A program made the translations under genes and the position numbers. A stretch of DNA of 64,000 nucleotides from Ferroplasma acidiphilum (GTDB taxonomy: Archaea > Thermoplasmatota > Thermoplasmata > Thermoplasmatales > Thermoplasmataceae): positions 744,001 through 808,000 of the forward strand of contig NZ_CP015363.1 in the NCBI RefSeq assembly GCF_002078355.1. The letters run 5' to 3'. Positions within the stretch are counted from its first letter, which is position 1, and each line of letters starts with the position of its first letter. The notes below the pieces were generated by a model that was given only the letters and a program-made list of their open reading frames with translations, did not search any database and was not told where the DNA came from. Positions 1 through 64,000 of the stretch are shown in pieces.

Positions 1-31
1 ACTCTTATATCATTCAAATGTATGACAAGGC

Positions 32-1225
32 ATGGAACTGGTTAAAGCATCAGATAGGGAATTTATAGTTGCAGTTGCACAGAGACTATTAGCCATTACA
101 TCTATTTCACCACAATCCGGTGGAGAAGGAGAGCTTAAAAAATCTCTGGAATTAAAAAAAATCCTGAACGAACTTGGCTATGACAGTTATAACGAGTATA
201 ATACCACGGACAATACCGGGACAATAAGGCCGAATATTGTATTAAAATTAGGGAGTTCCAGTAAAACCTTATGGGTCATATGCCATATGGACACTGTTCC
301 TGTGGGGGATATATCACTCTGGAAGCATGAGCCTTTTAAGGCTACCATAGAAGGAGATAAAATTTATGGTAGGGGGTCAGAAGATAATGGCCAATCAATA
401 TTTACCATGCTTCTTTTGCTCAAGCATATTAAAAGAGAGCAAATGAAAATGAACCTTAACGTAGCATTCGTATCGGATGAGGAAACAGGAAATGATTACG
501 GAATTAAATACCTTATCTCGAAAGGCATATTCGCTAAAGATGATCTTATTATCGTTCCTGACGCAGGAACAGAGGGCGGCTTTATTATAGAAACAGCAGA
601 GAAATCCACCATGCAGTTAAAGTTTGAAATAAATGGCATTCAGGGCCATGCCAGCATGCCTGAAAATTCATTGAATGCCTTCCGTGTAGCGTGCAAATTC
701 ATAGACCTGATGGATTTCAACCTGCATGATCAGTTCGGGAAGACAAATAAATTGTTCGTGCCGCCATATTCCACATTTGAACCAACAAAGCACGAACAGA
801 ATATTGAAAACATTAACACTATACCGGGCAGGGATGTTTTTTACTGGGATTTTAGAATACTTCCCCAGTACCCTGCAGACGAAATATTAAAAAGCATAGA
901 TGGTCTCATAGAGAAATTTTCCAAAACATCCGGTGCCAAAATTAAATACACTGTTATTGACAGGGTTGATGCACCGGATCCAACACCTGATGGTGCTGAG
1001 ATAGTAGTATTGTTAAAAAAGGCAATAAAATCTGTTATCGGGAAAGATGCCTTTACGGTAGGAATTGGTGGTGAGACATTTGCATCTTTTTTAAGGGGAA
1101 AGGGGTTTTCTGTTGCCGTATGGTCAACCACCGTAATTGAGAGTGCGCACATGCCGGATGAATACTGCCTTATACCACATATATTGCAGGATATTGAGGT
1201 CTACAAATATATTCTTTATAATTAA
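32..1225 (+). CDS. M20 family metallopeptidase (ArgE/DapE-like)
   Basis: A 397-residue cytosolic zinc peptidase or deacylase of the M20 family, which also contains DapE, ArgE and carboxypeptidase G2. Visible metal-site signatures are H85 and D87 in CHMDTVP, D118 in GRGSEDN, the catalytic and metal-binding pair E150-E151, D177 in VPDAG, and H373 near the C terminus. The dimerisation-domain signature GHASMP lies at about 205-210. No signal peptide or membrane segment is seen. The length is normal for the family. The substrate cannot be fixed from sequence: it may be a dipeptidase or an N-acyl amino acid deacylase. No biosynthetic partner gene is adjacent, and the next gene (threonine synthase) is convergent. 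Confidence 0.9.
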   Translation: MELVKASDREFIVAVAQRLLAITSISPQSGGEGELKKSLELKKILNELGYDSYNEYNTTDNTGTIRPNIVLKLGSSSKTLWVICHMDTVPVGDISLWKHEPFKATIEGDKIYGRGSEDNGQSIFTMLLLLKHIKREQMKMNLNVAFVSDEETGNDYGIKYLISKGIFAKDDLIIVPDAGTEGGFIIETAEKSTMQLKFEINGIQGHASMPENSLNAFRVACKFIDLMDFNLHDQFGKTNKLFVPPYSTFEPTKHEQNIENINTIPGRDVFYWDFRILPQYPADEILKSIDGLIEKFSKTSGAKIKYTVIDRVDAPDPTPDGAEIVVLLKKAIKSVIGKDAFTVGIGGETFASFLRGKGFSVAVWSTTVIESAHMPDEYCLIPHILQDIEVYKYILYN

Positions 1226-1277
1226 TAAGTTATTTTTTTAATTCCATCATGAAAATATAGTTAATAGATTTTAACTT

Positions 1278-2441
1278 TTATTGAAATATATCCTGTATAC
1301 TCAATGTCTTATGTTCAGAAACCAGGCTAACGTCCTTCAGTATGTTTCCTGTTAGTATGGATGCCACTGTATCTCCCCTGCTTATTATTCCAGATTCCTT
1401 CAGTTTTTTTACACCGGCTACAGATGCAGCGGAAGCCGGTTCACACCCGATTCCCGACCTGTCTATTTCTCTTTTTGCTTCCATTATCTGTTCATCCGTA
1501 ACCTTTTCAACTATTCCCTTTGTAAATTCTATGGCCCTTTTAGCTTTTTTGTAATTTACCGGATTTCCAATTTTAATTGCACTTGCTATGGTTTCTGCCT
1601 TAACCGGATGAATAGTGTCTTCTTTTCCATTGATATAATCATAAAATGGTGACGCGCCTGAAGCCTGGATTGCAACAAGCTTTGGCACATAGTCTATAAC
1701 TCCGAGGGCTCTAAGGTCCATGAGGGCTTTGCCAAATGCAGATGTATTCCCGAGGTTTCCGGCAGGGAACGTTATAAAATCCGGTTTAATCTTTTCCATG
1801 ATCTCGTATATTATTGTTTTTTGCCCCTCTATTCTCCATGGATTTAATGAATTGAGAATATAAAAATCATTCCGTTTAGCTATAGCTTTCTTCACATTCT
1901 CCATGGCGGTGTCAAAATCACCTTCAATATCCACTATGTTTGCACCGTATGCAATAGCCTGGAATAATTTATTTGCCGAGACATTTTTGCCAGGAATCAT
2001 TACATAACTCTCTATGCCACCAAAAGCACTATAGCTTGCAGCAGCCGCTGATGTATTTCCGGTAGAGGCACAGAGGGTTTTATTAAAGTTAAGCCTTACA
2101 GCTTCAGAAACAGCTACTGTCATTCCCCTGTCCTTGAACGACCCGGTTGGATTTTCACCCTCGTGTTTGAGGAATATTTTATCAACTCCGGAGTAATTTG
2201 AAATTCTGGCATTGCGGTAAAGCATTGTATTGCCTTCTCCCCTTGTAATTATAGCTTTTTCCGGGATTTCGGGATGTATAAGATTCTTATATTTCCATAC
2301 CCCCTTCATATTTGTTAATGAGTATTCCATATTATTATGGAACACATCAAGTATGTTTCCACATTTCCCGCATATATATATGTTGCTGTCTATGGTATAT
2401 TCGGCATTGCAGGAAGGGCATTTCAAAACAGAATGAGTCAT
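1278..2441 (-). CDS. thrC: threonine synthase
   Basis: A PLP enzyme that converts O-phosphohomoserine to threonine. The 387-residue protein begins with a zinc ribbon (C8, C11, C24, C27) typical of archaeal threonine synthases. The PLP lysine is K103 in the GSFKDRG motif, and a glycine-rich phosphate-binding segment (ASTGNTSAAAA) follows. The zinc ribbon and the PTGSFKDRG form favour threonine synthase over threonine dehydratase or cysteine synthase. It is convergent with the M20 peptidase and no other threonine pathway gene is near. The gene appears complete. Confidence 0.93.
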   Translation of the reverse strand: MTHSVLKCPSCNAEYTIDSNIYICGKCGNILDVFHNNMEYSLTNMKGVWKYKNLIHPEIPEKAIITRGEGNTMLYRNARISNYSGVDKIFLKHEGENPTGSFKDRGMTVAVSEAVRLNFNKTLCASTGNTSAAAASYSAFGGIESYVMIPGKNVSANKLFQAIAYGANIVDIEGDFDTAMENVKKAIAKRNDFYILNSLNPWRIEGQKTIIYEIMEKIKPDFITFPAGNLGNTSAFGKALMDLRALGVIDYVPKLVAIQASGASPFYDYINGKEDTIHPVKAETIASAIKIGNPVNYKKAKRAIEFTKGIVEKVTDEQIMEAKREIDRSGIGCEPASAASVAGVKKLKESGIISRGDTVASILTGNILKDVSLVSEHKTLSIQDIFQ

Positions 2442-2531
2442 CTATTGGTTAATATAAAGTTATATAAATTATTTGTCAAAACAGAAATGAAAAATATCCA
2501 TGGAACTGGTTATTGATAATAATTAATAAAT

Positions 2532-2708
2532 CTAGACTGGCCAGAATACCTTTGCAAGTTCAACTATTACTCCCATGGCTATTCCAATATAAATAATTAA
2601 TTTCGGGTCTATGGCAGGACCTTTAATTTCCTCTTCATTGAAATAACGTATTAAACCCGCTCCTGACTGGAAGTTTTCATTCTGGTTGTCCTTTGCCATA
2701 CTTGTCAT
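2532..2708 (-). CDS. secG: preprotein translocase subunit Sec61-beta (SecG)
   Basis: A 58-residue protein that I translated by hand from the gap between thrC and the next membrane protein. It has a polar N terminus, the segment SGAGLIRYFNEEE, then DPK and one hydrophobic helix (about residues 36-53). This order (AGLIRYF-acidic-DPK-TM) is the signature of the archaeal Sec61-beta/SecG subunit of the Sec translocon, which is 50-60 residues long. Start ATG at 2708; an in-frame ATG at 2699 is an alternative. It is easily missed because of its size. The protein would sit in the cytoplasmic membrane with its N terminus inside. Confidence 0.88.
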   Translation of the reverse strand: MTSMAKDNQNENFQSGAGLIRYFNEEEIKGPAIDPKLIIYIGIAMGVIVELAKVFWPV

Positions 2709-2761
2709 TAATTTAACACTATAATTTAAGTGTTTTGGTATGGTTGTAAAAGTAAACCCAT

Positions 2762-3358
2762 TTAGCTTTTCCTTGAATTCTGTATAGCGTCTATGAATCT
2801 GTCCGTGCTTATCTGGAGAACTATAATCCTGTATATTCCCGAATCCGTTAATATTTCAAAGTAATTGCATTTAATCATGGATGGCAGTTCAGGATTAATA
2901 ATAGAGTGGCTTTTTTTCCCCTGCCTTATTCCTGTTATGGAAAGGGAATTTATTTTTAGAAATGGTATATATGATAGCACATATGGATGTGAGTACTGAT
3001 AAAATTCTATGAAATGGCCAACAAAAGCAACCTTTGCATCAATATATTTTTCATGTTCCAGTCCCTGAATAATGTCAAAATTATTATTCTTTATTGATAC
3101 ATTAAATGTTGCTGTAGCATCCATAATATTGATAATCTGGCCCGGAGGGTATTTAGGTATTTTGCTAAGTACTCTCAATTCCGAAAAATGGTTGTAATAG
3201 ACGAATGGAAAAACGGTAAATGAAACACCGAGAATGAAAAATATGGCAGTGTAAAGAAGGAAAACTGCAATAAAGTTCCTGGAGCTAAGTGAAACTATCA
3301 GGCCCAGTACAATTGACCCGGCAAATACTGACAGAAAGTAATATAGTTTCCTTATCAT
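2762..3358 (-). CDS. hypothetical membrane protein, two N-terminal helices
   Basis: A 198-residue protein I do not recognise. Two adjacent hydrophobic helices occupy about residues 5-23 and 29-53. They are followed by a soluble, beta-rich domain of about 140 residues with no cysteines and no obvious catalytic motif. The topology resembles small membrane-anchored proteins whose soluble domain faces the cytoplasm. It reads away from the next gene (3458), and the two share an A+T-rich divergent promoter region of about 100 bases. No function is offered. Confidence 0.6.
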   Translation of the reverse strand: MIRKLYYFLSVFAGSIVLGLIVSLSSRNFIAVFLLYTAIFFILGVSFTVFPFVYYNHFSELRVLSKIPKYPPGQIINIMDATATFNVSIKNNNFDIIQGLEHEKYIDAKVAFVGHFIEFYQYSHPYVLSYIPFLKINSLSITGIRQGKKSHSIINPELPSMIKCNYFEILTDSGIYRIIVLQISTDRFIDAIQNSRKS

Positions 3359-3457
3359 ATATTTATAATAGTTCAGAATAAATAATAATTTTGTTACTAT
3401 TTAAAAAACCCACCAATAAGCAAAATATTTTAATATATAAAAATGCCATTACTGCAT

Positions 3458-4291
3458 ATGGGAAACGCAGGAAATAAAAGGAAATACAGGGTACTTACTA
3501 TCATTTTCATTGCAGCAGTGATTATTGCCCTGGTAGGCATAACTGTATATTCCGGCGTTTTCCCTCCTGCATCAGTTGTGGAATCGTACAGTATGGAACA
3601 TTCAGCTCAATGGCAGTATGGAATTATAGATGAGGGAACTGTAGTGCTGGTAAAAAAAGTCAATAATATAAACGATATAGTAACCTATGTCCAGGGAAGA
3701 AGCAGCAATATTAGTACATACGGCGAATATGGAAATGTAATACTATACCACAACAGTGCACTGAATGTTGTGACCATACACAGGGCTATATTCTATCTGG
3801 AATGGAATGGAACCAGCCCGGAAATAGCAGGATACCATAACCAATCCTATATCCATTTTTATAAAGACAATATAGTTCTGGATGGCATAGGATATGCACA
3901 TAGAAATCTTATAGTCAATGTATCCGGTTACGCAGGCGATTCTGGATTTATAACTGTTGGCGACCACAACCTAGCGTGCCTTTCTTATAATTCTGGCTAC
4001 TATAACAGGACATACAATGCATATTATGCTTCTGACCAGAATATCTGGGGAATCAAGCCAGTGTCACTGAACCAGATAGTTGGCAAAGCTTATGGGTATG
4101 TACCATGGTTCGGGCTGGTAAAGCTAAATATTCTAAGGCTAGAGGGTGAGTGGCCAAGGCAATATTACACACATGTTCCTGAGTATTCATATGCCGGGCT
4201 ATTTCTCTCCATTGCAGCCATACTGACAATTATCCTGTTCCCCTATGGAAAGGTATACAATAAAGTCAAAAGAAAGACTAGAAATTCTTAG
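3458..4291 (+). CDS. hypothetical surface protein, N- and C-terminal membrane helices
   Basis: About 277 residues. One hydrophobic segment near the N terminus, preceded by a KRKYR positive cluster, acts as signal or anchor. A large extracytoplasmic region rich in Asn, Tyr and Ser with several N-x-S/T sequons follows, and a second hydrophobic helix with a basic tail (KVKRKTR) ends the protein. The topology suggests a domain outside the cell held at both ends. I prefer the ATG at 3458 to the one at 3443, because a TATA-like stretch at about 3428-3438 would place a leaderless start near 3458. The 3' end overlaps the convergent mevalonate-3-kinase gene by 14 bases. Function unknown. Confidence 0.65.
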   Translation: MGNAGNKRKYRVLTIIFIAAVIIALVGITVYSGVFPPASVVESYSMEHSAQWQYGIIDEGTVVLVKKVNNINDIVTYVQGRSSNISTYGEYGNVILYHNSALNVVTIHRAIFYLEWNGTSPEIAGYHNQSYIHFYKDNIVLDGIGYAHRNLIVNVSGYAGDSGFITVGDHNLACLSYNSGYYNRTYNAYYASDQNIWGIKPVSLNQIVGKAYGYVPWFGLVKLNILRLEGEWPRQYYTHVPEYSYAGLFLSIAAILTIILFPYGKVYNKVKRKTRNS

Positions 4292-5246
4292 ATATAACGT
4301 CCGGTTTCCCTGCTACCTTAAGATACACCGGTGTACACTTAAACTCCATTGCCGCATTTTTCATCTTTTCCATATTCTTCCTTTCCACTGCAACAAATAC
4401 ATTGGTTCCACCGGTCACTATATACGCATTCCAGAATTCAGCTTTCAGCTCCTCAACTTTCTCTATAAGCCTCTGCATTTCATCGGTAATTATAGACACA
4501 CCAACTTCCCTTAGCATGGAGTGGTATTCCTGCGTATCTTTTTCACCTGCTTCAAATATGCCTTTAATATCGCCGCTATCGGCCATTTTTTCAAGTTCCT
4601 TCGCCCTCAATTCAGAGTTTTTTACCCTTTCCGCATATTTTTCATGATTTATGATATTGCTGTGTATGGTATCAGACGGTTTTCTATCCTCCGAAAATTT
4701 GCATGCAACTATTACAAAATCCTCAAAGTCCTCAGGCCCCAGGATTTCATCTGTTAATGATTCCTTTCCGTTGGCATGATTTATTGTAAAGCCGCCGAAC
4801 ATGCTTCTTCCAGCACTTTCAGATATCTGCTGCAGGTCGTTTTCGAAATTAAATATATTTATATTGTATTCAAATATAGATTGTATGCACTCGCCAATTG
4901 CGGCAGCACCTGCATCAGAACTCCCGCTGATCACGTTTTTGTTTTCAGATACAAATGAAACTTCAGAATATTCCGGATGGCGCATAAGAATCTCATGCCT
5001 GTATTTGTCTATGACAACAAATGGGGATCGTGGAGAATCAGGTGAAACCTCCTTTCCGTTTATAATGCCTGATTTCTGGTTAGAAAGGTACAGATCAGTT
5101 TTGACATATATATCATCATCAAGCCCTGTATATGCTATTCCTGCAGTTGTATGCCTGGGGAGGCGTTTCTTATTGTCCGATACTCCACCCAGAAGTAATA
5201 TCCCTATAGTAGGATATGCCTTAACTTCAACGTAATATTTTTCCAT
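4278..5246 (-). CDS. mevalonate-3-kinase (Thermoplasma-type mevalonate pathway)
   Basis: A 322-residue GHMP-fold protein related to diphosphomevalonate decarboxylase. It closely resembles, from memory, Thermoplasma acidophilum Ta1305, which phosphorylates the 3-hydroxyl of mevalonate. Shared landmarks are AYPTIGILLLGG near the N terminus, RHTTAGIAY (31-39), the phosphate-binding loop SGSSDAGAA (107-115), ESAGRS (143-148), KPSDTIH, and a C-terminal NAYIVTGGTNVFVAVE block. In Thermoplasma this enzyme, mevalonate-3-phosphate 5-kinase and a bisphosphomevalonate decarboxylase make isopentenyl phosphate for ether lipids. The other two genes are not in this window. A true decarboxylase is the alternative, but the match favours the 3-kinase. 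Confidence 0.85.
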   Translation of the reverse strand: MEKYYVEVKAYPTIGILLLGGVSDNKKRLPRHTTAGIAYTGLDDDIYVKTDLYLSNQKSGIINGKEVSPDSPRSPFVVIDKYRHEILMRHPEYSEVSFVSENKNVISGSSDAGAAAIGECIQSIFEYNINIFNFENDLQQISESAGRSMFGGFTINHANGKESLTDEILGPEDFEDFVIVACKFSEDRKPSDTIHSNIINHEKYAERVKNSELRAKELEKMADSGDIKGIFEAGEKDTQEYHSMLREVGVSIITDEMQRLIEKVEELKAEFWNAYIVTGGTNVFVAVERKNMEKMKNAAMEFKCTPVYLKVAGKPDVISKNF

Positions 5247-5384
5247 ATTCTGAAATCAACTATAAGATAAAACCATTTTGTCTTAAATGGTAAAAATATT
5301 GCCACAGTACCGGTGTAATTTCCTTTTAAATGAATATAAAAAGAACCACCTAAACAATTATCTATAAGAAAAACATTACCTCAC

Positions 5385-6230
5385 ATGGATTATAAAGTCT
5401 CAGACATTATGACAAGAGACCCGCTTTGCTATACTGTTCCCAGTGCAATTTCAGACGTAATACAGGTACTTATTAAAAATAATATAACAGGCATACCGGT
5501 AAAGGATAATCAGAATCATTATCAGGGCGTAATAACGAGAAGGGATATTTTTTATAATCCGGATGAGACACAGACAGCACTGGTGATGAGAAAAGCTCCT
5601 ACTGTCAATGAAAACGATTCCATTAACACAGCAGCCAGGCAGCTTTATACGCAGAAAAAAAGGCATCTTGTAGTGGTTAATGATAAAAATGAAGTCACAG
5701 GAATCCTTACTCCGCAGAATTTTTTAAACATTATAAAGGAAAAATACGGGAAAGTAAAGGTTAAGGAGGTTCTGGAATACATATCAGTGCCCATATGGGA
5801 GGATACACCTTTATCTGTTGCACTTCTTACTATGAACCTGTCCCAGATTTATTCCTTCCCTGTTGTAAACAGGGGAGGCAAATTCACTGGCCTTGTAACG
5901 GACCGTGATATATTTGACAAGGTTAAAATGTACCAGACCATAGAATCCTCGGAATCAGGAATAGCAGATGATGAAGACCCCTGGTCATGGGATGGAATAA
6001 AGAATGTGTTTACATATTTTATAGCAAAATCAAATATTACAGTTCCTGACATACCTGTAAAAAAACTTATGGTGGGTTCACCTAAAGTAATTTACCTGGA
6101 ATCTGACCTGGAGGACGCCGTTAAACTGATGTCAAGCGAAAATTATAACCAGCTACCAGTCCTTACAGGCCATGGTGAGATTTACGGTATGCTATACGAT
6201 ATAGAAATCATGAAAATTTTCAAGGATTAA
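5385..6230 (+). CDS. four-CBS-domain protein
   Basis: 281 residues made of two Bateman modules. CBS units begin near residues 6 (DIMTRDPL), 60 (LVMRKAPTV), 125 (VLEYISVPI) and 225 (KKLMVGSPK), each followed by the usual GIPV, LVVV, SFPV or QLPV strand and a GxVTxxDI-like end. CBS pairs bind adenosyl nucleotides and act as energy or ligand sensors; no catalytic domain is fused here. The stop codon is one base before the start of glyS, so the two are almost certainly co-transcribed. A TATA-like ATCTATAAG near 5359 fits a leaderless start at 5385. Confidence 0.85.
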   Translation: MDYKVSDIMTRDPLCYTVPSAISDVIQVLIKNNITGIPVKDNQNHYQGVITRRDIFYNPDETQTALVMRKAPTVNENDSINTAARQLYTQKKRHLVVVNDKNEVTGILTPQNFLNIIKEKYGKVKVKEVLEYISVPIWEDTPLSVALLTMNLSQIYSFPVVNRGGKFTGLVTDRDIFDKVKMYQTIESSESGIADDEDPWSWDGIKNVFTYFIAKSNITVPDIPVKKLMVGSPKVIYLESDLEDAVKLMSSENYNQLPVLTGHGEIYGMLYDIEIMKIFKD

Positions 6231-6231
6231 T

Positions 6232-7656
6232 ATGTACGATGATATAGTTGAACTGGCAAAAAGGCGGGGATTTTTCTGGCCATCATTTTCAATATACGGT
6301 GGGTTCGCTGGTTTTTATGATTATGGCCCCCTTGGCGTATTATTAAAAGACAATATTATACGTACATGGAAGGAATCCTACATGGAGGATGGGGCAATAT
6401 TCCTTGATTCGCCGAATATAACTCCTGAACCTGTCTTCAGGGCATCCGGGCATCTTGCAAGATTTTCAGATCTGGCTGCTGAATGTGAAAAGTGCAAGAG
6501 CAAATTTAAATTTGAATCAGTGCTGGCATTCAATAAACAGGATATTATCCCGGCGAATCTTGAGGAAGCAAAGAAAATCGCATCCGATACCTATCTCAAA
6601 TGCCCTGTATGCGGGAGCCGCATAACAAACATTTATGATTTTAACCTTATGTACAAAGTATCTGGCGATTATTATCTGAGGCCGGAAACTGCACAGGGAA
6701 TATTTGTAAATTTTAAATTGCTTTTCAATTATAACAGAGGCAAACTTCCAATGATAGTAGGACAGGCAGGGAAAGGCTTCAGAAATGAAATTTCGCCCAG
6801 GCAAAGCCTTATCCGGCTCAGGGAATTTAACCAGTGTGAAATCGAGGTTTTTCTTGACCCTGAAAACCTTGAGTTTAAAAGCCTCTACGATTATAAAAAA
6901 ATTAAAATAAAGCCAAATACCGGAGAGGAGCTGGATATTACTGTAAAAGAAGCATTTGAGAGAGGATTGATCAGCAGCCAGGCATTTGCATATTTTGTAC
7001 TTAAAACCCAGAACATACTTGAAAATATCGGCATTGAAAGCAGCAAACTGAGATTCAGGCAACATGATCCAGATGAAAGGGCGCACTATGCTTCTGATTC
7101 ATGGGATGCTGAAGGGTTAATAGACAATGAATGGTTCGAAATTGTAGGGATTGCAAACAGGACAGATTTCGATTTGAACAACCACCAGTCAAGTTCCGGT
7201 GAGACCATGACAACAAAAATAGAGGAAAGAGAATTCATTCCATATGTCATAGAGCCGTCATACGGGATAGACAGGATTCTTCTCACACTGATGGCACAGT
7301 CACTTGAAACCAGGGATGGAAAGAATGTCCTTAAAATCCCTTATCCTGTAGCCCCATATCATTTTGCAGTGTTTCCACTGATGAAAAAAGAAAATTTGAA
7401 GGAAAAGGCAGAATATATTTATGAAAATATGAAAAAACAGGATAAATATATAGTATACGATGAGGCGGGCACAATAGGAAAAAGATATGCAAGGCAGGAT
7501 GAGATTGGAACCCCATACTGCATAACCGTTGATTACCAGACACTTGAAGACAATACAGTAACGGTAAGGTCAAGGGATACGGCAGAACAAAAAAGAATAA
7601 AAATAGAAGAACTGCTGGATCTGGATTTTATAAATTCATATATTTATAAAAAATAA
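6232..7656 (+). CDS. glyS: glycyl-tRNA synthetase
   Basis: A class II synthetase of the homodimeric type that charges tRNA-Gly. The N terminus (RRGFFWPSFSIYGG...DYGPLG) is typical. Two CxxC pairs (CEKC near residue 84, CPVC near residue 125) suggest a zinc site. Motif 2 (FRNEISPRQ), the RPETAQGIF glycine-binding block and motif 3 (SYGIDRILL) are all present. A C-terminal anticodon-binding domain (VAPYHFAVFPL...) ends the protein. At 474 residues it is shorter than most archaeal GlyRSs, which carry insertions, and nearer the compact bacterial alpha2 form. It follows the CBS gene with a one-base gap. Confidence 0.95.
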   Translation: MYDDIVELAKRRGFFWPSFSIYGGFAGFYDYGPLGVLLKDNIIRTWKESYMEDGAIFLDSPNITPEPVFRASGHLARFSDLAAECEKCKSKFKFESVLAFNKQDIIPANLEEAKKIASDTYLKCPVCGSRITNIYDFNLMYKVSGDYYLRPETAQGIFVNFKLLFNYNRGKLPMIVGQAGKGFRNEISPRQSLIRLREFNQCEIEVFLDPENLEFKSLYDYKKIKIKPNTGEELDITVKEAFERGLISSQAFAYFVLKTQNILENIGIESSKLRFRQHDPDERAHYASDSWDAEGLIDNEWFEIVGIANRTDFDLNNHQSSSGETMTTKIEEREFIPYVIEPSYGIDRILLTLMAQSLETRDGKNVLKIPYPVAPYHFAVFPLMKKENLKEKAEYIYENMKKQDKYIVYDEAGTIGKRYARQDEIGTPYCITVDYQTLEDNTVTVRSRDTAEQKRIKIEELLDLDFINSYIYKK

Positions 7657-7661
7657 AATTT

Positions 7662-8624
7662 TTATGCATCCAGTATTTCTATACGTTTTTTAGTTTCCTT
7701 CTTATATTCTATGGTTGTCCTGTATTTTGACCCTCCACGGATGAATATAACATCTGTGTTGCCTTTCATCTCAGCTACACCTTTAATAAGGTCTCTCATA
7801 GATTTTACGGGTGTTCCGGCAAATTCTGTAATCACATCCCCTGGCCTCAACCCGGCATCGTAAGCAGGTGAATATCTGTCTATTCTTGCAACCATAACAC
7901 CATTTTCCAGTTTGACGCCATATCTCCCTTGAGACGATTCATTGATCTCAATTCCAGAGATGCCTATATAATTCCTTTTAACTTTGCCGGTATTTATTAT
8001 ATCATTCAGTTCCTTTTTAATGGTGTTTACCGGAATGGAAAATCCTATTCCATTTGCCTGTGCTATCATTGCCGTATTTATTCCAACAGCTTTGCCTGTT
8101 AAGTCTACCAGAGGGCCTCCACTGTTTCCTGGATTTATTGCAGCATCTGTTTGCAATAGCCCTTCAAATATGAAGTCTGCCCATGGCATTGGCCTGTTTT
8201 TGGCACTTATTACGCCCATTGATACAGTATGCCCGCCGGGAAGCCCCAGCGCATTGCCTATAGCCAGTACTATTGAACCTACCCTTATCTTTTCAGAGTC
8301 TCCAAGTTCTATTACGGGAAAGTCATCTCCCGGGATTTTCACAAGTGCCACATCGGTCTGGGGGTCTGTTCCGGCTATTTCCCCCTTGAATTTTCTTCCG
8401 TCATTGAGTACCACATCAACGGTTTCGGCTCCTTCAATAACGTGGTTGTTTGTAAGTATATACCCATCATGGCTGATAATAAAGCCTGACCCTGCTCCCT
8501 TCACAGGTGTTATGCCATAGCCAAAATTGCCGCTGTAGATTGTGCTGTTTATGCTTACCACAGCCCTGCTTGCTTTTTCTGCTATCTCTACTGTGTTGTT
8601 GTTTAATTCTTCTATGTTGTTCAT
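7662..8624 (-). CDS. HtrA/DegP-like serine protease with PDZ domain
   Basis: A 320-residue trypsin-like protease of family S1C. The catalytic triad is visible as H61 (TNNHVIEG), D91 (QTDVALVKI) and S168 (NPGNSGGPL). One PDZ domain covers about 220-305 (GVMVARIDRYSPAYDAGLRPGD). Unlike bacterial DegP it has no signal peptide, so it should act in the cytoplasm, presumably in protein quality control. The gene is convergent with glyS with a five-base gap, and its start is divergent from the winged-helix regulator at 8691. Confidence 0.92.
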   Translation of the reverse strand: MNNIEELNNNTVEIAEKASRAVVSINSTIYSGNFGYGITPVKGAGSGFIISHDGYILTNNHVIEGAETVDVVLNDGRKFKGEIAGTDPQTDVALVKIPGDDFPVIELGDSEKIRVGSIVLAIGNALGLPGGHTVSMGVISAKNRPMPWADFIFEGLLQTDAAINPGNSGGPLVDLTGKAVGINTAMIAQANGIGFSIPVNTIKKELNDIINTGKVKRNYIGISGIEINESSQGRYGVKLENGVMVARIDRYSPAYDAGLRPGDVITEFAGTPVKSMRDLIKGVAEMKGNTDVIFIRGGSKYRTTIEYKKETKKRIEILDA

Positions 8625-8690
8625 GATATGTTAATTATATTCAAGTTTAAATATTAGAAAGTATTATTAAAACGATCAGGTGAAGTTGAA

Positions 8691-9014
8691 TTGACCTACT
8701 TGGAATTAAAGGAGATTGGTTCAGGAAAAGAATTCCTGGATAAATATTCTGACATTATGCGCATGTGGACAGTACCTATTATGCTGGCTATAGAAAGGCA
8801 CGGGGAAGCTGGTTTTAACCAGATTAAAAAGGATGTTAAGGGCATAAATTCCACAACACTCTCAACTACCCTGGGAATGCTGGAAAAGTATGGCCTGCTG
8901 GAGAGAGTTATAATACCGGCAAAACCTGTGCGTGTAAAATACTCATTGACAGATAAGGGAAAGGAATTGTATAAAATATCATTAAACCTTGCAACGCTTA
9001 TAGACGATCTTTGA
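8691..9014 (+). CDS. winged-helix regulator, HxlR-like
   Basis: 107 residues forming one winged-helix domain. It has a W-T-V-P-I-M opening helix, a recognition region (NSTTLSTTLGMLEKYGLLER) and a wing ending in a VKYSLTDKGKEL strand, the pattern of HxlR/PadR-like and MarR-like regulators. The CPV cysteine often seen at the start of HxlR proteins is absent. The start is a TTG at 8691, chosen because the upstream GTG frame stops at once and a GGTGA ribosome-site-like sequence lies about 8 bases before it. It is divergent from the htrA-like gene, which is a natural candidate target. Confidence 0.75.
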   Translation: MTYLELKEIGSGKEFLDKYSDIMRMWTVPIMLAIERHGEAGFNQIKKDVKGINSTTLSTTLGMLEKYGLLERVIIPAKPVRVKYSLTDKGKELYKISLNLATLIDDL

Positions 9015-9076
9015 TTGAATATTTTTAAAATTTTATTCTTTTAATATAGATAAATTAAAAAATAAATATTGTGTTT

Positions 9077-10036
9077 CTACAGGGAAATTCTTCCTGGAAC
9101 CTTTGGAAATGTTGTAACATCCTCTATTTTTTCAACGCCACAGACGAACCTGGTGAACCTTTCTATGCCAATTCCAAATCCGGCTGTATATTTTATGCCC
9201 TGTTTTGCAAGCTCGATAAACCATTTAAACTGCTCCTCTGTCTGCCCTTTCTTCTGGATTCTATCCAGTATCTGTGACAATTCGTATTCCCTTTCACCAC
9301 CGGAAGATGCCTCCTCAAACCCTTCAGGCCATATAAGGTCCATATCTCTCAATATTCCCGGCTTTTCAGGATATTCACGGTCGTAGAATTCCCTCTCTTT
9401 CAATGGGATATCTACAACCCATACAGGCGTGCTGCTCTCCTTTGATAATGGTGTTTCAAATCCTTTTCCATATTTCTTTTCCGCTTCCTCGAATGTTATC
9501 ACAGGGAATGGCTTTGCATAATCTGGCAGTGTTCTGTGGAAGTATTCCAGCTCTTCCTTATGTTCTTTCTTCAACCTTGATATTGTATATATTATCATAT
9601 CCTCTGCAAGTGACATCATCTCCTCTCTTGATTTCTCTAGGGCCTCAACATCAATCTGGGTAAATTCATAGAGGTGCCGCCCGGATTTTGATTTTTCCTC
9701 TGTTTCAAGCCTTACGTTTGGTGACATGATAAAAATTTTTTTAAGTTCCTGGACAGCTATCTGCTTATGGAATATCATGCTCTGGGTAATCCACATATCG
9801 CCGCCGTAAGCATGGATTTTCGGGTCATAAACCGGATGGTTCAGTGGGTCTGTCAATGGAGAAATAATAATCGGTGCAATTTCAATATATCCTGCTTCCC
9901 TCAGGAAATCTGTCACATATGACCGTATATAGCTCTGTACTTTTATTGCATGCTGCACACGCTTATCAGAAAGGTGTTGCATTGATCTTGTAATTTCTTC
10001 CTTTACATACTCTTCATTTTTGTTTATCGTTTCCAT
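9077..10036 (-). CDS. archaeal asparagine synthetase A (AsnRS paralogue)
   Basis: A 319-residue class II synthetase core without an anticodon-binding domain. It resembles the archaeal asparagine synthetase related to AsnRS described in Pyrococcus, which makes asparagine from aspartate, ammonia and ATP. Motif 2 is RLETEEKSKSGRHLYEFTQID and motif 3 is GFGIGIERFTRFVCG. A YGGDMWITQS segment matches the AsnRS amino-acid site. The length (about 300) and the missing OB-fold domain separate it from a tRNA synthetase. It is divergent from the Lrp gene next door, a common arrangement for amino-acid genes and their regulators. Confidence 0.82.
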   Translation of the reverse strand: METINKNEEYVKEEITRSMQHLSDKRVQHAIKVQSYIRSYVTDFLREAGYIEIAPIIISPLTDPLNHPVYDPKIHAYGGDMWITQSMIFHKQIAVQELKKIFIMSPNVRLETEEKSKSGRHLYEFTQIDVEALEKSREEMMSLAEDMIIYTISRLKKEHKEELEYFHRTLPDYAKPFPVITFEEAEKKYGKGFETPLSKESSTPVWVVDIPLKEREFYDREYPEKPGILRDMDLIWPEGFEEASSGGEREYELSQILDRIQKKGQTEEQFKWFIELAKQGIKYTAGFGIGIERFTRFVCGVEKIEDVTTFPKVPGRISL

Positions 10037-10129
10037 AACATATTAATTAAATCACAATTTATAAACATTTTACATGGTTTTCCGTGTTTAAAACAAATCT
10101 TTTATATACTGCTATATCATTTTGCCTTA

Positions 10130-10573
10130 ATGTTAGAGAATATCGATAAAAAGGACATGAAAATAATTGAATATTTGAAGGAACACGGCAGGGATAAAAG
10201 TTCTGATATTTCCAACGCACTTCAAATTCCCCGTGCTACTATTTTCGAGAGGATGGAACGCCTGAGGAAGGACGGCTTTATTAAAAAGTATACAGTTGAC
10301 CTTAATTATGACAAACTCGGGTATTCTGTTATGTCATATATTATGATACAGTATAACCCCAAAGCATCCATAGACCAGAGGACACTGTGTTTAAATTTAT
10401 CAAAAATGGACAATGTCATATCGGCCTCAATTGTAACCGGTGACTGGGATATAGTGCTGCTTACCGCACAGAAATCAATGAGGGATCTATCAAAATTTGT
10501 GCTTGAACAGCTAAGGACAATGGATGGGATAGAGAAAAGTGTAACCATTCCATTATTCGAAAGGGTATTATAA
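10130..10573 (+). CDS. Lrp/AsnC family transcriptional regulator
   Basis: 147 residues with an N-terminal helix-turn-helix (about 8-55, DKKDMKIIEYLKEHGR...IPRATIFERMERL) and a C-terminal RAM ligand-binding domain (about 65-145). This is the usual feast/famine regulator layout, binding DNA as a dimer or octamer and sensing amino acids. It stands divergently from the asparagine synthetase gene across 93 bases containing a TATA-like TTTTATATACTG near 10100, so control of asnA and of itself is plausible. The tRNA-Ser begins 22 bases after its stop. Confidence 0.9.
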   Translation: MLENIDKKDMKIIEYLKEHGRDKSSDISNALQIPRATIFERMERLRKDGFIKKYTVDLNYDKLGYSVMSYIMIQYNPKASIDQRTLCLNLSKMDNVISASIVTGDWDIVLLTAQKSMRDLSKFVLEQLRTMDGIEKSVTIPLFERVL

Positions 10574-10595
10574 GAAAAATCTATTAAGGGTTAAA

Positions 10596-10679
10596 GCTGG
10601 GATAGCCTAGCCTGGTAAGACGCAGGTCTGGAAAACCTGTGCACGTAAGTGCCCGGGAGTTCAAATCTCCCTCCCAGCG
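10596..10679 (+). tRNA. tRNA-Ser (anticodon GGA)
   Basis: The acceptor arms GCTGGGA and TCCCAGC pair perfectly. The anticodon stem CAGGT/ACCTG encloses the loop CTGGAAA with anticodon GGA (reads UCC). A long variable arm (TGCAC-GTAA-GTGC) marks a class II tRNA. The T arm is GGGAG-TTCAAAT-CTCCC. The discriminator is G at 10679 and CCA is not encoded. A T5 run at 10681-10685 may serve as terminator. The last 19 bases overlap the 3' end of the convergent helicase-nuclease gene. Confidence 0.95.
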
Positions 10680-13600
10680 CTTTTTGCATTTTCGCCATTT
10701 CCAAGCCTACCAACCGAGTTAATTAAATCATGCAATACTTTTTCAGGGTTTTTCATATAGTCAATAGACCATATACGGTACAGGTTCCATCCCCTGTCTG
10801 TAAGGATTTTCTTCCTTATGCGCTCACGCTCCGATGCGGTTTTCATACTATTGTATATTTTTCCATCCGTCTCTATGCCAAGTATGTAATGGTCCTGATC
10901 ATCCGGGTCTATAATGGCCAGTGGTATATTGTTCCTTGAATAACCTACATTTTTAGCTACTTTGAATCCTTCCTGCTCCAATTTCAATGCAATATCGTTT
11001 ATAATTGCATCATTATTCTTGAATTCTTCAAGATGCTCATTGTTTCCCTCATTTTTTGCATAAATCATGTACTGCTTCAAAAGGTCAGGGCCTTTGCCAG
11101 AATTTGCCGGAACCCTTATATCTTCAGGATCCATGGACGACACAACTATGAATTTTTTCCGTGCCCTTGTTATGGCCACGTTCAGCCGTTTTTCACCCCC
11201 AGTCGTATTGATGGGGCCAAAATTCATTGTTATTTTTCCATTTTCATCCCTTCCATAGCCGGTACTGAGTATAATGACATCCTTTTCATCTCCCTGCACA
11301 TTTTCCAGATTTTTTATGAAAATTGTATCATTATTAAGAAGTTCAGCCAGAACCGGGTCGTGGCGCGAATAGGAATTTAATGTATCCTCCACGGCAACTC
11401 TCTGTGATTCGCTGAGTGTAACGACGCCGATGGAATCTGTATTTGAAAGTTCCTCTTTTATTACCCTTACAACCTCATTCGCCTCGGCTTTGTTTGTCTT
11501 GCTTTTGCCTCTGGTATACACTCCCTCAACCCGGACAAACTGTATTCCAGACTCCTTTGACTTTCTATAGGAAGAAGGAAATGTCTCAAGCAAATTATCA
11601 TAGAAATACCTGTTGGAGAAAGCTATCAAACGGTCATCGACGCTTCTGTAATGCCATTTGAGCCATATTTTGGAGAGCCCTATGGCATCGAACTGGTCAA
11701 GTATATTATCAAGAACCACATAGTCATCTTCATACTTTGATGGATTAACATACTCAAAAAATGTGGTGGGTGGCAACTGCTGCGTATCCCCGGATATTAT
11801 TGCCTGTTTTGCCCTTATGAGGGAACCAACAGCATCCGGCGGGGTGAGCTGGGATGCTTCGTCAAATATAAGCAAATCAAAGCTCGCATCATTTTCCAGA
11901 TAAGCAGCAACATTATCCGGGCTCATCATAATGCATGGCTTCAATCCGGGCAGTATATCTTTTAATTCCGAAAATAAAACTTTTAACGGTTTTTGAAGCC
12001 TTTTTTTGGCATTTTCAGTTTTGATCACCATGGCTGACCCCGGATATCTGGAAAGTGCTTCTTTCCTCCGGGCTGATAACTCAACAACAAGGTTTGCACT
12101 GTTTATTTCTATTCTCTTCCGATCAAAATCTATAAACATGCCTATGAGCCTTTCGTGTGAAGATGCTCTGAAATTCTTTAATTCGGGATCATTTCTTACA
12201 TAATAGGTGGCGAATTCATGGTTAAAAATGTACCTGAAGGAATGGAGAATAGAATTCATGTGCACCCTTGTATTTAAAAGTGGGGCAATATCAATTCCGG
12301 AAGTTTTTACCCCCTCGTATAGTTCCCTGAATTTAACATACCTGTCAATATCAAAGGAGGAAGCCGCATCAATTGCCTGCCGCATCTGTTCCATGGTGGC
12401 TGTGTTTAATCCACTGTAGGACGGGAATATATCCGAGAGGTAATTTATTCCATCTATGAGTGAGCTGTGAATTGATTTTATGTCCTCAATATATTCTGGG
12501 TCAACAGGATGGGATATAAGCTCTCTCAGGCCATCCTTCAATGCATTTTCCGGAAATATTGAAATTAATTTTCTGGCATACCTTATTTTTTCTGATACAT
12601 TGGAAGCGCCAATATCTCTGGACGAAATTTCTTTTTCTACAACGGAGAGTTCATCCTGTTTTGCCTTTATTTTTAATGCAAATGTAATGTCTTCCAATAT
12701 CTCTTCGTATTGTTTCCTGGACTTGTCCTCTGTATTTTCCATGATTTCATTCAGGAGTTTTTTGTATTCTCCTGAATGTCTTTTCCATCTTGATGAATAG
12801 GTTTCCTCCATGTCCTTCCTGATGGAATTCAGGTTCATGTCCAGAAATTGCTTTTTCCTTTTTTTCAGGAATATCCCCATCATGTAATCCAGTTCAGACC
12901 TGATTTTTTCCCCGGAATCCAGCAAGGCAGCAGTTTCTTTAATGAAATCCGGGTTCGTATATGCTTCATCCAGGGTTATTCCAGCGTTAAGGACATTTAC
13001 GAATCTGTATAGCATATTGATATCTTCCATTGACTGTATATCTACCCCAGTTGTGGTGAGTATAGCTGGAGCTATTTCTTCAATTCGATCCAGCGCGTTC
13101 TGAATTAACTCCAATCCTCTGTAGTAATGCTCGGGGTCTTCACGGTATCTGTCAAGCCTGAAATTCTCAGGTATCTTGCCATAATTTTCTATGATGTCAA
13201 GGTAATCGTTGAATTCGGAAATTTGGAACTCGAGGGAATCAAGTTCTTCACCTGTAAGGTCAAGAAGGCGCCTGTCTATTTTTATATCCAGATTTCCCTT
13301 ATTTTTGAGCTCTATCTGGCATGCGTCATAGATGGACCGCCCGAGCTTTCCTCTTTTTTCATGTATTGCACGTACATAGGAATTCAGTGTTCCTGAATAC
13401 CTGTCTGTTGGCACAAGGGTTCTCTGGGCATGTGTGTCATTTTCCACCGAACGGTGAAGTGATTTAATTATTTCGGATTTAGGGGTATTTCCATGAAAAT
13501 TTAAAATGAAATCCCCCAGGCCAACCTCTTCCAGCCTCCTTTTTACCACTTCAATAGCTGCATTTTTCTCACTAACAAATAATACGCTTTTATTATTTTT

Positions 13601-14485
13601 CATTGAATCCGCTATGATATTCGCAATGGTCTGGCTCTTGCCTGTTCCAGGAGGGCCGTTAAGAATAAAACTCGAGCCGCTTCTGGCTGCATATATAGCC
13701 ATAAGCTGGCTTGAATCGGCATCCATAACTGTATTGATATTATAATCTATTTCAGCCGGCATTTTATCGTTAAGTTTCTTAATTACCTCAAAGTCCCCGG
13801 CGAGTGCTCTTGTCAGGTCGTTCTTTTTTATTGCGTCGTGGTTTCCTTTAATATCATTATAAATGGTGTTATTTGTGAATGAGACTATACCAAGATAGGA
13901 ATTCCTCCCAACTGTCCATTTAGAATCCTTTACCGTGAGCCTGAAAGTTTTGATTGCTTCAGACAGGTTAAGGTTATCATCAAAGTTGAAATCAAACTTT
14001 ATACCGAACTGTTCCAGTTTTTCCCTGAGAACCGGATTAAAAAATATATCGCCTTCCATGGATTCTATTGAATAGTTATTATACATTTTCCTGTTAAGCG
14101 TGACAGGGACAAAGAAAAGCTGTGTTTCCACCTCTTTACCATTTTCATCGCTCCATTTGAGGACACCGAATGATATATACAGTACATTTGAACCGTGTTC
14201 CTTTAATGACGCATTAGCCTGGTAAAACAAATTACCTAAAGATTTCGATATATCTTCATTCTTCGAAAATATGAGCTCGTCTTTCTTCCTGTTTTCCTCT
14301 GCGCCTGAGAGGTGTATTTTCATTTTTTTGTCCTTGTTAACAAGGTCATCAAAGAGGAATAACATTGATGGCGTAGTTATTTTAAGAAATGATTCTGGAT
14401 TAAAATAAAGCAGCCTGTTGTTTTTTGATGTGTCTATAACATCTTTTTCCCATTTTTTAATACTCTCGTCTATATCTATATCCAT
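10661..14485 (-). CDS. DUF4011-like SF1 helicase fused to a PD-(D/E)XK/Vsr-like nuclease; candidate defence protein
   Basis: A 1274-residue single-gene system. The N terminus (about 5-250) looks like a DUF4011-type domain. The helicase core has Walker A GPPGTGKS (277-284), a long helical insertion of almost 600 residues, Walker B FDEAS (about 874), SGDTQQLPP, WHYRS, a VQGDEKDVIILS block and the motif VI-like AITRARKK (about 1105). The C terminus (about 1165-1260) resembles a Vsr/MTES_1575-type endonuclease, with GIETDG near 1205 and an R-I-W strand. From memory, helicases of this architecture are reported as phage-defence genes (called Hhe in some collections); here a terminal DUF3320 domain is not evident. 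The stop codon lies inside the tRNA-Ser. It is transcribed alone. Confidence 0.8.
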   Translation of the reverse strand: MDIDIDESIKKWEKDVIDTSKNNRLLYFNPESFLKITTPSMLFLFDDLVNKDKKMKIHLSGAEENRKKDELIFSKNEDISKSLGNLFYQANASLKEHGSNVLYISFGVLKWSDENGKEVETQLFFVPVTLNRKMYNNYSIESMEGDIFFNPVLREKLEQFGIKFDFNFDDNLNLSEAIKTFRLTVKDSKWTVGRNSYLGIVSFTNNTIYNDIKGNHDAIKKNDLTRALAGDFEVIKKLNDKMPAEIDYNINTVMDADSSQLMAIYAARSGSSFILNGPPGTGKSQTIANIIADSMKNNKSVLFVSEKNAAIEVVKRRLEEVGLGDFILNFHGNTPKSEIIKSLHRSVENDTHAQRTLVPTDRYSGTLNSYVRAIHEKRGKLGRSIYDACQIELKNKGNLDIKIDRRLLDLTGEELDSLEFQISEFNDYLDIIENYGKIPENFRLDRYREDPEHYYRGLELIQNALDRIEEIAPAILTTTGVDIQSMEDINMLYRFVNVLNAGITLDEAYTNPDFIKETAALLDSGEKIRSELDYMMGIFLKKRKKQFLDMNLNSIRKDMEETYSSRWKRHSGEYKKLLNEIMENTEDKSRKQYEEILEDITFALKIKAKQDELSVVEKEISSRDIGASNVSEKIRYARKLISIFPENALKDGLRELISHPVDPEYIEDIKSIHSSLIDGINYLSDIFPSYSGLNTATMEQMRQAIDAASSFDIDRYVKFRELYEGVKTSGIDIAPLLNTRVHMNSILHSFRYIFNHEFATYYVRNDPELKNFRASSHERLIGMFIDFDRKRIEINSANLVVELSARRKEALSRYPGSAMVIKTENAKKRLQKPLKVLFSELKDILPGLKPCIMMSPDNVAAYLENDASFDLLIFDEASQLTPPDAVGSLIRAKQAIISGDTQQLPPTTFFEYVNPSKYEDDYVVLDNILDQFDAIGLSKIWLKWHYRSVDDRLIAFSNRYFYDNLLETFPSSYRKSKESGIQFVRVEGVYTRGKSKTNKAEANEVVRVIKEELSNTDSIGVVTLSESQRVAVEDTLNSYSRHDPVLAELLNNDTIFIKNLENVQGDEKDVIILSTGYGRDENGKITMNFGPINTTGGEKRLNVAITRARKKFIVVSSMDPEDIRVPANSGKGPDLLKQYMIYAKNEGNNEHLEEFKNNDAIINDIALKLEQEGFKVAKNVGYSRNNIPLAIIDPDDQDHYILGIETDGKIYNSMKTASERERIRKKILTDRGWNLYRIWSIDYMKNPEKVLHDLINSVGRLGNGENAKSAGREI

Positions 14486-14624
14486 TAAAGGTCTTATCTT
14501 AATAAAGAAAAGTATATATTAATTTTCGTGTGCTATTGTCAAATCAGTTTTTACTTAAAAAATAGAATATTTTTCCCAGAATATCACGGGGATTTTTATA
14601 AAAAAAGACTCACAAAATCAAAAT

Positions 14625-14759
14625 ATGTCAGCTTATCTGTTCAGATTTCAGTTTCTAATAGATATTATTAAATTGAACATTCCTCAGGCCTTTGTTATCT
14701 GTATAAATGATTCATATTCATATGCGGAGTTTATGTATCTATGGGACTATTGTTTTTAA
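14625..14759 (+). CDS. possible small protein (44 residues), unrecognised
   Basis: A short open frame in the 312-base gap between the helicase and the MFS gene. It begins MSAYLFRF and ends LWDYCF. A TATA-like TTTTTATAAAAAAA at 14593-14606 would place a leaderless start at this ATG, which is the main support. The composition is hydrophobic and aromatic, with no recognised family. The rest of the gap shows nothing else. It may equally be chance. Confidence 0.3.
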   Translation: MSAYLFRFQFLIDIIKLNIPQAFVICINDSYSYAEFMYLWDYCF

Positions 14760-14797
14760 AGGTGGCTTTAACTTATCTGAGAAACTATAATCCCGAT

Positions 14798-16033
14798 TCA
14801 GGCTTCCGGATAATCTATATTGACCTTAGCCGTCTCAATTCCATAGTGGTGCCATACTATAGCTGCTATGAATCCAAGTAGCCACAGGCCTACATTTATG
14901 ATTATAAACACTCTAATTGAGACATTGCTTGTAAGATACACAAGCAAGGGATATACAATCATAGGTGCAAGCCTTACGGTACCCATAAAAATTCCACGTA
15001 TCCGTGTTGGCGAGAGTTCTGGCTCCAGGGTAGTTCTTGAAGCCCAGGCAAATTCACTCATCATCATATTAAAAAACAGAAGCGGGTAGAATATCAAAAC
15101 GTTATTGAGAAGTGGAATAACGAGGAAAATAGCAACAGTTGATATAAACCCAAGCCCGTATGAATATAATGTGTATTTTTTCCTTCCCCTTGTGATAAGC
15201 GGTGCAGCAATAAATCCTGCAACAGAGGCACCTAGAAGTGCAACGAATATAATCATGTCGTCCGTAAAAACTCCGGGGAATTCATACGGCCCTATTATAT
15301 ATGCCATAAGCCCGAACGTTGTATACTGTGAGATTGCCATAGCCATAAGCACGGAAAGGGTCAATGTGTAGGATGGTTTTTTAACAGTTTCCCCGGCAGA
15401 ATCTATATAAAGGCTGGATCTGGTTTTTATTGAATTTTCGACTTTTCCATGGATATTTTCCCATTTGAACGATTCCGGCAAGGATAGCCGGGAAAATATC
15501 ATTACAATAATCAGAAAAGATGCCGCTAAAAGCAGTACAACCCTATCTGCAAAGGAAGTTACCAGAACCAGGAAAAGCCCTGCAATTATGGCACTTCCAA
15601 TATTGTCAAAATCAGATATTATTGTTAGCCATTTTGCTCTCTGGGATATTGGGGAATCCTCAGAAACGAGGGAAAGGGAAGGAATTTCTTCTCCACCAAC
15701 CCCGAATTCAGCAAGCATAAGCCCTATAATAAGAGGGATAAATGTATAGCTTAAAGATATTATTACAATGCCGATGCCATACATAATCATGGTGATTAAA
15801 AAAATCTTCTTTCTTCCAATACGATCTGTGAGTATCCCCATTGTAAAGTTTCCGAAGGGCACAAACAATGGGCCTATGAGAAGAACAAGAACCTTATAAC
15901 TATGTGGAAGAACACCTATGATGGAACCAGCCGCAGCCAGTGGCCCCAATGTAGCGACTATGCCCCAGAAAGTAAGTCCGGATGCGCTTGACATTAACAT
16001 GAAGCGCTGCTTCGAACTTAGCGTATTATACAC
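14798..16033 (-). CDS. MFS transporter under TPP riboswitch control (putative thiamine or precursor uptake)
   Basis: A 411-residue, roughly 12-helix major facilitator. The cytoplasmic loop motif GILTDRIGRKK lies between helices 2 and 3, and a second related loop (RGRKKYTLY) lies in the middle, as in sugar and organic-acid porters. Its substrate is suggested by the TPP riboswitch just upstream (16064-16140): genes under such control move or make thiamine or its pyrimidine precursor. From memory, TPP elements upstream of transporters were noted in Thermoplasma. The start is GTG at 16033; the upstream ATG frame stops at once, and an internal ATG 11 codons later is an alternative. It is related to the MFS at 45126, which shows no riboswitch. 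Confidence 0.82.
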   Translation of the reverse strand: MYNTLSSKQRFMLMSSASGLTFWGIVATLGPLAAAGSIIGVLPHSYKVLVLLIGPLFVPFGNFTMGILTDRIGRKKIFLITMIMYGIGIVIISLSYTFIPLIIGLMLAEFGVGGEEIPSLSLVSEDSPISQRAKWLTIISDFDNIGSAIIAGLFLVLVTSFADRVVLLLAASFLIIVMIFSRLSLPESFKWENIHGKVENSIKTRSSLYIDSAGETVKKPSYTLTLSVLMAMAISQYTTFGLMAYIIGPYEFPGVFTDDMIIFVALLGASVAGFIAAPLITRGRKKYTLYSYGLGFISTVAIFLVIPLLNNVLIFYPLLFFNMMMSEFAWASRTTLEPELSPTRIRGIFMGTVRLAPMIVYPLLVYLTSNVSIRVFIIINVGLWLLGFIAAIVWHHYGIETAKVNIDYPEA

Positions 16034-16063
16034 CTTTCATTTATAAACTGTTTATTCGTATCC

Positions 16064-16140
16064 ATCTCCCTCCGCCGGTATTGTCCGGATCAGGTTGCAC
16101 GGGTCGATCCTTATCCTCTCAGCATTTTAGCTCCCCGGTA
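16064..16140 (-). promoter_or_regulatory. TPP (thiamine pyrophosphate) riboswitch
   Basis: Read on the minus strand, the leader carries the conserved THI-box blocks in order: CGGGGAGC, GCTGAGAGG, GACCC, CAACCTGATCCGG and CAATACCGGCGGAGGGA. CCGG/CCGG forms the P4/P5 arm. The GCTGAGA and CCTGATC pieces are the near-invariant pyrimidine- and pyrophosphate-binding parts. The P3 arm is very short, the compact form seen in microbes. It ends about 30 bases before the MFS start codon, so it probably gates translation or expression of that gene. Confidence 0.92.
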
Positions 16141-16342
16141 TAACTCTATTTTTAGAAAATATAAATATTTATCCATTGATACTAGGGTAATTATATTCCA
16201 TTAACTAATTATTTTTTATACCATTTTATAGTATATAGGTTGTGTATGTAATTTTGTGTAAATATAAACCCCCTGTTATCAATGAATTTAATCATTAAAT
16301 AACAGGGAAGGATACCTCTTTTGATCAGGGAGGTAATAAAAT

Positions 16343-17209
16343 ATGGAAAATACACATATAAACATATCGGCTCTTGATAATGTAGATATAGATAAAATAC
16401 TGAAGCAAACAATAAAAGAGAAAATAGAGAAATTAATGGAAATAGAGTTAAATGCATATTTAGAGGAGAATCCAGGAGTAAAGAATGGAAAATATAAGAG
16501 AGACCTAAAAACAAAGTATGGTGAAATAAAACAATTAAATATCCCAAGGGACAGGGATAGCAATTTCCATACACAGGTAATAGAACCATATAACAGGTCT
16601 ATAGGAATGGAAGATCTTATAGTATCAATGTATTCCAATGGCATATCTACAAGGAGAATAGCAGGTATACTTGAAGATATTTTAGGAAATAAATATTCTA
16701 AATCCACAGTATCAAGAATAACAGATTTAACCATGGAAGAGGTTTATAAGTTTATTAACAGGCCACTGGATAAAAGGTATATAGCAGTATTTTTAGATGG
16801 TTTATTCTTCTATTTAAGAAGGGGGAATGTAGATAAAGAACCCGTAATATTTGCATTAGGAATTAAAGAAACAGGAGAGTATGAGTTATTAGGATTCTAT
16901 TTAACAGTTAAAGAATCACATAATGCATATAAGGATGTACTGGAAGACCTCTATAATAGAGGATTAAAGGAGCCATTGTTAATTGTAGCAGATGGAATAA
17001 AGAATTTAGATGAAGAAGTAATGGAAATATATCCCGGATCAGAGTTCCAGCTATGTACAATACACTATGCAAGAGGATTAAAATCCAATGTAAGGGAGAA
17101 AGATATTGAGGAAATAACTATAGACGCAAATAAGATGTTTAAATGTGATAATAAGGAAGAAGCTATAATAAGATTCAATGATTTTAAATACAAATGGGAG
17201 AATAAGTAT
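16343..17209 (+). pseudogene. IS256/mutator-type transposase, truncated
   Basis: The first 289 residues align with the complete transposase at 62000-63160, nearly identical after about residue 45 and more diverged before it. The DDE residues D152 (FLDGLFF) and D217 (VADGIK) are present, but the third, the glutamate of NAIERFNG, is lost. After the AAGTAT at 17209 the reading frame runs into unrelated sequence and stops at 17329, giving about 40 foreign residues. It is therefore a dead gene. A GGGAGG ribosome site lies 7 bases before the ATG in both copies. Confidence 0.9.
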
Positions 17210-17210
17210 A

Positions 17211-17485
17211 GTGCGCCCCACTTACATTTGGACACTTTGAATGATATAGTTAGATTAATGAAATCCTTTATTTTACTATATCTACATAGGCAAACACTAT
17301 CATCATATTTTTGCAGTATATCCTTGTGATTTTTACTGGGTTGCCAGATATTTTAAGTTCCTAGAATGGTTAACCTGCATATTCTATATATGGCAATAAT
17401 CATTAATATAGCAGACTCTTAGGATATTGTCATATCTTTATATATTCTCAATGATAACTGTCCTAAATTAAGTGGTGCAGATCAC
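17211..17485. repeat. MITE-like insertion with inverted ends inside the IS256 copy
   Basis: The left edge reads GTGCGCCCCACTTACATTTG then GACAC. The right edge reads CTGTCCTAAATTAAGTGGTG then CAGATCAC. Reverse-complementing the left edge gives GTGTCCAAATGTAAGTGG, which matches the right edge with small gaps. The interior is A+T-rich with no convincing open frame. It looks like a small non-autonomous element or the remains of a second IS. The host transposase tail is missing, so insertion came with, or was followed by, an adjacent deletion. The boundaries are good to a few bases. Confidence 0.55.
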
Positions 17486-17674
17486 CTTTATAAATACACA
17501 GAATTCTGGACACAATCAAACAATTCTCAATTTCAGGTAATCATATACAAATATATGAAATTATGAAGCAATTCCGTTTTAAGGAAAATTCCATTATTAC
17601 CCTTATTTATACATCGGGCTATAATTACCATGGGATACAGCATAAATATATTATAATATATTTAATAATCCCCA

Positions 17675-18664
17675 ATGGAAAAATACGGGTTGGCAATTGT
17701 GGCAATCACTGAAAATGGCCTGGAAATTAGCAGGAAGATTTCAGAGAGTTTTCCGGCAGATATTTTTGCAAGCCAGAGATTCCAGCCTGAAAATAAAGTA
17801 AAGATATTTGTTTCATTGAAAGAAACAATAAAGGAGTTATTCACCGGTTATGAAACTATAATATTTATAATGGCACTGGGCGCGGTTGTCCGCCTTATAA
17901 GCCCATATATCAAAAATAAATTTGAGGATCCCTGTATAATTGTCATAGATGACGGGGGTAAATTTGTTATTCCGGTTATCGGGGGGCATCATGGTTCAAA
18001 TGAACTTTCAAAGGGTATTGCAGGAATATTGAATGCTTCAGCGGTGATAACCACTGCTTCCGATGTAAATGGAGTTCCATCACTGGAAATGCTGGCGAAA
18101 AAATATTCAATGTCTATAAAAAATACTCAAAATCTCCCTGCGGTTTCCATGGATCTGATAGACGGCCTTCCAGTACAGGTAACAAATAATACAAATATTG
18201 TGATACCTGAATTGAATAATTCAGGCAGTGGTAAAAGGATAACAGTTTCCTATGAAATAGAGGATAATAAATATGGAATAATATTGATTCCAAAAGTGCT
18301 TGATGTTGGTATCGGCTTTTCCACAGATGCCACGTATACTGATATGAAAAACGCTATAGAATCAGTTTTCAGGAAGTACAGTCTCTATCTTGAAGCAATA
18401 AGGTCCATTTCAACCATTACAATTAAAGAAGGGAATACAGACCTTAAAGTGCTTGCTGGAGATTTAAATTGTATGCTCAATTATTATCCACCGGAAAAAC
18501 TCAATGAAAATTCAGTAACCCGGTCTGCGGCAGTTTACAGGGCAACAGGCGCATACTCTGTTAGCAACGCATCTGCAAGGATATCCTCATCAGGCGGTAA
18601 AGAGCTTGTATCAAAGGAAATTATTAATAACACAACAATATCGGTGTTTTTGCATGGGCATTAA
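17675..18664 (+). CDS. cbiG: cobalt-precorrin 5A hydrolase
   Basis: 329 residues with the three CbiG regions in order: an N-terminal domain (AIVAITENGLEISRKI...), the central block with VIGGHHGSNELSKGIA and TTASDVNGVPSLE, and the C-terminal domain (VGIGFSTDATYTDMKNAI...ARISSSGGKEL). In the anaerobic (early-cobalt) B12 route CbiG opens the lactone ring and releases acetaldehyde. A TATA-like ATAATATATTTAATAA at about 17650-17665 fits a leaderless start. The stop overlaps the start of cbiA by 11 bases, so the pair is an operon. No other corrin-ring gene is in this window. Confidence 0.92.
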   Translation: MEKYGLAIVAITENGLEISRKISESFPADIFASQRFQPENKVKIFVSLKETIKELFTGYETIIFIMALGAVVRLISPYIKNKFEDPCIIVIDDGGKFVIPVIGGHHGSNELSKGIAGILNASAVITTASDVNGVPSLEMLAKKYSMSIKNTQNLPAVSMDLIDGLPVQVTNNTNIVIPELNNSGSGKRITVSYEIEDNKYGIILIPKVLDVGIGFSTDATYTDMKNAIESVFRKYSLYLEAIRSISTITIKEGNTDLKVLAGDLNCMLNYYPPEKLNENSVTRSAAVYRATGAYSVSNASARISSSGGKELVSKEIINNTTISVFLHGH

Positions 18665-20015
18665 GGGATTGATGATAGCTGCACCTTCCAGTGGTACGGG
18701 CAAAACTACAGTGTCAATTGGAATCATGAAGGCATTAACCGATATGGGGCTGAAAGTACAGCCATTCAAGGTTGGCCCGGATTATATAGATACAGGATTC
18801 CATTACTTTGCTTCAGGAAATGAATCACATAACCTTGACAGTGTCATGGGAAGCAACAATACCGTGAAGGAAATATACTATCATAATTCAGAAGGAAAGG
18901 ACATATCAATTATTGAAGGAGTCATGGGCCTATTTGATGGAAAGGCAGGCAATTCACTGAAAGGCAGTTCCTTCGAGATATCACGCATTCTGGGAATTCC
19001 CATTGTAATGGTAATAGATATTTCAGCTTCAGGAAGAAGTGCAGCCGCAGTGGTAAAAGGGTTCAGGGATTTTGATAAAAGAGCCCTCCTGAAAGGGGTT
19101 ATCCTCAACAGGGCAGGTTCGGATTACCACTGTAGCATGGTAAAGGAGGCAATTGAAACAACAACCGGGATAAAAGTTCTGGGGTGCATAAAGAGAAATA
19201 ATGAATTAAAACTCGGTTCCAGATATCTGGGGCTTGTAACCGCTGCTGAAAATCAAATAAACGATGCATATTTAAAAAATTTATCATCCCTTATAAGAAA
19301 AAGTATTGACCTGGAACAGATTGTAAAAATTTCATCTACGGCATCTAAACCATCAAAATATAAGCCAGTTATTTATAATCGCCGGGAGAAGGAAAAGTGC
19401 ACAATAGGAATAGCATACAATAAGGCATTCACATTTTACTATCCAGAAAATATTGAACTGTTGAAAAAATTTGGTGCGAAAATCATATATTTTGATCCAG
19501 TAATTGACAGAAAACTACCACATATGGATGGAATTTACATCGGTGGCGGCTATCCTGAATTATATGCAGGTGAACTCTCTGGCAACAGTGCATTGCTTGC
19601 CGAAATTAAAGAAAAAATTGATGATGGCATGCCTGTATTTGCTGAATGCGGGGGTTATATGTACCTATCTGAATCCATAAATTATGGCGATGCTGAATAT
19701 CCAATGGTCGGGGCAATACCTGCAAGAACACATATGGAGGGATTATCACTGGGATACCGGAAAATATATCCTGCAGCACCGGGAGAAATACTGAAAGAAG
19801 GTGAGAAAGCAATGGGGCACGAATTTCATTATTCACGTATAGTTTTCAATAAAAGCCATAGTGAAGCATATAAATTTGAGAATGGGAAATCAGAGGGCTA
19901 CTCCTCTAAAAACATACTTTCAGGATATGCACATTTATATTTCCCTTCCAACCAGAACGTTCCGAAAAGATTTGTAAAGCAGTGCGTGGAATATAAAAAT
20001 AAAACCGTGGAATAA
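18654..20015 (+). CDS. cbiA: cobyrinate a,c-diamide synthase
   Basis: 453 residues from the ATG at 18654. I prefer this to the longer frame from 18606 because it places the Walker A loop SSGTGKTT at residues 12-19, as in the family, and gives an 11-base overlap with cbiG. An N-terminal BioD-like ATPase domain (KVGPDYIDTGFH near 37) is followed by a class I glutamine amidotransferase domain with nucleophile C332 (AECGGYMYL) and H389 (GHEFHYS). It amidates the a and c side chains of cobyrinate using glutamine and ATP. The gene is intact. Confidence 0.93.
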   Translation: MGIKGLMIAAPSSGTGKTTVSIGIMKALTDMGLKVQPFKVGPDYIDTGFHYFASGNESHNLDSVMGSNNTVKEIYYHNSEGKDISIIEGVMGLFDGKAGNSLKGSSFEISRILGIPIVMVIDISASGRSAAAVVKGFRDFDKRALLKGVILNRAGSDYHCSMVKEAIETTTGIKVLGCIKRNNELKLGSRYLGLVTAAENQINDAYLKNLSSLIRKSIDLEQIVKISSTASKPSKYKPVIYNRREKEKCTIGIAYNKAFTFYYPENIELLKKFGAKIIYFDPVIDRKLPHMDGIYIGGGYPELYAGELSGNSALLAEIKEKIDDGMPVFAECGGYMYLSESINYGDAEYPMVGAIPARTHMEGLSLGYRKIYPAAPGEILKEGEKAMGHEFHYSRIVFNKSHSEAYKFENGKSEGYSSKNILSGYAHLYFPSNQNVPKRFVKQCVEYKNKTVE

Positions 20016-20039
20016 TATATTAAAAAAACATATGGAAGC

Positions 20040-21140
20040 ATGGATAAAAATTTTATTTTGCCGGAAGAAAAGACACTGGTAAACCTTTCAAGCGATATAT
20101 TCGGGCATTTTGGATTGCGTACAGAATCGGAGGGCATTGGCCTGAATTATAAAAATAAAAAACTCTGTTTCATATTGCTGGATGGCCTTGGGTGGAATAT
20201 ATACAGGCAAACAGGCATTGAGTTTAAAAATGAGATTAAAGGCACATCAGTTTTTCCTTCAACCACATCAAATGCATTGTCATCATTTTTTCTGAATAAA
20301 TTTCCAGGGCAACACGGGATTATAGGATATCAGCTGTATATCAAACAGCTGGGCTCTATAGTGAATATACTGGGCTATACTTCATCCGCTGCATATATGC
20401 GGGATTCAATGGAAAAGGCATATCCAATGAGCAGCATATTTAATTTTGAGTCTAAGGTAACATCATTAAATCGTGCAGGCTATTCTACCGTTAATATTAT
20501 TCCGGGGTTTATTAACAAAACATCATTCTCAAATATTTTATATGGAGACAATACAACCGACACATATGCAAATATGGTGCACAGCTTCTATGTCCTTGAA
20601 GAAAATTTAAAGCAGGGAAGGGATTTCATTTCCTATTATGCAGCTGATGTTGACCAGATAGCACACAAACTTGGTCCGAACAATCCATATACCATTGAAA
20701 ACGCGAGGTATATACTTCAGCAGCTTTCTATGATCATGAAAAAATATCCTGAATATGATTATGTTATAACAGCTGACCATGGCCATGTTGAGGTTGGAAA
20801 TACAATAAATCTCGGCAATGATTCCGGGCTCAGGGACATCTCGATACTCCCACCATATGGAGATTCACGTGCATTATTCCTGGAAAACAGGAAGGATATT
20901 AAAGACTATCTGGAAGAGCATTATACCAACCTGGAATTAGTGGAAAAGGGAAGCCAGAATTACTACCAGCTTCTTGGAAAAGTGGATGCAAATACACTGA
21001 GCAACCTTCCGGGGGTAATTGGGATTGCTAAAAACAATGACATATACCATTTTCCCCTCAATCAGAGAAAATATACGATGAAGGGTGCACATAGTGGCCT
21101 TTTGAAGGAGGAAATGGAGATTCCTGTACTCGTCGTATAA
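20040..21140 (+). CDS. alkaline phosphatase-superfamily phosphodiesterase/phosphatase
   Basis: 366 residues of the type I phosphodiesterase/nucleotide pyrophosphatase group. The metal-site and nucleophile signatures are D48 (FILLDGLGW), the Thr at 75-76 in FPSTTSNAL, DVDQIAHKLGPN and the C-terminal TADHGH. No signal peptide is seen, so it is probably cytosolic. It begins 25 bases after cbiA on the same strand and may be co-transcribed; a dephosphorylating role in nucleotide-loop or cofactor metabolism is possible but is inference only. The substrate is unknown. Confidence 0.75.
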   Translation: MDKNFILPEEKTLVNLSSDIFGHFGLRTESEGIGLNYKNKKLCFILLDGLGWNIYRQTGIEFKNEIKGTSVFPSTTSNALSSFFLNKFPGQHGIIGYQLYIKQLGSIVNILGYTSSAAYMRDSMEKAYPMSSIFNFESKVTSLNRAGYSTVNIIPGFINKTSFSNILYGDNTTDTYANMVHSFYVLEENLKQGRDFISYYAADVDQIAHKLGPNNPYTIENARYILQQLSMIMKKYPEYDYVITADHGHVEVGNTINLGNDSGLRDISILPPYGDSRALFLENRKDIKDYLEEHYTNLELVEKGSQNYYQLLGKVDANTLSNLPGVIGIAKNNDIYHFPLNQRKYTMKGAHSGLLKEEMEIPVLVV

Positions 21141-21245
21141 AGTCTTAATATTGAATTTATTTATCAAATTTTTTAATATTGAATACGGATTTGTATTGTT
21201 TCGTTTTAAAAAATGTTTATTTATAAATTTTATATATGCAAACAT

Positions 21246-22679
21246 ATGTCTGAAATTAAAATGTCTAAGAGATCAATAAATATCACCATTGCATTAATGG
21301 CTTTTTCCGGCCTGCTTATCATCTATGTAGAGACTATGATTGTCCCTGCAATTCCTGTATTTATAACATTTTTCCACTCTACCTACAGCAACGTTTCGTG
21401 GATACTTACTGCTTATATTATTACAGGTACCGTATCCGCTGCTATTTTCGGGAAGGTGGCTGATATAGTGGGAAAGAAAAAAGTTTTCCTGCTTCTAGGA
21501 ATAATATATACAATTGCCATATCATTCGGCGGGTTTGCACATACGCTGGATGAGCTCATAGCTGTAAGGGCTGTTCAGGGGATCGGCTTTGGAATGATTC
21601 CAATAGCCTTTGCCATAATAAATGACGTTGTTCCAAGGGAAAAACTTGCACTTGCACAGGGAATAATGAGTGCAACTTTTGCAATAGGGTCAGGCATAGG
21701 GCTGGTTCTCGGGTCATACATAACAGAAACCCTTGGATGGCAGTGGGATTTCCATACAGCAATACCTGTAGCAATAATTCTCTTAATATTAACGTACATA
21801 TTCATACGGGAAAACACTGTAACAGGCAAGCAGAAAATCGACTTTGCCGGTGTTTCAATGCTGGGTGCAGGGCTTGTGTTGCTTATATTCGGATTGTCCG
21901 AAGGTGAACATTATGGATGGTACTCACATCTTATAATTGGAATGTTTATCCTGGCATTCATCCTCTTCGCGGCATTTACATATTTTGAAAGCCATTACAA
22001 ATATGCTTTTATAAACATGAAGCTATTGAAGAAAAGGAACATATTTCTTTCCAATATTGTTGGATTATTTGCAATGGCTGCCATGTATTTCCTTTTCTTT
22101 ACCGTTCCTACGCTTCTGCAGGACCCTTCTCCTATTGGGTTCGGGAAAACCGTGTTCTATTCCGGGCTTATACTGTTCCCGGCAACTATAATGAACATGA
22201 TCTTTGCTCCGGTTGCTGCCAAAATTATAAAGCACAGAGGCCCCAGGCTATCCATCATTATAGGCCTTTCAGTTGATATTATAGGATTCGGATTGCTGTA
22301 CTTATACCGGGCAACCATACCGGAAATTCTGCTGGACACCATGTTCGTTGGCGCAGGGATTTCTTTAATGCTGGTAGGAATTATAAACGTACTTTTAACA
22401 TCCACGCCAAGGGCAAATGCCGGAGAAGCTACAGGAATGAATACGGTATTCAGGGATATTGGGATGTCCATTGCCCCGGCAGTGGGAGGGGCGCTTGAAA
22501 CAATGTATACAATAAAGGTAACTGTTGGTGTACAGATAATAAATGGTATACCAACGAAAATCCAGCAGGCTTTCCCTGATAGTACGGCTTATAACTATAT
22601 ATATCTAATTGGTGTAGTATTCGTTATCCTCGGATTTATATTTACTGCTTTTATGAAGAAAACTAAAATAGAAAGTTAA
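21246..22679 (+). CDS. MFS multidrug-type transporter (14-helix, DHA2-like)
   Basis: About 477 residues with roughly 14 hydrophobic helices, the loop motif GKVADIVGKKKVFL after helix 2 and the antiporter-like motif region GIGLVLGSYITE. These are features of the DHA2 drug:proton antiporters. The start is placed at 21246 because the TATA box (TTTATAAAT, about 21219-21227) lies between the longer ATG at 21213 and this one, giving a leaderless start. A close relative is at 39016-40488. The substrate is unknown. Confidence 0.85.
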   Translation: MSEIKMSKRSINITIALMAFSGLLIIYVETMIVPAIPVFITFFHSTYSNVSWILTAYIITGTVSAAIFGKVADIVGKKKVFLLLGIIYTIAISFGGFAHTLDELIAVRAVQGIGFGMIPIAFAIINDVVPREKLALAQGIMSATFAIGSGIGLVLGSYITETLGWQWDFHTAIPVAIILLILTYIFIRENTVTGKQKIDFAGVSMLGAGLVLLIFGLSEGEHYGWYSHLIIGMFILAFILFAAFTYFESHYKYAFINMKLLKKRNIFLSNIVGLFAMAAMYFLFFTVPTLLQDPSPIGFGKTVFYSGLILFPATIMNMIFAPVAAKIIKHRGPRLSIIIGLSVDIIGFGLLYLYRATIPEILLDTMFVGAGISLMLVGIINVLLTSTPRANAGEATGMNTVFRDIGMSIAPAVGGALETMYTIKVTVGVQIINGIPTKIQQAFPDSTAYNYIYLIGVVFVILGFIFTAFMKKTKIES

Positions 22680-22723
22680 TTTTCGCCTATAAAGTTTTAA
22701 ATATAGATGTATCTTAAGCCTCT

Positions 22724-24139
22724 ATGGTTGAAGTGGATCAATTAAAGAGAAATTCACTTGGAGGTTTCAGATTAGTGTGGCAGGCGATGGGTACTCTCTC
22801 TGTTGCAGCAGATGCTGCATATTTATTAACTGGAGTAGTAGAATATGCACTGGGGGCCACTCCACTTGCACTGTTGCTTGGCGTTTTTGCATACCTCTTT
22901 ATTATGAATACCGGTTATCAATTTTCCAAGCATGTGAATTCAGCCGGGTCGTACTATACATTTGCCGGGAAAGGTCTGGGAGGGATAGCCGGAACATTTC
23001 AGGCGTGGAATATGGCTTTTTACGGGTTAATTGGATATGGCAGCTTCGGATTTCTGGGGCTTGCAGCTTTTATAACCCTGCTCGACCCTGCTTATAAAGG
23101 CATTGTTTTCTGGCTTCCTGTTGCCTTTTTTGCTGCCCTTATATCATTTATTTTCACCCATCGCGGCATGAAGGTATCCACGGATTACCAGATAACAGGA
23201 GGCGTGATAGAAGTTGCAGTTCTTCTTATTGGCTCTGCTCTTATAATAATTCATGCAGGAAACCTGAATACTCTGGCTGTCTTTACAACAAAGTATGTTT
23301 CAGGTGCATCTCAGCTTCTTTTTGCCATGATTTACTCCATGATTCTTTATTTCGGCACCACTGTTTCTATAACTGCAATGGGAGAAGAGGCAGTATCGCC
23401 ACAGAAGACAATTAAAAAGGCCCTTATAGGAACAGTAATACTCTCAGGAATAACACTTATCATCGTATCATATGCATTTACAATCGGATGGGGACCATCT
23501 GCTATGGCATCATTTGCAACCAGCCCTGACCCCGGTATCATTCTCTTCAGGAAACTCAACCCTGTAATATACATCCTGCTGATTCTGGTTACTGTGAACA
23601 GTTTTATGGGATATAATATATCTGTAAGCAATGCGGATTCCAGAATTTTTTACAGTTTTGCAAGGGATGGAATTCTCTTTCTCCCTGAAAGTATAGGGAG
23701 GATTCATAAAAAATACAAAACTCCATCAAATGCCGCACTTGCAATATTTGCATTTTCTCTTGTAATTGCAATAATCTTTGGTGTACTATTCGGGCCTGTG
23801 AAGGGTGGACTTATGATGCTGCTTATCAATGCCTATGCAGCTTATGTGGAGCACATTATAGCTTCAATATCACTGCCTGTAATGATGAGGCGCATACACA
23901 AATTTAAGGTGATTGAGCATTTAATTATTCCTGTTATTGGTATTGTAATTCTCGTTATAATAATGGCAGGCACAGTAATATCGCCAGGTAAATACCCGGA
24001 GAATCTTGCCGTTTATATTGGAATTTCATGGATTCCCATTGCCGGGATTTTAACCTTTATTGAGTACAAAATACATCCAGATAAGGTAAGAAATGCAGCT
24101 AAAATGTCCATAGAGGAGGAGGCACTGGAACCAAAATAA
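22724..24139 (+). CDS. APC superfamily amino acid permease
   Basis: 471 residues with about 12 hydrophobic helices. A typical APC feature is the conserved GEEAVSPQKTIKKALIG segment after helix 6, matching the E-E-x-x-x-P-x-x-x-I-P block of amino acid and polyamine permeases. It is the first of two closely similar permeases in this block; the other is at 27627. The C terminus is a short charged tail (MSIEEEALEPK). A TATA-like TTTAAATATA lies about 25 bases upstream. The substrate is probably an amino acid but is not determined. Confidence 0.87.
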   Translation: MVEVDQLKRNSLGGFRLVWQAMGTLSVAADAAYLLTGVVEYALGATPLALLLGVFAYLFIMNTGYQFSKHVNSAGSYYTFAGKGLGGIAGTFQAWNMAFYGLIGYGSFGFLGLAAFITLLDPAYKGIVFWLPVAFFAALISFIFTHRGMKVSTDYQITGGVIEVAVLLIGSALIIIHAGNLNTLAVFTTKYVSGASQLLFAMIYSMILYFGTTVSITAMGEEAVSPQKTIKKALIGTVILSGITLIIVSYAFTIGWGPSAMASFATSPDPGIILFRKLNPVIYILLILVTVNSFMGYNISVSNADSRIFYSFARDGILFLPESIGRIHKKYKTPSNAALAIFAFSLVIAIIFGVLFGPVKGGLMMLLINAYAAYVEHIIASISLPVMMRRIHKFKVIEHLIIPVIGIVILVIIMAGTVISPGKYPENLAVYIGISWIPIAGILTFIEYKIHPDKVRNAAKMSIEEEALEPK

Positions 24140-24258
24140 TTGTGACATTATTGCTATGAGGCTAAATACAGGAAATTAATATTAACATCATGTATTAATT
24201 TTTTAGATTGTGAATTTCTTATTTTTCTAAAATATATAATGTTATTAATGTTGATAAT

Positions 24259-25473
24259 TCAGGTTTTTGTTCCCCTTGCAATGTATGTATTTCCAGATTT
24301 ATTGTAGCTTATTGCAAATATTACAATGACAATCGCAGAGAATACGCCAAATATAGCTATGAGAGACCATGTTGCCAGCCCGTTATAATGGAATGTATAC
24401 ATTATATATGTTCCCATGGATGGCCCGAATGCCCGCCCTATGGAATTTACCATTGAGTTAAATCCCATATACCTTCCTGTTTTTCCAGGAGGAGACATTT
24501 TTGATATAACAGTATTAATTGTAGGTGTAGTCAGGTTTTCTCCCATTGTTATAATAACCATATCAAACATTAACCCGTATAAATTGGTTGAAAATGCTAT
24601 TATAAAGTATCCAAGGGCATAAAAAAGTGCCCCGGCTATGAAGGTAATGAGATCCCCGAAACGGGCAAATAGCTGAATTAAGGGATACTGGCCGATAACC
24701 ACAACCAATCCGTTAATCGCGTAAATATAGCCAAGGTCTGCAACGTTAATTTTTATTGCAATCTCGCTGTACAATGGAAGTGAGACCGAAAACTGTGAGG
24801 AAAGCAGTATTATGAAGAAAGTTGCAATACTGAAAATAAACAGGTATTTATCATACACAAGAAACGGGTTTCTCGTTCCTTTTCCTGTTTTAAGCACATT
24901 CTGTTTCTTTACAAAAAGAATTATTATAGTCTGCAGGATGCTTGCCACAACTAAAGCATAAAATATGTAAATAATGCCTGTAGAATAAATAAAAGAACCC
25001 ATCAACGGCCCGACAGCCCATCCCACATTGGACAGTATCCTGTATATTGAATAACCGCCTTCCCTGCTTTCCGGGTTAGTTACATCTGCAATAAGGGCAC
25101 TGGCCGAAGGGTAAACAAGAGACCCTGAAAATGATGAGAATATAAATAATATAATGGTTAAAGTATAGATGTGGAACAGAAATGTTAGGGCAATGGAAAG
25201 GTAAATAAAAATACCGGAAATGCTTCCAAGCATAAGTGTAAATTTTCTGCCCTTCAGATCTGCCAGATACCCTCCCAGGATACTGAATACCATTGACATC
25301 AGTGAAAGAAGTGTAAATATGATTCCCACAATGTAAACAGCTAGATGGATATACAGGCTCAGGAAGATGGCCATAAAAGGCCATGAAGCACCCATGCCCA
25401 GGGATCGCATCATAGAAGAAAGGCTTACTATGACTACCTGCCTGTTGCGTATATCTGATGAAAATGAAACCAT
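24259..25473 (-). CDS. MFS transporter
   Basis: 404 residues, 12 predicted helices. The loop after helix 2 reads GGYLADLKGRKFTL, the MFS A-motif, and NPESREGGYSIYRILSNVGWAVGP before helix 5 is typical of drug-efflux-type members. It is convergent with the APC permease at 22724. The MFS remnant at 32168-32941 has the same general plan but is a different gene. The substrate is unknown. Confidence 0.85.
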   Translation of the reverse strand: MVSFSSDIRNRQVVIVSLSSMMRSLGMGASWPFMAIFLSLYIHLAVYIVGIIFTLLSLMSMVFSILGGYLADLKGRKFTLMLGSISGIFIYLSIALTFLFHIYTLTIILFIFSSFSGSLVYPSASALIADVTNPESREGGYSIYRILSNVGWAVGPLMGSFIYSTGIIYIFYALVVASILQTIIILFVKKQNVLKTGKGTRNPFLVYDKYLFIFSIATFFIILLSSQFSVSLPLYSEIAIKINVADLGYIYAINGLVVVIGQYPLIQLFARFGDLITFIAGALFYALGYFIIAFSTNLYGLMFDMVIITMGENLTTPTINTVISKMSPPGKTGRYMGFNSMVNSIGRAFGPSMGTYIMYTFHYNGLATWSLIAIFGVFSAIVIVIFAISYNKSGNTYIARGTKT

Positions 25474-25550
25474 TCCGTGACATTACTAAATATTATAATA
25501 ATATTATTCCAGGCACGTTAAGGCAATCATGGACTATAGTATAATATGCG

Positions 25551-25680
25551 GTGAACTACCTCATGGCAAATCATAGAGGCTTCCTGGTATAAGGTTAAAC
25601 AGAATGTGGAAAACAAGTCCAGCAGCTATAAGGCTTTATCAGGAAATAAAAGGCAGGGTGTAAGGTTAGATTATAAATTA
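25551..25680 (-). pseudogene. possible scar of an IS605-type element (TnpB 3' end)
   Basis: Read on the minus strand, this stretch ends in CAGGAAGCCTCTATG then ATGAGGTAGTTCAC. That closely follows the end of the intact tnpB (CAGGAAGCCTATATG, then ATGAGGTAGCTCAC, 32130-32167), and the residual peptide GSLYDLP-stop parallels GSLYALA-stop. Only the last part of the gene and the right end of the element remain, in the 300-base gap between an MFS and an APC gene. The upstream limit is uncertain. Confidence 0.45.
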
Positions 25681-25745
25681 TTTCATTAAATGATAGAACT
25701 TTTCAAACAATAACCTCACAACATTGTCCATAATAAAACGTTTCG

Positions 25746-25766
25746 CCTCAACATTTCACCGAGGCC
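25746..25766 (+). other. short hairpin GCCTC/GAGGC before the permease gene
   Basis: A perfect five-base stem (GCCTC ... GAGGC) with a ten-base loop that could extend by pairing of flanking bases. It lies about 90 bases upstream of the preferred start of the next permease. It could be a regulatory or transcription-end structure, or chance. Confidence 0.25.
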
Positions 25767-25853
25767 GGAGTTTATATTATGAATAATACTATTGCCGACA
25801 TATGTCTGGCAGTTACGGGGAAAATATTATATTATGTTTTTCCATACTTTCAA

Positions 25854-27578
25854 ATGCGCGATACTGATAGCCTGCATTCAGGTTCTATATCCAATGATAA
25901 AAAATTAAAGAAAGTGCTTACTTCATGGGATTTATATTTCTTAAGCCTTGGCGCTATAATTGGATCAGGATGGCTCTTTGCCGAATCAGCAGCTGCTGGC
26001 ACAGCTGGCCCTGCTGCTATACTGTCCTGGATAATAGGGGGTGCTATAGTCCTGGTTCTGGTACTTGTATATGCCGAAATAGGTGCAATGATACCCAGAA
26101 GTGGATTTATAACAAGATACGGGCATTATTCCCATGGAGGCATTGCAGGGCTTTTTTTTGGATGGGGATATTTTGCGGCAAGGGTTGCAGCACCCGCCCT
26201 GGAAGCTGAAGCCGCTATAACATATGCCGGATCATATATAACAAAACCAGCACTCATATACTACGCAAAAAATCCACTTGACCCCTCGTCAAGTGTTACC
26301 CTATTATCAGGCTACGGCATTCTTATTGCAGCTGCACTGATAGCGGGTTTTTATTTTCTGAACTATTTTGGCGTAAAGTTAATGGGGAAGACAAACCAGG
26401 GCATCACCTGGTGGAAACTCATCATTCCATCAATTACCATAATACTGATGGTTTTCCTGTTATTCCATGCAGGGAACTTTAACAATCCTGCATTAGGTGG
26501 ATTTCTTCCACATAACAATATTTCATTAGTGTTTGAAGCCATATCAACTGATGGGATAGTCTTTTCATATTTAGGATTCAGGCATACATTGAATTTTGCA
26601 GGGGAGGCAAAAAATCCACAGAGGGACATACCGAGGGCATTAATTTATGCTATGCTGACATCTATAGTAGTTTATGTGCTGCTACAGTTTGCCTTCATTT
26701 CCGCCATCAACCCATCACTGTTAACTGCATCAGGTGGGTGGCTGGGGCTTTCGTCAGCTTCTGCCGGAACATACGCAAAAAGCATTGATAGCGCTCCTTT
26801 TGCATTCCTGGCAAAATCCTCCAGCCTAGCCATTCTGGCTGTGTTAACATACCTTCTCTATGCAGATGCATATATATCACCTGCCGGAACACTTAATATT
26901 GCAGCAGGGACCGCTACCCGATCTCTGTATGGCCTGGCAGAAATTGGATATTTTCCCCGTACGTTTGGAAAGGTAAGCAAAAGGACAGGGGTTCCAGTAT
27001 TTTCATTATTAATAAGCCTTGTTCTGGGTTTAATTTTCCTGGTGCCATTGCCAAGCTGGTATGTGGTTGTTGGCCTTGTTTCCGGTGTGGCAGGCTTTAC
27101 TTATATACTGGGTGGTTCAACATTAATGGTACTGAGGCGAGAGGCATCTGATCTGAAGAGGCCATTTAAACTGCCATACGCACGTATCCTCTCACCTGTT
27201 GCTTTTATAGGTGCTTCCCTGATAGTCTACTGGACCGGGTGGCCAACCGTTGCGTATATCGCTATAATATTATTTGCCGGCTTCGCTGTTTATCTGGTAT
27301 TCCTTGCATTTCATCATGTTGACAATATATTCACAAAGGAAAATATACAAGGCGGATACTGGGTGCCACTTTTAATAATTGCATTAACTATTCTCTCATA
27401 CCTTGGTGAATCCAACTTTGGAGGAATAAATCTGTTTCCATTTCCATATGATTTCCTTGTAGTAATGGTGGTATCCCTGATATTTTACTTCCTTTCTGTA
27501 AAATCAGGATTCAGGACATCTGAAATTACCGATATGATCGAATCTGGAGAACAGTATATTGATGAATACGCTGAATAG
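25854..27578 (+). CDS. APC superfamily amino acid permease, long form
   Basis: About 574 residues with around 13 hydrophobic helices. The first helix carries the GAIIGSGWLF signature and the middle carries FAGEAKNPQRDIPRALI, both diagnostic of the APC superfamily. I place the start at the ATG at 25854, because the TATA-like ATATTATATTA at about 25823-25833 lies inside the longer frame from 25779 and points to a leaderless start here. The C-terminal region after helix 12 is longer than in the neighbours and ends in a soluble acidic tail. Amino acid uptake or exchange is the likely role. Confidence 0.85.
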   Translation: MRDTDSLHSGSISNDKKLKKVLTSWDLYFLSLGAIIGSGWLFAESAAAGTAGPAAILSWIIGGAIVLVLVLVYAEIGAMIPRSGFITRYGHYSHGGIAGLFFGWGYFAARVAAPALEAEAAITYAGSYITKPALIYYAKNPLDPSSSVTLLSGYGILIAAALIAGFYFLNYFGVKLMGKTNQGITWWKLIIPSITIILMVFLLFHAGNFNNPALGGFLPHNNISLVFEAISTDGIVFSYLGFRHTLNFAGEAKNPQRDIPRALIYAMLTSIVVYVLLQFAFISAINPSLLTASGGWLGLSSASAGTYAKSIDSAPFAFLAKSSSLAILAVLTYLLYADAYISPAGTLNIAAGTATRSLYGLAEIGYFPRTFGKVSKRTGVPVFSLLISLVLGLIFLVPLPSWYVVVGLVSGVAGFTYILGGSTLMVLRREASDLKRPFKLPYARILSPVAFIGASLIVYWTGWPTVAYIAIILFAGFAVYLVFLAFHHVDNIFTKENIQGGYWVPLLIIALTILSYLGESNFGGINLFPFPYDFLVVMVVSLIFYFLSVKSGFRTSEITDMIESGEQYIDEYAE

Positions 27579-27626
27579 AAATGTAATTTTCAGAAAGCCT
27601 TAAATTAATAATAAAATACGGGATTC

Positions 27627-29060
27627 ATGGAAAGAATTTCTGAAGGCAGAACCCTGAAAAAGGGGGCGGCTGGATTTTACTCGTTGCTCGGGCAATCCAT
27701 CGCTATGATTTCTCCGCTCGGTGCAGTGGCAGCCACAATGACAGGTGCAGCCGAATTCGCGAAGGGTTCATTGCCACTTGCTTATATAATTTCTATTTTT
27801 GGTGTTTTAATATGGATTAATACACCCTACCAGTTCTCAAAAAAGATAAACGGCGCAGGCGGGTTTTATACATTTAACTCCCAGGGTGCAAGCCCAACTT
27901 ATGGTTTAATAATAGGTTATATGATGTGGTTCAGTTATTTTATGGTCATAACAAACGCCATACTATTTACATCCGGGGTGTTTATACCCGGAACCATATC
28001 CTACTTCCTGCATTTTAACATAGGGTCATATACCTGGATTCCAATTATGACAGCATTTATAGTAATATTGACTGTAATTGCCTATCTTGGAATAAAGCCA
28101 TCACTGGCATATAGCTTTACAGCATCCGTTATAGAAATAGCCCTGCTTGTTATTACATCGGTGGTTATAATTGTAGCACTGGGTTCAAAAAACACATATG
28201 TACCATTTACCGCGGGGCCTGCAGATGGCTTTGCCGCAGTAGCAGTGGGAATGGTGCTTGCAATATTTTCCATGTCAGGCTCATCTGCAGTCGTAACACT
28301 GGGCGAAGAGGCACAGCAGCCAAGGAAAAATATCAAAAAGGCATTGCTGATCAGTTTCATTATTACCGGGGTTGTATTTGTTCTTACTTCATATGCGCTT
28401 ACCGTTGGATGGGGTGTATCGAAGATGTCCACCTTCTTTACATCCAGCGTACCCGGGCTCATCGTGTCAGATAAATATCTGGGGCTGCCATTTACCATAG
28501 TGCTCTTCGTATTTATCATAAATAGTTTATTTGCCGGTTCCCTTGCACCATTAAACACAAGTTCAAGGATGATATTTTCCATGAGCCGGGACGGCCTTGG
28601 CCCTTCCATGTTTTCTAAAGTGCATCCTGTACACAAAACTCCATATATAGCAATAATAACAATGGCCGGGGTAGCCTATGTAGTGTCTCTGGCAGCGGGA
28701 TTGCTTATTGGCCCGGAAGACGGTTTCCTTTATCTTGTTACCGCATCATCTGCAGCACTTTTCGTAGGCCATATACTGAGCAATTTCGGCCTTGGCGTGA
28801 CCTATAAAAAATTAAAGGAATTTAAAATACTAACACATGCTGTGATTCCGGCTATTGCAACGGTAATACTTGCAATTGCAATGTTTTACAGCTTCGTGCC
28901 ACCTGCATACCCTGTTGACTATTCCATAATAACTGCGGTGGTATTCATAATTATTTCAGCAATAGCCATAGTCATCTACGCAATTAAACATCCGGAAGCA
29001 ATAAAGAGAGCAGGGTCTACAGATATGGAAGTACAGAATGATATATACAGGGAAAAATAA
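27627..29060 (+). CDS. APC superfamily amino acid permease
   Basis: 477 residues, about 12 helices, with the conserved GEEAQQPRKNIKKALLI segment and a sequence closely parallel to the permease at 22724 (both have LTVGWG or FTIGWG, FxxSRDG and KTP blocks). The two probably arose by duplication and then flanked the MFS and long APC genes. It follows the long permease on the same strand after 48 bases. The substrate is unknown. Confidence 0.87.
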   Translation: MERISEGRTLKKGAAGFYSLLGQSIAMISPLGAVAATMTGAAEFAKGSLPLAYIISIFGVLIWINTPYQFSKKINGAGGFYTFNSQGASPTYGLIIGYMMWFSYFMVITNAILFTSGVFIPGTISYFLHFNIGSYTWIPIMTAFIVILTVIAYLGIKPSLAYSFTASVIEIALLVITSVVIIVALGSKNTYVPFTAGPADGFAAVAVGMVLAIFSMSGSSAVVTLGEEAQQPRKNIKKALLISFIITGVVFVLTSYALTVGWGVSKMSTFFTSSVPGLIVSDKYLGLPFTIVLFVFIINSLFAGSLAPLNTSSRMIFSMSRDGLGPSMFSKVHPVHKTPYIAIITMAGVAYVVSLAAGLLIGPEDGFLYLVTASSAALFVGHILSNFGLGVTYKKLKEFKILTHAVIPAIATVILAIAMFYSFVPPAYPVDYSIITAVVFIIISAIAIVIYAIKHPEAIKRAGSTDMEVQNDIYREK

Positions 29061-29073
29061 ACTCATATAATAT

Positions 29074-30420
29074 TTACTTTTTATTATTTAACTCACTGAA
29101 CAGGTCCTTAGAAAATATTTTATCAGCAATACCGCCACCAACTGAATTCAAATCGGACATTATTGATTTTCCTATGCGGGGCAGGTACAGTTCACCCTTT
29201 ACAAGATACATATTTATCGTGGACAGTTCGATCATAAGTGAATCCACCAGTTTGTGCCTCCCGGGATTTGGAATAATAGTATTCCTGTACAGTGACATAT
29301 AGAATTTCATGGCAATAATGTTAAAAAGTACATATCCATCCAGTTCCATTTTACCTGATATCATCTTTCTGTCTGAATCCAGGCGGTATTTAGAACTTGA
29401 TATGGATGAATACATGAATCTTTTAATATTAATTGCCTGGTACACCAATCCCTGGTCTATATCCATATTGGACAGTGCAACCATAATAGAGCTGTTGCCG
29501 GATACTTTGATGGACTCACTTTCCCCGTGATATGCATCATCCATGATAAAATAATGAAGGTTGCCCATGCTGATTCTGTAATAATAAATTGACCTGTTCA
29601 AAAGCGAATTAAAAGACCTTCTTAGCATTGTTTTCCCTGACGGGTCTACCTTATCCAGAAATTTTTTTGTTTCATCCGGCGAAAGTTCCACAATAAAAAA
29701 TTTATTTTCCCGTATTAAAAGGTTAATGTCCTTTTTAGTAGAATGTAAGGAGTCCAGTATAAGAACCCCGTCATATTTTGCGGCTTCTTCAGTCCTTGAA
29801 ATAAATCTGGAAAGCATATACTCGGACCCAGTAAAATATTCCACATTCAGTATCCGCATCTGGGCAGGCTCAAAAACTATGTCCAGTGTGATGTTATCAC
29901 GTGCATATCTGCTTTTTCCATTAAATGCGTATACAGGTATTACTATTTCAACGTGCATTATTAATGAACTATCGTCATATTCCTCAAGATTCTCAAATGC
30001 AAGTTTGTTATATGCCAGATACCTTAGCATTGAGGTAATATTTTTTGGTTCAAGTTTCAATTTTGGCCAGTAATGGTAGAGTATGGTTTTTCTGTAGTAT
30101 CCCTTTACATATTCAAGTGGAATGCGCCCTACTATTGTTATCAAGGCAGATGTAATAATTTCTTTCCAGTATTTATCGTAATTTTCCGATATTTTTTTAA
30201 TTAAGTTATAGTTCATTGAAACCAGAAATGCCACATCACCGTACTGGTATGACCTGTCGGGGAGGTTCACCTTTCTTATGATCTCATTATTTCCATTTAC
30301 TTTACCGATATACTTGCTTATTTTTATCTCTTTTTTATTTTCCCTGTCCCAGAGGTTAACTGTACTGTAAGCGTAATTCTGGCCCTTGATTTTTTTAATT
30401 TCCAGATGCTCTGTGGCCAT
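29074..30420 (-). CDS. DDE transposase of IS4/IS1634 type
   Basis: 448 residues. The middle (NITLDIVFEP, LILDSLHSTKKDINLL) and the C-terminal GKMELDGYVLFNIIAMKFYMSLYRN segment look like the D, D and E blocks of IS4/IS1634-type transposases with the long insertion before E. I see no clear terminal inverted repeats or target duplication at either edge, so the element ends may be lost or the gene may be a relic. It is complete as a frame, codes in the same style as its neighbours, and ends 13 bases from the permease stop. The family assignment is moderate. Confidence 0.6.
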   Translation of the reverse strand: MATEHLEIKKIKGQNYAYSTVNLWDRENKKEIKISKYIGKVNGNNEIIRKVNLPDRSYQYGDVAFLVSMNYNLIKKISENYDKYWKEIITSALITIVGRIPLEYVKGYYRKTILYHYWPKLKLEPKNITSMLRYLAYNKLAFENLEEYDDSSLIMHVEIVIPVYAFNGKSRYARDNITLDIVFEPAQMRILNVEYFTGSEYMLSRFISRTEEAAKYDGVLILDSLHSTKKDINLLIRENKFFIVELSPDETKKFLDKVDPSGKTMLRRSFNSLLNRSIYYYRISMGNLHYFIMDDAYHGESESIKVSGNSSIMVALSNMDIDQGLVYQAINIKRFMYSSISSSKYRLDSDRKMISGKMELDGYVLFNIIAMKFYMSLYRNTIIPNPGRHKLVDSLMIELSTINMYLVKGELYLPRIGKSIMSDLNSVGGGIADKIFSKDLFSELNNKK

Positions 30421-30771
30421 AAACTAATATATAGAATACACTAATAAATATTATTGAAAAAAACAATAGAAATATTGCCGGGGAACATAGTTAACTAAGA
30501 GGAAATCAATTAGATAATGGTAAGTATAGCATTAAAAATGATACTGGTGGGAGTTCCGGAATAATTGCATAGAGCTAACAACATTTATGTGTTCTGTTTG
30601 ACCGGTCAGGTAATAAATAATATGGGGGTTCTCAAAATCCTTTATTTTACAAATCATTCTACCAGAAAGAAAGCCACTGAGTTTAAGATGTGGATGGATT
30701 TCTGGAAATAAAGAAATAAATGGAAATAATTTATATATTAAATTGATATAATAAAATTAATAGAAGGAAGT

Positions 30772-32157
30772 ATGATAGAAGAAAAGAGAAACAAAATTAA
30801 AAATTCATTAAGAATAACAAGAGAAAGAAGAAAAACACAGGATGTAATAATACTTAAACTAAAAATAGACAATGATAAATTAAATAATAATACTATAAAG
30901 GCATTAAACACAATCTTTTTAGAAGCTAAATGGCTATATAATTATGTTATAAACAAAGAATTCAACAATGATATTTTTAATATAGACCCTAAAATAAAGA
31001 ATGTAAATGTATATGTAAAAGACCATTATGAAAAGAGAAAAATAAATTATTTATCATCACAGATGAAGGAGGAAATTATTAACAGGGCAATAGACAATAT
31101 AAGAGGATTACATAAATTAAAAGAAAAGGGACTTAAGATAGGAAAATTGAAATTTAAATCATTTATAACATCAATACCATTGAATCAATATACTATAACA
31201 TATAAAATAATAAATAATAATTATATTAAAATACAGAATATAAAGCAGTTGTTAAAAGTAAATGGCCTGGATAACTTAGAATGCTATTATGAACCGGCAA
31301 GTGCATTGCTAATCAATAAAAACAGTAATTACTATATTTACATAACAGCATACAGAAATAAATACATTTTAGAAAAACCTGTCAATAATCAAAAAATAAT
31401 ATCATTTGACTTAGGAATAAAGAACCAGTTGACATGCTCTAATGGATCAATATTAAACTATAATATACCAAAATCCAAAAAAGAAATAAGATTGCAGAGG
31501 TCATTATCAAGAAAAGCTAAATATGCAGAAGGTTCAAAGAATAAACTCAGTAAAAAACAATCTAAGAATTATTATAAAACTAAAAATAAATTAAACAGAG
31601 AACAGAATAAGACAACGAACAAAAGAAAAGACACTATTAACAAAATAACCCATTATTTAACATCCAATTATGATATAGTAATAACACAGAACGACAATAT
31701 AAGAGGATGGAAGCATCACTATGGCAGGAAAATAGAATCTACAGGCATAGGTGGAATAATAGATGCACTTAAACATAAGGCATCAACACTTATATTACTG
31801 GATAAATTTATTCCTACCACAAAGGAATGTTCTAATTGCCATAATAAATATAATATAAAATTAGATGAAAGGATATATCAATGTACTAATTGTGGTTTTA
31901 TTATAGATAGGGATTATAATTCTGCATTGAATATGATTTATTATGGAATAATAAAATTAAATGAATTATTAAAAATTAAAAATAAAAAATTAAATAATTA
32001 TTTTAAGAAATATAATATAAATTTAAATGTACCTATGGAGTGTAGGGAACTAACGCCTGTGGAGATTATTGCCTCTGGCTTTGAAGGGCTTAATATAAGC
32101 CCCTATGTGAAGTTAAGCATGGTCAATGAAGCAGGAAGCCTATATGCTTTAGCATGA
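30772..32157 (+). CDS. tnpB: TnpB (IS200/IS605/IS1341-type RNA-guided nuclease), no TnpA
   Basis: 461 residues, very A/K/N-rich compared with neighbours, a sign of transfer. The RuvC blocks are FDLGIKN (D213), ITQNDNIRGW (304-313, acidic D308) and DRDYNSALN (D381). A four-cysteine zinc finger lies between the last two (C353, C356, C371, C374). The C terminus (RELTPVE...VNEAGSLYALA) matches a known archaeal TnpB branch. TnpB proteins cut DNA guided by an RNA from the element's right end. No Y1 transposase (TnpA) is beside it, so this is an IS1341-like orphan. Its right end abuts a broken MFS gene. Confidence 0.9.
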   Translation: MIEEKRNKIKNSLRITRERRKTQDVIILKLKIDNDKLNNNTIKALNTIFLEAKWLYNYVINKEFNNDIFNIDPKIKNVNVYVKDHYEKRKINYLSSQMKEEIINRAIDNIRGLHKLKEKGLKIGKLKFKSFITSIPLNQYTITYKIINNNYIKIQNIKQLLKVNGLDNLECYYEPASALLINKNSNYYIYITAYRNKYILEKPVNNQKIISFDLGIKNQLTCSNGSILNYNIPKSKKEIRLQRSLSRKAKYAEGSKNKLSKKQSKNYYKTKNKLNREQNKTTNKRKDTINKITHYLTSNYDIVITQNDNIRGWKHHYGRKIESTGIGGIIDALKHKASTLILLDKFIPTTKECSNCHNKYNIKLDERIYQCTNCGFIIDRDYNSALNMIYYGIIKLNELLKIKNKKLNNYFKKYNINLNVPMECRELTPVEIIASGFEGLNISPYVKLSMVNEAGSLYALA

Positions 32158-32167
32158 GGTAGCTCAC
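32050..32167 (+). ncRNA. putative omega-RNA scaffold/right end of the TnpB element
   Basis: In this family the guide RNA scaffold overlaps the 3' end of tnpB and ends at the element's right boundary. The boundary is placed after GAGGTAGCTCAC (32156-32167) because the same block recurs, without the rest of the gene, at 25551. The bases from 32168 on would then be the guide segment, which here is part of the MFS remnant. The 5' limit of the RNA is unknown. Confidence 0.4.
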
Positions 32168-32941
32168 AATGGGGCATTTGCTGCAGGCGGGGGTATTGAA
32201 ATATTTGGATGGGCTATACTTGACCAGTACATAGGCTATAAAATTCCGTTCATAATAGCAGGGATAATAACACTGGCTACATTTATTCTGGTTGAAATTT
32301 CCTTCAGAGATGTAAGGAACATAAAGACAGATAGGGCAGCACTGAAAAATGGGTTGAAGCATGTGCTCACATCTAAAGTTATAATATTTATAGCATTAAT
32401 CGGAATCGGTGCCAGAATATCAGAAACAATAATAGGGCAGTTTTTTGTATATTACCTTGAAACAATACGGTTCAGTCCATCATCAGCAGGCCTGGCGTCA
32501 TCAATATATTTGCTCGTAGGGTTTTTAGGCGGCATACTTGGCGGATATCATTTTTCCAGGACACGATATAAAATAACAATGTTTGTCATAATTAATTTAA
32601 TGCTGTCTTTTCTTCTTATATCACTGGGATTCGTCCACAATTACATAATTATTGTATTCTTCACTATTACCCTTGGAATGCTCACTATATATGGCTTTTC
32701 TGTAATGTATACTTTTATCAGGTATATTTCAAGGAGAGACCTGGTATCCTTATCTTTATCCTTTAACAACTCCATACAGCTGGCAATTGCTGCCATAGCT
32801 CCCATTATTTTCACGGGTATTGCATACAGCTATAGTTATCGTGCATCATGGATCGTTACAGGCATTATTCCCCTTGTTACCCTTCCATTGATTCTGTTTA
32901 TCAAAAATGACCTTAAAAATGCAATACCGGAATTTAATTGA
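32168..32941 (+). pseudogene. MFS transporter, 3' part only
   Basis: An open frame of about 257 codons entering directly from the TnpB right end, with no start of its own until a TTG at 32354. It codes for roughly the last seven or eight helices of an MFS protein (from GGGIEIFGWAILDQYIGYKIPF to FIKNDLKNAIPEFN). The first four helices and the A-motif are missing, and the 350 bases before tnpB do not contain them. The TnpB element therefore marks a break with loss of the 5' part. The remaining frame is undamaged, so the event may be recent. Confidence 0.75.
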
Positions 32942-32980
32942 CCAAACTATTGCCATAATTCTTTTTCAAAATTATATAAA

Positions 32981-33466
32981 TCAAACACTTTTGCTCATAT
33001 TTACAATTTCTTTCCACGAAGAATCGTAATAATTTTCCCCTGTTTCCTCATACCCCAGCGAATTGTAATAACTTTTAAGGCTTTTAACCGCTTCAATATC
33101 TATTCTTTTAATATGAAGAGCTCTGGCAACATTATTTTCGATGACTTTTAGCAAATCATATCCTGAACCAGAACTCCCGGCACTGGCAAAATTCCTTGCA
33201 AGCATTTCTACCACTATTCTCTTTGGATGATATATATTTGGCACCAGCCGGAACATAACAACTCCACTGAGTTTGCCATCGGGAGATTCATGGACGATGA
33301 CAATGTTATTGTCTTCCCTGCTCCAGTCATAAAAATAAGATATTTTGTAATCACGCATTTTTCGATCTTCAGAGATAAATTCTTTCCCTGTATCGGATGC
33401 CTTTATTAATCTGAAACCATGTGGCAACTGCACAGTTATTGAATGGCCTATAACTACGTCTGGCAT
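32981..33466 (-). CDS. GNAT-like acetyltransferase, tentative
   Basis: 161 residues. The middle (NNIVIVHESPDGKLSGVVMFRLVPN...RIVVEMLARNFASAGSSGSGYDLLKVIENNVARALHIKRIDIEAV) has the strand-helix order of a GNAT fold. GSSGSGYDLL sits where the acetyl-CoA pyrophosphate loop (R/Q-x-x-G-x-G/A) would be, and YYNSLGYEETGENYY is the usual C-terminal block. The acceptor is unknown. It is convergent with the MFS remnant. Confidence 0.6.
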   Translation of the reverse strand: MPDVVIGHSITVQLPHGFRLIKASDTGKEFISEDRKMRDYKISYFYDWSREDNNIVIVHESPDGKLSGVVMFRLVPNIYHPKRIVVEMLARNFASAGSSGSGYDLLKVIENNVARALHIKRIDIEAVKSLKSYYNSLGYEETGENYYDSSWKEIVNMSKSV

Positions 33467-33656
33467 TGTTCCACCCTATAATAAAATATGAAATAGCTAT
33501 TTATAAGCCTTTTGTATCAGTTATATTCAATTTGAATAGAAAGGAGATGACTTCAACTTAAAACAGTCATGTTTAAAAATTAAGAAAAGTTTGAAAATTT
33601 CGAATTATTCTATTTTTGTGTAAAAACTTATAATAAATGATTTGTATTGTAAAGGT

Positions 33657-35126
33657 ATGGCAGGAGAATACATATTATCTATAGATGCAGGAACTACAAA
33701 TTGCAAAGCCGTTATTTTTGATAGAAGTGGTGAAATAACTGGCAAATCATCCATACGCATGGTATCATATTATCCCAGGGAGGGCTGGGTAGAACAGAAT
33801 CCCTATTTTATTATTTCTGCAGTGAAAAAAGTTATATCACAGGCAATAAAAATAGCTGGTATTGATCCGGGAGATATTGAATCGGCAGGAATTACAAACC
33901 AGAGAGAAACTACTGTTATCTGGAACAGGAAAACTGGTGTTCCGATTTACAATGCAATTGTATGGCAGGACAGGCGTACTGAAAATGTTATGAGAAAAAT
34001 GGAAAATTATATAACAGTTATAGAGGAAAAAACCGGGCTCAGGCCAGACCCATATTTCAGTGCTGGAAAAATACAATGGATCCTGGATAATGTGGAAGGT
34101 GCGAGGGAAAAAGCATCGAAGGGAGAATTAGCATTCGGCACCGTAGATTCATGGCTCTTATTCAATATGGCTGGGTCAGGGCCTCACTCTACCGATTATA
34201 CCAATGCATCAAGGACAATGCTATACAATATCCGTAAACTGGAGTGGGATAATGAAATGCTGGAACTATTTAATATTCCGGATTCCTTGCTCCCTGAAGT
34301 TGAGCCATCGCTCAATGATTTTGGATCAATTTCTATTTCTCCAGGAAAGGAAATACCTGTATACGCGATTATAGGAGACCAGCAGTCTGCCCTGTTTGGC
34401 CATGCTGCCATATCAAAAGGCATGGCAAAAAACACATACGGTACAGGTTCATTTATGCTGGCGAACACAGGAAATAACATCCCGGCAACCGGTTCCCTGA
34501 TCGGGACTATAGCATACGGGTTAGAATATAAAAAAGTCAGTTACGCTGTTGAAGGAAGCATTTTCAGTGCGGGTTCTTCTATTGACTGGATGAAGAATAT
34601 TCTTAATGTGAAATCTTACGATAAACTGGAAGAAATGGCATTGAAGGCGCACAGTTCCAATGCATACCTTGTCCCTGCCTTTACAGGGCTTGGCTCTCCA
34701 TACTGGGATCCTACGGCCAGGGGAACTATTGTTGGATTGACCCATTCCACCGGCAGGAATGAGATGGCACGGATGGCATACGAATCAGTAGCTTACCAGA
34801 CAGAGGACGTTTTGCAGGAAGTTAAAAAAGTAACACCGGTGAAGGAATTAAAGGTGGATGGGGGATTGACCCGCAGCCAATTTCTTATGCAACTCCAGTC
34901 AAATCTTTCCGGCTTAAATATTATAAAAACTAATACCACTGAAATTACAGCCACAGGTTCTGCATATATAGCAGGGCTTGCATCAGGTTTCTGGAAGCTG
35001 GACCAGCTGGGTGCCATGTCATCGACTGAAAGAAAGTTTTCTCCTGATAATAGTTCTGGAGGTGCACACTCAGGATATTTTGGCTGGAAACAGGCAGTAG
35101 CTATATCCTTTGGATGGGAAAACTAG
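33657..35126 (+). CDS. glpK: glycerol kinase
   Basis: 489 residues from the ATG at 33657. I prefer it to the TTG at 33642 because a TATA-like CTTATAATAA (about 33628) lies some 27 bases upstream, giving a leaderless start. FGGY-kinase marks are DAGTTNCKAVIFD near the N terminus, GITNQRETTVIW, NAIVWQDRRT, GDQQSALFGH and the C-terminal KVDGGLTRSQFLMQLQ. It phosphorylates glycerol with ATP to glycerol 3-phosphate. No glycerol facilitator or glycerol-3-phosphate dehydrogenase is next to it. Confidence 0.95.
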   Translation: MAGEYILSIDAGTTNCKAVIFDRSGEITGKSSIRMVSYYPREGWVEQNPYFIISAVKKVISQAIKIAGIDPGDIESAGITNQRETTVIWNRKTGVPIYNAIVWQDRRTENVMRKMENYITVIEEKTGLRPDPYFSAGKIQWILDNVEGAREKASKGELAFGTVDSWLLFNMAGSGPHSTDYTNASRTMLYNIRKLEWDNEMLELFNIPDSLLPEVEPSLNDFGSISISPGKEIPVYAIIGDQQSALFGHAAISKGMAKNTYGTGSFMLANTGNNIPATGSLIGTIAYGLEYKKVSYAVEGSIFSAGSSIDWMKNILNVKSYDKLEEMALKAHSSNAYLVPAFTGLGSPYWDPTARGTIVGLTHSTGRNEMARMAYESVAYQTEDVLQEVKKVTPVKELKVDGGLTRSQFLMQLQSNLSGLNIIKTNTTEITATGSAYIAGLASGFWKLDQLGAMSSTERKFSPDNSSGGAHSGYFGWKQAVAISFGWEN

Positions 35127-35179
35127 CCTTATACCATACGGTTAACAAATATTTTTATAAAAGCCTGTTATAGGAAGGA

Positions 35180-37135
35180 ATGGAAGAAGCTGAAAGTATT
35201 TTAAAAAGAGATATAGGTTTCTCGGTCAAATATATAGATAGGTCTAAAAATCCTGCAAAAGATTTTTATGGATATTGCAACGGGAAATGGCTTGAAGAGA
35301 CAACTATACCCGAAGATAGATCAAGATATGGGGCTTTCGACATGCTTTACGAAAAAAATATGTACATACTGAGAAGCATACTTGAAGATCTTCAAAAGAA
35401 TTCCCACAATAACATGGAAAAACAGCTTGGCGATTTTTACGCATCCGCTATGGATACAGAGAGGTTAGAAAAATTAAAATTCAGCCCGATAAAGGGCGAG
35501 ATGGATAATATTAATAATGCTACAAAGGAAAAACTTCCCGAACTCTTCGCTGAATTAACCATGAAAAGCGTCCAGATTCCCTTCGATATAGGAAGTGCAG
35601 AGGATGCAAAAAATGCAGAAATATATTCACTATATATTGGCCAGGGCGGGCTATCTCTTCCCGATCGGGATTATTATTTAAACGAACAGATGAAACCAAT
35701 CCTGGATGCATATAAAAAGCATATAGCCAGGATGTTTACCTTATATGGCTATACTCAGAATGATGCAGAAAATACGGCAGAGAGAGTTGTTTCACTGGAA
35801 ACAGAACTGGCTAAGTTTAGCAGGAGCAAAACTGATTTAAGGGATGTAGAAAGGGCATACAACAAATATAGTATGGAGGAACTTTTCCAGAAATTCCCAG
35901 AACTAGGCTTTGACCGGTATTTTAAAATAATCGGTTCAGGCAATATGAATTATGCCATAATGGATGCACCGGAGTTCTTTGAACAAGCAGGTGCATTGTT
36001 GAAAAATACAGCAATTGAAAATATTGTTTCCTATCTAAAGTGGAAGGTATTAGCCGGCAGCGCAATGTTTCTGCATAAGGAAGCAGTTGATGAGAACTTC
36101 AACTTTTTCAAGAAAACACTGCTAGGGCAGGAAAAGATAGCTCCAAGGTGGAGAACGGTAGTCAATGTAGTAGATGCCTCTATTGGTGACTCTCTGGGGC
36201 AGGTTTATGTTGATAAGCATTTCGGAAAGGAAGCTGTTGAAAAAATAACCGTACTGGTCAATGATATAAAAGCCATTTTTAAAGAAAGGCTGGAAAACAA
36301 TCCCTGGATGAGTAAGGAAACAAGGGAAAAAGCTTTGCTAAAATTCTCCAAATTCAATGCCAAAATAGGATATACTGAAAAATTCAAGGATTATTCTTCC
36401 ATTGAAATTAATCCAGATGACTATATAGGCAATGTTGAACGTGCAGCATCATTCGAACTGAACAGGCAGCTCAAAAGAATTGGAACCAAGGTGGATAAAA
36501 CAGAGTGGTACATGACCCCTCCCACGGTTAACGCATATTTCAATTCCATGGGCAATGAAATAGTATTCCCTGCAGGAATAATGCAGCCGCCATTTTTTGA
36601 CCCTGAAATGGATGATGCGGTAAACTATGGTGGAATCGGTGGTGTAATATCACATGAAATAACACATGGATACGATGATCAGGGAAGCCATTTCGATGAA
36701 AATGGAAATATGGTGAACTGGTGGACAGACGAGGATAAGAAGCGTTTCGATGAGATGGCTGAAAAAGTAGTCAAACTTTATTCCTCCGTGGAAATCCTCC
36801 CGGGCCTGAACGTGAATGGGAAATTAACCCTGGGTGAAAACATTGCTGACCTTGGGGCCGTTTTGATAGCCTATGAGGCACTGCAGAAAAGGCTTAAGGC
36901 TGAACCGGCTAAGAACATAAAAATAGATGGTTTAACACCTGAGCAGAGATTTTTCATATCATGGGGGCAGGTCTGGAGGACTAAAATTAGGGATAACGAA
37001 GCAAGAAGGCTTGCGACCATAGACCCGCATTCACCAGGCTCTGTAAGGTCTGAACTTCCACCATGGAACCATCCGGATTTCTGCAAAACTTTCGGGTTGC
37101 CATCCTCTACAAAGGAAAAAATATTAATGTGGTGA
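35180..37135 (+). CDS. M13 family (neprilysin-like) zinc metallopeptidase
   Basis: 651 residues, the normal length of the soluble part of M13 enzymes. The zinc site is H492, E493 and H496 in SHEITHGYDDQG with the third ligand E553 in GENIADLGA. NAYFNSMGNEIVFPAGI is the substrate-binding block, and SPGSVRSELP near the C terminus also matches. No signal peptide or membrane anchor is seen, so it should degrade peptides inside the cell. It starts 54 bases after glpK on the same strand. Together with the M20 peptidase and the APC permeases it fits peptide-based nutrition. Confidence 0.93.
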   Translation: MEEAESILKRDIGFSVKYIDRSKNPAKDFYGYCNGKWLEETTIPEDRSRYGAFDMLYEKNMYILRSILEDLQKNSHNNMEKQLGDFYASAMDTERLEKLKFSPIKGEMDNINNATKEKLPELFAELTMKSVQIPFDIGSAEDAKNAEIYSLYIGQGGLSLPDRDYYLNEQMKPILDAYKKHIARMFTLYGYTQNDAENTAERVVSLETELAKFSRSKTDLRDVERAYNKYSMEELFQKFPELGFDRYFKIIGSGNMNYAIMDAPEFFEQAGALLKNTAIENIVSYLKWKVLAGSAMFLHKEAVDENFNFFKKTLLGQEKIAPRWRTVVNVVDASIGDSLGQVYVDKHFGKEAVEKITVLVNDIKAIFKERLENNPWMSKETREKALLKFSKFNAKIGYTEKFKDYSSIEINPDDYIGNVERAASFELNRQLKRIGTKVDKTEWYMTPPTVNAYFNSMGNEIVFPAGIMQPPFFDPEMDDAVNYGGIGGVISHEITHGYDDQGSHFDENGNMVNWWTDEDKKRFDEMAEKVVKLYSSVEILPGLNVNGKLTLGENIADLGAVLIAYEALQKRLKAEPAKNIKIDGLTPEQRFFISWGQVWRTKIRDNEARRLATIDPHSPGSVRSELPPWNHPDFCKTFGLPSSTKEKILMW

Positions 37136-37281
37136 ATATATCATTATTTACCAGTTTACAATATATAAAGCTGGCGTTCTATAATTTTATCAGAATGAAA
37201 TAAATTTTTATCATGTTACCATTGCAACACTTATTATCTAATGCAATTGTAATTTATAGCTATATAGTATATATAACAAAT

Positions 37282-37638
37282 TTACCGTGAATTAATACTA
37301 ATATTGGCAATTCCAAAATCATCCCTCAATACTATTCCCTGGCTAAATGCATCCTTTATAAATTTGTTATTCTTACCTGCCATTTTTTTTATTTCATCCG
37401 GAGTTAACAATACAGTTTCATAACCCGCAGGAAAATCAATATTTTTTAGTCTTTTTAAAGGATTAGCATCAAAATGCCCTATAATTAATATATCAATATC
37501 ACTCCACAAATTGAAATCTCCGCGGGCGTAGGAGCCTATTAATATCACAGTACATTTAAAGTCAAGGGTTTTTGCATACTCGCCTGATTGATTTATTACA
37601 CTATTCCTCTCCTTTATTCTTTTTTCAATGATTTCCAT
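37282..37638 (-). CDS. MNT-type nucleotidyltransferase (HEPN/MNT module)
   Basis: 118 residues of the minimal nucleotidyltransferase family. The catalytic signature is intact: GSYARGDFNLWSDIDILII contains the G-S and D-x-D metal site. In HEPN/MNT modules this protein acts as the antitoxin, in known cases by adenylylating the HEPN toxin. Its start overlaps the end of the HEPN gene by 25 bases, so the two are co-translated. The C-terminal part is longer than in the smallest MNTs. The order HEPN-then-MNT is the standard one. Confidence 0.85.
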   Translation of the reverse strand: MEIIEKRIKERNSVINQSGEYAKTLDFKCTVILIGSYARGDFNLWSDIDILIIGHFDANPLKRLKNIDFPAGYETVLLTPDEIKKMAGKNNKFIKDAFSQGIVLRDDFGIANISINSR

Positions 37639-38021
37639 TTGCTTTCTACCTCCTCTATTATTATTCCTGCATTAGCTATGGCTTCATTTGCTTCATCGAG
37701 TGTATAATAATCTTCAGGCACACCTTCTGTCCAGGCATCTGTGTATCGGGTTGGTATATAATACTTATCTAGAACCTTGGCAATATTAACTAAATTCTTA
37801 TCAAACCCTGCTTTATTTAATAATAAGGATACTGAATGTCCAAATGAATCGCTTCCCGTACCTCTTATGTACGCTTTAACTGCATATTCAGTAGCCTGCT
37901 GTGCTTTAAAACATGCCCAGTTATAAAATTCCGCTGACTTATCATTTTCTGCAGACTTCAAAGTATATTTTGCATTAGACATCCATCTCGCATATTCGTC
38001 TTCGTCTAGATAAGTGACCAT
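37614..38021 (-). CDS. HEPN domain protein (partner of MNT)
   Basis: 135 residues of the PF05168-like HEPN group. WACFKAQQATEYAVKAYIRG, GHSVSLLL and the YIPTRYTDAW block are characteristic. The R-x4-6-H ribonuclease motif of toxic HEPN RNases is not seen: the nearest R...H pair is R-x8-H (RGTGSDSFGH). Toxin activity is therefore uncertain, as for many members of this subgroup. It is the first gene of a two-gene operon with the MNT. An imperfect palindrome upstream is a candidate autoregulatory site. Confidence 0.85.
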   Translation of the reverse strand: MVTYLDEDEYARWMSNAKYTLKSAENDKSAEFYNWACFKAQQATEYAVKAYIRGTGSDSFGHSVSLLLNKAGFDKNLVNIAKVLDKYYIPTRYTDAWTEGVPEDYYTLDEANEAIANAGIIIEEVESKWKSLKKE

Positions 38022-38038
38022 CTCAATTAACTTAATAT

Positions 38039-38059
38039 GATATTATTATTAATATTATC
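38039..38059. promoter_or_regulatory. imperfect palindrome upstream of the HEPN/MNT operon
   Basis: The 21-base sequence GATATTATTATTAATATTATC, allowing three mismatched pairs including its centre, reads the same on both strands. It sits 18 bases before the HEPN start, over or just upstream of the TATA-like region. Toxin-antitoxin operons are often autorepressed at such sites. A+T richness makes chance palindromes more likely here. Confidence 0.4.
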
Positions 38060-38149
38060 TCTATGTTCAGGCTTTTTACCTGTCTCATGGTTGTACAAAA
38101 TATCAATAATTTGGGAACATAAAGGATTATTTTATTTCATATTTCTCCT

Positions 38150-38285
38150 GAAGGGGATACCAATATTGTTTTATGGTGTACAGAACTTATGGATTTGAAA
38201 AAATTATCAGAACTAATCTAGAAGGCCAAAACACTCACTGTAGCAGGAGGCCTGTGTTTAGTTGTAAGGGTTTCACCGCCATTTT
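38150..38285 (+). pseudogene. possible decayed TnpB 3' end (IS605-type scar)
   Basis: The frame reads TELMDLKKLSELI-stop-KAKTLTVAGGLC, which resembles the C-terminal TPV..TELMEYF...SLVxExGS region of the archaeal TnpB branch. It is followed by AAGGGTTTCACCGCC, similar to the GGTAGTTCACCGC at the other scar. An in-frame stop shows decay. The end overlaps the last bases of the HAD gene. The evidence is weak, resting on a short match. Nothing else is seen in this 250-base gap. Confidence 0.25.
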
Positions 38286-38896
38286 AGCGTTTCAATTATT
38301 TTTATAATATCACCTATTTCGGATATTTCATAATCCTTGTGTTCTGCTCGTTTTTGAGTCCCATGTGAAACCAGAACCGCTACGCATCCCAGCAATTTAG
38401 CAGGGACAAGGTCATTGTCAATATCCCCCACAACTATTGTTCTTTCCGGTGTGCCATCCATAATTTTGATAGCCTTCTTATATGGCTCAGGGTCTGGTTT
38501 GCCTTTTTCCACATCATCCATGGTTACTATAGCTTCTGCATGGACATTGATTTTTTCAATCATATCCCTTCTGGATGAGGTAACTATTGCAATTTTAAAT
38601 CCCATATTTCTAAGCTGTGAGAATGTACCTTCCACATCCGGATAAAATTTAACATCCGGCAGCATTTTTTCGAAATACATCTCTTCCCTTTTTTCTATTG
38701 CAGGGTCGCGTGCGTTCATTTTTTTAATCAGCATGGAGCCAGGATAGCCTATCATCAGGCGAATTACTTCAGGGTCCGTATCTATTCCGTAATCTTTAAA
38801 CGCCAGCTGCCATGCCTTTATCCTGTATATTATTGAATTCCATATTGTACCATCGAGATCGAATATTATGGATTTATTAGCAGAAACTGTAGCCAT
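38273..38896 (-). CDS. HAD-superfamily hydrolase (phosphoglycolate phosphatase-like)
   Basis: 207 residues. The HAD motifs are present: nucleophile D13 and D15 in IFDLDGTIWNS, the Ser/Thr motif IVTSSRRD, a Lys in VEKGKPDPEPY and the acidic pair in VVGDIDNDLVPA. A cap of the small helical type lies between motifs I and II, as in phosphoglycolate and beta-phosphoglucomutase-like phosphatases. The substrate is unknown. It is a single gene, convergent with nothing and separated from the MFS upstream. Confidence 0.85.
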   Translation of the reverse strand: MATVSANKSIIFDLDGTIWNSIIYRIKAWQLAFKDYGIDTDPEVIRLMIGYPGSMLIKKMNARDPAIEKREEMYFEKMLPDVKFYPDVEGTFSQLRNMGFKIAIVTSSRRDMIEKINVHAEAIVTMDDVEKGKPDPEPYKKAIKIMDGTPERTIVVGDIDNDLVPAKLLGCVAVLVSHGTQKRAEHKDYEISEIGDIIKIIETLKWR

Positions 38897-39015
38897 AGAT
38901 GTGTAATGTAAAAAGGTTAATTAAATTTACAGAAATATAAATTATGTGGCTATAACTCAATATAAAATTTAATAAAATAACTAAACTATTTTAGAAATTA
39001 AAAAAGTTAAAAAAC

Positions 39016-40488
39016 TTACTCCTCAGAAGGAGTAACGGTGCTTTTTTTCACAACTTCCATCCTCCTTCCAAGAACCTCCTTTGACAGGAGTACTACAAAT
39101 GCAGAAATCACGAATGTGAAGGCACCTATCATGAATGCATATTTGAATGCAGTCGCATCAGGGAAGGAAAATATCACATTTCCAGTAGCAGAATGTACAA
39201 CGTCAACTGCAGTATACAGTGAAAGTACTGTTCCTGCTATGGGAGCCCCTATACTGCTTCCTATGTATCTGAATGTGCTGTTCATAGATGTGGCAAGCCC
39301 CATATCCCTTGCTTCTACCGATAATACAAGGAGGTTGATAATTGAAGCATTCATTATTGCCATTCCTGACCCTATTATGGCTTCATCGGCAAGTGTCATA
39401 ACAAGCCCCGGGGATGCTGAGAGCATGAAAAATCCTATTGCTGAAACAATTGATCCTGCTATTGCCAGCGGTTTTATTCCAGTCCTGGAAATAAGTTTTC
39501 CGGTTACAATGGAAAATACTATCATTCCTGCAGCAAATGCCACCATTGAAATTCCTGTTTCCAGTATAGAAAAGCCAAATCCGTATGGTTCCGGTGTTTC
39601 AAAGCGGTATGACAATGCCTGCATTGACAGATACATTCCTATTCCTGATATCGTAAGTGAAATATTTGCAATAAGCACATTCCTCTTTGATAGTAATTTC
39701 ATATCGAATATGGCTTCTCCACCATGGTGGTAATAATGCCTTTCGTATATAAACATAGGAATAAGCAGTACAATACCTGTTATGGCCATGCCCAGGAATA
39801 GTAATGAATGCCATCCCCATGATGAACCTTCTGACATTGCCAGGACTATTAATGCCAGTGGCACACCGAGTGCTATAGCTCCTACATAGTCTACCTTAAC
39901 ATCAGGCCTTCTGTATCTGGATTCCTTAACTTTCCACAGTGTGAGTATAGCCAGGGCTACTATAAATGGTATAGCAGTATGGTATGTCATTCTCCATCCA
40001 TAATAATTGGATATGAATGACCCCAGTGGAAGGCTAACAGCAAATCCAACACCGAACATACCACTAATAAGGGCCTGAGCTCTTGGAACCATTTTTCTTG
40101 GAAACTCTTCCCTTACCATAGCCATTCCAAGTGGCATTATAGTAAGTCCTACGCCCTGGACTGCCCTGGATATCACCATAAATGTAAAATTGGGAGAAAA
40201 TCCTGTTACGGATACAGCTCCGGCATAAATCAACATTACTATTGACATCATTTTCTTTTTCCCATAGAGATCTGCAAGTTTTCCAACGATAGGGCTTAGA
40301 GCCACACCGGTTAACAGATATGTGGAAAGTACCAGGCTCACCTGGTCAACTGTAATATGAAAACCCTCTGCTATGGATGGAAGTGATGGAGTCAACATTC
40401 CCTCAACATACATAACAGCAACGATTATCATAGCGAACAATGCCAGTACGAATCTGGCATATTTTTTATCATATGTTTGTTCTTCCAT
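39016..40488 (-). CDS. MFS multidrug-type transporter (14-helix, DHA2-like)
   Basis: About 490 residues and 14 predicted helices with the A-motif GKLADLYGKKKMM and the antiporter-like GFAVSLPLGSFISNYYGWR. It is clearly paralogous to the transporter at 21246 along its length. The start is taken at the ATG at 40488, with a weak GAAGGGT site eight bases before it, rather than the TTG at 40503. A drug, metal-chelate or metabolite export role is typical; the substrate is unknown. Confidence 0.86.
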   Translation of the reverse strand: MEEQTYDKKYARFVLALFAMIIVAVMYVEGMLTPSLPSIAEGFHITVDQVSLVLSTYLLTGVALSPIVGKLADLYGKKKMMSIVMLIYAGAVSVTGFSPNFTFMVISRAVQGVGLTIMPLGMAMVREEFPRKMVPRAQALISGMFGVGFAVSLPLGSFISNYYGWRMTYHTAIPFIVALAILTLWKVKESRYRRPDVKVDYVGAIALGVPLALIVLAMSEGSSWGWHSLLFLGMAITGIVLLIPMFIYERHYYHHGGEAIFDMKLLSKRNVLIANISLTISGIGMYLSMQALSYRFETPEPYGFGFSILETGISMVAFAAGMIVFSIVTGKLISRTGIKPLAIAGSIVSAIGFFMLSASPGLVMTLADEAIIGSGMAIMNASIINLLVLSVEARDMGLATSMNSTFRYIGSSIGAPIAGTVLSLYTAVDVVHSATGNVIFSFPDATAFKYAFMIGAFTFVISAFVVLLSKEVLGRRMEVVKKSTVTPSEE

Positions 40489-40647
40489 TTTATTACCCTT
40501 CAATACATTGTTCTATATCCCATTTAGTTGCTATAGGACAATACTTATAGTTAATGATAATAGAGTATTTAATAGTTACTAAAACAAACAGTTTATCTAT
40601 AAAGTATATTTATGGCTTTAAAATTATCAGTGTAATAAAAAAAGGAG

Positions 40648-41613
40648 CTAATAACCCAGTAATTTCAATCTTTTTTTGTACGTAACACCATATTTTTCTG
40701 CTGTAAGGATGGCTTCCTTCATGCTAACATAATCTGCCATATTCTTTCCCGCTATATCAAATGCGGTTCCATGATCAACAGATGTTCTCAGAAATGGAAG
40801 GCCGATATTCATGCTTACAGTGTGGGCAAAATCATAGGTTTTTGCAGCTATATGGCCCTGGTCATGGTACAGTGAGAGAACTGCATCATATTTCCCCTTT
40901 GATGCCAGGTAAAAAACAGAGTCAGCTGGAACCGGCCCTATGACTTTCATAGTTTCCCTCGCCTTTTCAATTGCAGGAATAATCTCATTCTTTTCTTCCA
41001 TGCCAAACATGCCTCCTTCACCAGAATGTGGATTAAGTGCAGCAACAGCAATGTCAGGTTCCATGAAGCCGAGAAGTTTAAGGCTTTTTTCAGTGTCAAT
41101 TATAGCATTGTACACATTTTCATACTTTACAAATTTAACTGCATCCATTAAGGACATATGTTTTGAAAGAAAGGTTATCCTCAATTTTTTTACTTCAAAT
41201 AAAGTTGTGGTGAATTTTGAATTTGTCAATGCCTTGAGCATGGTTGTATGGTCTATGTATGGCGATCCGGCTTTTATTATAGCCTCTTTGTTTATGGGGG
41301 CAGTTGAGATGACATCAACCTTTCCAGCTAATGCAAACTGCACAGCTGTTTCTATGCTTTTATACGCAATTTTCCCGGCATTTGCAGTTACCTTGCCAGT
41401 TTCAACCGGTTCACCTGTTCCTGTATTTATAAAATTAAGATTTTTCTGGTTTTCCATATGCAGGCTGCAGTAATCAAGTGTTTTATTGTAATTGTCCATG
41501 TCACCGAATAAAGTTATTTTGAATTTCCTGTTCTTTATTGCGTTAATTGATTTTGCAACAATTTCCGGGCCTATTCCAGCAGGGTCGCCCAGTGTAATCC
41601 CTATATTAACCAT
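40648..41613 (-). CDS. PdxA-family dehydrogenase (probable PdxA2, 4-phospho-sugar-acid dehydrogenase)
   Basis: 321 residues, the usual PdxA length. Characteristic pieces are GITLGDPAGIGPEI at the N terminus, YIDHTTML, NPHSGEGGMFGMEE and the metal-binding block YHDQGHIAAKTYDF...SVDHGTAFDIAG. Classical PdxA makes vitamin B6 by a route that archaea do not use. Its place directly after two frames of a DUF1537 kinase instead fits PdxA2, which oxidises and decarboxylates 4-phospho-D-threonate or -erythronate. Last gene of a three-frame operon, 12 bases after the kinase C-domain. The exact substrate is inferred. Confidence 0.85.
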   Translation of the reverse strand: MVNIGITLGDPAGIGPEIVAKSINAIKNRKFKITLFGDMDNYNKTLDYCSLHMENQKNLNFINTGTGEPVETGKVTANAGKIAYKSIETAVQFALAGKVDVISTAPINKEAIIKAGSPYIDHTTMLKALTNSKFTTTLFEVKKLRITFLSKHMSLMDAVKFVKYENVYNAIIDTEKSLKLLGFMEPDIAVAALNPHSGEGGMFGMEEKNEIIPAIEKARETMKVIGPVPADSVFYLASKGKYDAVLSLYHDQGHIAAKTYDFAHTVSMNIGLPFLRTSVDHGTAFDIAGKNMADYVSMKEAILTAEKYGVTYKKRLKLLGY

Positions 41614-41625
41614 GGCATGTTATTT

Positions 41626-42039
41626 TTACATTGTATTTATAGATAGATGTTGAATCAATTTTATATAGATATCATCGTCGCCCAGGCTGCCTCCTTTGAT
41701 CACATATCTCTTCCCATCAAGCATACCGCCATGCACAGTTCCTGTGGAGATAAGTGGCAATATCTGTTCTTCACTTTCAAGGTAGTTAAAACCGGAAGTA
41801 TTCAGTACACAAAATGCTGTTTCTCCACCGCTCATAATTAATGCATTGCATTCCATGAGCAATGATATGAAGCCCATATCCTTTACAGTTGAAAAATCTG
41901 TTTCCTGGAGATAAAATAATTTAATTTCCGGGCAATTTTTAATATTCAAGCTATCTGAGCGCAAAGTACGTTTCAGATACTCCACCTGCTTTTCTGTTAT
42001 GACGGTGAGACTGCCTATAATAATTCCTATTTTATCCAT
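41626..42039 (-). CDS. four-carbon acid sugar kinase, C-terminal (nucleotide-binding) domain
   Basis: 137 residues matching the C-terminal nucleotide-binding domain of DUF1537 kinases (DtnK/OtnK type). The domain starts with GIIIGSLTVITEKQVEYL, carries the SGGETAFCVL motif and ends with VIKGGSLGDDDIYIKLI, the usual KSGGFGxxD block. Its ATG follows the TAA of the N-domain frame without a gap and in the same reading frame. It should act together with the N-domain protein. Confidence 0.75.
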   Translation of the reverse strand: MDKIGIIIGSLTVITEKQVEYLKRTLRSDSLNIKNCPEIKLFYLQETDFSTVKDMGFISLLMECNALIMSGGETAFCVLNTSGFNYLESEEQILPLISTGTVHGGMLDGKRYVIKGGSLGDDDIYIKLIQHLSINTM

Positions 42040-42564
42040 TTACTTCATCTCCAGATAATATTTAATCAGCACACCAGGATCTACAGGCATTAAATTTTCG
42101 TCCACGCATTTTTTAGCCAGTTTTTCAATATCTCCATAGGATTGCGAATCCGCAATTTTAACATAGGGGCTTAAGTTGTCAGGTAGCATTTTAATTATAT
42201 TTATGCTTCCATTTCTGTTTATACTGGAACCATTGAAGGTATACATGCCGTATTCAGGAATTGTATCTGTGAGGAGTATATTTCCGTATTCTGCAATAAA
42301 TGCCACAAAATCCAGTGTGCTACCCCTGAACAGGCTATCAATTCGTGCCAGAATGCGTGCACCAGGAAATGTGTGTTTAACCATATCCAGTCTTGGCCGC
42401 GGATCTTCTAAATTCCTGGTCTCCAGATCAATGGAAACAATTTCTGAATCCGGTTTGCCGTGGTCATGTAATCTGTTATATGGCACCACAGGAATATGGG
42501 GGGCGATTAAGGATGCCATACCAGCCGCGCCGCTCAGGTCATCAGAAATAATTATAGTAAGCAT
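42040..42564 (-). CDS. four-carbon acid sugar kinase, N-terminal (substrate-binding) domain
   Basis: 174 residues matching the substrate-binding N domain of DUF1537 kinases: IIISDDLSGAAG at the start (usually ADDLTGA) and RIDSLFRGSTLDF in the middle (usually K.DSTLRG). Full-length family members, around 420 residues, join this to the nucleotide-binding domain; here a single in-frame TAA separates them, and the total is only about 311. Either a natural split enzyme or a recent nonsense change with re-initiation. Both halves keep their motifs, which favours function. Confidence 0.75.
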   Translation of the reverse strand: MLTIIISDDLSGAAGMASLIAPHIPVVPYNRLHDHGKPDSEIVSIDLETRNLEDPRPRLDMVKHTFPGARILARIDSLFRGSTLDFVAFIAEYGNILLTDTIPEYGMYTFNGSSINRNGSINIIKMLPDNLSPYVKIADSQSYGDIEKLAKKCVDENLMPVDPGVLIKYYLEMK

Positions 42565-42713
42565 CCGGAAATAATACCGGAAAGATATAAGTATTTTTAG
42601 AAATATATAGAGTATAAAACCCGGAGGATTATAATAGTTTAAAAGAAAATTATGTATAATTATTGATTACTACCATAGAGTAATTATATATATACCGGTA
42701 TAATTAATCATTG

Positions 42714-43664
42714 ATGGATAGAAAAGATGTCAATTTAAAGATGGATATGAAGATGAAACTTGTCATATCCGGTAATGCAGATATTTTTCGATGGTCAAAG
42801 TTGCATAACATAACTATGAGCATTTTTATAAAAGAGGATTCACAGAATAGTGGAGATTATTATTTCGAGGCATTTATAGCAAAAGACCAGGAAATTGCTG
42901 GATTCAAGGAGCTTATAGACGCATATGGCGCTATAGAATCAGAACATTTCTTTCTTGTCGTACGCCCACTGGTAAACCAAAAAATATTAAATTTCATCAA
43001 GGAGTTATGGACTGTACCATCTATTTCCTTCAGTGAAACTAAAGTTGAGAATGGAAAACTAATCCTGCGCATAATATTCCACAGCAATTACAAAAAAGAT
43101 TTATCCCTGATACTGAATAGATACCTTGTAATTCCATATTTTATTGATGACATCATACTAACTAAAAATGAAGGATTCACATATTTGCTCGAAAAAAAGA
43201 ATAAAAGAGTGCCACTATCCATAATTCAGTATTCACTCCCCCTTTCTATCCATGATGGAGATGATATCTCAAGAATACTTGAAGAAAATAATGGAATAGC
43301 AGAGGTTGTGGAAAGCCCATATGATAGGGACAATTTTAAGTTACACCTGTTTTTGGAAAATCCTGTAGAAGAAAATGACAAAATCCGTGTTATATCACGC
43401 GAAGATAAAATTTATGAGGCATATTCCACAAATAAGTTACTCAGTACAATAAGGAATAAGGCAAATGAAAGGGGAATATTCAGGAATCAGCTATTTATTA
43501 AGATAAAGGATGGAAGAATTTATTCAAGTTCCTCCGTTAATACATATAGAGCGATGGAATATTTAAAATTAACATTTGCTTCCTCTATGGGCCTGTATGG
43601 GAAAAATTTTATCAGATTAGAAAACTGTACCGATTTTGACCCCTCTCTGCATGACTCCCTATAA
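42714..43664 (+). CDS. lineage-specific protein, paralogue of 44056
   Basis: 316 residues from the ATG at 42714; a TTG three bases earlier is less likely, and a TATA-like TATATATATACC lies about 25 bases upstream. I do not recognise a family. No membrane segment, signal peptide or metal-binding cluster is seen. It aligns with the protein at 44056 over most of its length: EHFFLVVRPL/EHYFLVREKM, VISREDKIYEA/VISERDHIYET and NTYRAMEYLK/PTYRAKDYFK. The conserved C-terminal block suggests a shared soluble domain. Function unknown. Confidence 0.7.
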   Translation: MDRKDVNLKMDMKMKLVISGNADIFRWSKLHNITMSIFIKEDSQNSGDYYFEAFIAKDQEIAGFKELIDAYGAIESEHFFLVVRPLVNQKILNFIKELWTVPSISFSETKVENGKLILRIIFHSNYKKDLSLILNRYLVIPYFIDDIILTKNEGFTYLLEKKNKRVPLSIIQYSLPLSIHDGDDISRILEENNGIAEVVESPYDRDNFKLHLFLENPVEENDKIRVISREDKIYEAYSTNKLLSTIRNKANERGIFRNQLFIKIKDGRIYSSSSVNTYRAMEYLKLTFASSMGLYGKNFIRLENCTDFDPSLHDSL

Positions 43665-44055
43665 ATATAGCCGTAATAATTTTATACTTAATTGATTTGA
43701 ATTAGTTTTATTTAATAAATAACTGGATTTCCCGCCAGAATATTCCGGTAAATACTATAACATTGTAAAATTTGCCCCCTATGGATTTTAGCCCCATAAT
43801 ACTTTAAACGTGCAATAATTACCATTATCATTATTTATCCAATCTCCTGTTTATTATAAGCCTGATTAAACTGAATTTCAACCTGCTGTTTCTAGACCCT
43901 TCTCCACTTTCCTATTGAAAAGTTAAATATTGCCACTATTGCATATTTTATAAAATAAACAACCAGGTATGGCAAATCCCGGCAATTTGAAATTTCATAA
44001 TCGTCCGGGAAAGATGATAAGAATATTTTTATATACATATATATTATAAAGATAA
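43665..44055. other. 391-base intergenic region, nothing recognised
   Basis: A+T-rich DNA between two paralogous genes. Apart from a TATA-like TTTTTATATA near 44024 that serves the next gene, I see no RNA gene, repeat or convincing open frame. A 62-codon minus-strand frame here has the look of chance. Confidence 0.4.
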
Positions 44056-44994
44056 ATGAAACTCTCCCGTATTGATACAAAACTTAACAAATATTTCGAA
44101 ATTGCACTTAACTTTAAATCAAATCACCTTGCATTAAGCCAGGCAACAGGATATGATGGGGCTGGTGCCCTTGTCAGGGACGGCGATGATTTATTTTTTG
44201 ATTTTTTTATACTTAAATCAGAAGATATCGGGAGGCTAAAGCCTTTATTTCAATTAGCCGAGGTAAATGAAAGGGAACACTACTTCCTGGTAAGGGAAAA
44301 AATGACAGACCCTGCACTGGTGGAATTTTTCACTGACCTTGACAACATAAATGGGCTTGTAATTTCCTATGCCGGGATAGAATCCGGAAATATGATAATA
44401 AAAGGCTTTATGCATGAGAATTCTGAAATGGATTTTTCCAACCTGATTTATAAATATAACTATACAGAGTTTAATATTGTACAAATAACATTAAAGCCAT
44501 CACCTGGTTTTTACTACTTCATGAAAAATACAGACACAGCTCTTCAAAGCATAATTGTAAGCCTTCCAGTTGCCGAATTTTCACAATACAGGGTAATTAA
44601 AATTTTAAAAGAAACAAATGCTACCGTGCAGTTTGTGGATAATAATCCGATCCATGGCTCTTTCAGGGCCATCATCTATTCAGATAGAGATTTAAGCAGT
44701 GTTGAGAACATGACTGTAATATCAGAAAGAGACCACATATATGAGACAAAGACAAACGATAGCATACTGCTTTTGCTTGCATCTAAAGCTATGAGTAATA
44801 ATCTTACATTAAATTTTATGTTTCTGTATGTGTATGGTGACAGACTAGTTATTAATTTTATTCTGCCGACCTACAGGGCAAAAGATTACTTTAAGCAGAT
44901 AATAGATACTGAAATTGATTTAAATAATTTTGAATGGCTTACCCTGGAATCCTATGGCCCGGTAAATGATGGAAATATGGAATCAGACCCGTAA
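44056..44994 (+). CDS. lineage-specific protein, paralogue of 42714
   Basis: 312 residues, soluble, no recognised domain. It shares with its neighbour a segment EREHYFLVREK near residue 75, a central beta-rich part and the C-terminal VISERDHIYET...PTYRAKDYFKQ block, so the two arose by tandem duplication and have diverged widely. Each has its own promoter. The proteins may be regulators or accessory factors peculiar to Thermoplasmatales, but nothing in the sequence identifies the activity. Confidence 0.7.
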   Translation: MKLSRIDTKLNKYFEIALNFKSNHLALSQATGYDGAGALVRDGDDLFFDFFILKSEDIGRLKPLFQLAEVNEREHYFLVREKMTDPALVEFFTDLDNINGLVISYAGIESGNMIIKGFMHENSEMDFSNLIYKYNYTEFNIVQITLKPSPGFYYFMKNTDTALQSIIVSLPVAEFSQYRVIKILKETNATVQFVDNNPIHGSFRAIIYSDRDLSSVENMTVISERDHIYETKTNDSILLLLASKAMSNNLTLNFMFLYVYGDRLVINFILPTYRAKDYFKQIIDTEIDLNNFEWLTLESYGPVNDGNMESDP

Positions 44995-45125
44995 CTATTT
45001 TTCTATATTAACAAAATTTCTTATTATCAATGTTTTACTGGCTGATACATCCATTACACTGTATAAAAATAATGGTTTAAAACATTATATTTTAATATGG
45101 AATTCGTTTATCCCTACTAATTAAT

Positions 45126-46421
45126 ATGGATTCTCAACATAAAAGTTTACCTCACAGAAACTGGAGCCGGATTGACACATGGGCATTTATCTCATTTGCC
45201 ATGGGAATGTTCATAGAATCATATATATTCGGAATGTCTTCTATAGCCACTACCTGGGTTAAAATTCCAGACAGCTATAAGGCATTGCTATTATCATGGT
45301 CTCCCTTATGGCTGATAATAGGCATAGGAATAGCAGGCCCTGTATCCGACCGCATTGGGAGGAAACAGGTTTTCTATATTACAATGAGTTTGTACGCTAT
45401 CGGCGCAATAGGGATAACATTCAGTTACACATTTTACCTTATATTAATTTTCCTTGGAATTTTGCTCTTTGCCTCAGGAGGGGAAATGAATACAATTATG
45501 GCGTTATCGCAGGAAATTATGCCCAGGCAGCACAGGAGTTCAACTATGCTGCTGGAATTAAATTTTATTCCACTTGGCGGGCTGGTTCTTGCTGCAGTTG
45601 CATTTTCAAGTTTATACAGTTCTATTTATTTCCAGAGGCTTATGGTAGCCCTGACAATAATTATAGTCCTGGTTGTCCTTGTTGCTTCCCGCCGTTATTT
45701 GCCGGAGAGTTTTCTATGGCTCGCAAGCAAAGGGAAAAAAGAACAGGCAATAGCTGATGCAAAGAAATATTATGGCGAAGCAGGCTATCTGGAAAGGACA
45801 GACAACACAAAGGATCTCTCGGATAGCAGAGATCTGAATAAAACCAGCCACTTCTGGCTTAAGTTCTTTGCCACATTGACAACAGCATTTGCAGGAACCA
45901 CGGGATTCGGGCTTATAGCCTATGAACTGGGGCCTATAATCTTTCCAAACCTTACAGATCTGATACTTCTGGTTTCCAGTGTAGCAGCCTTCGCAATGGG
46001 TTTAATAGGATTTTTCGGCGAAAAAATCAGCAGGAAATCAATGCTGCTATGGGGAAATCTGGGTGCACTTGCTTTTACTATTATAACGTATGAACTTATA
46101 GGCACCTGGTCTAAATATATTATACTGTTCTGGGCTCTCGTCGTTATATTGAATGCCTTTGTACAGTTAGGTTACCTGGCTGAGGATACATTAAAATCTG
46201 AAGTATGGGCTACAAAATCCAGAGGGAGCCTTACTGCGCTTGTAAGATTTCTTGGCATAGGCCTATATATCCCTACAATTTATATTACCTATACATACAA
46301 TATATACCAGTATATGCTTTTCAACATTCTTGTATGGGTTATAGGTTCTGCAGGTGCTGTTGCATGGTATATTCTGGGCAAAGAAACAGGCAAGGGAATA
46401 CCTATTGAACTAGCAGACTGA
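45126..46421 (+). CDS. MFS transporter (sugar/organic acid porter type)
   Basis: 431 residues with about 12 helices. The loop after helix 2 is GPVSDRIGRKQVFY, and RRYLPESFLWLASKGKKEQAI follows helix 6, the PESPRWL-type motif of the sugar porter and AAHS groups. It is a relative of the riboswitch-controlled MFS at 14798. It starts its own transcript (TATA-like TATATTTTAATATGG region upstream) and precedes the racemase by 26 bases, so the two may share a message. The substrate is unknown. Confidence 0.85.
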   Translation: MDSQHKSLPHRNWSRIDTWAFISFAMGMFIESYIFGMSSIATTWVKIPDSYKALLLSWSPLWLIIGIGIAGPVSDRIGRKQVFYITMSLYAIGAIGITFSYTFYLILIFLGILLFASGGEMNTIMALSQEIMPRQHRSSTMLLELNFIPLGGLVLAAVAFSSLYSSIYFQRLMVALTIIIVLVVLVASRRYLPESFLWLASKGKKEQAIADAKKYYGEAGYLERTDNTKDLSDSRDLNKTSHFWLKFFATLTTAFAGTTGFGLIAYELGPIIFPNLTDLILLVSSVAAFAMGLIGFFGEKISRKSMLLWGNLGALAFTIITYELIGTWSKYIILFWALVVILNAFVQLGYLAEDTLKSEVWATKSRGSLTALVRFLGIGLYIPTIYITYTYNIYQYMLFNILVWVIGSAGAVAWYILGKETGKGIPIELAD

Positions 46422-46471
46422 ATGCCATGGAATAATTTAAATGATATTTGCTATTTCTAATATTGAGATTC

Positions 46472-47164
46472 ATGGAAATAAATATTGGCATTATAGGTGG
46501 CATGGGCCCAAAGGCAACAAACCAGTTTCTGGACCGAATTACTGAATTGACAGAAGCAGCAAATGACCAGGAACATGTAAGATATATACTTTACAGTGAT
46601 CCTGAGATTCCTGACAGGATAGGCGCTTATTTCAACGGTACCAAAAGCCCGGTGGATGCCATAAACAAAGGCATAGATTTTCTTGAAAGGAACGGCATAA
46701 CAACAATAGCTATACCCTGCAATACGGCACATATATGGTTCAGTGAGTTTAAAGCAGGTGTCAATCTGCTAAATATGGTTGACCTTACAGTAAAAGCTAT
46801 ACTAGACTCTGGATACAAACATCCAGGATTTCTGGCAACTACTGCAACTATCAAATCCAGGCTTTACATTAAAAATCTGGAAGAAGCCGGTATCTCTGCC
46901 ATAATTCCGGAACAGGAGGATACAGTAATGCAAGCGGTGAAGCTGGTGAAACTTGGAGAGATTTCCAGGGCAAAGGCTACCTTGAAGCCAGTGGTTAAAG
47001 AACTTGAAGATAATGGCTCGGATTCTATTATTATGGCATGCACTGAAATACCTGTTATACTGAATAGGGAGGATACAGAACTGCCATTGATAGATTCAGA
47101 CCGCATCCTTGCTGAGAAAATAATATTATCTGCGGGAAAACGGCTCAAGCCTTATAATAAATAA
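46472..47164 (+). CDS. aspartate/glutamate racemase family protein
   Basis: 230 residues from the ATG at 46472; the longer TTG frame adds eight residues with no support. The N terminus GIIGGMGPKATNQF is diagnostic. The two catalytic cysteines are visible in IPCNTAHIWF and MACTEIPVIL. These PLP-independent enzymes racemise aspartate or related acids. It sits between an MFS carrier and a PLP decarboxylase on the same strand, which suggests an amino-acid catabolic group, by inference. Confidence 0.87.
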   Translation: MEINIGIIGGMGPKATNQFLDRITELTEAANDQEHVRYILYSDPEIPDRIGAYFNGTKSPVDAINKGIDFLERNGITTIAIPCNTAHIWFSEFKAGVNLLNMVDLTVKAILDSGYKHPGFLATTATIKSRLYIKNLEEAGISAIIPEQEDTVMQAVKLVKLGEISRAKATLKPVVKELEDNGSDSIIMACTEIPVILNREDTELPLIDSDRILAEKIILSAGKRLKPYNK

Positions 47165-47207
47165 ACTTTGCCGGAAAATATTTTAAACTTTGCACGGATA
47201 TTAAATT

Positions 47208-48608
47208 ATGTTAAAACAGTTTCCGGAGAATGGCATGGACATACAGAAAATCCATGAAACGCTTGATGAACTTGGAAAAAATGATATAAAAAATAGCAGG
47301 GGAAGATTATTTACATATTTCTATGACCCGGGAATAGATGAATTAAATAAACTCCAGGATATTTTCCTGAAATTTTCAAACAGGAATGGAATGGATTACC
47401 ACGCATTTCCCAGTACATTGAAACTTGAAAATGATGTAATAGCCATGATGGCTTCATTGTTGCATGGCAAAGAAGGAAGCGCCGGGACATTTACCACCGG
47501 TGGAACGGAGAGTATTATTCTGGCAATGAAAGCTGCAAGAGATAGATTTTTTGAAAAGCATCACGGTGTTCCTGAGGTAATATTGCCTGTAACGGCACAT
47601 CCATCATTCAGCAAGGCTGTTGAATACCTGGGGCTTAAGGAAATACGCCTGCCTGTTGATGAACACTACCTGGCTGACCCGGAACTCATGAGAAAAGCAA
47701 TTACAGAAAATACAGCAATGATAGTAGGTTCAGCACCTTCTTTCCCATATGGCACAATTGATCCTGTTAAGGAATTATCAGATATTGCCCTTGAAAATAA
47801 TTTATGGCTGCATGTTGATGCCTGTGTTGGTGGAATGATTCTTCCATTTCTTAAAAGGCTTGGCCACAATGTCCAGGATTTTGATTTCACCCTTCCTGGT
47901 GTATCATCCATTTCCGTCGATCTGCACAAATACGGGTTTACTCCTAAGGGTTCATCTGTTATTATGTATAAAAATGAGGAACTTAGAAAGCACCAGATCT
48001 ATGTAAACGCAAAGTGGCCAGGCTATCCCATGTCAAACGCAGGGATGCAGGCAACAAAATCTGCAGGGCCTTTAGCAGGCACATGGGCAATTATGAACTA
48101 TCTCGGGTATAAAGGATATACTGATCTGGCTTCAAAAACATTATCTGCATATAAAACACTGACAAAAGGAATAGAAAATATTGGCTATGAAATTACAGGA
48201 AAACCGGATGCAACCATCTTCGCATTCCAGGACAACAACAATAGCATATTTACCACAGGAGTAAATATGATTGAAAAGGGATGGTATCCACAGATCCAGC
48301 CTTCAAACCTGGAACTTGGATTACCCTCAACTATCCATCTAAACGTATGCCCTGTGCATGTGGAAGTAGCAGATGAGTTCCTTTCAGACCTGGAAAATAT
48401 ACATAAAAATGCCGGAAAGGATTCCGGTTCACGGGAGCTTGCAGTTGAATCTAGGGATAAGGCTGTGGATTATCTGGTGAATCTGATTGAACAGAACCCT
48501 GAAAAGAAAACATTGTTCTTCCACATGATATACAATCTTGATCCTGAAAAAGGGGAAGAAATATTCAGAAAAATTACAGACATGGATTTTCATGCGGCCG
48601 AAGAATAA
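47208..48608 (+). CDS. PLP-dependent group II decarboxylase/sphingosine-1-phosphate lyase-like
   Basis: 466 residues. The PLP lysine is K241 in SVDLHKYGFTPKG, and the cofactor-binding block TGGTESIILAMKAARD and the aspartate in LWLHVDACVGG are present. The HKYG-x-x-PKG form and the general layout resemble sphingosine-1-phosphate lyases and archaeal tyrosine/aspartate decarboxylases (MfnA type) more than classical GadB. The substrate is therefore open. It is soluble here, lacking the membrane anchor of the eukaryotic lyase. It follows the racemase by 43 bases on the same strand. Confidence 0.82.
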   Translation: MLKQFPENGMDIQKIHETLDELGKNDIKNSRGRLFTYFYDPGIDELNKLQDIFLKFSNRNGMDYHAFPSTLKLENDVIAMMASLLHGKEGSAGTFTTGGTESIILAMKAARDRFFEKHHGVPEVILPVTAHPSFSKAVEYLGLKEIRLPVDEHYLADPELMRKAITENTAMIVGSAPSFPYGTIDPVKELSDIALENNLWLHVDACVGGMILPFLKRLGHNVQDFDFTLPGVSSISVDLHKYGFTPKGSSVIMYKNEELRKHQIYVNAKWPGYPMSNAGMQATKSAGPLAGTWAIMNYLGYKGYTDLASKTLSAYKTLTKGIENIGYEITGKPDATIFAFQDNNNSIFTTGVNMIEKGWYPQIQPSNLELGLPSTIHLNVCPVHVEVADEFLSDLENIHKNAGKDSGSRELAVESRDKAVDYLVNLIEQNPEKKTLFFHMIYNLDPEKGEEIFRKITDMDFHAAEE

Positions 48609-48623
48609 ATATTTATAAAAAAA

Positions 48624-49577
48624 TTAAAATTTATAGAGGTCGGAGGAAAGGTATTTCAATCCACTGTCAGGCAGTACCGTTACAACAATTGAACCACGAT
48701 CCATTGTTTTATCAAGCTTCATGGCAGCAGCAACATTTGCACCGCCGGAAAAACCTGGAAATATGCCTTCCTTTGATGCAAGATGCCTTGCTGTATCAAT
48801 AGCTTCATCATCGGTTACACTGAGATATCCATCGACAAGTGATTCATCCCAGTATGGTGGTTTCACGGCATGCCCGCCACCCTGAATTTTATGCCTGGTT
48901 GTTATAACCTGCTTTCCTGCTAAAAACTGTGCCGAATCAGGTTCAACCGGGTAACATTTTATATCTTTGCGGAATTTTTTAAGTGCACTTGATATTCCTA
49001 CAAATGTTCCACCGGTGCCAACAAAGGCAACAAAGGCATCTATGTTTCCATCAGATTGCTTTATAATTTCACTTCCAGTTGTGTATTCATGGATTAGGTA
49101 ATTTACAGGGTTTATGTACTGGTTCGGCCTGTAGGCGTGGAGCTCCTCTGTCAATTCATCTGTTTTCTTCTCAACAGCTTCATTATCCTTCCGTGATACA
49201 ACATCCGGCTCCTCGCCTGGCTGCTGCGGAACAAGGACAACATGAGCGCCAAGTGCCTTTAACATTACCGTTTTTTCCATGGAATTGCCAGCAGACATGA
49301 CAGTAATAAATTTATATCCCTTGACTGCACAGGCAATTGCAAGACCTATGCCAGTATTTCCAGATGTTTTTCCTATTACCGTATCGCCCTTTTTAAGTAT
49401 GCCTTTCCGTTCTGCATCCTCAATCATTCCTATTGCTATCCTATCCTTAATGCTGAAACCGGGGCTATAGTACTCCAGTTTAACATAAATTTCTATGTTT
49501 CTGCAGCCGGTCCTGTTAAGCTTAACCAGGGGAGTATTCCCTATGGTGCTCAGGACGCTTGCTCTAACATCGTCCAT
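48624..49577 (-). CDS. cysteine synthase/O-phosphoserine sulfhydrylase family
   Basis: 317 residues of fold-type II PLP enzymes. The PLP lysine is K44 in PGFSIKDRIA, the phosphate loop is GKTSGNTGIG (TSGNTG), the C-terminal loop is VGTGGTFVGISSALK, and FPGFSGGANVAA supplies the serine near the pyridine. It makes cysteine from O-acetylserine or O-phosphoserine and sulfide, or cystathionine with homocysteine. No CBS domain is attached. It is convergent with the decarboxylase; which acyl donor is used cannot be told. Confidence 0.88.
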   Translation of the reverse strand: MDDVRASVLSTIGNTPLVKLNRTGCRNIEIYVKLEYYSPGFSIKDRIAIGMIEDAERKGILKKGDTVIGKTSGNTGIGLAIACAVKGYKFITVMSAGNSMEKTVMLKALGAHVVLVPQQPGEEPDVVSRKDNEAVEKKTDELTEELHAYRPNQYINPVNYLIHEYTTGSEIIKQSDGNIDAFVAFVGTGGTFVGISSALKKFRKDIKCYPVEPDSAQFLAGKQVITTRHKIQGGGHAVKPPYWDESLVDGYLSVTDDEAIDTARHLASKEGIFPGFSGGANVAAAMKLDKTMDRGSIVVTVLPDSGLKYLSSDLYKF

Positions 49578-49803
49578 TTAAATCATTTATTAATGCCCAA
49601 TTACTATATAATATGTGCCCAATTAGCAAATTATGGCTTTATAGGATGATTCCGGGGTTACTAATTATTTGAATGCTCTATAGAGCCATAGGAAAAGATC
49701 GCCATAATAAAGAAAGGGCAAACAGCAGCAAAGATGAATTTTTAACCATGTACTGCCTTTACAGGAAAAGAACTTTTAAATATATCAGTCAATATCAACC
49801 TTA

Positions 49804-50913
49804 ATGGCTACTATTAAAATCCTCCAGCTTTCACACGGGAAAATAATCCCTGATTACATATCTGCATATGCCATGAGGGTGAACCATCTTCTGGAAGGCA
49901 ATTCATGGAAGATATGTTCTGTTGGCGGATTAATACTCCATGATGTTAAAGAAAATAAACTTGAAGAATACAGGTCATTGCTATCAACAACCTATTCCGT
50001 ACTAAAAGGAAACAGGTCGCTGGAAATTGCCATATCGAAAGGGATACTTTTAAGGAAGAAATACATTAATTCTGTTAGAGCCCTGATTTCGGAAGCTGAC
50101 GCAATTATTTTTGAAGGGCCCTGGGAATACCCCTTATTTGAAAAATTACTGGAAAATAAATTTGTAGTATACGATGCCCATAATGTGGAAAGCCTTCTCA
50201 GAACAGGAAATAAATATCATGATTACACAGAGGAGATTGAAGGGAAACTCGTTCAAAGGTCAAATTTATTAATTTCTGTATCTGAAAATGACCTTAAATA
50301 TTTCAAAGAAAAATTTAATCCAGGAAATGCAATACTTTTAACACATTTGCTGAAAAACGTTAAATATCAATGGAATGGGGAGGATTCAAGGGATATAATA
50401 TTTATAGGGTCGATTTATGGCCCGAATATAGAAGCTGTGGAGTTCATTTTATCGCTGGCCAGAACAATGCCGGACTTCCAATTCCATATAATAGGAAATG
50501 TAAATACACATGGATTTCCCCATAAACCTGGAAACGTACAATTCCACGGGCTGATTCAGGATGCAGAAAAGGATAACCTCTTCGGGAATTCCTGTATTGC
50601 ACTGAATCCTATATTTACCGGAGGGGGAAGGAATGTGAAGATGATAGATTACATTATGCACGGGCTCCCTGTAATATCCACAGAGATCGGAATACGTGGA
50701 TTATCACAGTATGATTTGTCCGGTGCTGTGGCAGTTGAAAAGCCAGAACATTTTAAAGAAACAATATTGAAACTTACCGGAAACAGAGATAAACTAAAAT
50801 CAATGTCGGAGAACACATTTAAATTAAAGGAAAAAATTTTAGCCACTGAGAGTTCATTTACTGCATATGACATAATATCAAAAGAATATGAAAAGTGGAA
50901 GTCCGGGCATTAA
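49804..50913 (+). CDS. GT-B glycosyltransferase (GT4/GT1-like)
   Basis: 369 residues. The C-terminal half begins with IFIGSIYGPNIEAVEFIL and contains the nucleotide-sugar block NPIFTGGGRNVKMIDYIMHGLPVISTEIGIRGL, typical of GT4-type enzymes. The N-terminal half (IKILQLSHGKIIPDY...) is the acceptor domain and is less conserved. No membrane anchor is seen. A TATA-like TTTTAAATATATC 25-30 bases upstream fits a leaderless start. It may build surface glycans or glycolipids; the substrates are unknown. It reads into cysS after 59 bases. Confidence 0.82.
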   Translation: MATIKILQLSHGKIIPDYISAYAMRVNHLLEGNSWKICSVGGLILHDVKENKLEEYRSLLSTTYSVLKGNRSLEIAISKGILLRKKYINSVRALISEADAIIFEGPWEYPLFEKLLENKFVVYDAHNVESLLRTGNKYHDYTEEIEGKLVQRSNLLISVSENDLKYFKEKFNPGNAILLTHLLKNVKYQWNGEDSRDIIFIGSIYGPNIEAVEFILSLARTMPDFQFHIIGNVNTHGFPHKPGNVQFHGLIQDAEKDNLFGNSCIALNPIFTGGGRNVKMIDYIMHGLPVISTEIGIRGLSQYDLSGAVAVEKPEHFKETILKLTGNRDKLKSMSENTFKLKEKILATESSFTAYDIISKEYEKWKSGH

Positions 50914-50972
50914 CTCAACCATTGTTCCGGATTATACATTAAATTTATTTATAATCTGCCGATTACAACAGG

Positions 50973-52343
50973 ATGATAATTCATAATACACTTGGCCAGA
51001 AAGATGAGGATTTCAAACCTATGCATCCAGGCAGAATTAATATGTTTGTTTGCGGACCCACAGTATATGACCATTCGCATATAGGCCATGCCAGGACAAA
51101 TATATTCTTTGATGTTATAGCAAAGTATCTCAGGGCTAGAGGATATTCTGTATTTTACCTGCAGAATATTACAGATATAGATGATAAAATTATTAACAGG
51201 GCAGCTGAGGAAGGCAAAGAATACAGCGAGGTTGCTGATCATTACTTCGAAGAATATAAGGAAATTATGGGCAAACTGAGAATAGACAGTATCAATTACT
51301 ACGCAAGGGCAAGCCTGTATATAGATGAAATTATAGGTCAGATCAAAAAAATTATGGAACACGGGTACGCATACGAGACCGCTGATGGTGTATACTTCAA
51401 TGTAAGGAAATTTTCTGATTACGGTGAATTATCAAATCAGAATATGGACCAGATAAGGGAAAATGCCAGGGGTGTTATAAAGGAAGAAAAAAAGTCCCCT
51501 GAAGATTTTGTTCTCTGGAAAAAGATGAAGCCAGGTGAACCATTCTGGGAATCTCCATGGGGAAAGGGTCGCCCGGGCTGGCATATAGAGGATACAGCTA
51601 TAACAGAGGCATATTTTGGCTCTGAATATGATATACACGGCGGTGGAAACGACCTTATTTTCCCGCACCATGAGGCAGAAATTGCACAGATGAGGTCTGT
51701 AAGTGGAAAGAGATACCTTGCTAGGTACTGGATCCACACAGGCATGGTAAACATTAATAAGGAAAAAATGTCCAAATCATTAAAGAATTTTATCCAGACA
51801 AAAGACATACTGAAGAGCTATAAACCGGAAGAATTGCGGTTTGCCATGATTAATTCCAATTACAATACAGTTATAGATTATTCCACGCAATTAATGGAAA
51901 GCTCAAAGGATGCAGTGGAAAGGATTAACATATTTTATAACAAAATGAAAGAGCTTAATTCTACGGAAGGAAGTTATAATATAGATGCAGAGGAAATTAT
52001 AAACCATTTCAACGCTGTTATGGACAAAAATTTTGATACCAGGTCACTTATCAGGGAATTTCTTGCTTTTATTTCAGATGCAAATAAGAACATGGAAAAT
52101 ATTTCATCTGCTGCTGCTTCTAAACTTATACATATTGTGGAATATGTAGACTCATTTCTCAACATAATCTACAGGAAGCAGAATCAGGAATCAAATATTA
52201 TGGATATTATAATAGACATAAGAAACCATGCAAGATCACGGAAGGACTATGCAATATCGGATTACATAAGGAAGAAACTGGAGGAAAATAATATCTACAT
52301 AGAAGACAATGGAAACAAAACGATCTGGTGGATAAAGAATTAA
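50973..52343 (+). CDS. cysS: cysteinyl-tRNA synthetase
   Basis: 456 residues, normal length. The class I signatures are HIGH at 36-39 (DHSHIGHARTN) and KMSKS at 265-269. The zinc-site residues appear in CGPTVYD (N-terminal Cys) and in the IHGGGNDLIFPHHEAE block, and WHIEDTA completes the active site. A helical anticodon domain ends the protein. It charges tRNA-Cys. Its presence means direct Cys-tRNA formation rather than the SepRS/SepCysS route, though the latter could coexist. Confidence 0.96.
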   Translation: MIIHNTLGQKDEDFKPMHPGRINMFVCGPTVYDHSHIGHARTNIFFDVIAKYLRARGYSVFYLQNITDIDDKIINRAAEEGKEYSEVADHYFEEYKEIMGKLRIDSINYYARASLYIDEIIGQIKKIMEHGYAYETADGVYFNVRKFSDYGELSNQNMDQIRENARGVIKEEKKSPEDFVLWKKMKPGEPFWESPWGKGRPGWHIEDTAITEAYFGSEYDIHGGGNDLIFPHHEAEIAQMRSVSGKRYLARYWIHTGMVNINKEKMSKSLKNFIQTKDILKSYKPEELRFAMINSNYNTVIDYSTQLMESSKDAVERINIFYNKMKELNSTEGSYNIDAEEIINHFNAVMDKNFDTRSLIREFLAFISDANKNMENISSAAASKLIHIVEYVDSFLNIIYRKQNQESNIMDIIIDIRNHARSRKDYAISDYIRKKLEENNIYIEDNGNKTIWWIKN

Positions 52344-52368
52344 TATATATTACCTATAACAGTAAATA

Positions 52369-52911
52369 ATGGATAAAACTAAAAGTTGTGTTCTTGTTGT
52401 GGACATGATCAATGATTTTGTTACAGGGAAGTTTGGAGACAGTAATGCAGTTGAGAGTGTAAAACTTGCAGAAATAGCATTAAAACAGCTAAAGGGCAAT
52501 ATTCCCATAATATTCGCAAAGGATTCTCACATAAAGAATGACCCGGAATTTAAAGTATGGGGGGAACATGCCATAGATGGAACATGGGGCTCTGAAATAG
52601 TTGATGCGCTAAAGCCATTTCCTGACTATATTCTAAAGAAGCGCCATTACGATGCTTTTTTCGATACTGATCTCGATTCTCTCCTCCGTGCATCAGGCAT
52701 AGCCAATATTTACATTTTCGGAATAAGCACAGATATATGCGTTGAGCACACATGTGCAGCTGCATTTTACCGTTATTATAATGTGAAAGTTATCTCTGAC
52801 CTCTGCGCTTGCATTGATAACTCACACCAGATTTCCGCCTTAACCAACATTAAAATAAATTATGGATATACACATATAAATTCAGAGGAACTATTAAAAG
52901 AGGTTATATAA
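52369..52911 (+). CDS. pncA: nicotinamidase (isochorismatase family)
   Basis: 180 residues. The cysteine-hydrolase triad fits D11 (VVDMINDF), the lysine in YILKKRHYDAFF and the cysteine in STDICVEHTCAAAF. HIKNDPEF supplies the region of the metal-binding residues of nicotinamidases. Its stop is followed directly by the ATG of the NAPRTase gene, so the two form an operon for NAD salvage: nicotinamide to nicotinate, then to nicotinate mononucleotide. The context makes nicotinamidase more likely than a general isochorismatase. Confidence 0.87.
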   Translation: MDKTKSCVLVVDMINDFVTGKFGDSNAVESVKLAEIALKQLKGNIPIIFAKDSHIKNDPEFKVWGEHAIDGTWGSEIVDALKPFPDYILKKRHYDAFFDTDLDSLLRASGIANIYIFGISTDICVEHTCAAAFYRYYNVKVISDLCACIDNSHQISALTNIKINYGYTHINSEELLKEVI

Positions 52912-54072
52912 ATGAACAGGTTCACCATGGCAAACGACTCGGATATAATGAATGGAGCGGTCACCGATGTGTATTTTGAAAAAACTATGGAATATCTCAC
53001 CATGCTTAAGAAAAATCCCTATGTAACAATGGAGGTTACAACACAGTCATCAGCATATGAATATATAAATTTCACAGGGCTTAACGACGTACTGCCATTG
53101 CTTGAATCCCATAATGTGGATGTATATGCAATTCCGGAGGGTACAGTATTGAAGCCAAGGGACATAAACGGAATTCCTGTTCCATTTCTAAGAATATCCG
53201 GCAAATATTTAGATTTCGCTGAACTTGAAACACCCCTGCTTGGATTCCTCTGCCAGGCATCAGGAATATCATCCTATTCGTCACTGCTTAAAAAATCACT
53301 GGGCAATATACCATTTATATCATTTGGCATAAGGAGAATGCATCCTGCTATATCACCAATGATAGACCGTTCATCATATATTGCCGGTGCTGCAGGCGTA
53401 TCCGGAGTACTCAGTTCGAAGCTCCTTGGCATCAAACCATCAGGTACAATGCCACACGCACTCTCATTGATCCTTGGAGACCATGATGCGTGGAAAGTAC
53501 AGCATGACAATTCCGATTTCAGAGTATTTCTTATAGACACATTCATGGATGAAAAATTTGCCGCAATAAAGGCAGCAGAGGAATTCCCAGACATTGATTT
53601 TATAAGGCTTGACACACCATCATCCAGGCGTGGGAACTTCCCCAACCTTATAAGGGAAATACGGTGGGAGCTAGACATCCGCGGCCATAAAAATATTAAA
53701 ATTATGGTATCAGGCGGAATAAAGCTTGAAGATATACCCGAACTCCTGTCTGCAGGCGTTGAGTCATTCGGAATAGGCACATCCATATCATCCGCAAAAC
53801 CGGTCGATTTTGGAATGGATATAGTAAATATAGATGGCACCGATATAACAAAACGTGGAAAATTTTCAGGAATAAAAAACGTTTACCGCTGCAAGACTTG
53901 CAATGATGTTATTGCTGGATATTCTGATACTAAACCCACCTGCCATTGTGGTGGAACAATGGAAAATATATTGCAACCATACATGGAAAATGGCAAAATT
54001 ATAAAAAATGAAGATATAGAAACAGTCAGGCAAAGATCTCTGGCACAGATAGAAAATGTTATGAATTTATAG
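52912..54072 (+). CDS. pncB: nicotinate phosphoribosyltransferase
   Basis: 386 residues. The active-site region includes FGIRRMHPAISPMIDRSSYIAG, the GTMPHAL segment that follows, and MVSGGIKLEDIPEL with GVESFGIGTSI near the phosphate site. A zinc knuckle (CKTC near 327, CHCGG near 344) ends the protein, as in the Thermoplasma enzyme from memory. It joins nicotinate and PRPP to form nicotinate mononucleotide. The gene is coupled to pncA with no gap. Its 3' end overlaps the convergent permease by six bases. Confidence 0.92.
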   Translation: MNRFTMANDSDIMNGAVTDVYFEKTMEYLTMLKKNPYVTMEVTTQSSAYEYINFTGLNDVLPLLESHNVDVYAIPEGTVLKPRDINGIPVPFLRISGKYLDFAELETPLLGFLCQASGISSYSSLLKKSLGNIPFISFGIRRMHPAISPMIDRSSYIAGAAGVSGVLSSKLLGIKPSGTMPHALSLILGDHDAWKVQHDNSDFRVFLIDTFMDEKFAAIKAAEEFPDIDFIRLDTPSSRRGNFPNLIREIRWELDIRGHKNIKIMVSGGIKLEDIPELLSAGVESFGIGTSISSAKPVDFGMDIVNIDGTDITKRGKFSGIKNVYRCKTCNDVIAGYSDTKPTCHCGGTMENILQPYMENGKIIKNEDIETVRQRSLAQIENVMNL

Positions 54073-55578
54073 AGAAAAATTCCCTATATCATCAAGATTT
54101 TTGTTATATTTTGTATACATTATTACAACTACAATTGCTATTACAATTACCCATACAAGCGCACCGTAAACACCGTATATGTATGGCGCGCTAAGATCAA
54201 AATATACTGCAGCAATTATTGCCCCTACAAGAGTTATGCTGGAAATTCCGGGTATAATAATGTGCCTGAATATGTGTGTTTTCATTTTTCTTTTCTTCAG
54301 GTACATATGCAGCGATGTGTTTGTAAGAATGTGTACTATGTATGAAATCGGGGATTCAAGCACCAGCAAAAAGACAGATGAATAAAGCAAAGCATCTATT
54401 ATTTTTCCGGGATATAGCAATTCAAAGGATATTCCGGTAGCCAGGACGATAGCCAGTGATACTATTGTAATAAATAAAATGGCGTATACTGGAACGCCCT
54501 TTGTGTTAGTCCTTGATAGCTTTTCTGGAATTACACCTTCCCTTGATAATGAAAATATTACCCTGGATGCGTTTGTACCCAGTGATACTGTAGCCGTGAA
54601 AAAGGAATTTATTACAATTATAAGCAGTACAGCAAATGGAATAAGCCCCATGCCTGAGAATCCATCTTTGTATATGGAAAGTACCGGATATGCTCCTATG
54701 CCAGTGCCTGTCCCGAATGATACCATATTTCCATATCCCCATGAAATGACTTCAGCATATGCCGCAATAATAATGGTAACACCCAGAATTGCTATGCTTG
54801 CTATAATAGACCGGGGAACTGTTTTTTTAGGGTTTTTAGTTTCCTCTGCTATGGGTATTGAACCTCCGACACCAACAAATGAACCAATTGCGTAAACCAT
54901 CATCGCCGCCAGAACTATAAAATTACCACCAACCGGAATAGCTGTAAACGGTTTGATGCTGATTGAAGTATGGTTAACGCCTATGAGATAGACTGAACTG
55001 GCAATGAAGAATATTACCTCAATGAGAATGGCATATGAGACGTATTTCAGAGAGGGTTTGATTCCTTTATAAATAAGAAAGCTCACAAATAAAATAAAAA
55101 CAATGGTAACAGGGATCCATAGTATGTTAACATAGGGAACTGTAATGCCGAGGCTGGGAAGAATTGCGTAGGCAAATCCAATAAAACCAAGTATTCCAAA
55201 GCCTGTAAAACTCAAAATCTGGTAACTTATATACGATAATGCAGTGGTAAGGCCGAAACCTTTTCCAAGACCATTTGCCACAAATGTATAATATCCGCCA
55301 GAACTGGAAAGGTATTTTGAAAATTCAAAGGATGAATAACTCATCATTGAATAAACAATAAGGGCAAGCAACAATATTAAAGGAATTGAAAAAGCACCAT
55401 CAGGATATTTAGAAAATGTAAATGTCAACAATGCTGCCGTTCCGGCCACGTAAAGGACAATCGTCCCTCCAGGCGCATTAAGCCCGACAGCCTGAGACAC
55501 AGCATGCCTCAGTGATAGCTGATTATATCCAAGATGTTTATATTCCTTTTTGGGACGAAAAACTTCTTCCTTTATCAC
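54067..55578 (-). CDS. APC superfamily amino acid permease
   Basis: 503 residues with about 12 hydrophobic helices. The IPIAEETKNPKKTVPRSII segment after helix 6 is the APC signature, and FSLSREGVIPEKLSRTNTKGVP lies between helices 8 and 9. It differs clearly from the three permeases at 22-29 kb. The C terminus is short (LDDIGNFSL). Substrate unknown. It stands alone, with 180 bases of upstream DNA in which I see no structured leader. Confidence 0.86.
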   Translation of the reverse strand: MIKEEVFRPKKEYKHLGYNQLSLRHAVSQAVGLNAPGGTIVLYVAGTAALLTFTFSKYPDGAFSIPLILLLALIVYSMMSYSSFEFSKYLSSSGGYYTFVANGLGKGFGLTTALSYISYQILSFTGFGILGFIGFAYAILPSLGITVPYVNILWIPVTIVFILFVSFLIYKGIKPSLKYVSYAILIEVIFFIASSVYLIGVNHTSISIKPFTAIPVGGNFIVLAAMMVYAIGSFVGVGGSIPIAEETKNPKKTVPRSIIASIAILGVTIIIAAYAEVISWGYGNMVSFGTGTGIGAYPVLSIYKDGFSGMGLIPFAVLLIIVINSFFTATVSLGTNASRVIFSLSREGVIPEKLSRTNTKGVPVYAILFITIVSLAIVLATGISFELLYPGKIIDALLYSSVFLLVLESPISYIVHILTNTSLHMYLKKRKMKTHIFRHIIIPGISSITLVGAIIAAVYFDLSAPYIYGVYGALVWVIVIAIVVVIMYTKYNKNLDDIGNFSL

Positions 55579-55760
55579 GTAACAGTTAATAACTGAATTA
55601 TATTTTAATTTTTGTTATGAATCCGGATTTTAATTGATTACGGATTTCGCAATATATGTATAATATATAGGGAGCCAGGCATGTTTCAAGTTACGGTGGC
55701 TGGAATTCAGGTCTATTTCCCTATTGAAAAAAGTTAAAACCACCGGTAATATATATTACT

Positions 55761-57032
55761 ATGCAGATTCTTAACATGGATAATATTGGAACAAATTCAA
55801 GAAGGGTATATGCACTGGAAAAAATTCAGAATGCTATTAATAATCTTAATCCAGCAGCTGCAATGTCAAGGAATTTCAATGTGGACACAGAAAAATTTGA
55901 CCGTGTCTATGTAATTGGATTTGGCAAAGCTTCATTTAACATGTACTCCGGAATACGTGAACGTGTGCTCAAAAAACTATCCTATGCTGGGATTATTATA
56001 CCTGATGACGAAGTACACAACGAGTCATATCAGGAACTGGAGATTTTGCGTGGTACTCATCCCTACGTTAGCAGTTTATCTGTAGAATCTTCAAAAAAAT
56101 TGCTTTCACATTTAGATGGATTAACTGAGAAGGACCTTGTTATTGTGTTGATCTCAGGGGGAGGTTCATCCCTATTCGAGCTACTGGAAACTGGAATAGA
56201 TGTCAATGACCTCAAGGATATATCGGCAGAAATCATGGAAAATGACGGTGATATATACGTATTGAACCGTCTCAGGTCATCGTTATCTGCAGTAAAAAAC
56301 GGAAAACTGGCAAAATATCTTTATCCTGCATCTGTGGCTGGCTATATTATTTCCGATGTGGTTTACGATAACCTGAATATAATTGCTTCCGGACCTCTGG
56401 TAAATATCCCTGCACCGGCGAATTTGAAGGAACTGGCAAAGAAGTACATCAAAGATGCCAGATTGAGAGATATAATAGAAAAAGTAGATATTTCCAAAAC
56501 ACTGGACAGTAAATATTTTACTAATGTGAAAAACACAATTGTTTTAAAAAATCGTGATTTTGTGGATTATATTTATTCGGAACTTGAAGGTGAAAAGATA
56601 AATCTTGGAAGCAATATTAACGGAGATGTGAAAGTAGTATCCAGGGATCTAACTGACATTTTACGGAATATACTGGAGATCAAGGGGGAACCTTTCTGGT
56701 TTGTCTGTGGCGGCGAGACCACCGTAACAGTAACAGGAAACGGCAGTGGGGGTCGAAACCAGGAACTCGCGGTAAGAGTAATGGAAAATATGGGTGATAA
56801 CGATTTTCTTTTTATTTCCATGGGCACAGATGGCATAGATGGAAAGAGCATTGCTGCAGGGGGAATAGTGGACAATTCCACAAGAATTGAAAATTTAGAA
56901 GAGTACCTTGCCAGTAGTGATACTTATACGGCTTTATCAAAAGCCCATGGTGCTATCATAACTGGCAGGACCGGAAATAATGTGTCTGATATAATGCTCG
57001 GGTTCTACGGGCGTACAAATAACAATTTTTAA
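55761..57032 (+). CDS. glycerate 2-kinase (MOFRL family)
   Basis: 423 residues. The N-terminal domain has VYVIGFGKASFNMYSGI and the LISGGGSSLFELLE nucleotide-associated loop; the C-terminal MOFRL domain has VCGGETTVTVTGNGSGGRNQELAVR and MGTDGIDG. These enzymes phosphorylate D-glycerate to 2-phosphoglycerate in the non-phosphorylative Entner-Doudoroff route used by Thermoplasmatales. The gene has its own promoter region, and the small 57062 gene follows after 29 bases. Confidence 0.92.
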   Translation: MQILNMDNIGTNSRRVYALEKIQNAINNLNPAAAMSRNFNVDTEKFDRVYVIGFGKASFNMYSGIRERVLKKLSYAGIIIPDDEVHNESYQELEILRGTHPYVSSLSVESSKKLLSHLDGLTEKDLVIVLISGGGSSLFELLETGIDVNDLKDISAEIMENDGDIYVLNRLRSSLSAVKNGKLAKYLYPASVAGYIISDVVYDNLNIIASGPLVNIPAPANLKELAKKYIKDARLRDIIEKVDISKTLDSKYFTNVKNTIVLKNRDFVDYIYSELEGEKINLGSNINGDVKVVSRDLTDILRNILEIKGEPFWFVCGGETTVTVTGNGSGGRNQELAVRVMENMGDNDFLFISMGTDGIDGKSIAAGGIVDNSTRIENLEEYLASSDTYTALSKAHGAIITGRTGNNVSDIMLGFYGRTNNNF

Positions 57033-57061
57033 ATACTACAGGTAATTATGGAGTGATTGGC

Positions 57062-57223
57062 ATGGAAGAGCTACTTTGCAATATTGAATTTGAGAAAGAT
57101 GAAAAGGGATTTAGCGCCAGGTTGCGAACCGACATGGGTGGCTTGCGTGAATACAACGGTATGACATTAGAAGAAGTATTGAATGAGGTAATACTTGAGC
57201 TTCAGGAGGAATTCTCACCTTAA
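57062..57223 (+). CDS. small conserved-looking protein, 53 residues
   Basis: A short frame translated by hand. It begins MEELLCNIEFEKD, has a compact beta-beta-alpha-like pattern (FSARLRTDMGGLREYNGMTLEEVLNEV) and ends in an acidic helix. The ATG lies 29 bases after the glycerate kinase stop, a normal operon distance, and the codons look like those of neighbouring genes. The layout recalls small HicB-like domains, but no specific motif is present and I do not name a function. Confidence 0.6.
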   Translation: MEELLCNIEFEKDEKGFSARLRTDMGGLREYNGMTLEEVLNEVILELQEEFSP

Positions 57224-57370
57224 ATTTATTTTAATTGAAAACAATAAGTAATGGTAAATTTTATTGGTCATTTTTGTGCATCATAGTTATTAACTAACAT
57301 TTGCAATGGATAATATATGCGATAGAAAATATTCGAAGAATGAAATATATATACATTTATTTAATGATGA

Positions 57371-59467
57371 ATGGTGCACGGAAAAAAATCAAAGTGGAAG
57401 AAAATACTTCCCATAGCAATTGCACTGTTATTTGTTTTAATGGCCGTCTCTTCTATAACCACTCATAGTACTGATATGCTTTCATCATCTGTTAATTCAC
57501 ATGCCTCTAAGGGCCCTGGGGTGACAAACAGTTCATCAGTATTGCCCTCAAATGAAAGTAATTATTCCTCTGTAAACCCGGAGAATTTATACAGGAATGA
57601 GCCTGCCCCTGTTGGCATGGCTGATTACGGACTTGGTACCGGGACCTTATTTGGCGGATATACCCCATATGAATATAATACAACATCATTCTTAGGTTCA
57701 GCTAAAATCTATAATCTGTCCGTAGTAGATAATTCAACAGGAAATAAATGCATGTCCGTTCAATTCAATGTAAATCTTGTTTTTAATAACAGTAATAATA
57801 AATATGTATACTGGGTCCAGGACGTTGCCTTCATTAACACATCCTCCAGGGCTATCACTTTTATTGACAATATCTGGAATATGACATCCAGTGGTGCAAG
57901 CATGTACAATTCTACTGTTAATGGGACCGGAACAGTTAGCAATTATTCAGATTCCGGTTATTATTATTCAATTGCATCCTGTACTTTACCGGGCAATGAT
58001 ATTAAATTACCAAATCTGGCAACCATAAATTTTATGGTGAATAGCACCATGAAAAACGGAAGTCCTGAAGTAGAGCTTATGTATAATGATGGATACGGAT
58101 GGGTGACCTATGACAGCCCGGTTTTTATCTTTGCAACAAATGTAACTTCAGATCAGAGTTTTGTTGTTGATGGCTATAATTATGAACCGGACGGTTATTC
58201 TTTCTATGATGCAGAACTCATTCTTGGAGGACCCGGGGATGGTTCTTCAACCGTAGATATGTCTTCAAACATTCAACTAGGGATAGAATACTGGAATGGG
58301 CATAATTACCAGGAAATAACAAATGCCTTTAATTATGGCAGTGATACTGCAGAAACCATAAGCAACGTTACATCCACAGCAGAATATTACACGTCAAACG
58401 GAACTATTTTCGAAAATGTGACTGCAGGAGACGGTTCCTTATCACAGGTATACAGTTCAGCAGATATATCATTATTGAATATCTCAACACCATTTTCAAG
58501 CGGGAGTATAAGTGTAAACGGAACGGAATATAGTTTCGTAAAACACGAAGTTAACCTGACTCTTGCTCCTGGTGAATATAATTTATCTATTTATAATGGG
58601 ACTATACTTTATAAAAATTTAACAGTTAATCTTACAGCTGGAGAATATTTGCCATTAAATGTGGCGCCAAAATACAATGTTGTCTTTACACAAACAGGAT
58701 TGCCCGCAGGAACAGCATGGTCAGTTACTATTAACGGGAAGACAGAATCATCAGTTACCAATACCATTGTATTTGTACTGGCGAATGATACATACACATA
58801 TACAGTAGAAACACCGGACAAGATCTATAAAGCCGAACATTATTCTGGGGATATCGTAGTAAATGGTTCTTCCTATAAGAGCATAATAAAATTCTCTAAG
58901 GTAACCTATGAAGTTAAATTTATAGAGGCGGGACTTCCGGGCGGATCAGTATGGTATGTCAATTTATCCAGTACAGTGAAATCAGGGCCAATAACAGGGA
59001 ATTCATTTTCATTTGCACTTATAAATGGCACATATACATATAGAACTTCCATTGCAAATGAACCATATGAACCCGTACCATCCTCTTCCGGAATCTCTGT
59101 ACACGGGGGCAACATCTCAACAACGATAACATTCTCTAGAATGTACACTGTAAAATTTGTTGAAACAGGATTGCCTGCTGGAACAACATGGTTAGTTACA
59201 CTTAATGGAACTACGGAATCGTCCGATAACAATACCATACTGTTTGCCTTGCACAATGGAACATATACATACACCGTAAGCGGGGTAAATGGAAATAAAA
59301 TATCAAGCAATTCAGGAAATGTAGATGTAAACGGTAAAAATGTTACAGTTAATAATATTAAATATACACCGGAACACAATTATACCCTATATTATGGGAT
59401 TGGAGTTGTAGCAGCAATTGCAATAATCATTTCTGCCGCAATAGTAGCAATAAGGAGAAAGAAGTAA
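57371..59467 (+). CDS. membrane-anchored thermopsin-like acid protease (family A5) with three repeats
   Basis: 698 residues. A signal peptide (basic KKSKWKK, then a hydrophobic run, about 8-30) leads an extracellular region rich in N-x-S/T sites. Residues about 75-345 match thermopsin: PVGMADYGLG, YNTTSFLG, YVYWVQDVAFI and FIDNIWNM. Three repeats follow at about 435, 513 and 592, each with VxFxxxGLPxGxxW. A C-terminal helix (about 672-692) and RRKK tail anchor it. Thermopsins are acid, heat-stable proteases, so this enzyme should digest proteins outside the cell at low pH. The repeats are probably stalk or wall-binding domains. Confidence 0.88.
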   Translation: MVHGKKSKWKKILPIAIALLFVLMAVSSITTHSTDMLSSSVNSHASKGPGVTNSSSVLPSNESNYSSVNPENLYRNEPAPVGMADYGLGTGTLFGGYTPYEYNTTSFLGSAKIYNLSVVDNSTGNKCMSVQFNVNLVFNNSNNKYVYWVQDVAFINTSSRAITFIDNIWNMTSSGASMYNSTVNGTGTVSNYSDSGYYYSIASCTLPGNDIKLPNLATINFMVNSTMKNGSPEVELMYNDGYGWVTYDSPVFIFATNVTSDQSFVVDGYNYEPDGYSFYDAELILGGPGDGSSTVDMSSNIQLGIEYWNGHNYQEITNAFNYGSDTAETISNVTSTAEYYTSNGTIFENVTAGDGSLSQVYSSADISLLNISTPFSSGSISVNGTEYSFVKHEVNLTLAPGEYNLSIYNGTILYKNLTVNLTAGEYLPLNVAPKYNVVFTQTGLPAGTAWSVTINGKTESSVTNTIVFVLANDTYTYTVETPDKIYKAEHYSGDIVVNGSSYKSIIKFSKVTYEVKFIEAGLPGGSVWYVNLSSTVKSGPITGNSFSFALINGTYTYRTSIANEPYEPVPSSSGISVHGGNISTTITFSRMYTVKFVETGLPAGTTWLVTLNGTTESSDNNTILFALHNGTYTYTVSGVNGNKISSNSGNVDVNGKNVTVNNIKYTPEHNYTLYYGIGVVAAIAIIISAAIVAIRRKK

Positions 59468-59538
59468 GATATATTCAGTAATCCCGTATATATAGGTGTA
59501 TCTATTTGGTGGATTCCATATTTAAAGTATAAACTATT

Positions 59539-60288
59539 TTAGATGTTAATCCATGATGATACAATTTCAATTATTTTTTGTATTTCCGGTATTTCTCCCA
59601 TTACTATTGGTTTTAATTCATTACTGAATATTTTTTCCTGTTTTAATATTTCATTAATAAATTCCATTTTATCGAAAATTATATTATAAAACTTTAGCTT
59701 CATATTAATTAATTCTGGATCAAAAATTACTTTTTTAAAATAAATTAAATAATATAAATCATATATATCTCTCGCTTTTTTCCTTGTATATATTGCCCTT
59801 ACTTTTTCTGCTGCCACTTCATCAAGATTCATTCCTGATAATATTCTTATTGGCAAATTATATTCGGGAAAATCAAAATTTAATGCCATTGCCTGTTTAA
59901 TAATTTTCTCTCTTCTACTTATTTCAACATAAACAGGAACCATACTCAAAATATTTGTATACAATGGCCCTTCTGAAAGGAGCCTGAATGATAATGTTAT
60001 ATTATCATTTTTAACAATTTTTAACTCATTATTAATCCCCTGTAATTTCAGCTCCTCCGAAACTTTATCAGGCAAATTACCTTTTAACATTGAATTTTCT
60101 GTAAAATCAAGATCCTCTGAAAATCTTCGTAAACCATGGAAAAGCCACAAATATGTGCCACCTTTAAATATCAAAGGCTCATTATAAATTGCATTTAAGA
60201 CTACTGAAAGCATATACCTTTTTTCCTCCTGCCATGGCCTTAGACCATGCAATTTTGATAGTTTTATTATATCATCCTTATCAATCAT
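59539..60288 (-). CDS. AbiEii-like nucleotidyltransferase toxin (module 1)
   Basis: 249 residues of the AbiEii family. The nucleotidyltransferase motif is intact: GGT at 43-45 and the metal pair D59/D61 in RFSEDLDF. The second family block, EVAAEKVRAIYTRKKARDIYDLYYL, is also present. In type IV AbiE systems this protein is a toxin that modifies nucleic-acid targets (tRNA in related proteins) and is held in check by AbiEi. Its ATG overlaps the AbiEi stop by four bases (ATGA), so the two are co-translated. Confidence 0.87.
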   Translation of the reverse strand: MIDKDDIIKLSKLHGLRPWQEEKRYMLSVVLNAIYNEPLIFKGGTYLWLFHGLRRFSEDLDFTENSMLKGNLPDKVSEELKLQGINNELKIVKNDNITLSFRLLSEGPLYTNILSMVPVYVEISRREKIIKQAMALNFDFPEYNLPIRILSGMNLDEVAAEKVRAIYTRKKARDIYDLYYLIYFKKVIFDPELINMKLKFYNIIFDKMEFINEILKQEKIFSNELKPIVMGEIPEIQKIIEIVSSWINI

Positions 60289-60860
60289 TTTAATATCTCC
60301 ATGATTTTTTTTATTTTTCTTATCTTAATATTCTTTAAATTCCGAATAAGATCTGAAAAGTCTATATTATTTTTGAATTCATTAATATCATTTTCTGAAA
60401 AAATATTCAGATATAATCCATCAAAGACTGCTTTATCTGGATTCGCAACAAAAATATAGCTATTATTATAATTATACCGTTTATATCCAAAAAATAATTC
60501 AGGCTTTATTTTATGATATGATATTCCCAATTTATTGTAATTTATTGAGTTTATCGTAGTAACACATTCCACCTTACCAGGAACCTGCTGCGCCAATTTA
60601 TGGAATAGTAATGCAGAATTTGTAGAGATATACGATGGATAAATTAATTGTGATGCCATAATAAAATCGTCATTAATAAATGAAATTTTCCCGTTTACAG
60701 GCTTAGTTGCAAGGTTATTCCTAACTAATCTGTTCATGTATACAATAGCTACTTTATTGTTTTTCTGGATTAGATTTGCAAATTCATTTACATTATATAC
60801 CGAAACATTATTTTTCAATGCCATATCCCTGATTTTGTATAATGTCAATTCTTTCATCAT
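60285..60860 (-). CDS. AbiEi-like antitoxin/transcription regulator (module 1)
   Basis: 191 residues. The N terminus is a winged helix (LYKIRDMALKNNVSVYNVNEFANLIQKNNKVAIVYMNRLVRNNLATK). The C-terminal domain carries the AbiEi-type block SYISTNSALLFHKLAQQVP and NPDKAVFDGLYL. AbiEi proteins repress their own promoter by binding inverted repeats and neutralise AbiEii. A perfect 16-base palindrome lies seven bases before its start. Intact. Confidence 0.85.
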   Translation of the reverse strand: MMKELTLYKIRDMALKNNVSVYNVNEFANLIQKNNKVAIVYMNRLVRNNLATKPVNGKISFINDDFIMASQLIYPSYISTNSALLFHKLAQQVPGKVECVTTINSINYNKLGISYHKIKPELFFGYKRYNYNNSYIFVANPDKAVFDGLYLNIFSENDINEFKNNIDFSDLIRNLKNIKIRKIKKIMEILK

Positions 60861-60866
60861 ACCACA

Positions 60867-60882
60867 ATAACAATATTGTTAT
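60867..60882. promoter_or_regulatory. operator palindrome of AbiE module 1
   Basis: ATAACAATATTGTTAT is a perfect 16-base palindrome. It overlaps the TATA-like TATATAAC and the expected start of transcription, seven bases before the AbiEi ATG. Binding here by AbiEi would block the promoter. Confidence 0.6.
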
Positions 60883-61004
60883 ATACACGTGACTTAAATA
60901 CTTTTTCCCTGATTATTCGTAAAATTACGTATTCTTCATGTATAATAATTTGGAAAAATATAATAAAAAATTGGCAAATGTTAAAATTTTATATCGTAAT
61001 TGTT

Positions 61005-61799
61005 TTATTTAATTATATAATCAATAACAGTATCTTTAACAGCATCAAACGGAATAATTACATTCAATAAACTTTCCATTTCAGTATTCCAGATATCCCC
61101 TATTGAAATTACTTTTTCCAGGAATTCATCTATATTAAATCCTTGAACTTGCGTATATTTTTGCAGTTTGTAATTTATCATTTCTATATTTATTTTAACA
61201 TTGTATTTTGTGATTAGGAGCCATAAATCATATAAATCCCTGGCAACAGGGTTTTTTTTCTCCATAATTGCTTTTATTTTTTCTGCTGCGAATTCTTCTG
61301 CCTCTAATGTCAAAAGGAAATAGGGCCTTATTTCTGGATAAATTGTAGTTCTTAAAACCTTTTTAGGATTATAAAATGGCCGTACATACAAATTTATATC
61401 CAGTTTTATGGTCTGTATCGCTCTCACACTATGGGACATTTCATAAAAAGGCCCTTTAATTTTTAAATTATATCTAAGCATATCTCTTCTTTTAAGGGTA
61501 CTATACTCTATAGGATAAAAATTATTAACTTCTTTAATTGCTTTTTTAACTCTATTTTCTACATCAGTTGTATCATAACTTTTATCAAAAATAAAATTAA
61601 GATCCTCTGAAAATCTCCCGGAACCATAAACTTTTGAAATAGCAGTGCCACCGATAAATATTATATCATTAACTGGACTAATATAAAAAAGACTGTTTAG
61701 AACAATTTCCTGAAGATAATCCTTTTCTGTACTGTACGAATTTTTAAATCCCATAATTTTTGTGTAATCTTTCCATTTCTTGATTTCAATATTATCCAT
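61005..61799 (-). CDS. AbiEii-like nucleotidyltransferase toxin (module 2), altered metal site
   Basis: 264 residues, same family as the toxin at 59539. The GGT motif (50-52) is present, but the metal pair reads D66 and N68 (RFSEDLNF) where the neighbour has two aspartates; a single base (GAT to AAT) explains it. The second block EFAAEKIKAIMEKKNPVARDLYDLWLL is intact. The antitoxin gene upstream is cut by an IS, so this toxin now lacks its partner; weak or lost activity would explain survival. It begins four bases after the old antitoxin stop. Confidence 0.82.
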   Translation of the reverse strand: MDNIEIKKWKDYTKIMGFKNSYSTEKDYLQEIVLNSLFYISPVNDIIFIGGTAISKVYGSGRFSEDLNFIFDKSYDTTDVENRVKKAIKEVNNFYPIEYSTLKRRDMLRYNLKIKGPFYEMSHSVRAIQTIKLDINLYVRPFYNPKKVLRTTIYPEIRPYFLLTLEAEEFAAEKIKAIMEKKNPVARDLYDLWLLITKYNVKINIEMINYKLQKYTQVQGFNIDEFLEKVISIGDIWNTEMESLLNVIIPFDAVKDTVIDYIIK

Positions 61800-61968
61800 A
61801 AAATTACCGCCTTTTATTAATTAATGCCAGAACTATTTCATATGTTTTTTTTGAGTGTACTTTTTCTGAATAAAATAATAATCTTTCTATATCTATTAAT
61901 TTATTATCAATGCCATTATTAAGAGCTTCTTCTATATATGCAATGGGTGGGTTTGCTAAATACACAGA

Positions 61969-61975
61969 ATCAACT
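61969..61975 (+). repeat. target site duplication of the IS256-type element, left copy
   Basis: ATCAACT directly before the inverted repeat of the element; the same seven bases follow the other end at 63267-63273. IS256-family elements usually duplicate 8-9 bases, so the true duplication may be one base longer or partly altered. Confidence 0.85.
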
Positions 61976-63266
61976 GATTGTGTCCAGAATTATGTGTGTT
62001 TATAAAGGGTACCTCCTATTGAACATTTCTTTTATTTCATCATTGCATTTATAATATCCGTTCATCTTCCTGAATGCATGCTTTGAATTGTATTCTATTG
62101 ATTTATAGTAAAATACCTTCATTGCTGAATCCTCATCAGGGAATGATGATATTGTTTTTACCCTTCTCCTTACCTCTCCATTAAATCGTTCAATAGCATT
62201 GGTAGATTTCAATGATCTCCATATACTGGAAGGATAATTATAGAATCTTAATAGCTTTCCCAGATTCTTTTCAGTATTGTATATTACCTTAGGATACTTG
62301 TTCTCCCATTTGTATTTAAAATCATTGAATTTTATAATAGCTTCTTCTTTATTATCACATTTAAACATCTTATTCGCATCTATTGTTATTTCATCAATAT
62401 CTTTCTCCCTTACATTTGATTTTAATCCTCTTGCATAGTGTATTGTACACAATTGAAACTCTGATCGGGGATATATTTCCATTACTTCCTCATCCAGATT
62501 CTTTATTCCATCTGCTACAATTAACAATGGCTCTTTTAATCCTCTATTATACAGGTCTTCCAGTACATCCTTATATGTATTATGTGATTCTTTAACTGTT
62601 AAATAGAATCCCAGTAACTCATATTCTCCTGTTTCTTTAATTCCTAATGCAAATATAACAGGCTCTTTATCCACATTTCCCCTTCTTAAATAGAAGAATA
62701 ATCCATCTAAAAATACTGCTATATACCTTTTATCCAGTGGCCTGTTAATAAACTTATAAACCTCTTCTATGGTTAAATCTGTTATTCTTGATACTGTGGA
62801 TTTAGAATATTTATTTCCTAATATATCCTCCATTATACCTGCTATTCTCCTTGTAGATATGCCATTGGAATACATTGATACTATTAGGTCCTCCATTCCT
62901 ATTGATCTGTTATAGGGTTCTATTACCTGTGTATGGAAATTGCTTTCCCTGTCTCTTGGTATGTTTAACTGTTTTATTTCACCATACTTTGTCTTTAGAT
63001 CTCTCTTATATTTTCCATTCTTTATTCCTGGATTATTTTCTAAATATGCATTTAACTCTATTTCCATTAATTTCTCTATTCTTTCCTTTATTGCATTTCT
63101 CAATAATTTATCTATGTCTATGTTCTCAATATCCGATATGTTTATATCTGTATTTTCCATATTTTATTACCTCCCTGAACAAAAGAGGTATCCTTCTCTG
63201 TTATTTAATGATTGAATTCATTGATAACAGAGGGGTTTATATTTACACATAATTACATACACAACC
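61976..63266 (-). mobile_element. complete IS256-type insertion sequence, 1291 bp
   Basis: Imperfect terminal inverted repeats: GATTGTGTCCAGAATTATGTG at the low end and the reverse of GGTTGTGTATGTAATTATGTG at the high end. It holds one transposase gene (62000-63160) and is flanked by ATCAACT on both sides. The second, damaged copy is at 16238-17517. Ends, gene and duplication are all intact, so it is probably active or recently was. Confidence 0.92.
62000..63160 (-). CDS. IS256/mutator-type transposase
   Basis: 386 residues. The DDE triad is D152 (VFLDGLFF), D217 (IVADGIK) and E324 (STNAIERFNGEVRRR). The region TVKESHNTYKDVLEDLYNRG and CTIHYARG between the second D and E is typical of the family. 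It is led by a GGGAGG ribosome site seven bases before the ATG. It is the intact counterpart of the truncated gene at 16343. Confidence 0.95.
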   Translation of the reverse strand: MENTDINISDIENIDIDKLLRNAIKERIEKLMEIELNAYLENNPGIKNGKYKRDLKTKYGEIKQLNIPRDRESNFHTQVIEPYNRSIGMEDLIVSMYSNGISTRRIAGIMEDILGNKYSKSTVSRITDLTIEEVYKFINRPLDKRYIAVFLDGLFFYLRRGNVDKEPVIFALGIKETGEYELLGFYLTVKESHNTYKDVLEDLYNRGLKEPLLIVADGIKNLDEEVMEIYPRSEFQLCTIHYARGLKSNVREKDIDEITIDANKMFKCDNKEEAIIKFNDFKYKWENKYPKVIYNTEKNLGKLLRFYNYPSSIWRSLKSTNAIERFNGEVRRRVKTISSFPDEDSAMKVFYYKSIEYNSKHAFRKMNGYYKCNDEIKEMFNRRYPL

Positions 63267-63273
63267 ATCAACT
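63267..63273 (+). repeat. target site duplication of the IS256-type element, right copy
   Basis: ATCAACT, identical to 61969-61975, immediately beyond the high-coordinate end of the element and within the antitoxin coding sequence. Confidence 0.85.
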
Positions 63274-63732
63274 ATTGCTTTCTCCGGATCTGAAATAGAA
63301 ATATATGTATTTTTATCTATATGGTAACCGTAGATTTTTGTATTCTTTAATGTTATAAATTTTATTTTATACCCTTCAATTTCTATATCCTTGTGCCTTT
63401 TTGATGAAATAACATATATTGTATCGTATATCTGAGTTACAAGGTTATAATAAGAAAAAGCAGACGATATCCCTATATAGGATGGTTCCAGAATATTAGA
63501 GGCTATTGCAAATATATCTGTTCCTGGCAGATAGAACTTATTCCTGCCTGCTCTTTTTGCATAGCCGTGTTCTACTAAACGGTTCGCCACCAGTGATGAA
63601 TACTTTATATTGCTATTTTCTATTATTTCTATATCATATGTTCTGAACACGCCTTTATAGTCATTTTTAATTGTATCAAGTAAGTTTATTGTATTCATAT
63701 TTCAATATTTTAATTAAGTATATAGCACTATT

Positions 63733-63752
63733 GTTTATCATAATTGATAAAC
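63733..63752. promoter_or_regulatory. operator-like inverted repeat of AbiE module 2
   Basis: GTTTATCA-TAAT-TGATAAAC has perfect 8-base arms with a 4-base spacer. It lies about 35 bases before the antitoxin start, just upstream of a TATA-like CTATATACTTAATT on the minus strand. The sequence differs from the module 1 palindrome, so the two regulators probably recognise different sites. Confidence 0.55.
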
Positions 63753-63886
63753 TATATGTTATAATATTTTTTTAAAATATGTTGTCTATTGAATATAGAA
63801 ACACTGCAATTCAGGGTAAAAACATCCGGAAGTAATGTATATCCATGGTTTTCAAATTATGATTTGTTACAATAATAAAAATAAAT

Positions 63887-64000
63887 TTAACTTTTAACAG
63901 TGATATCACTGCTTCTCCTTTCCTCTTTCCCCCGCGAGAATGATAGAAAAGCACCTAACAGTAGTATTGCCATAGAAACATATAACGAATAATGTATTCC
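63887..64000 (-). CDS. membrane protein, C-terminal end only (cut by window edge)
   Basis: The last 37 codons of a gene that continues beyond the window: a hydrophobic helix (YSLYVSMAILLLGAFLSF) then a basic and polar tail (SRGKEERRSSDITVKS). It looks like the end of a multi-helix transporter, perhaps MFS, but too little is present to be sure. Confidence 0.5.
   Translation of the reverse strand, partial: GIHYSLYVSMAILLLGAFLSFSRGKEERRSSDITVKS

What the first reader, a model, noticed from the sequence alone, without database searches (positions are those of the whole stretch)
10596..14485. One-gene helicase-nuclease, a candidate defence system, inserted against and into a tRNA-Ser gene
A 1274-residue protein joins a DUF4011-like N-terminus, an SF1 helicase with a huge insertion between motifs I and II, and a Vsr/PD-(D/E)XK-like nuclease. 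Its last codons and stop lie within the T arm and acceptor of tRNA-Ser(GGA) on the other strand. tRNA 3' ends are classic integration sites in archaea, so the gene may have arrived by integration and captured its 3' end from the tRNA. Convergent overlap could also couple its expression to that of the tRNA.
Basis: partly seen in the sequence, partly recalled or inferred. Interest (0 to 1): 0.72.

Follow-up and report, generated by a model that had tools for sequence, protein, structure and literature searches.

The report
Defence-type helicase with a disarmed nuclease
A large archaeal protein that looks like a one-gene antiviral helicase-nuclease has been inherited for a long time next to a tRNA gene, has lost the key acidic residue of its nuclease yet is still strictly preserved by selection, and shows no sign of being a recent arrival in the tRNA; it is probably a defence-family protein put to a non-cutting use.

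Summary
In detail: a 1274-residue DUF4011, SF1 helicase and Vsr-like protein (10661-14485, minus strand) overlaps tRNA-Ser(GGA) (10596-10680, plus strand) by 20 nt, and its TGA stop lies in the antisense T-loop.

(1) Every sufficiently complete genome of the genus carries the gene at this tRNA with the same ending (SAGREI-stop) and neighbours. There is no far-side tRNA repeat, no integrase within about 128 kb, and no viral relative was found. (2) hemD in the same genome ends 19 nt inside tRNA-Met; antisense T-loops supply TGA in 18 of 31 tRNAs. The overlap is ordinary. (3) The Vsr-fold domain has lost its metal-binding Asp: Pro or Ala in all 11 distinct sequences of this clade, Asp in all 98 other homologues. 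The change happened once, before the gene met the tRNA.

The domain is nevertheless under strong purifying selection (dN/dS about 0.02-0.13), and the helicase motifs are intact. Best reading: a vertically inherited member of the PDC-S37 / ProA / Hhe defence-associated family acting as an ATP-driven translocase with a non-cutting, nucleic-acid-binding Vsr domain. Function is inferred, not shown.

The parts
10661..14485 (-). DUF4011 - SF1 (Upf1-like) helicase - Vsr-like domain protein, 1274 aa, PDC-S37/ProA/Hhe family
10596..10680 (+). tRNA-Ser(GGA), complete
10661..10680 (.). 20-nt convergent overlap; ORF stop TGA at 10661-10663 is antisense T-loop, residues AGREI are antisense T arm/acceptor
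   Evidence: identical ending in all 7 genus genomes with the junction and in G254
14015..14437 (-). DUF4011 (PF13195), residues 17-157
13634..13657 (-). Walker A GPPGTGKS, residues 277-284, invariant
11966..13498 (-). helical insertion between motifs I and II, residues ~330-840, least constrained part
11132..11881 (-). helicase motifs II (DEAS) to VI, residues 869-1118, intact and the most constrained part
10718..10996 (-). Vsr/MTES_1575-type nuclease-fold domain, residues 1164-1256
10922..10924 (-). codon 1188 (CCA, Pro) where 98 other homologues have the catalytic Asp (Vsr D51 position)
10130..10573 (+). Lrp/AsnC regulator, ancestral left neighbour of tRNA-Ser(gga) in the family
9077..10036 (-). 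asparaginyl-tRNA-synthetase-like gene (name from reading the sequence, not scanned), ancestral left neighbour
14798..16033 (-). MFS transporter, conserved right neighbour in the genus

Best explanation
This is a chromosomally fixed, vertically inherited member of the DUF4011-SF1 helicase-Vsr defence-associated family (PADLOC PDC-S37; NCBIfam ProA/Hhe-like) whose Vsr-type nuclease lost its metal-binding Asp once, in the common ancestor of three related genera. Shown by sequence: intact helicase motifs, the lost catalytic Asp, strong purifying selection on the remaining domain, vertical inheritance at one site, and a tRNA overlap that arose after the nuclease was disarmed. Inferred: the protein works as an ATP-driven Upf1-like translocase that loads on single-stranded or branched nucleic acid, and its Vsr-fold domain binds or clamps nucleic acid without cutting it, as the Vsr-like FASTKD4 is reported to do with RNA. 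Whether it still serves antiviral defence (by displacing or stalling, or by recruiting a separate nuclease) or a housekeeping role is open; its setting among metabolic genes favours a domesticated core role. The 3'-end overlap with the tRNA is a by-product: a convergent gene running into a tRNA meets a ready-made TGA in the antisense T-loop.
For: Vertical inheritance: all 7 genus genomes with an intact junction have the gene against tRNA-Ser(gga), with the same order asnS-Lrp-tRNA | helicase-MFS; the gene tree has 100% SH-aLRT support for the 12-member clade and follows the genera. Lost Asp: P or A in 11 of 11 distinct clade sequences, D in 98 of 98 others; one change on the tree. Two other active-site features are also changed: N-helix Glu to Ile, and YH to YN/YA/YY/YS. 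The fold is still Vsr/DUF559-like: 3hrl prob 1.00, RAP-domain proteins prob 0.99, I-Bth0305I prob 0.96; the family profile aligns the lost position to the D of 3hrl YIVDF. Selection: dN/dS 0.04-0.09 for the whole gene and 0.02-0.13 for the nuclease domain in close pairs. No paralogue of the domain elsewhere in the genome. Precedent for a non-cutting Vsr-like domain: FASTKD4 (PMC11879112). Ordinary overlap: hemD ends 19 nt inside tRNA-Met; 18 of 31 tRNAs offer antisense T-loop TGA.
Against: Loss of one metal ligand does not prove loss of all activity: E1205 and D1207 (GIETDG) and the SERER motif are kept, and N1186, two residues along the same strand, might substitute. The setting is not a defence island, but a single-gene defence system need not be in one. 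ATPase, binding and antiviral activity are all untested. The sampled family (109 distinct domains) is a selection by similarity, so other D-less members may exist.
Confidence: 0.66

Rival explanations
1. Active one-gene antiviral helicase-nuclease brought in by a mobile element that integrated at the 3' end of tRNA-Ser.
For: Family of known defence association; relatives on haloarchaeal and Klebsiella plasmids; 13 sister genera have the same tRNA without the gene, and the tRNA's 3' flank differs between most of them.
Against: Same site in all congeners; no far-side copy of the tRNA end, the only other copies being the isoacceptor tRNA-Ser(cga); no integrase within about 128 kb; no viral relative in a scan limited to two peptide patterns; in the basal genus the gene is not at tRNA-Ser; catalytic Asp missing; none of the 79 distant homologues checked overlaps a tRNA.
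Confidence: 0.08
2. Still a defence protein, but nuclease-independent: the helicase senses or strips invading DNA and the disarmed Vsr domain anchors it or recruits another host nuclease.
For: Family membership, intact helicase, strictly conserved disarmed domain; the E of the ExDG motif is lost about 7 times elsewhere in the family while the rest is kept, so members without a complete site are common.
Against: No defence genes beside it in three genera; no candidate partner nuclease identified.
Confidence: 0.35
3. The nuclease is still active with a remodelled metal site using E1205, D1207 and possibly N1186 or E1219.
For: GIETDG and SERER-type motifs are conserved in the clade and the domain is under purifying selection.
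Against: Asp is the most conserved catalytic position of the family (98 of 98) and Pro or Ala cannot bind metal; the N-helix Glu and the His are gone too.
Confidence: 0.15
4. On the origin of the junction only: the gene reached tRNA-Ser by homologous rearrangement between the two tRNA-Ser genes, which share an identical 20-nt 3' end (30 nt with at most one mismatch), not by site-specific integration.
For: In genus g29 the downstream flanks of tRNA-Ser(gga) and tRNA-Ser(cga) are exchanged between species: G254 has gga|helicase and cga|F32-F33, G243 and G352 have gga|F32-F33 and the helicase about 2 kb from cga. The shared 3' ends are seen.
Against: Draft assemblies; the breakpoints in G243/G352 have extra genes between tRNA and helicase, so the crossover itself is not seen.
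Confidence: 0.35

Closest known systems
PDC-S37 (PADLOC phage-defence candidate, single gene)
   Same: Profile covered end to end, E 9e-283; same order of DUF4011, SF1 helicase with long insertion, Vsr-like domain
   Different: Catalytic Asp of the nuclease replaced by Pro or Ala, among the sequences sampled in this clade only; set among metabolic genes
Anti-phage protein ProA (NCBIfam NF058533)
   Same: 937 bits over residues 9-1269
   Different: Below the curated cut-off of 1500 bits; about 600 residues shorter than the model; disarmed nuclease
Hhe (NCBIfam NF042953, PADLOC Hhe; DUF4011 anti-phage protein)
   Same: Helicase C-terminal half and nuclease fold align (623 bits)
   Different: Far below the cut-off of 2000 bits; shorter; disarmed nuclease
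Upf1 / Sen1 / Ighmbp2 / Dna2 SF1B helicases
   Same: Helicase core fold, prob 1.00 to 2wjv, 8ftm, 4b3g, 5eaw
   Different: DUF4011 N-terminus, much longer helical insertion, C-terminal Vsr-like domain
RAP domain / FASTKD4 (Vsr-like fold reported to lack nuclease activity)
   Same: Same superfamily fold as the C-terminal domain; a Vsr-like domain that binds nucleic acid without cutting (PMC11879112)
   Different: FASTKD4 keeps the Asp; mitochondrial RNA-binding protein with no helicase

Membership tests
DUF4011-helicase-Vsr family (PDC-S37) | full-length profile match | tested here: met
   PDLC05009 9e-283, residues 2-1263 to 2-1343/1550
DUF4011-helicase-Vsr family (PDC-S37) | intact SF1 helicase motifs I-VI | tested here: met
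   GPPGTGKSQT, FDEAS, GDTQQLPPT, VQGDE, RLNVAITRAR conserved
DUF4011-helicase-Vsr family (PDC-S37) | complete Vsr/PD-(D/E)XK active site (a trait of most members, not part of the profile definition) | tested here: not met
   position 1188 is P or A in all clade members, D in 98 of 98 others
Anti-phage ProA (NF058533) | score above curated cut-off | tested here: not met
   937 of 1500 bits
Hhe (NF042953) | score above curated cut-off | tested here: not met
   623 of 2000 bits
Anti-phage / antiviral system | protects a host against a virus | not testable with these tools
   needs a challenge experiment
Anti-phage / antiviral system | co-localises with defence genes | tested here: not met
   neighbours are Lrp, asnS-like, MFS and cobalamin genes in g1; CobN/ChlI and pyrD in g28
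tRNA-integrated mobile element | duplicated tRNA 3' end on the far side | tested here: not met
   single copy in the window with up to 3 mismatches; other copies are tRNA-Ser(cga)
tRNA-integrated mobile element | integrase in or next to the element | tested here: not met
   nearest integrase about 128 kb away; others lie by tRNAs at 218 kb and 626 kb
tRNA-integrated mobile element | presence/absence among close relatives | tested here: not met
   present in all congeners except one 80%-complete draft that also lacks the tRNA
tRNA-integrated mobile element | empty orthologous site in more distant relatives | tested here: met
   13 sister genera have the tRNA without the gene; Lrp beside tRNA-Ser(gga) in 6 of these

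The most novel reading that the evidence does not exclude
A defence helicase-nuclease was domesticated in one archaeal lineage by losing the most conserved catalytic residue of its nuclease, while the disarmed domain and the helicase stayed under strong selection: a core, non-cutting nucleic-acid remodelling enzyme derived from an immune effector.
Probability: 0.4. Interest if true: 0.62.

Novelty: new variant of a known kind. Interest (0 to 1): 0.42.

Why it matters
If the domain is really non-cutting, the natural D-to-A/P change, fixed and conserved across three genera, is a ready test of whether this widespread helicase family needs cleavage for its function. It also warns that defence-finding tools will call this protein an antiviral nuclease system from profile score alone. 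The tRNA part is a caution: a gene ending inside a tRNA is not by itself evidence of integration, because antisense T-loops often contain TGA.

Tried and rejected
Integration at the tRNA: searched for a second tRNA 3' end, integrases, viral relatives and tRNA adjacency in 79 distant homologues; none supported it. tRNA overlap as something unusual: rejected after finding hemD 19 nt inside tRNA-Met and PCNA ending just past tRNA-Arg in the same genome. An active paralogue of the nuclease domain elsewhere in the genome: none. The idea that the disarmed domain is decaying: rejected by dN/dS. Literature for ProA, Hhe and DUF4011 gave little: DUF4011 occurs in only three held papers; one reports a DUF4011 gene as a core gene flanking a Pseudomonas aeruginosa defence hotspot (PMC10250203); PDC-S37 is not named in the archaeal survey PMC12988326. 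First family scans of neighbours failed on a wrong frame and were repeated.
Full report
Observation. The ORF (10661-14485, minus, 1274 aa) and tRNA-Ser(GGA) (10596-10680, plus) are both present and overlap by 20 nt. The stop codon is the antisense of the T-loop TCA, and the residues AGREI are antisense acceptor and T arm. Pfam finds DUF4011, AAA_11, AAA_12 and MTES_1575. PADLOC assigns PDC-S37 at 9e-283 and Hhe at 5.7e-129. NCBIfam finds anti-phage ProA (937 bits, cut-off 1500) and Hhe (623 bits, cut-off 2000). The genome is one contig of 1,826,943 bases; from memory this size fits Ferroplasma acidiphilum, which I did not verify.

Is it a recent arrival? No. Among nine genomes of the genus in the first comparison (the window's own included), eight have the gene. 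In one of these (G008) it is cut by a contig end; the ninth (G001) is a draft 80% complete that also lacks the tRNA. In all seven genomes with the junction assembled, tRNA-Ser(gga) overlaps the gene in the same way and the protein ends SAGREI. A second genome of the same species is 99.9% identical in the protein and has the same arrangement. Gene order asnS-Lrp-tRNA | helicase-MFS is shared throughout the genus, usually followed by cobalamin genes. Protein identities (58-70%) rank the species as the neighbours do, and the gene tree is consistent.

What lies at this tRNA in other genera? The left side (F7-F4-F5-F1-tRNA-Ser(cga)-asnS-Lrp-tRNA-Ser(gga), in whole or part) is conserved widely in the family, while the gene on the 3' side of tRNA-Ser(gga) differs between nearly all genera. 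So the boundary is variable and the site is empty in 13 sister genera, which keeps an ancient arrival possible. In genus g28 (G085) the helicase gene (43% identical) lies elsewhere, between CobN/ChlI and dihydroorotate dehydrogenase genes. In genus g29, G254 has the same tRNA overlap and the same SAGREI end, whereas G243 and G352 have the helicase detached with its own tail (SKKIVG, SKKIAE). In these species the downstream flanks of tRNA-Ser(gga) and tRNA-Ser(cga) appear exchanged. In the genus the two tRNAs share an identical 20-nt 3' end, and 30 nt with at most one mismatch. The simplest history is that the tRNA junction arose in the ancestor of g1 and g29 by rearrangement and was lost in part of g29; this is inference from draft genomes.

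Marks of integration. The tRNA 3' end occurs once in the window, and in relatives its only other copies are the isoacceptor tRNA. The five integrase matches in the genome lie at 217, 250, 620 and 626 kb; two of these places are beside tRNAs (218412 and 626445), which is what tRNA-linked elements would look like here. None is within about 128 kb of this locus. A viral scan found no relative, though it rested on only two peptide patterns. None of 79 distant homologues overlaps a tRNA; the nearest convergent tRNA is 90 nt away.

Is the overlap special? No. hemD (PF02602) ends 19 nt inside tRNA-Met, and a gene read as PCNA ends just past tRNA-Arg in the same genome. The antisense T-loop gives TGA in 18 of 31 tRNAs examined. 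A convergent gene that reaches a tRNA is therefore often stopped there. The last residues of the protein are predicted with very low confidence, as if disordered.

The nuclease. In the C-terminal domain the family motif is YRIDLAV...LGIECDG. In every clade member (genera g1, g28, g29) the Asp is Pro or Ala (NNI[PA]LAV), while all 98 other distinct domains sampled have Asp. One change on helicase-only trees explains this. The N-helix Glu and the His after the Tyr are also changed. By contrast, the Glu of ExDG is kept in this clade but lost about seven times elsewhere; no sequence sampled has lost both. The model of the domain (mean pLDDT 84) has the expected fold; Foldseek's best matches are the endonuclease-like protein 3hrl, RAP-domain proteins and the Vsr-like I-Bth0305I, and the sequence profile aligns the lost position to the Asp of 3hrl. 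Foldseek E-values are above 0.001, so the fold assignment rests on these together with Pfam. Asp 51 belongs to the active site of Vsr, and a Vsr-like protein without nuclease activity, FASTKD4, is reported to act by binding RNA (PMC11879112).

Is the disarmed domain decaying? No. For close species pairs dN/dS is 0.04-0.09 for the gene, 0.01-0.03 for the motif II-VI region and 0.02-0.13 for the nuclease domain; the helical insertion is among the least constrained parts. The helicase motifs are intact, and the helicase core matches Upf1, Sen1, Ighmbp2 and Dna2.

Mechanism. Shown: intact SF1 helicase motifs, disarmed Vsr fold under selection, vertical inheritance, no defence neighbours. Inferred: ATP-driven movement on nucleic acid with a non-cutting clamp or recognition domain. 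Defence without cleavage and a domesticated core role are both possible; I favour the second slightly because of its fixed setting among metabolic genes. A remodelled but active metal site is not excluded.

Verdict. The integration story is not supported, and the defence-nuclease story is weakened by the missing Asp. The gene is a new variant of a known family.

Noticed in passing
L143 (tRNA-Met at G000:C1:156607-156681): hemD ends 19 nt inside tRNA-Met on the opposite strand, the same arrangement as the finding.
   Followed up: partly
L148 (tRNA-Arg at G000:C1:393697-393771): A gene read as PCNA ends just past the 3' end of a convergent tRNA-Arg(cct).
   Followed up: no
L100, L124 versus L097, L098, L121, L122 (genus g29): The genes downstream of tRNA-Ser(gga) and tRNA-Ser(cga) are exchanged between species, suggesting recombination between isoacceptor tRNAs with a shared 3' end.
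   Followed up: partly
L084, L088-L092 and many f8-family hits: Relatives in another family of the class keep the catalytic Asp but have lost the Glu of ExDG (GILSDG, GIMTDG): another group with a likely incomplete nuclease site.
   Followed up: partly
G000:C1:625890-626355 and 217500-217991: Integrase genes beside tRNA genes (the first in two pieces with a stop): likely tRNA-integrated elements in this genome.
   Followed up: no
window 16343-17329: Transposase-like ORF (read as IS256-like) beside the MFS gene, found only in the two genomes of this species among those compared.
   Followed up: no
L128 and L129 (G231, genus g15): Two contigs each carry tRNA-Ser(cga)-Lrp-tRNA-Ser(gga) followed by the same five gene families: a duplication or two strains in one assembly.
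   Followed up: no

Follow-up and report, generated by a model that had tools for sequence, protein, structure and literature searches.

How can a cell carry an AbiE toxin gene with an open reading frame when the gene of the cognate antitoxin has been cut by an insertion sequence (IS)? This question is raised by a 64,000-nucleotide stretch of the Ferroplasma acidiphilum YT genome (one contig, 1,826,943 bases), below called the window, the minus strand of which carries two AbiE-type pairs, one intact and one with a split antitoxin (Table 1). The answer that we favor, with a probability of roughly 70%, is that the latter pair is a decayed AbiE operon, in which the toxin has very probably lost its catalytic activity and the loss of the antitoxin would for that reason be tolerated. 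The first-pass annotation of this DNA, which expected a toxin without its antitoxin to be harmful, was correct in placing a second AbiE pair next to it. The AbiE pairs adjoin a thermopsin-family protein of 698 residues (57371-59467; Pfam, 269 bits), full-length counterparts of which are found in the genome of the related strain Fer1 ("F. acidarmanus"; locus L034) and in locus L036.

Table 1. Features of the two AbiE pairs and of the insertion sequence in the window
Feature	Position	Strand	Basis
Neighbouring abiEii, 249 aa, scored catalytic motifs intact	59539-60288	-	ORF, Pfam, motif table
Neighbouring abiEi, intact, 191 aa	60285-60860	-	ORF list, PADLOC
abiEii toxin, 264 aa, open frame, motif II D68N and motif III R181K	61005-61799	-	ORF, Pfam, PADLOC, motif alignment
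Toxin codon 68, AAT (Asn) replacing the second catalytic Asp	61596-61598	-	Fer1 comparison
3' piece of abiEi: codons of the last 54 residues, stop and duplication; open frame	61804-61975	-	
Target-site duplication ATCAACT, left copy	61969-61975		
IS256-family insertion sequence, 1291 bp, within abiEi	61976-63266	-	
IS256 transposase, 386 aa, co-directional with the abiE operon	62000-63160	-	
5' piece of abiEi: 144 AbiEi residues and 7 from the IS	63243-63698	-	
Target-site duplication ATCAACT, right copy	63267-63273		
Palindrome GTTTATCATAATTGATAAAC 5' of the split abiEi, candidate AbiEi operator	63733-63752		upstream-region comparison

The insertion in abiEi is real and not a chance resemblance, because all six full-length copies of the element in the YT genome are flanked by a 7-bp target duplication and the corresponding site in Fer1 is empty. 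The size of the element and the 7-base duplication within the antitoxin gene, both described in the first pass, were confirmed. On the plus strand its termini read GATTGTG.../...CACAACC, and the terminal inverted repeats are 32 nt long and 75% complementary. The transposase scores 319 bits against the NCBIfam model transpos_IS256 (NF033543, cut-off 150) and 298 bits against Pfam Transposase_mut, in agreement with the proposed IS256 type. Target duplications in the IS256 family are usually 8-9 bp long, and their length is not a strict criterion; the family assignment of this element, with its 7-bp duplications, rests on the transposase. A search of relatives for the uninterrupted gene found it in Fer1 (NC_021592.1, L034), where the empty site lies in an intact abiEi of 198 residues. 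Both flanks of the IS align to this locus, window positions 57008-61980 at 95.5% and 63257-64000 at 97.0%, and the two alignments meet at L034 3821-3840, so that the regions before and after the IS are continuous in a relative. When the flanks in the window are joined across the empty site, a 198-residue AbiEi frame is restored, as had been claimed.

The window copy of the IS is 100% identical to a copy at C1:1386187-1387478 (L038) and 90-91% identical to the other four full copies in YT, and the closest copies in Fer1 reach 91% (full-length) and 92% (partial). These identities suggest that this variant of the IS spread in YT after its split from Fer1. Two of the six full copies reside in AbiEi genes. 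Of the 25 matches to the IS in the YT genome, 18 are fragments only about 30-210 bp long, such as C1:829303-829394 and C1:1733553-1733639, many of them from an end of the element and resembling non-autonomous relics. The L038 copy lies within a frame of roughly 400 aa that resembles a transposase, and the first 200 residues of this frame match an ORF adjoining a third AbiE locus of YT (L083 3071-4270).

As a result of the insertion abiEi is split after residue 144 of 198, and the operon is left without an intact AbiEi. The 5' piece still matches the PADLOC AbiEi model (E 1.4e-28), and the 3' piece has no in-frame ATG. Among the truncations of S. agalactiae AbiEi described as tested, none was autoregulatory, and they were also unstable; N-terminal truncations gave no protection, whereas the C-terminal domain alone protected (PMC3985639). 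Since this C-terminal part is itself cut in YT, the split AbiEi probably keeps neither autoregulation nor protection. Between YT and Fer1 the dN/dS ratio is 0.45 for the 3' piece versus 0.09 for the 5' piece, on 11 and 15 differences, which are too few to use. A palindrome is found 5' of abiEi in all four upstream regions compared, and that of the broken operon is conserved in the two Fer1 copies as well as in genome G007. The intact abiEi of the window has a different palindrome directly 5' of it, ATAACAATATTGTTAT (60867-60882).

The toxin gene does remain an open frame over its full length, as annotated, and its product is recognized both by Pfam AbiEii (PF08843/DUF1814; 85.7 bits, cut-off 22.5) and by PADLOC AbiEii (E 4.1e-97); the word "intact" does not, however, extend to the active site. 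Motif I (hG[G/S]) is present as FIGGT and motif IV (+DxxD) as RDLYD, whereas motif II (R...DhD) reads RFSEDLN against RFSEDLD in the family, and motif III keeps its Lys and has Lys in place of Arg. At codon 68 YT has AAT and both Fer1 copies have GAC; at codon 181 YT has AAA, and both Fer1 copies and genome G008 have AGA. Asp takes the position of Asn68, which corresponds to D69 of S. agalactiae AbiEii, in 30 of the 31 other toxins readable in the motif table and in 102 of the 112 toxins of the survey described below; R181 is equivalent to R180 of the S. agalactiae protein. A structure prediction for the toxin, made from a six-row alignment, had a mean pLDDT of 54, too low for a fold search. 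Three weak matches with E values no higher than 1 (best 0.015) were obtained in a sequence search of solved structures, and all three place Asp opposite the Asn of the window toxin, which was not used as proof. TglT (Rv1045) of Mycobacterium tuberculosis, presumably the toxin also named MenT3, was not among these three PDB sequences.

The published mutants that can be compared with the YT changes of Asp to Asn and Arg to Lys have Asp replaced by Ala or Glu and R180 replaced by Ala: S. agalactiae AbiEii R63A, D67A, D69A, D67E, D69E, K173A, R180A and D192A are described as non-toxic (PMC3985639), as is TglT D82A, in which the second Asp of DxD is changed (PMC7205606). Mutagenesis of these homologs makes it quite probable that the window toxin, with Asn for the second DxD Asp and Lys for the motif III Arg, is inactive. 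Replacement of this metal-binding Asp and of the motif III Arg would deprive the toxin of its activity, loss of the antitoxin would then cost the cell little or nothing, and an IS insertion in abiEi would be tolerated. Of the three explanations offered in the first pass (silencing of the operon by the IS, a weak toxin, or protection by the neighbouring AbiEi), the weak toxin was thus the nearest, though the specific cause of the weakness had been missed. We also infer, with less assurance than for the loss of activity itself, that the toxin died before the IS arrived.

The reverse order, in which the insertion preceded a suppressor mutation that disarmed the toxin under strong selection, is possible although rather unlikely. 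The complete identity of the window IS to one other copy makes the insertion look recent. Five amino acid changes in the toxin, counted by residue over codons 1-253, are specific to YT with respect to both Fer1 copies (two more codons differ among all three sequences), and two of the five affect catalytic positions, of which seven were scored; by chance this has a probability of about 0.007 (7/253 codons) in a post hoc test, and selection looks a likelier source of these two hits than drift. Each of the three base substitutions at codons 68 and 181 replaces G:C by A:T, as do 115 of the 116 substitutions reported for a laboratory culture of YT (PMC5473848); this bias agrees with the IS-first order and fits a toxin-first order just as well. 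What argues against the IS-first order is the toxin at the same locus in Fer1, which has a catalytic change beside an intact AbiEi, and the balance of one-sided states in the order Thermoplasmatales.

Fer1 and YT have a median ANI of 98.7% (PMC5473848). The L034 operon of Fer1 lies in the same place, with the same neighbours on the side compared, and its toxin is 90% identical to that of YT. In contrast to the split AbiEi and D68N of YT, it has an uninterrupted AbiEi and an intact DxD, and its toxin carries R62I, a replacement of the motif II Arg by Ile; for this Arg, the S. agalactiae AbiEii mutant R63A is one of those described as non-toxic. The syntenic locus thus shows a putative intermediate, in which the antitoxin is intact and the toxin is already changed. 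A second Fer1 toxin copy (L035 3995-4876) differs at its C-terminal end and carries a motif IV change, R187W; the basic residue of motif IV is not among the S. agalactiae AbiEii mutants described in PMC3985639. Over the longer time since YT and Fer1 diverged, the toxin retains the look of a gene under constraint (dN/dS 0.2), so that its decay, if real, would be recent. The differences between the L034 toxin (4001-4795) and that of YT come in blocks, with identity per 60 bp between 0.80 and 1.00, a pattern that recombination could produce; this makes simple rate comparisons unsafe, and they were not used for dating the decay.

The combination of an IS-cut antitoxin with a change of a motif II Asp to Asn occurs twice in the YT genome. 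In the third AbiE-like locus (C1:948391-950886; L083 4392-6887) motif II of the toxin reads SVNID, in which the first catalytic Asp is Asn (equivalent to D67N), and the antitoxin gene, located downstream of the toxin gene, is interrupted behind residue 45, where a copy of the IS that is 91% identical to the window copy has inserted with a 7-bp duplication. With the IS taken out, this antitoxin frame meets a stop after 160 residues, against about 184-228 in neighbouring antitoxins of the group, so that it seems to have lost its end as well. In the YT pair with an intact antitoxin, the scored motifs of the toxin are intact. An additional AbiEi remnant of 35 residues with a stop (C1:860791-860895, L084), perhaps a deleted second copy, lies near an ORF named ATPase-like by eye (L084 3207-4304), which resembles the AbiE neighbour in Fer1 L035.

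The order-wide survey found PF08843 in 54 of 117 Thermoplasmatales genomes, and the listed places were scored for seven catalytic residues and for the nearest AbiEi. Repeated loci were counted once (L001-L005 and L033 were not reused), and of 132 distinct ORFs, 112 were readable, the other 20 having a motif position missing or fewer than 190 aa; L035 was scored as canonical, its R187W and altered end lying outside the seven positions. A catalytic change was found in 27 of the 112 (L024, L026, L034, L083, L088, L093, L095, L100, L107 and L120 are among these loci). Beside an intact antitoxin there are 80 canonical and 22 changed toxins, and beside a broken or absent one 2 canonical and 4 changed; at another four full toxins (3 canonical, 1 changed), which were left out of the Fisher test, the antitoxin side is at a contig edge. 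A changed toxin beside an intact antitoxin (22 cases) is thus a commoner one-sided state than a canonical toxin with a broken or absent antitoxin (2 cases), which argues that the change in the toxin may often precede the loss of the antitoxin. In one of the two canonical exceptions (L013) both toxin and antitoxin are frame-split, and for the other (L111), whose branch is very long, no neighbouring AbiEi was found.

Changed toxins make up 4 of the 6 with a broken or absent antitoxin and 22 of the 102 with an intact one (one-sided Fisher p = 0.029); when D-to-E and R180-to-K are not counted as changes, the figures are 4 changed and 2 not versus 17 and 85 (p = 0.013). This test had been prompted by the two YT loci and leans on them, since p becomes 0.082 without the window locus and 0.22 without both. 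Among toxins close to the model the association is seen (3 of 4 with broken or absent versus 7 of 56 with intact antitoxin, p = 0.013), whereas there is none among distant toxins (1 of 2 versus 15 of 46, p = 0.56). Because of the p value of 0.22 without the YT loci and the lack of association in distant toxins, a link between broken antitoxins and catalytic changes beyond the YT genome is only suggestive.

The 27 changed toxins are mostly single tips next to canonical relatives and require at least 22 state changes on a FastTree tree (unrooted, with the direction assumed from the majority). The two Asp of DxD account for 21 of the 31 changed residues (against an expectation of 2 in 7 if all scored positions were equal, binomial p about 7e-6, in a post hoc test on rows that are not independent), and no change in the survey falls on D192. 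Several of the changed letters in distant members rest on profile alignment, and the seven sequences printed whole agree by eye. It is conceivable, though doubtful, that Thermoplasmatales AbiEii have repeatedly lost one catalytic Asp and been kept as pseudo-toxins (a decoy, a sensor or an anti-addiction device), and that YT represents the end stage, in which the antitoxin too is lost. This reading is based on conservation of the motif III Lys, the motif IV Asp and the rest of the protein, together with the intact antitoxin.

With regard to the YT locus itself, it is improbable that the toxin is active and either not made or too weak to matter, the antitoxin being dispensable. In Mesorhizobium huakuii a mutant of abiEi is described as viable, with growth as before in minimal medium and a defect confined to rich medium (PMC8436566), so that a cell may do without the antitoxin even if its toxin is active; moreover, the IS parts the toxin gene from the operon's own promoter. 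However, the transposase and toxin genes are co-directional, and their strand shows no stretch of at least five T in the interval between them, an anatomy that also disfavors the earlier proposal of silencing by the IS. The candidate operator and the bases directly 5' of the toxin start are the same as in Fer1, and the change of the catalytic Asp would be left unexplained. The other proposal from the first pass, neutralization of the orphan toxin by the neighbouring AbiEi, has position in its favor: an intact gene lies 144 bp past the end of the toxin gene. Its product and the Fer1 version of the lost antitoxin share only 28% identity over 145 residues, the promoter palindromes of the two operons differ, and such protection is unnecessary if the toxin is dead, so that we consider it very improbable. 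An assembly artefact at a repeated element, two copies of which are identical, is hardly credible given the site-specific duplication, the empty site in Fer1, the location of D68N about 380 bp outside the IS, and the described finishing of the genome by 454 (34x), Illumina, fosmid ends and directed closure (PMC5473848).

The favored reading of a decayed operon with a catalytically dead toxin can be set against several known systems. S. agalactiae AbiE, a type IV toxin-antitoxin system (Dy et al. 2014, PMC3985639), has in common with the YT locus, as far as it is described there, the bicistronic antitoxin-toxin order, a DUF1814/PF08843 toxin with motifs I-IV in order, an AbiEi-family antitoxin (in YT before the insertion) and a palindrome 5' of the operon; the YT locus differs in its IS-cut antitoxin and in a toxin that lacks two catalytic residues, the second Asp of motif II and the Arg of motif III. 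TglT is likewise a DUF1814 nucleotidyltransferase toxin and needs the second DxD Asp for toxicity, but it is functional, and its antitoxin is reported to act as a kinase (PMC7205606). Orphan and degraded toxin-antitoxin partners are already known in general; those reported from Klebsiella and E. coli resemble YT in that one partner is lost or degraded, and they were called by the absence of a partner (PMC7192599, PMC10790755), whereas in YT the failing residue is identified. Among the literature matches listed, as titles and beginnings of abstracts drawn mainly from the open literature, there was no paper on the YT locus or on recurrent loss of DxD in AbiEii. The YT locus is best regarded as a decayed member of the AbiE family, and the recurrent change of a catalytic Asp as the part worth pursuing.

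The apparent paradox of a free toxin without its antitoxin can be explained in this case through one residue, and it illustrates that an armed toxin cannot be recognized from its open reading frame alone. Should the wider pattern be what it seems, about one in four of the readable AbiEii in the Thermoplasmatales may be disarmed, and the numbers of defense systems counted by family searches would then be too high.
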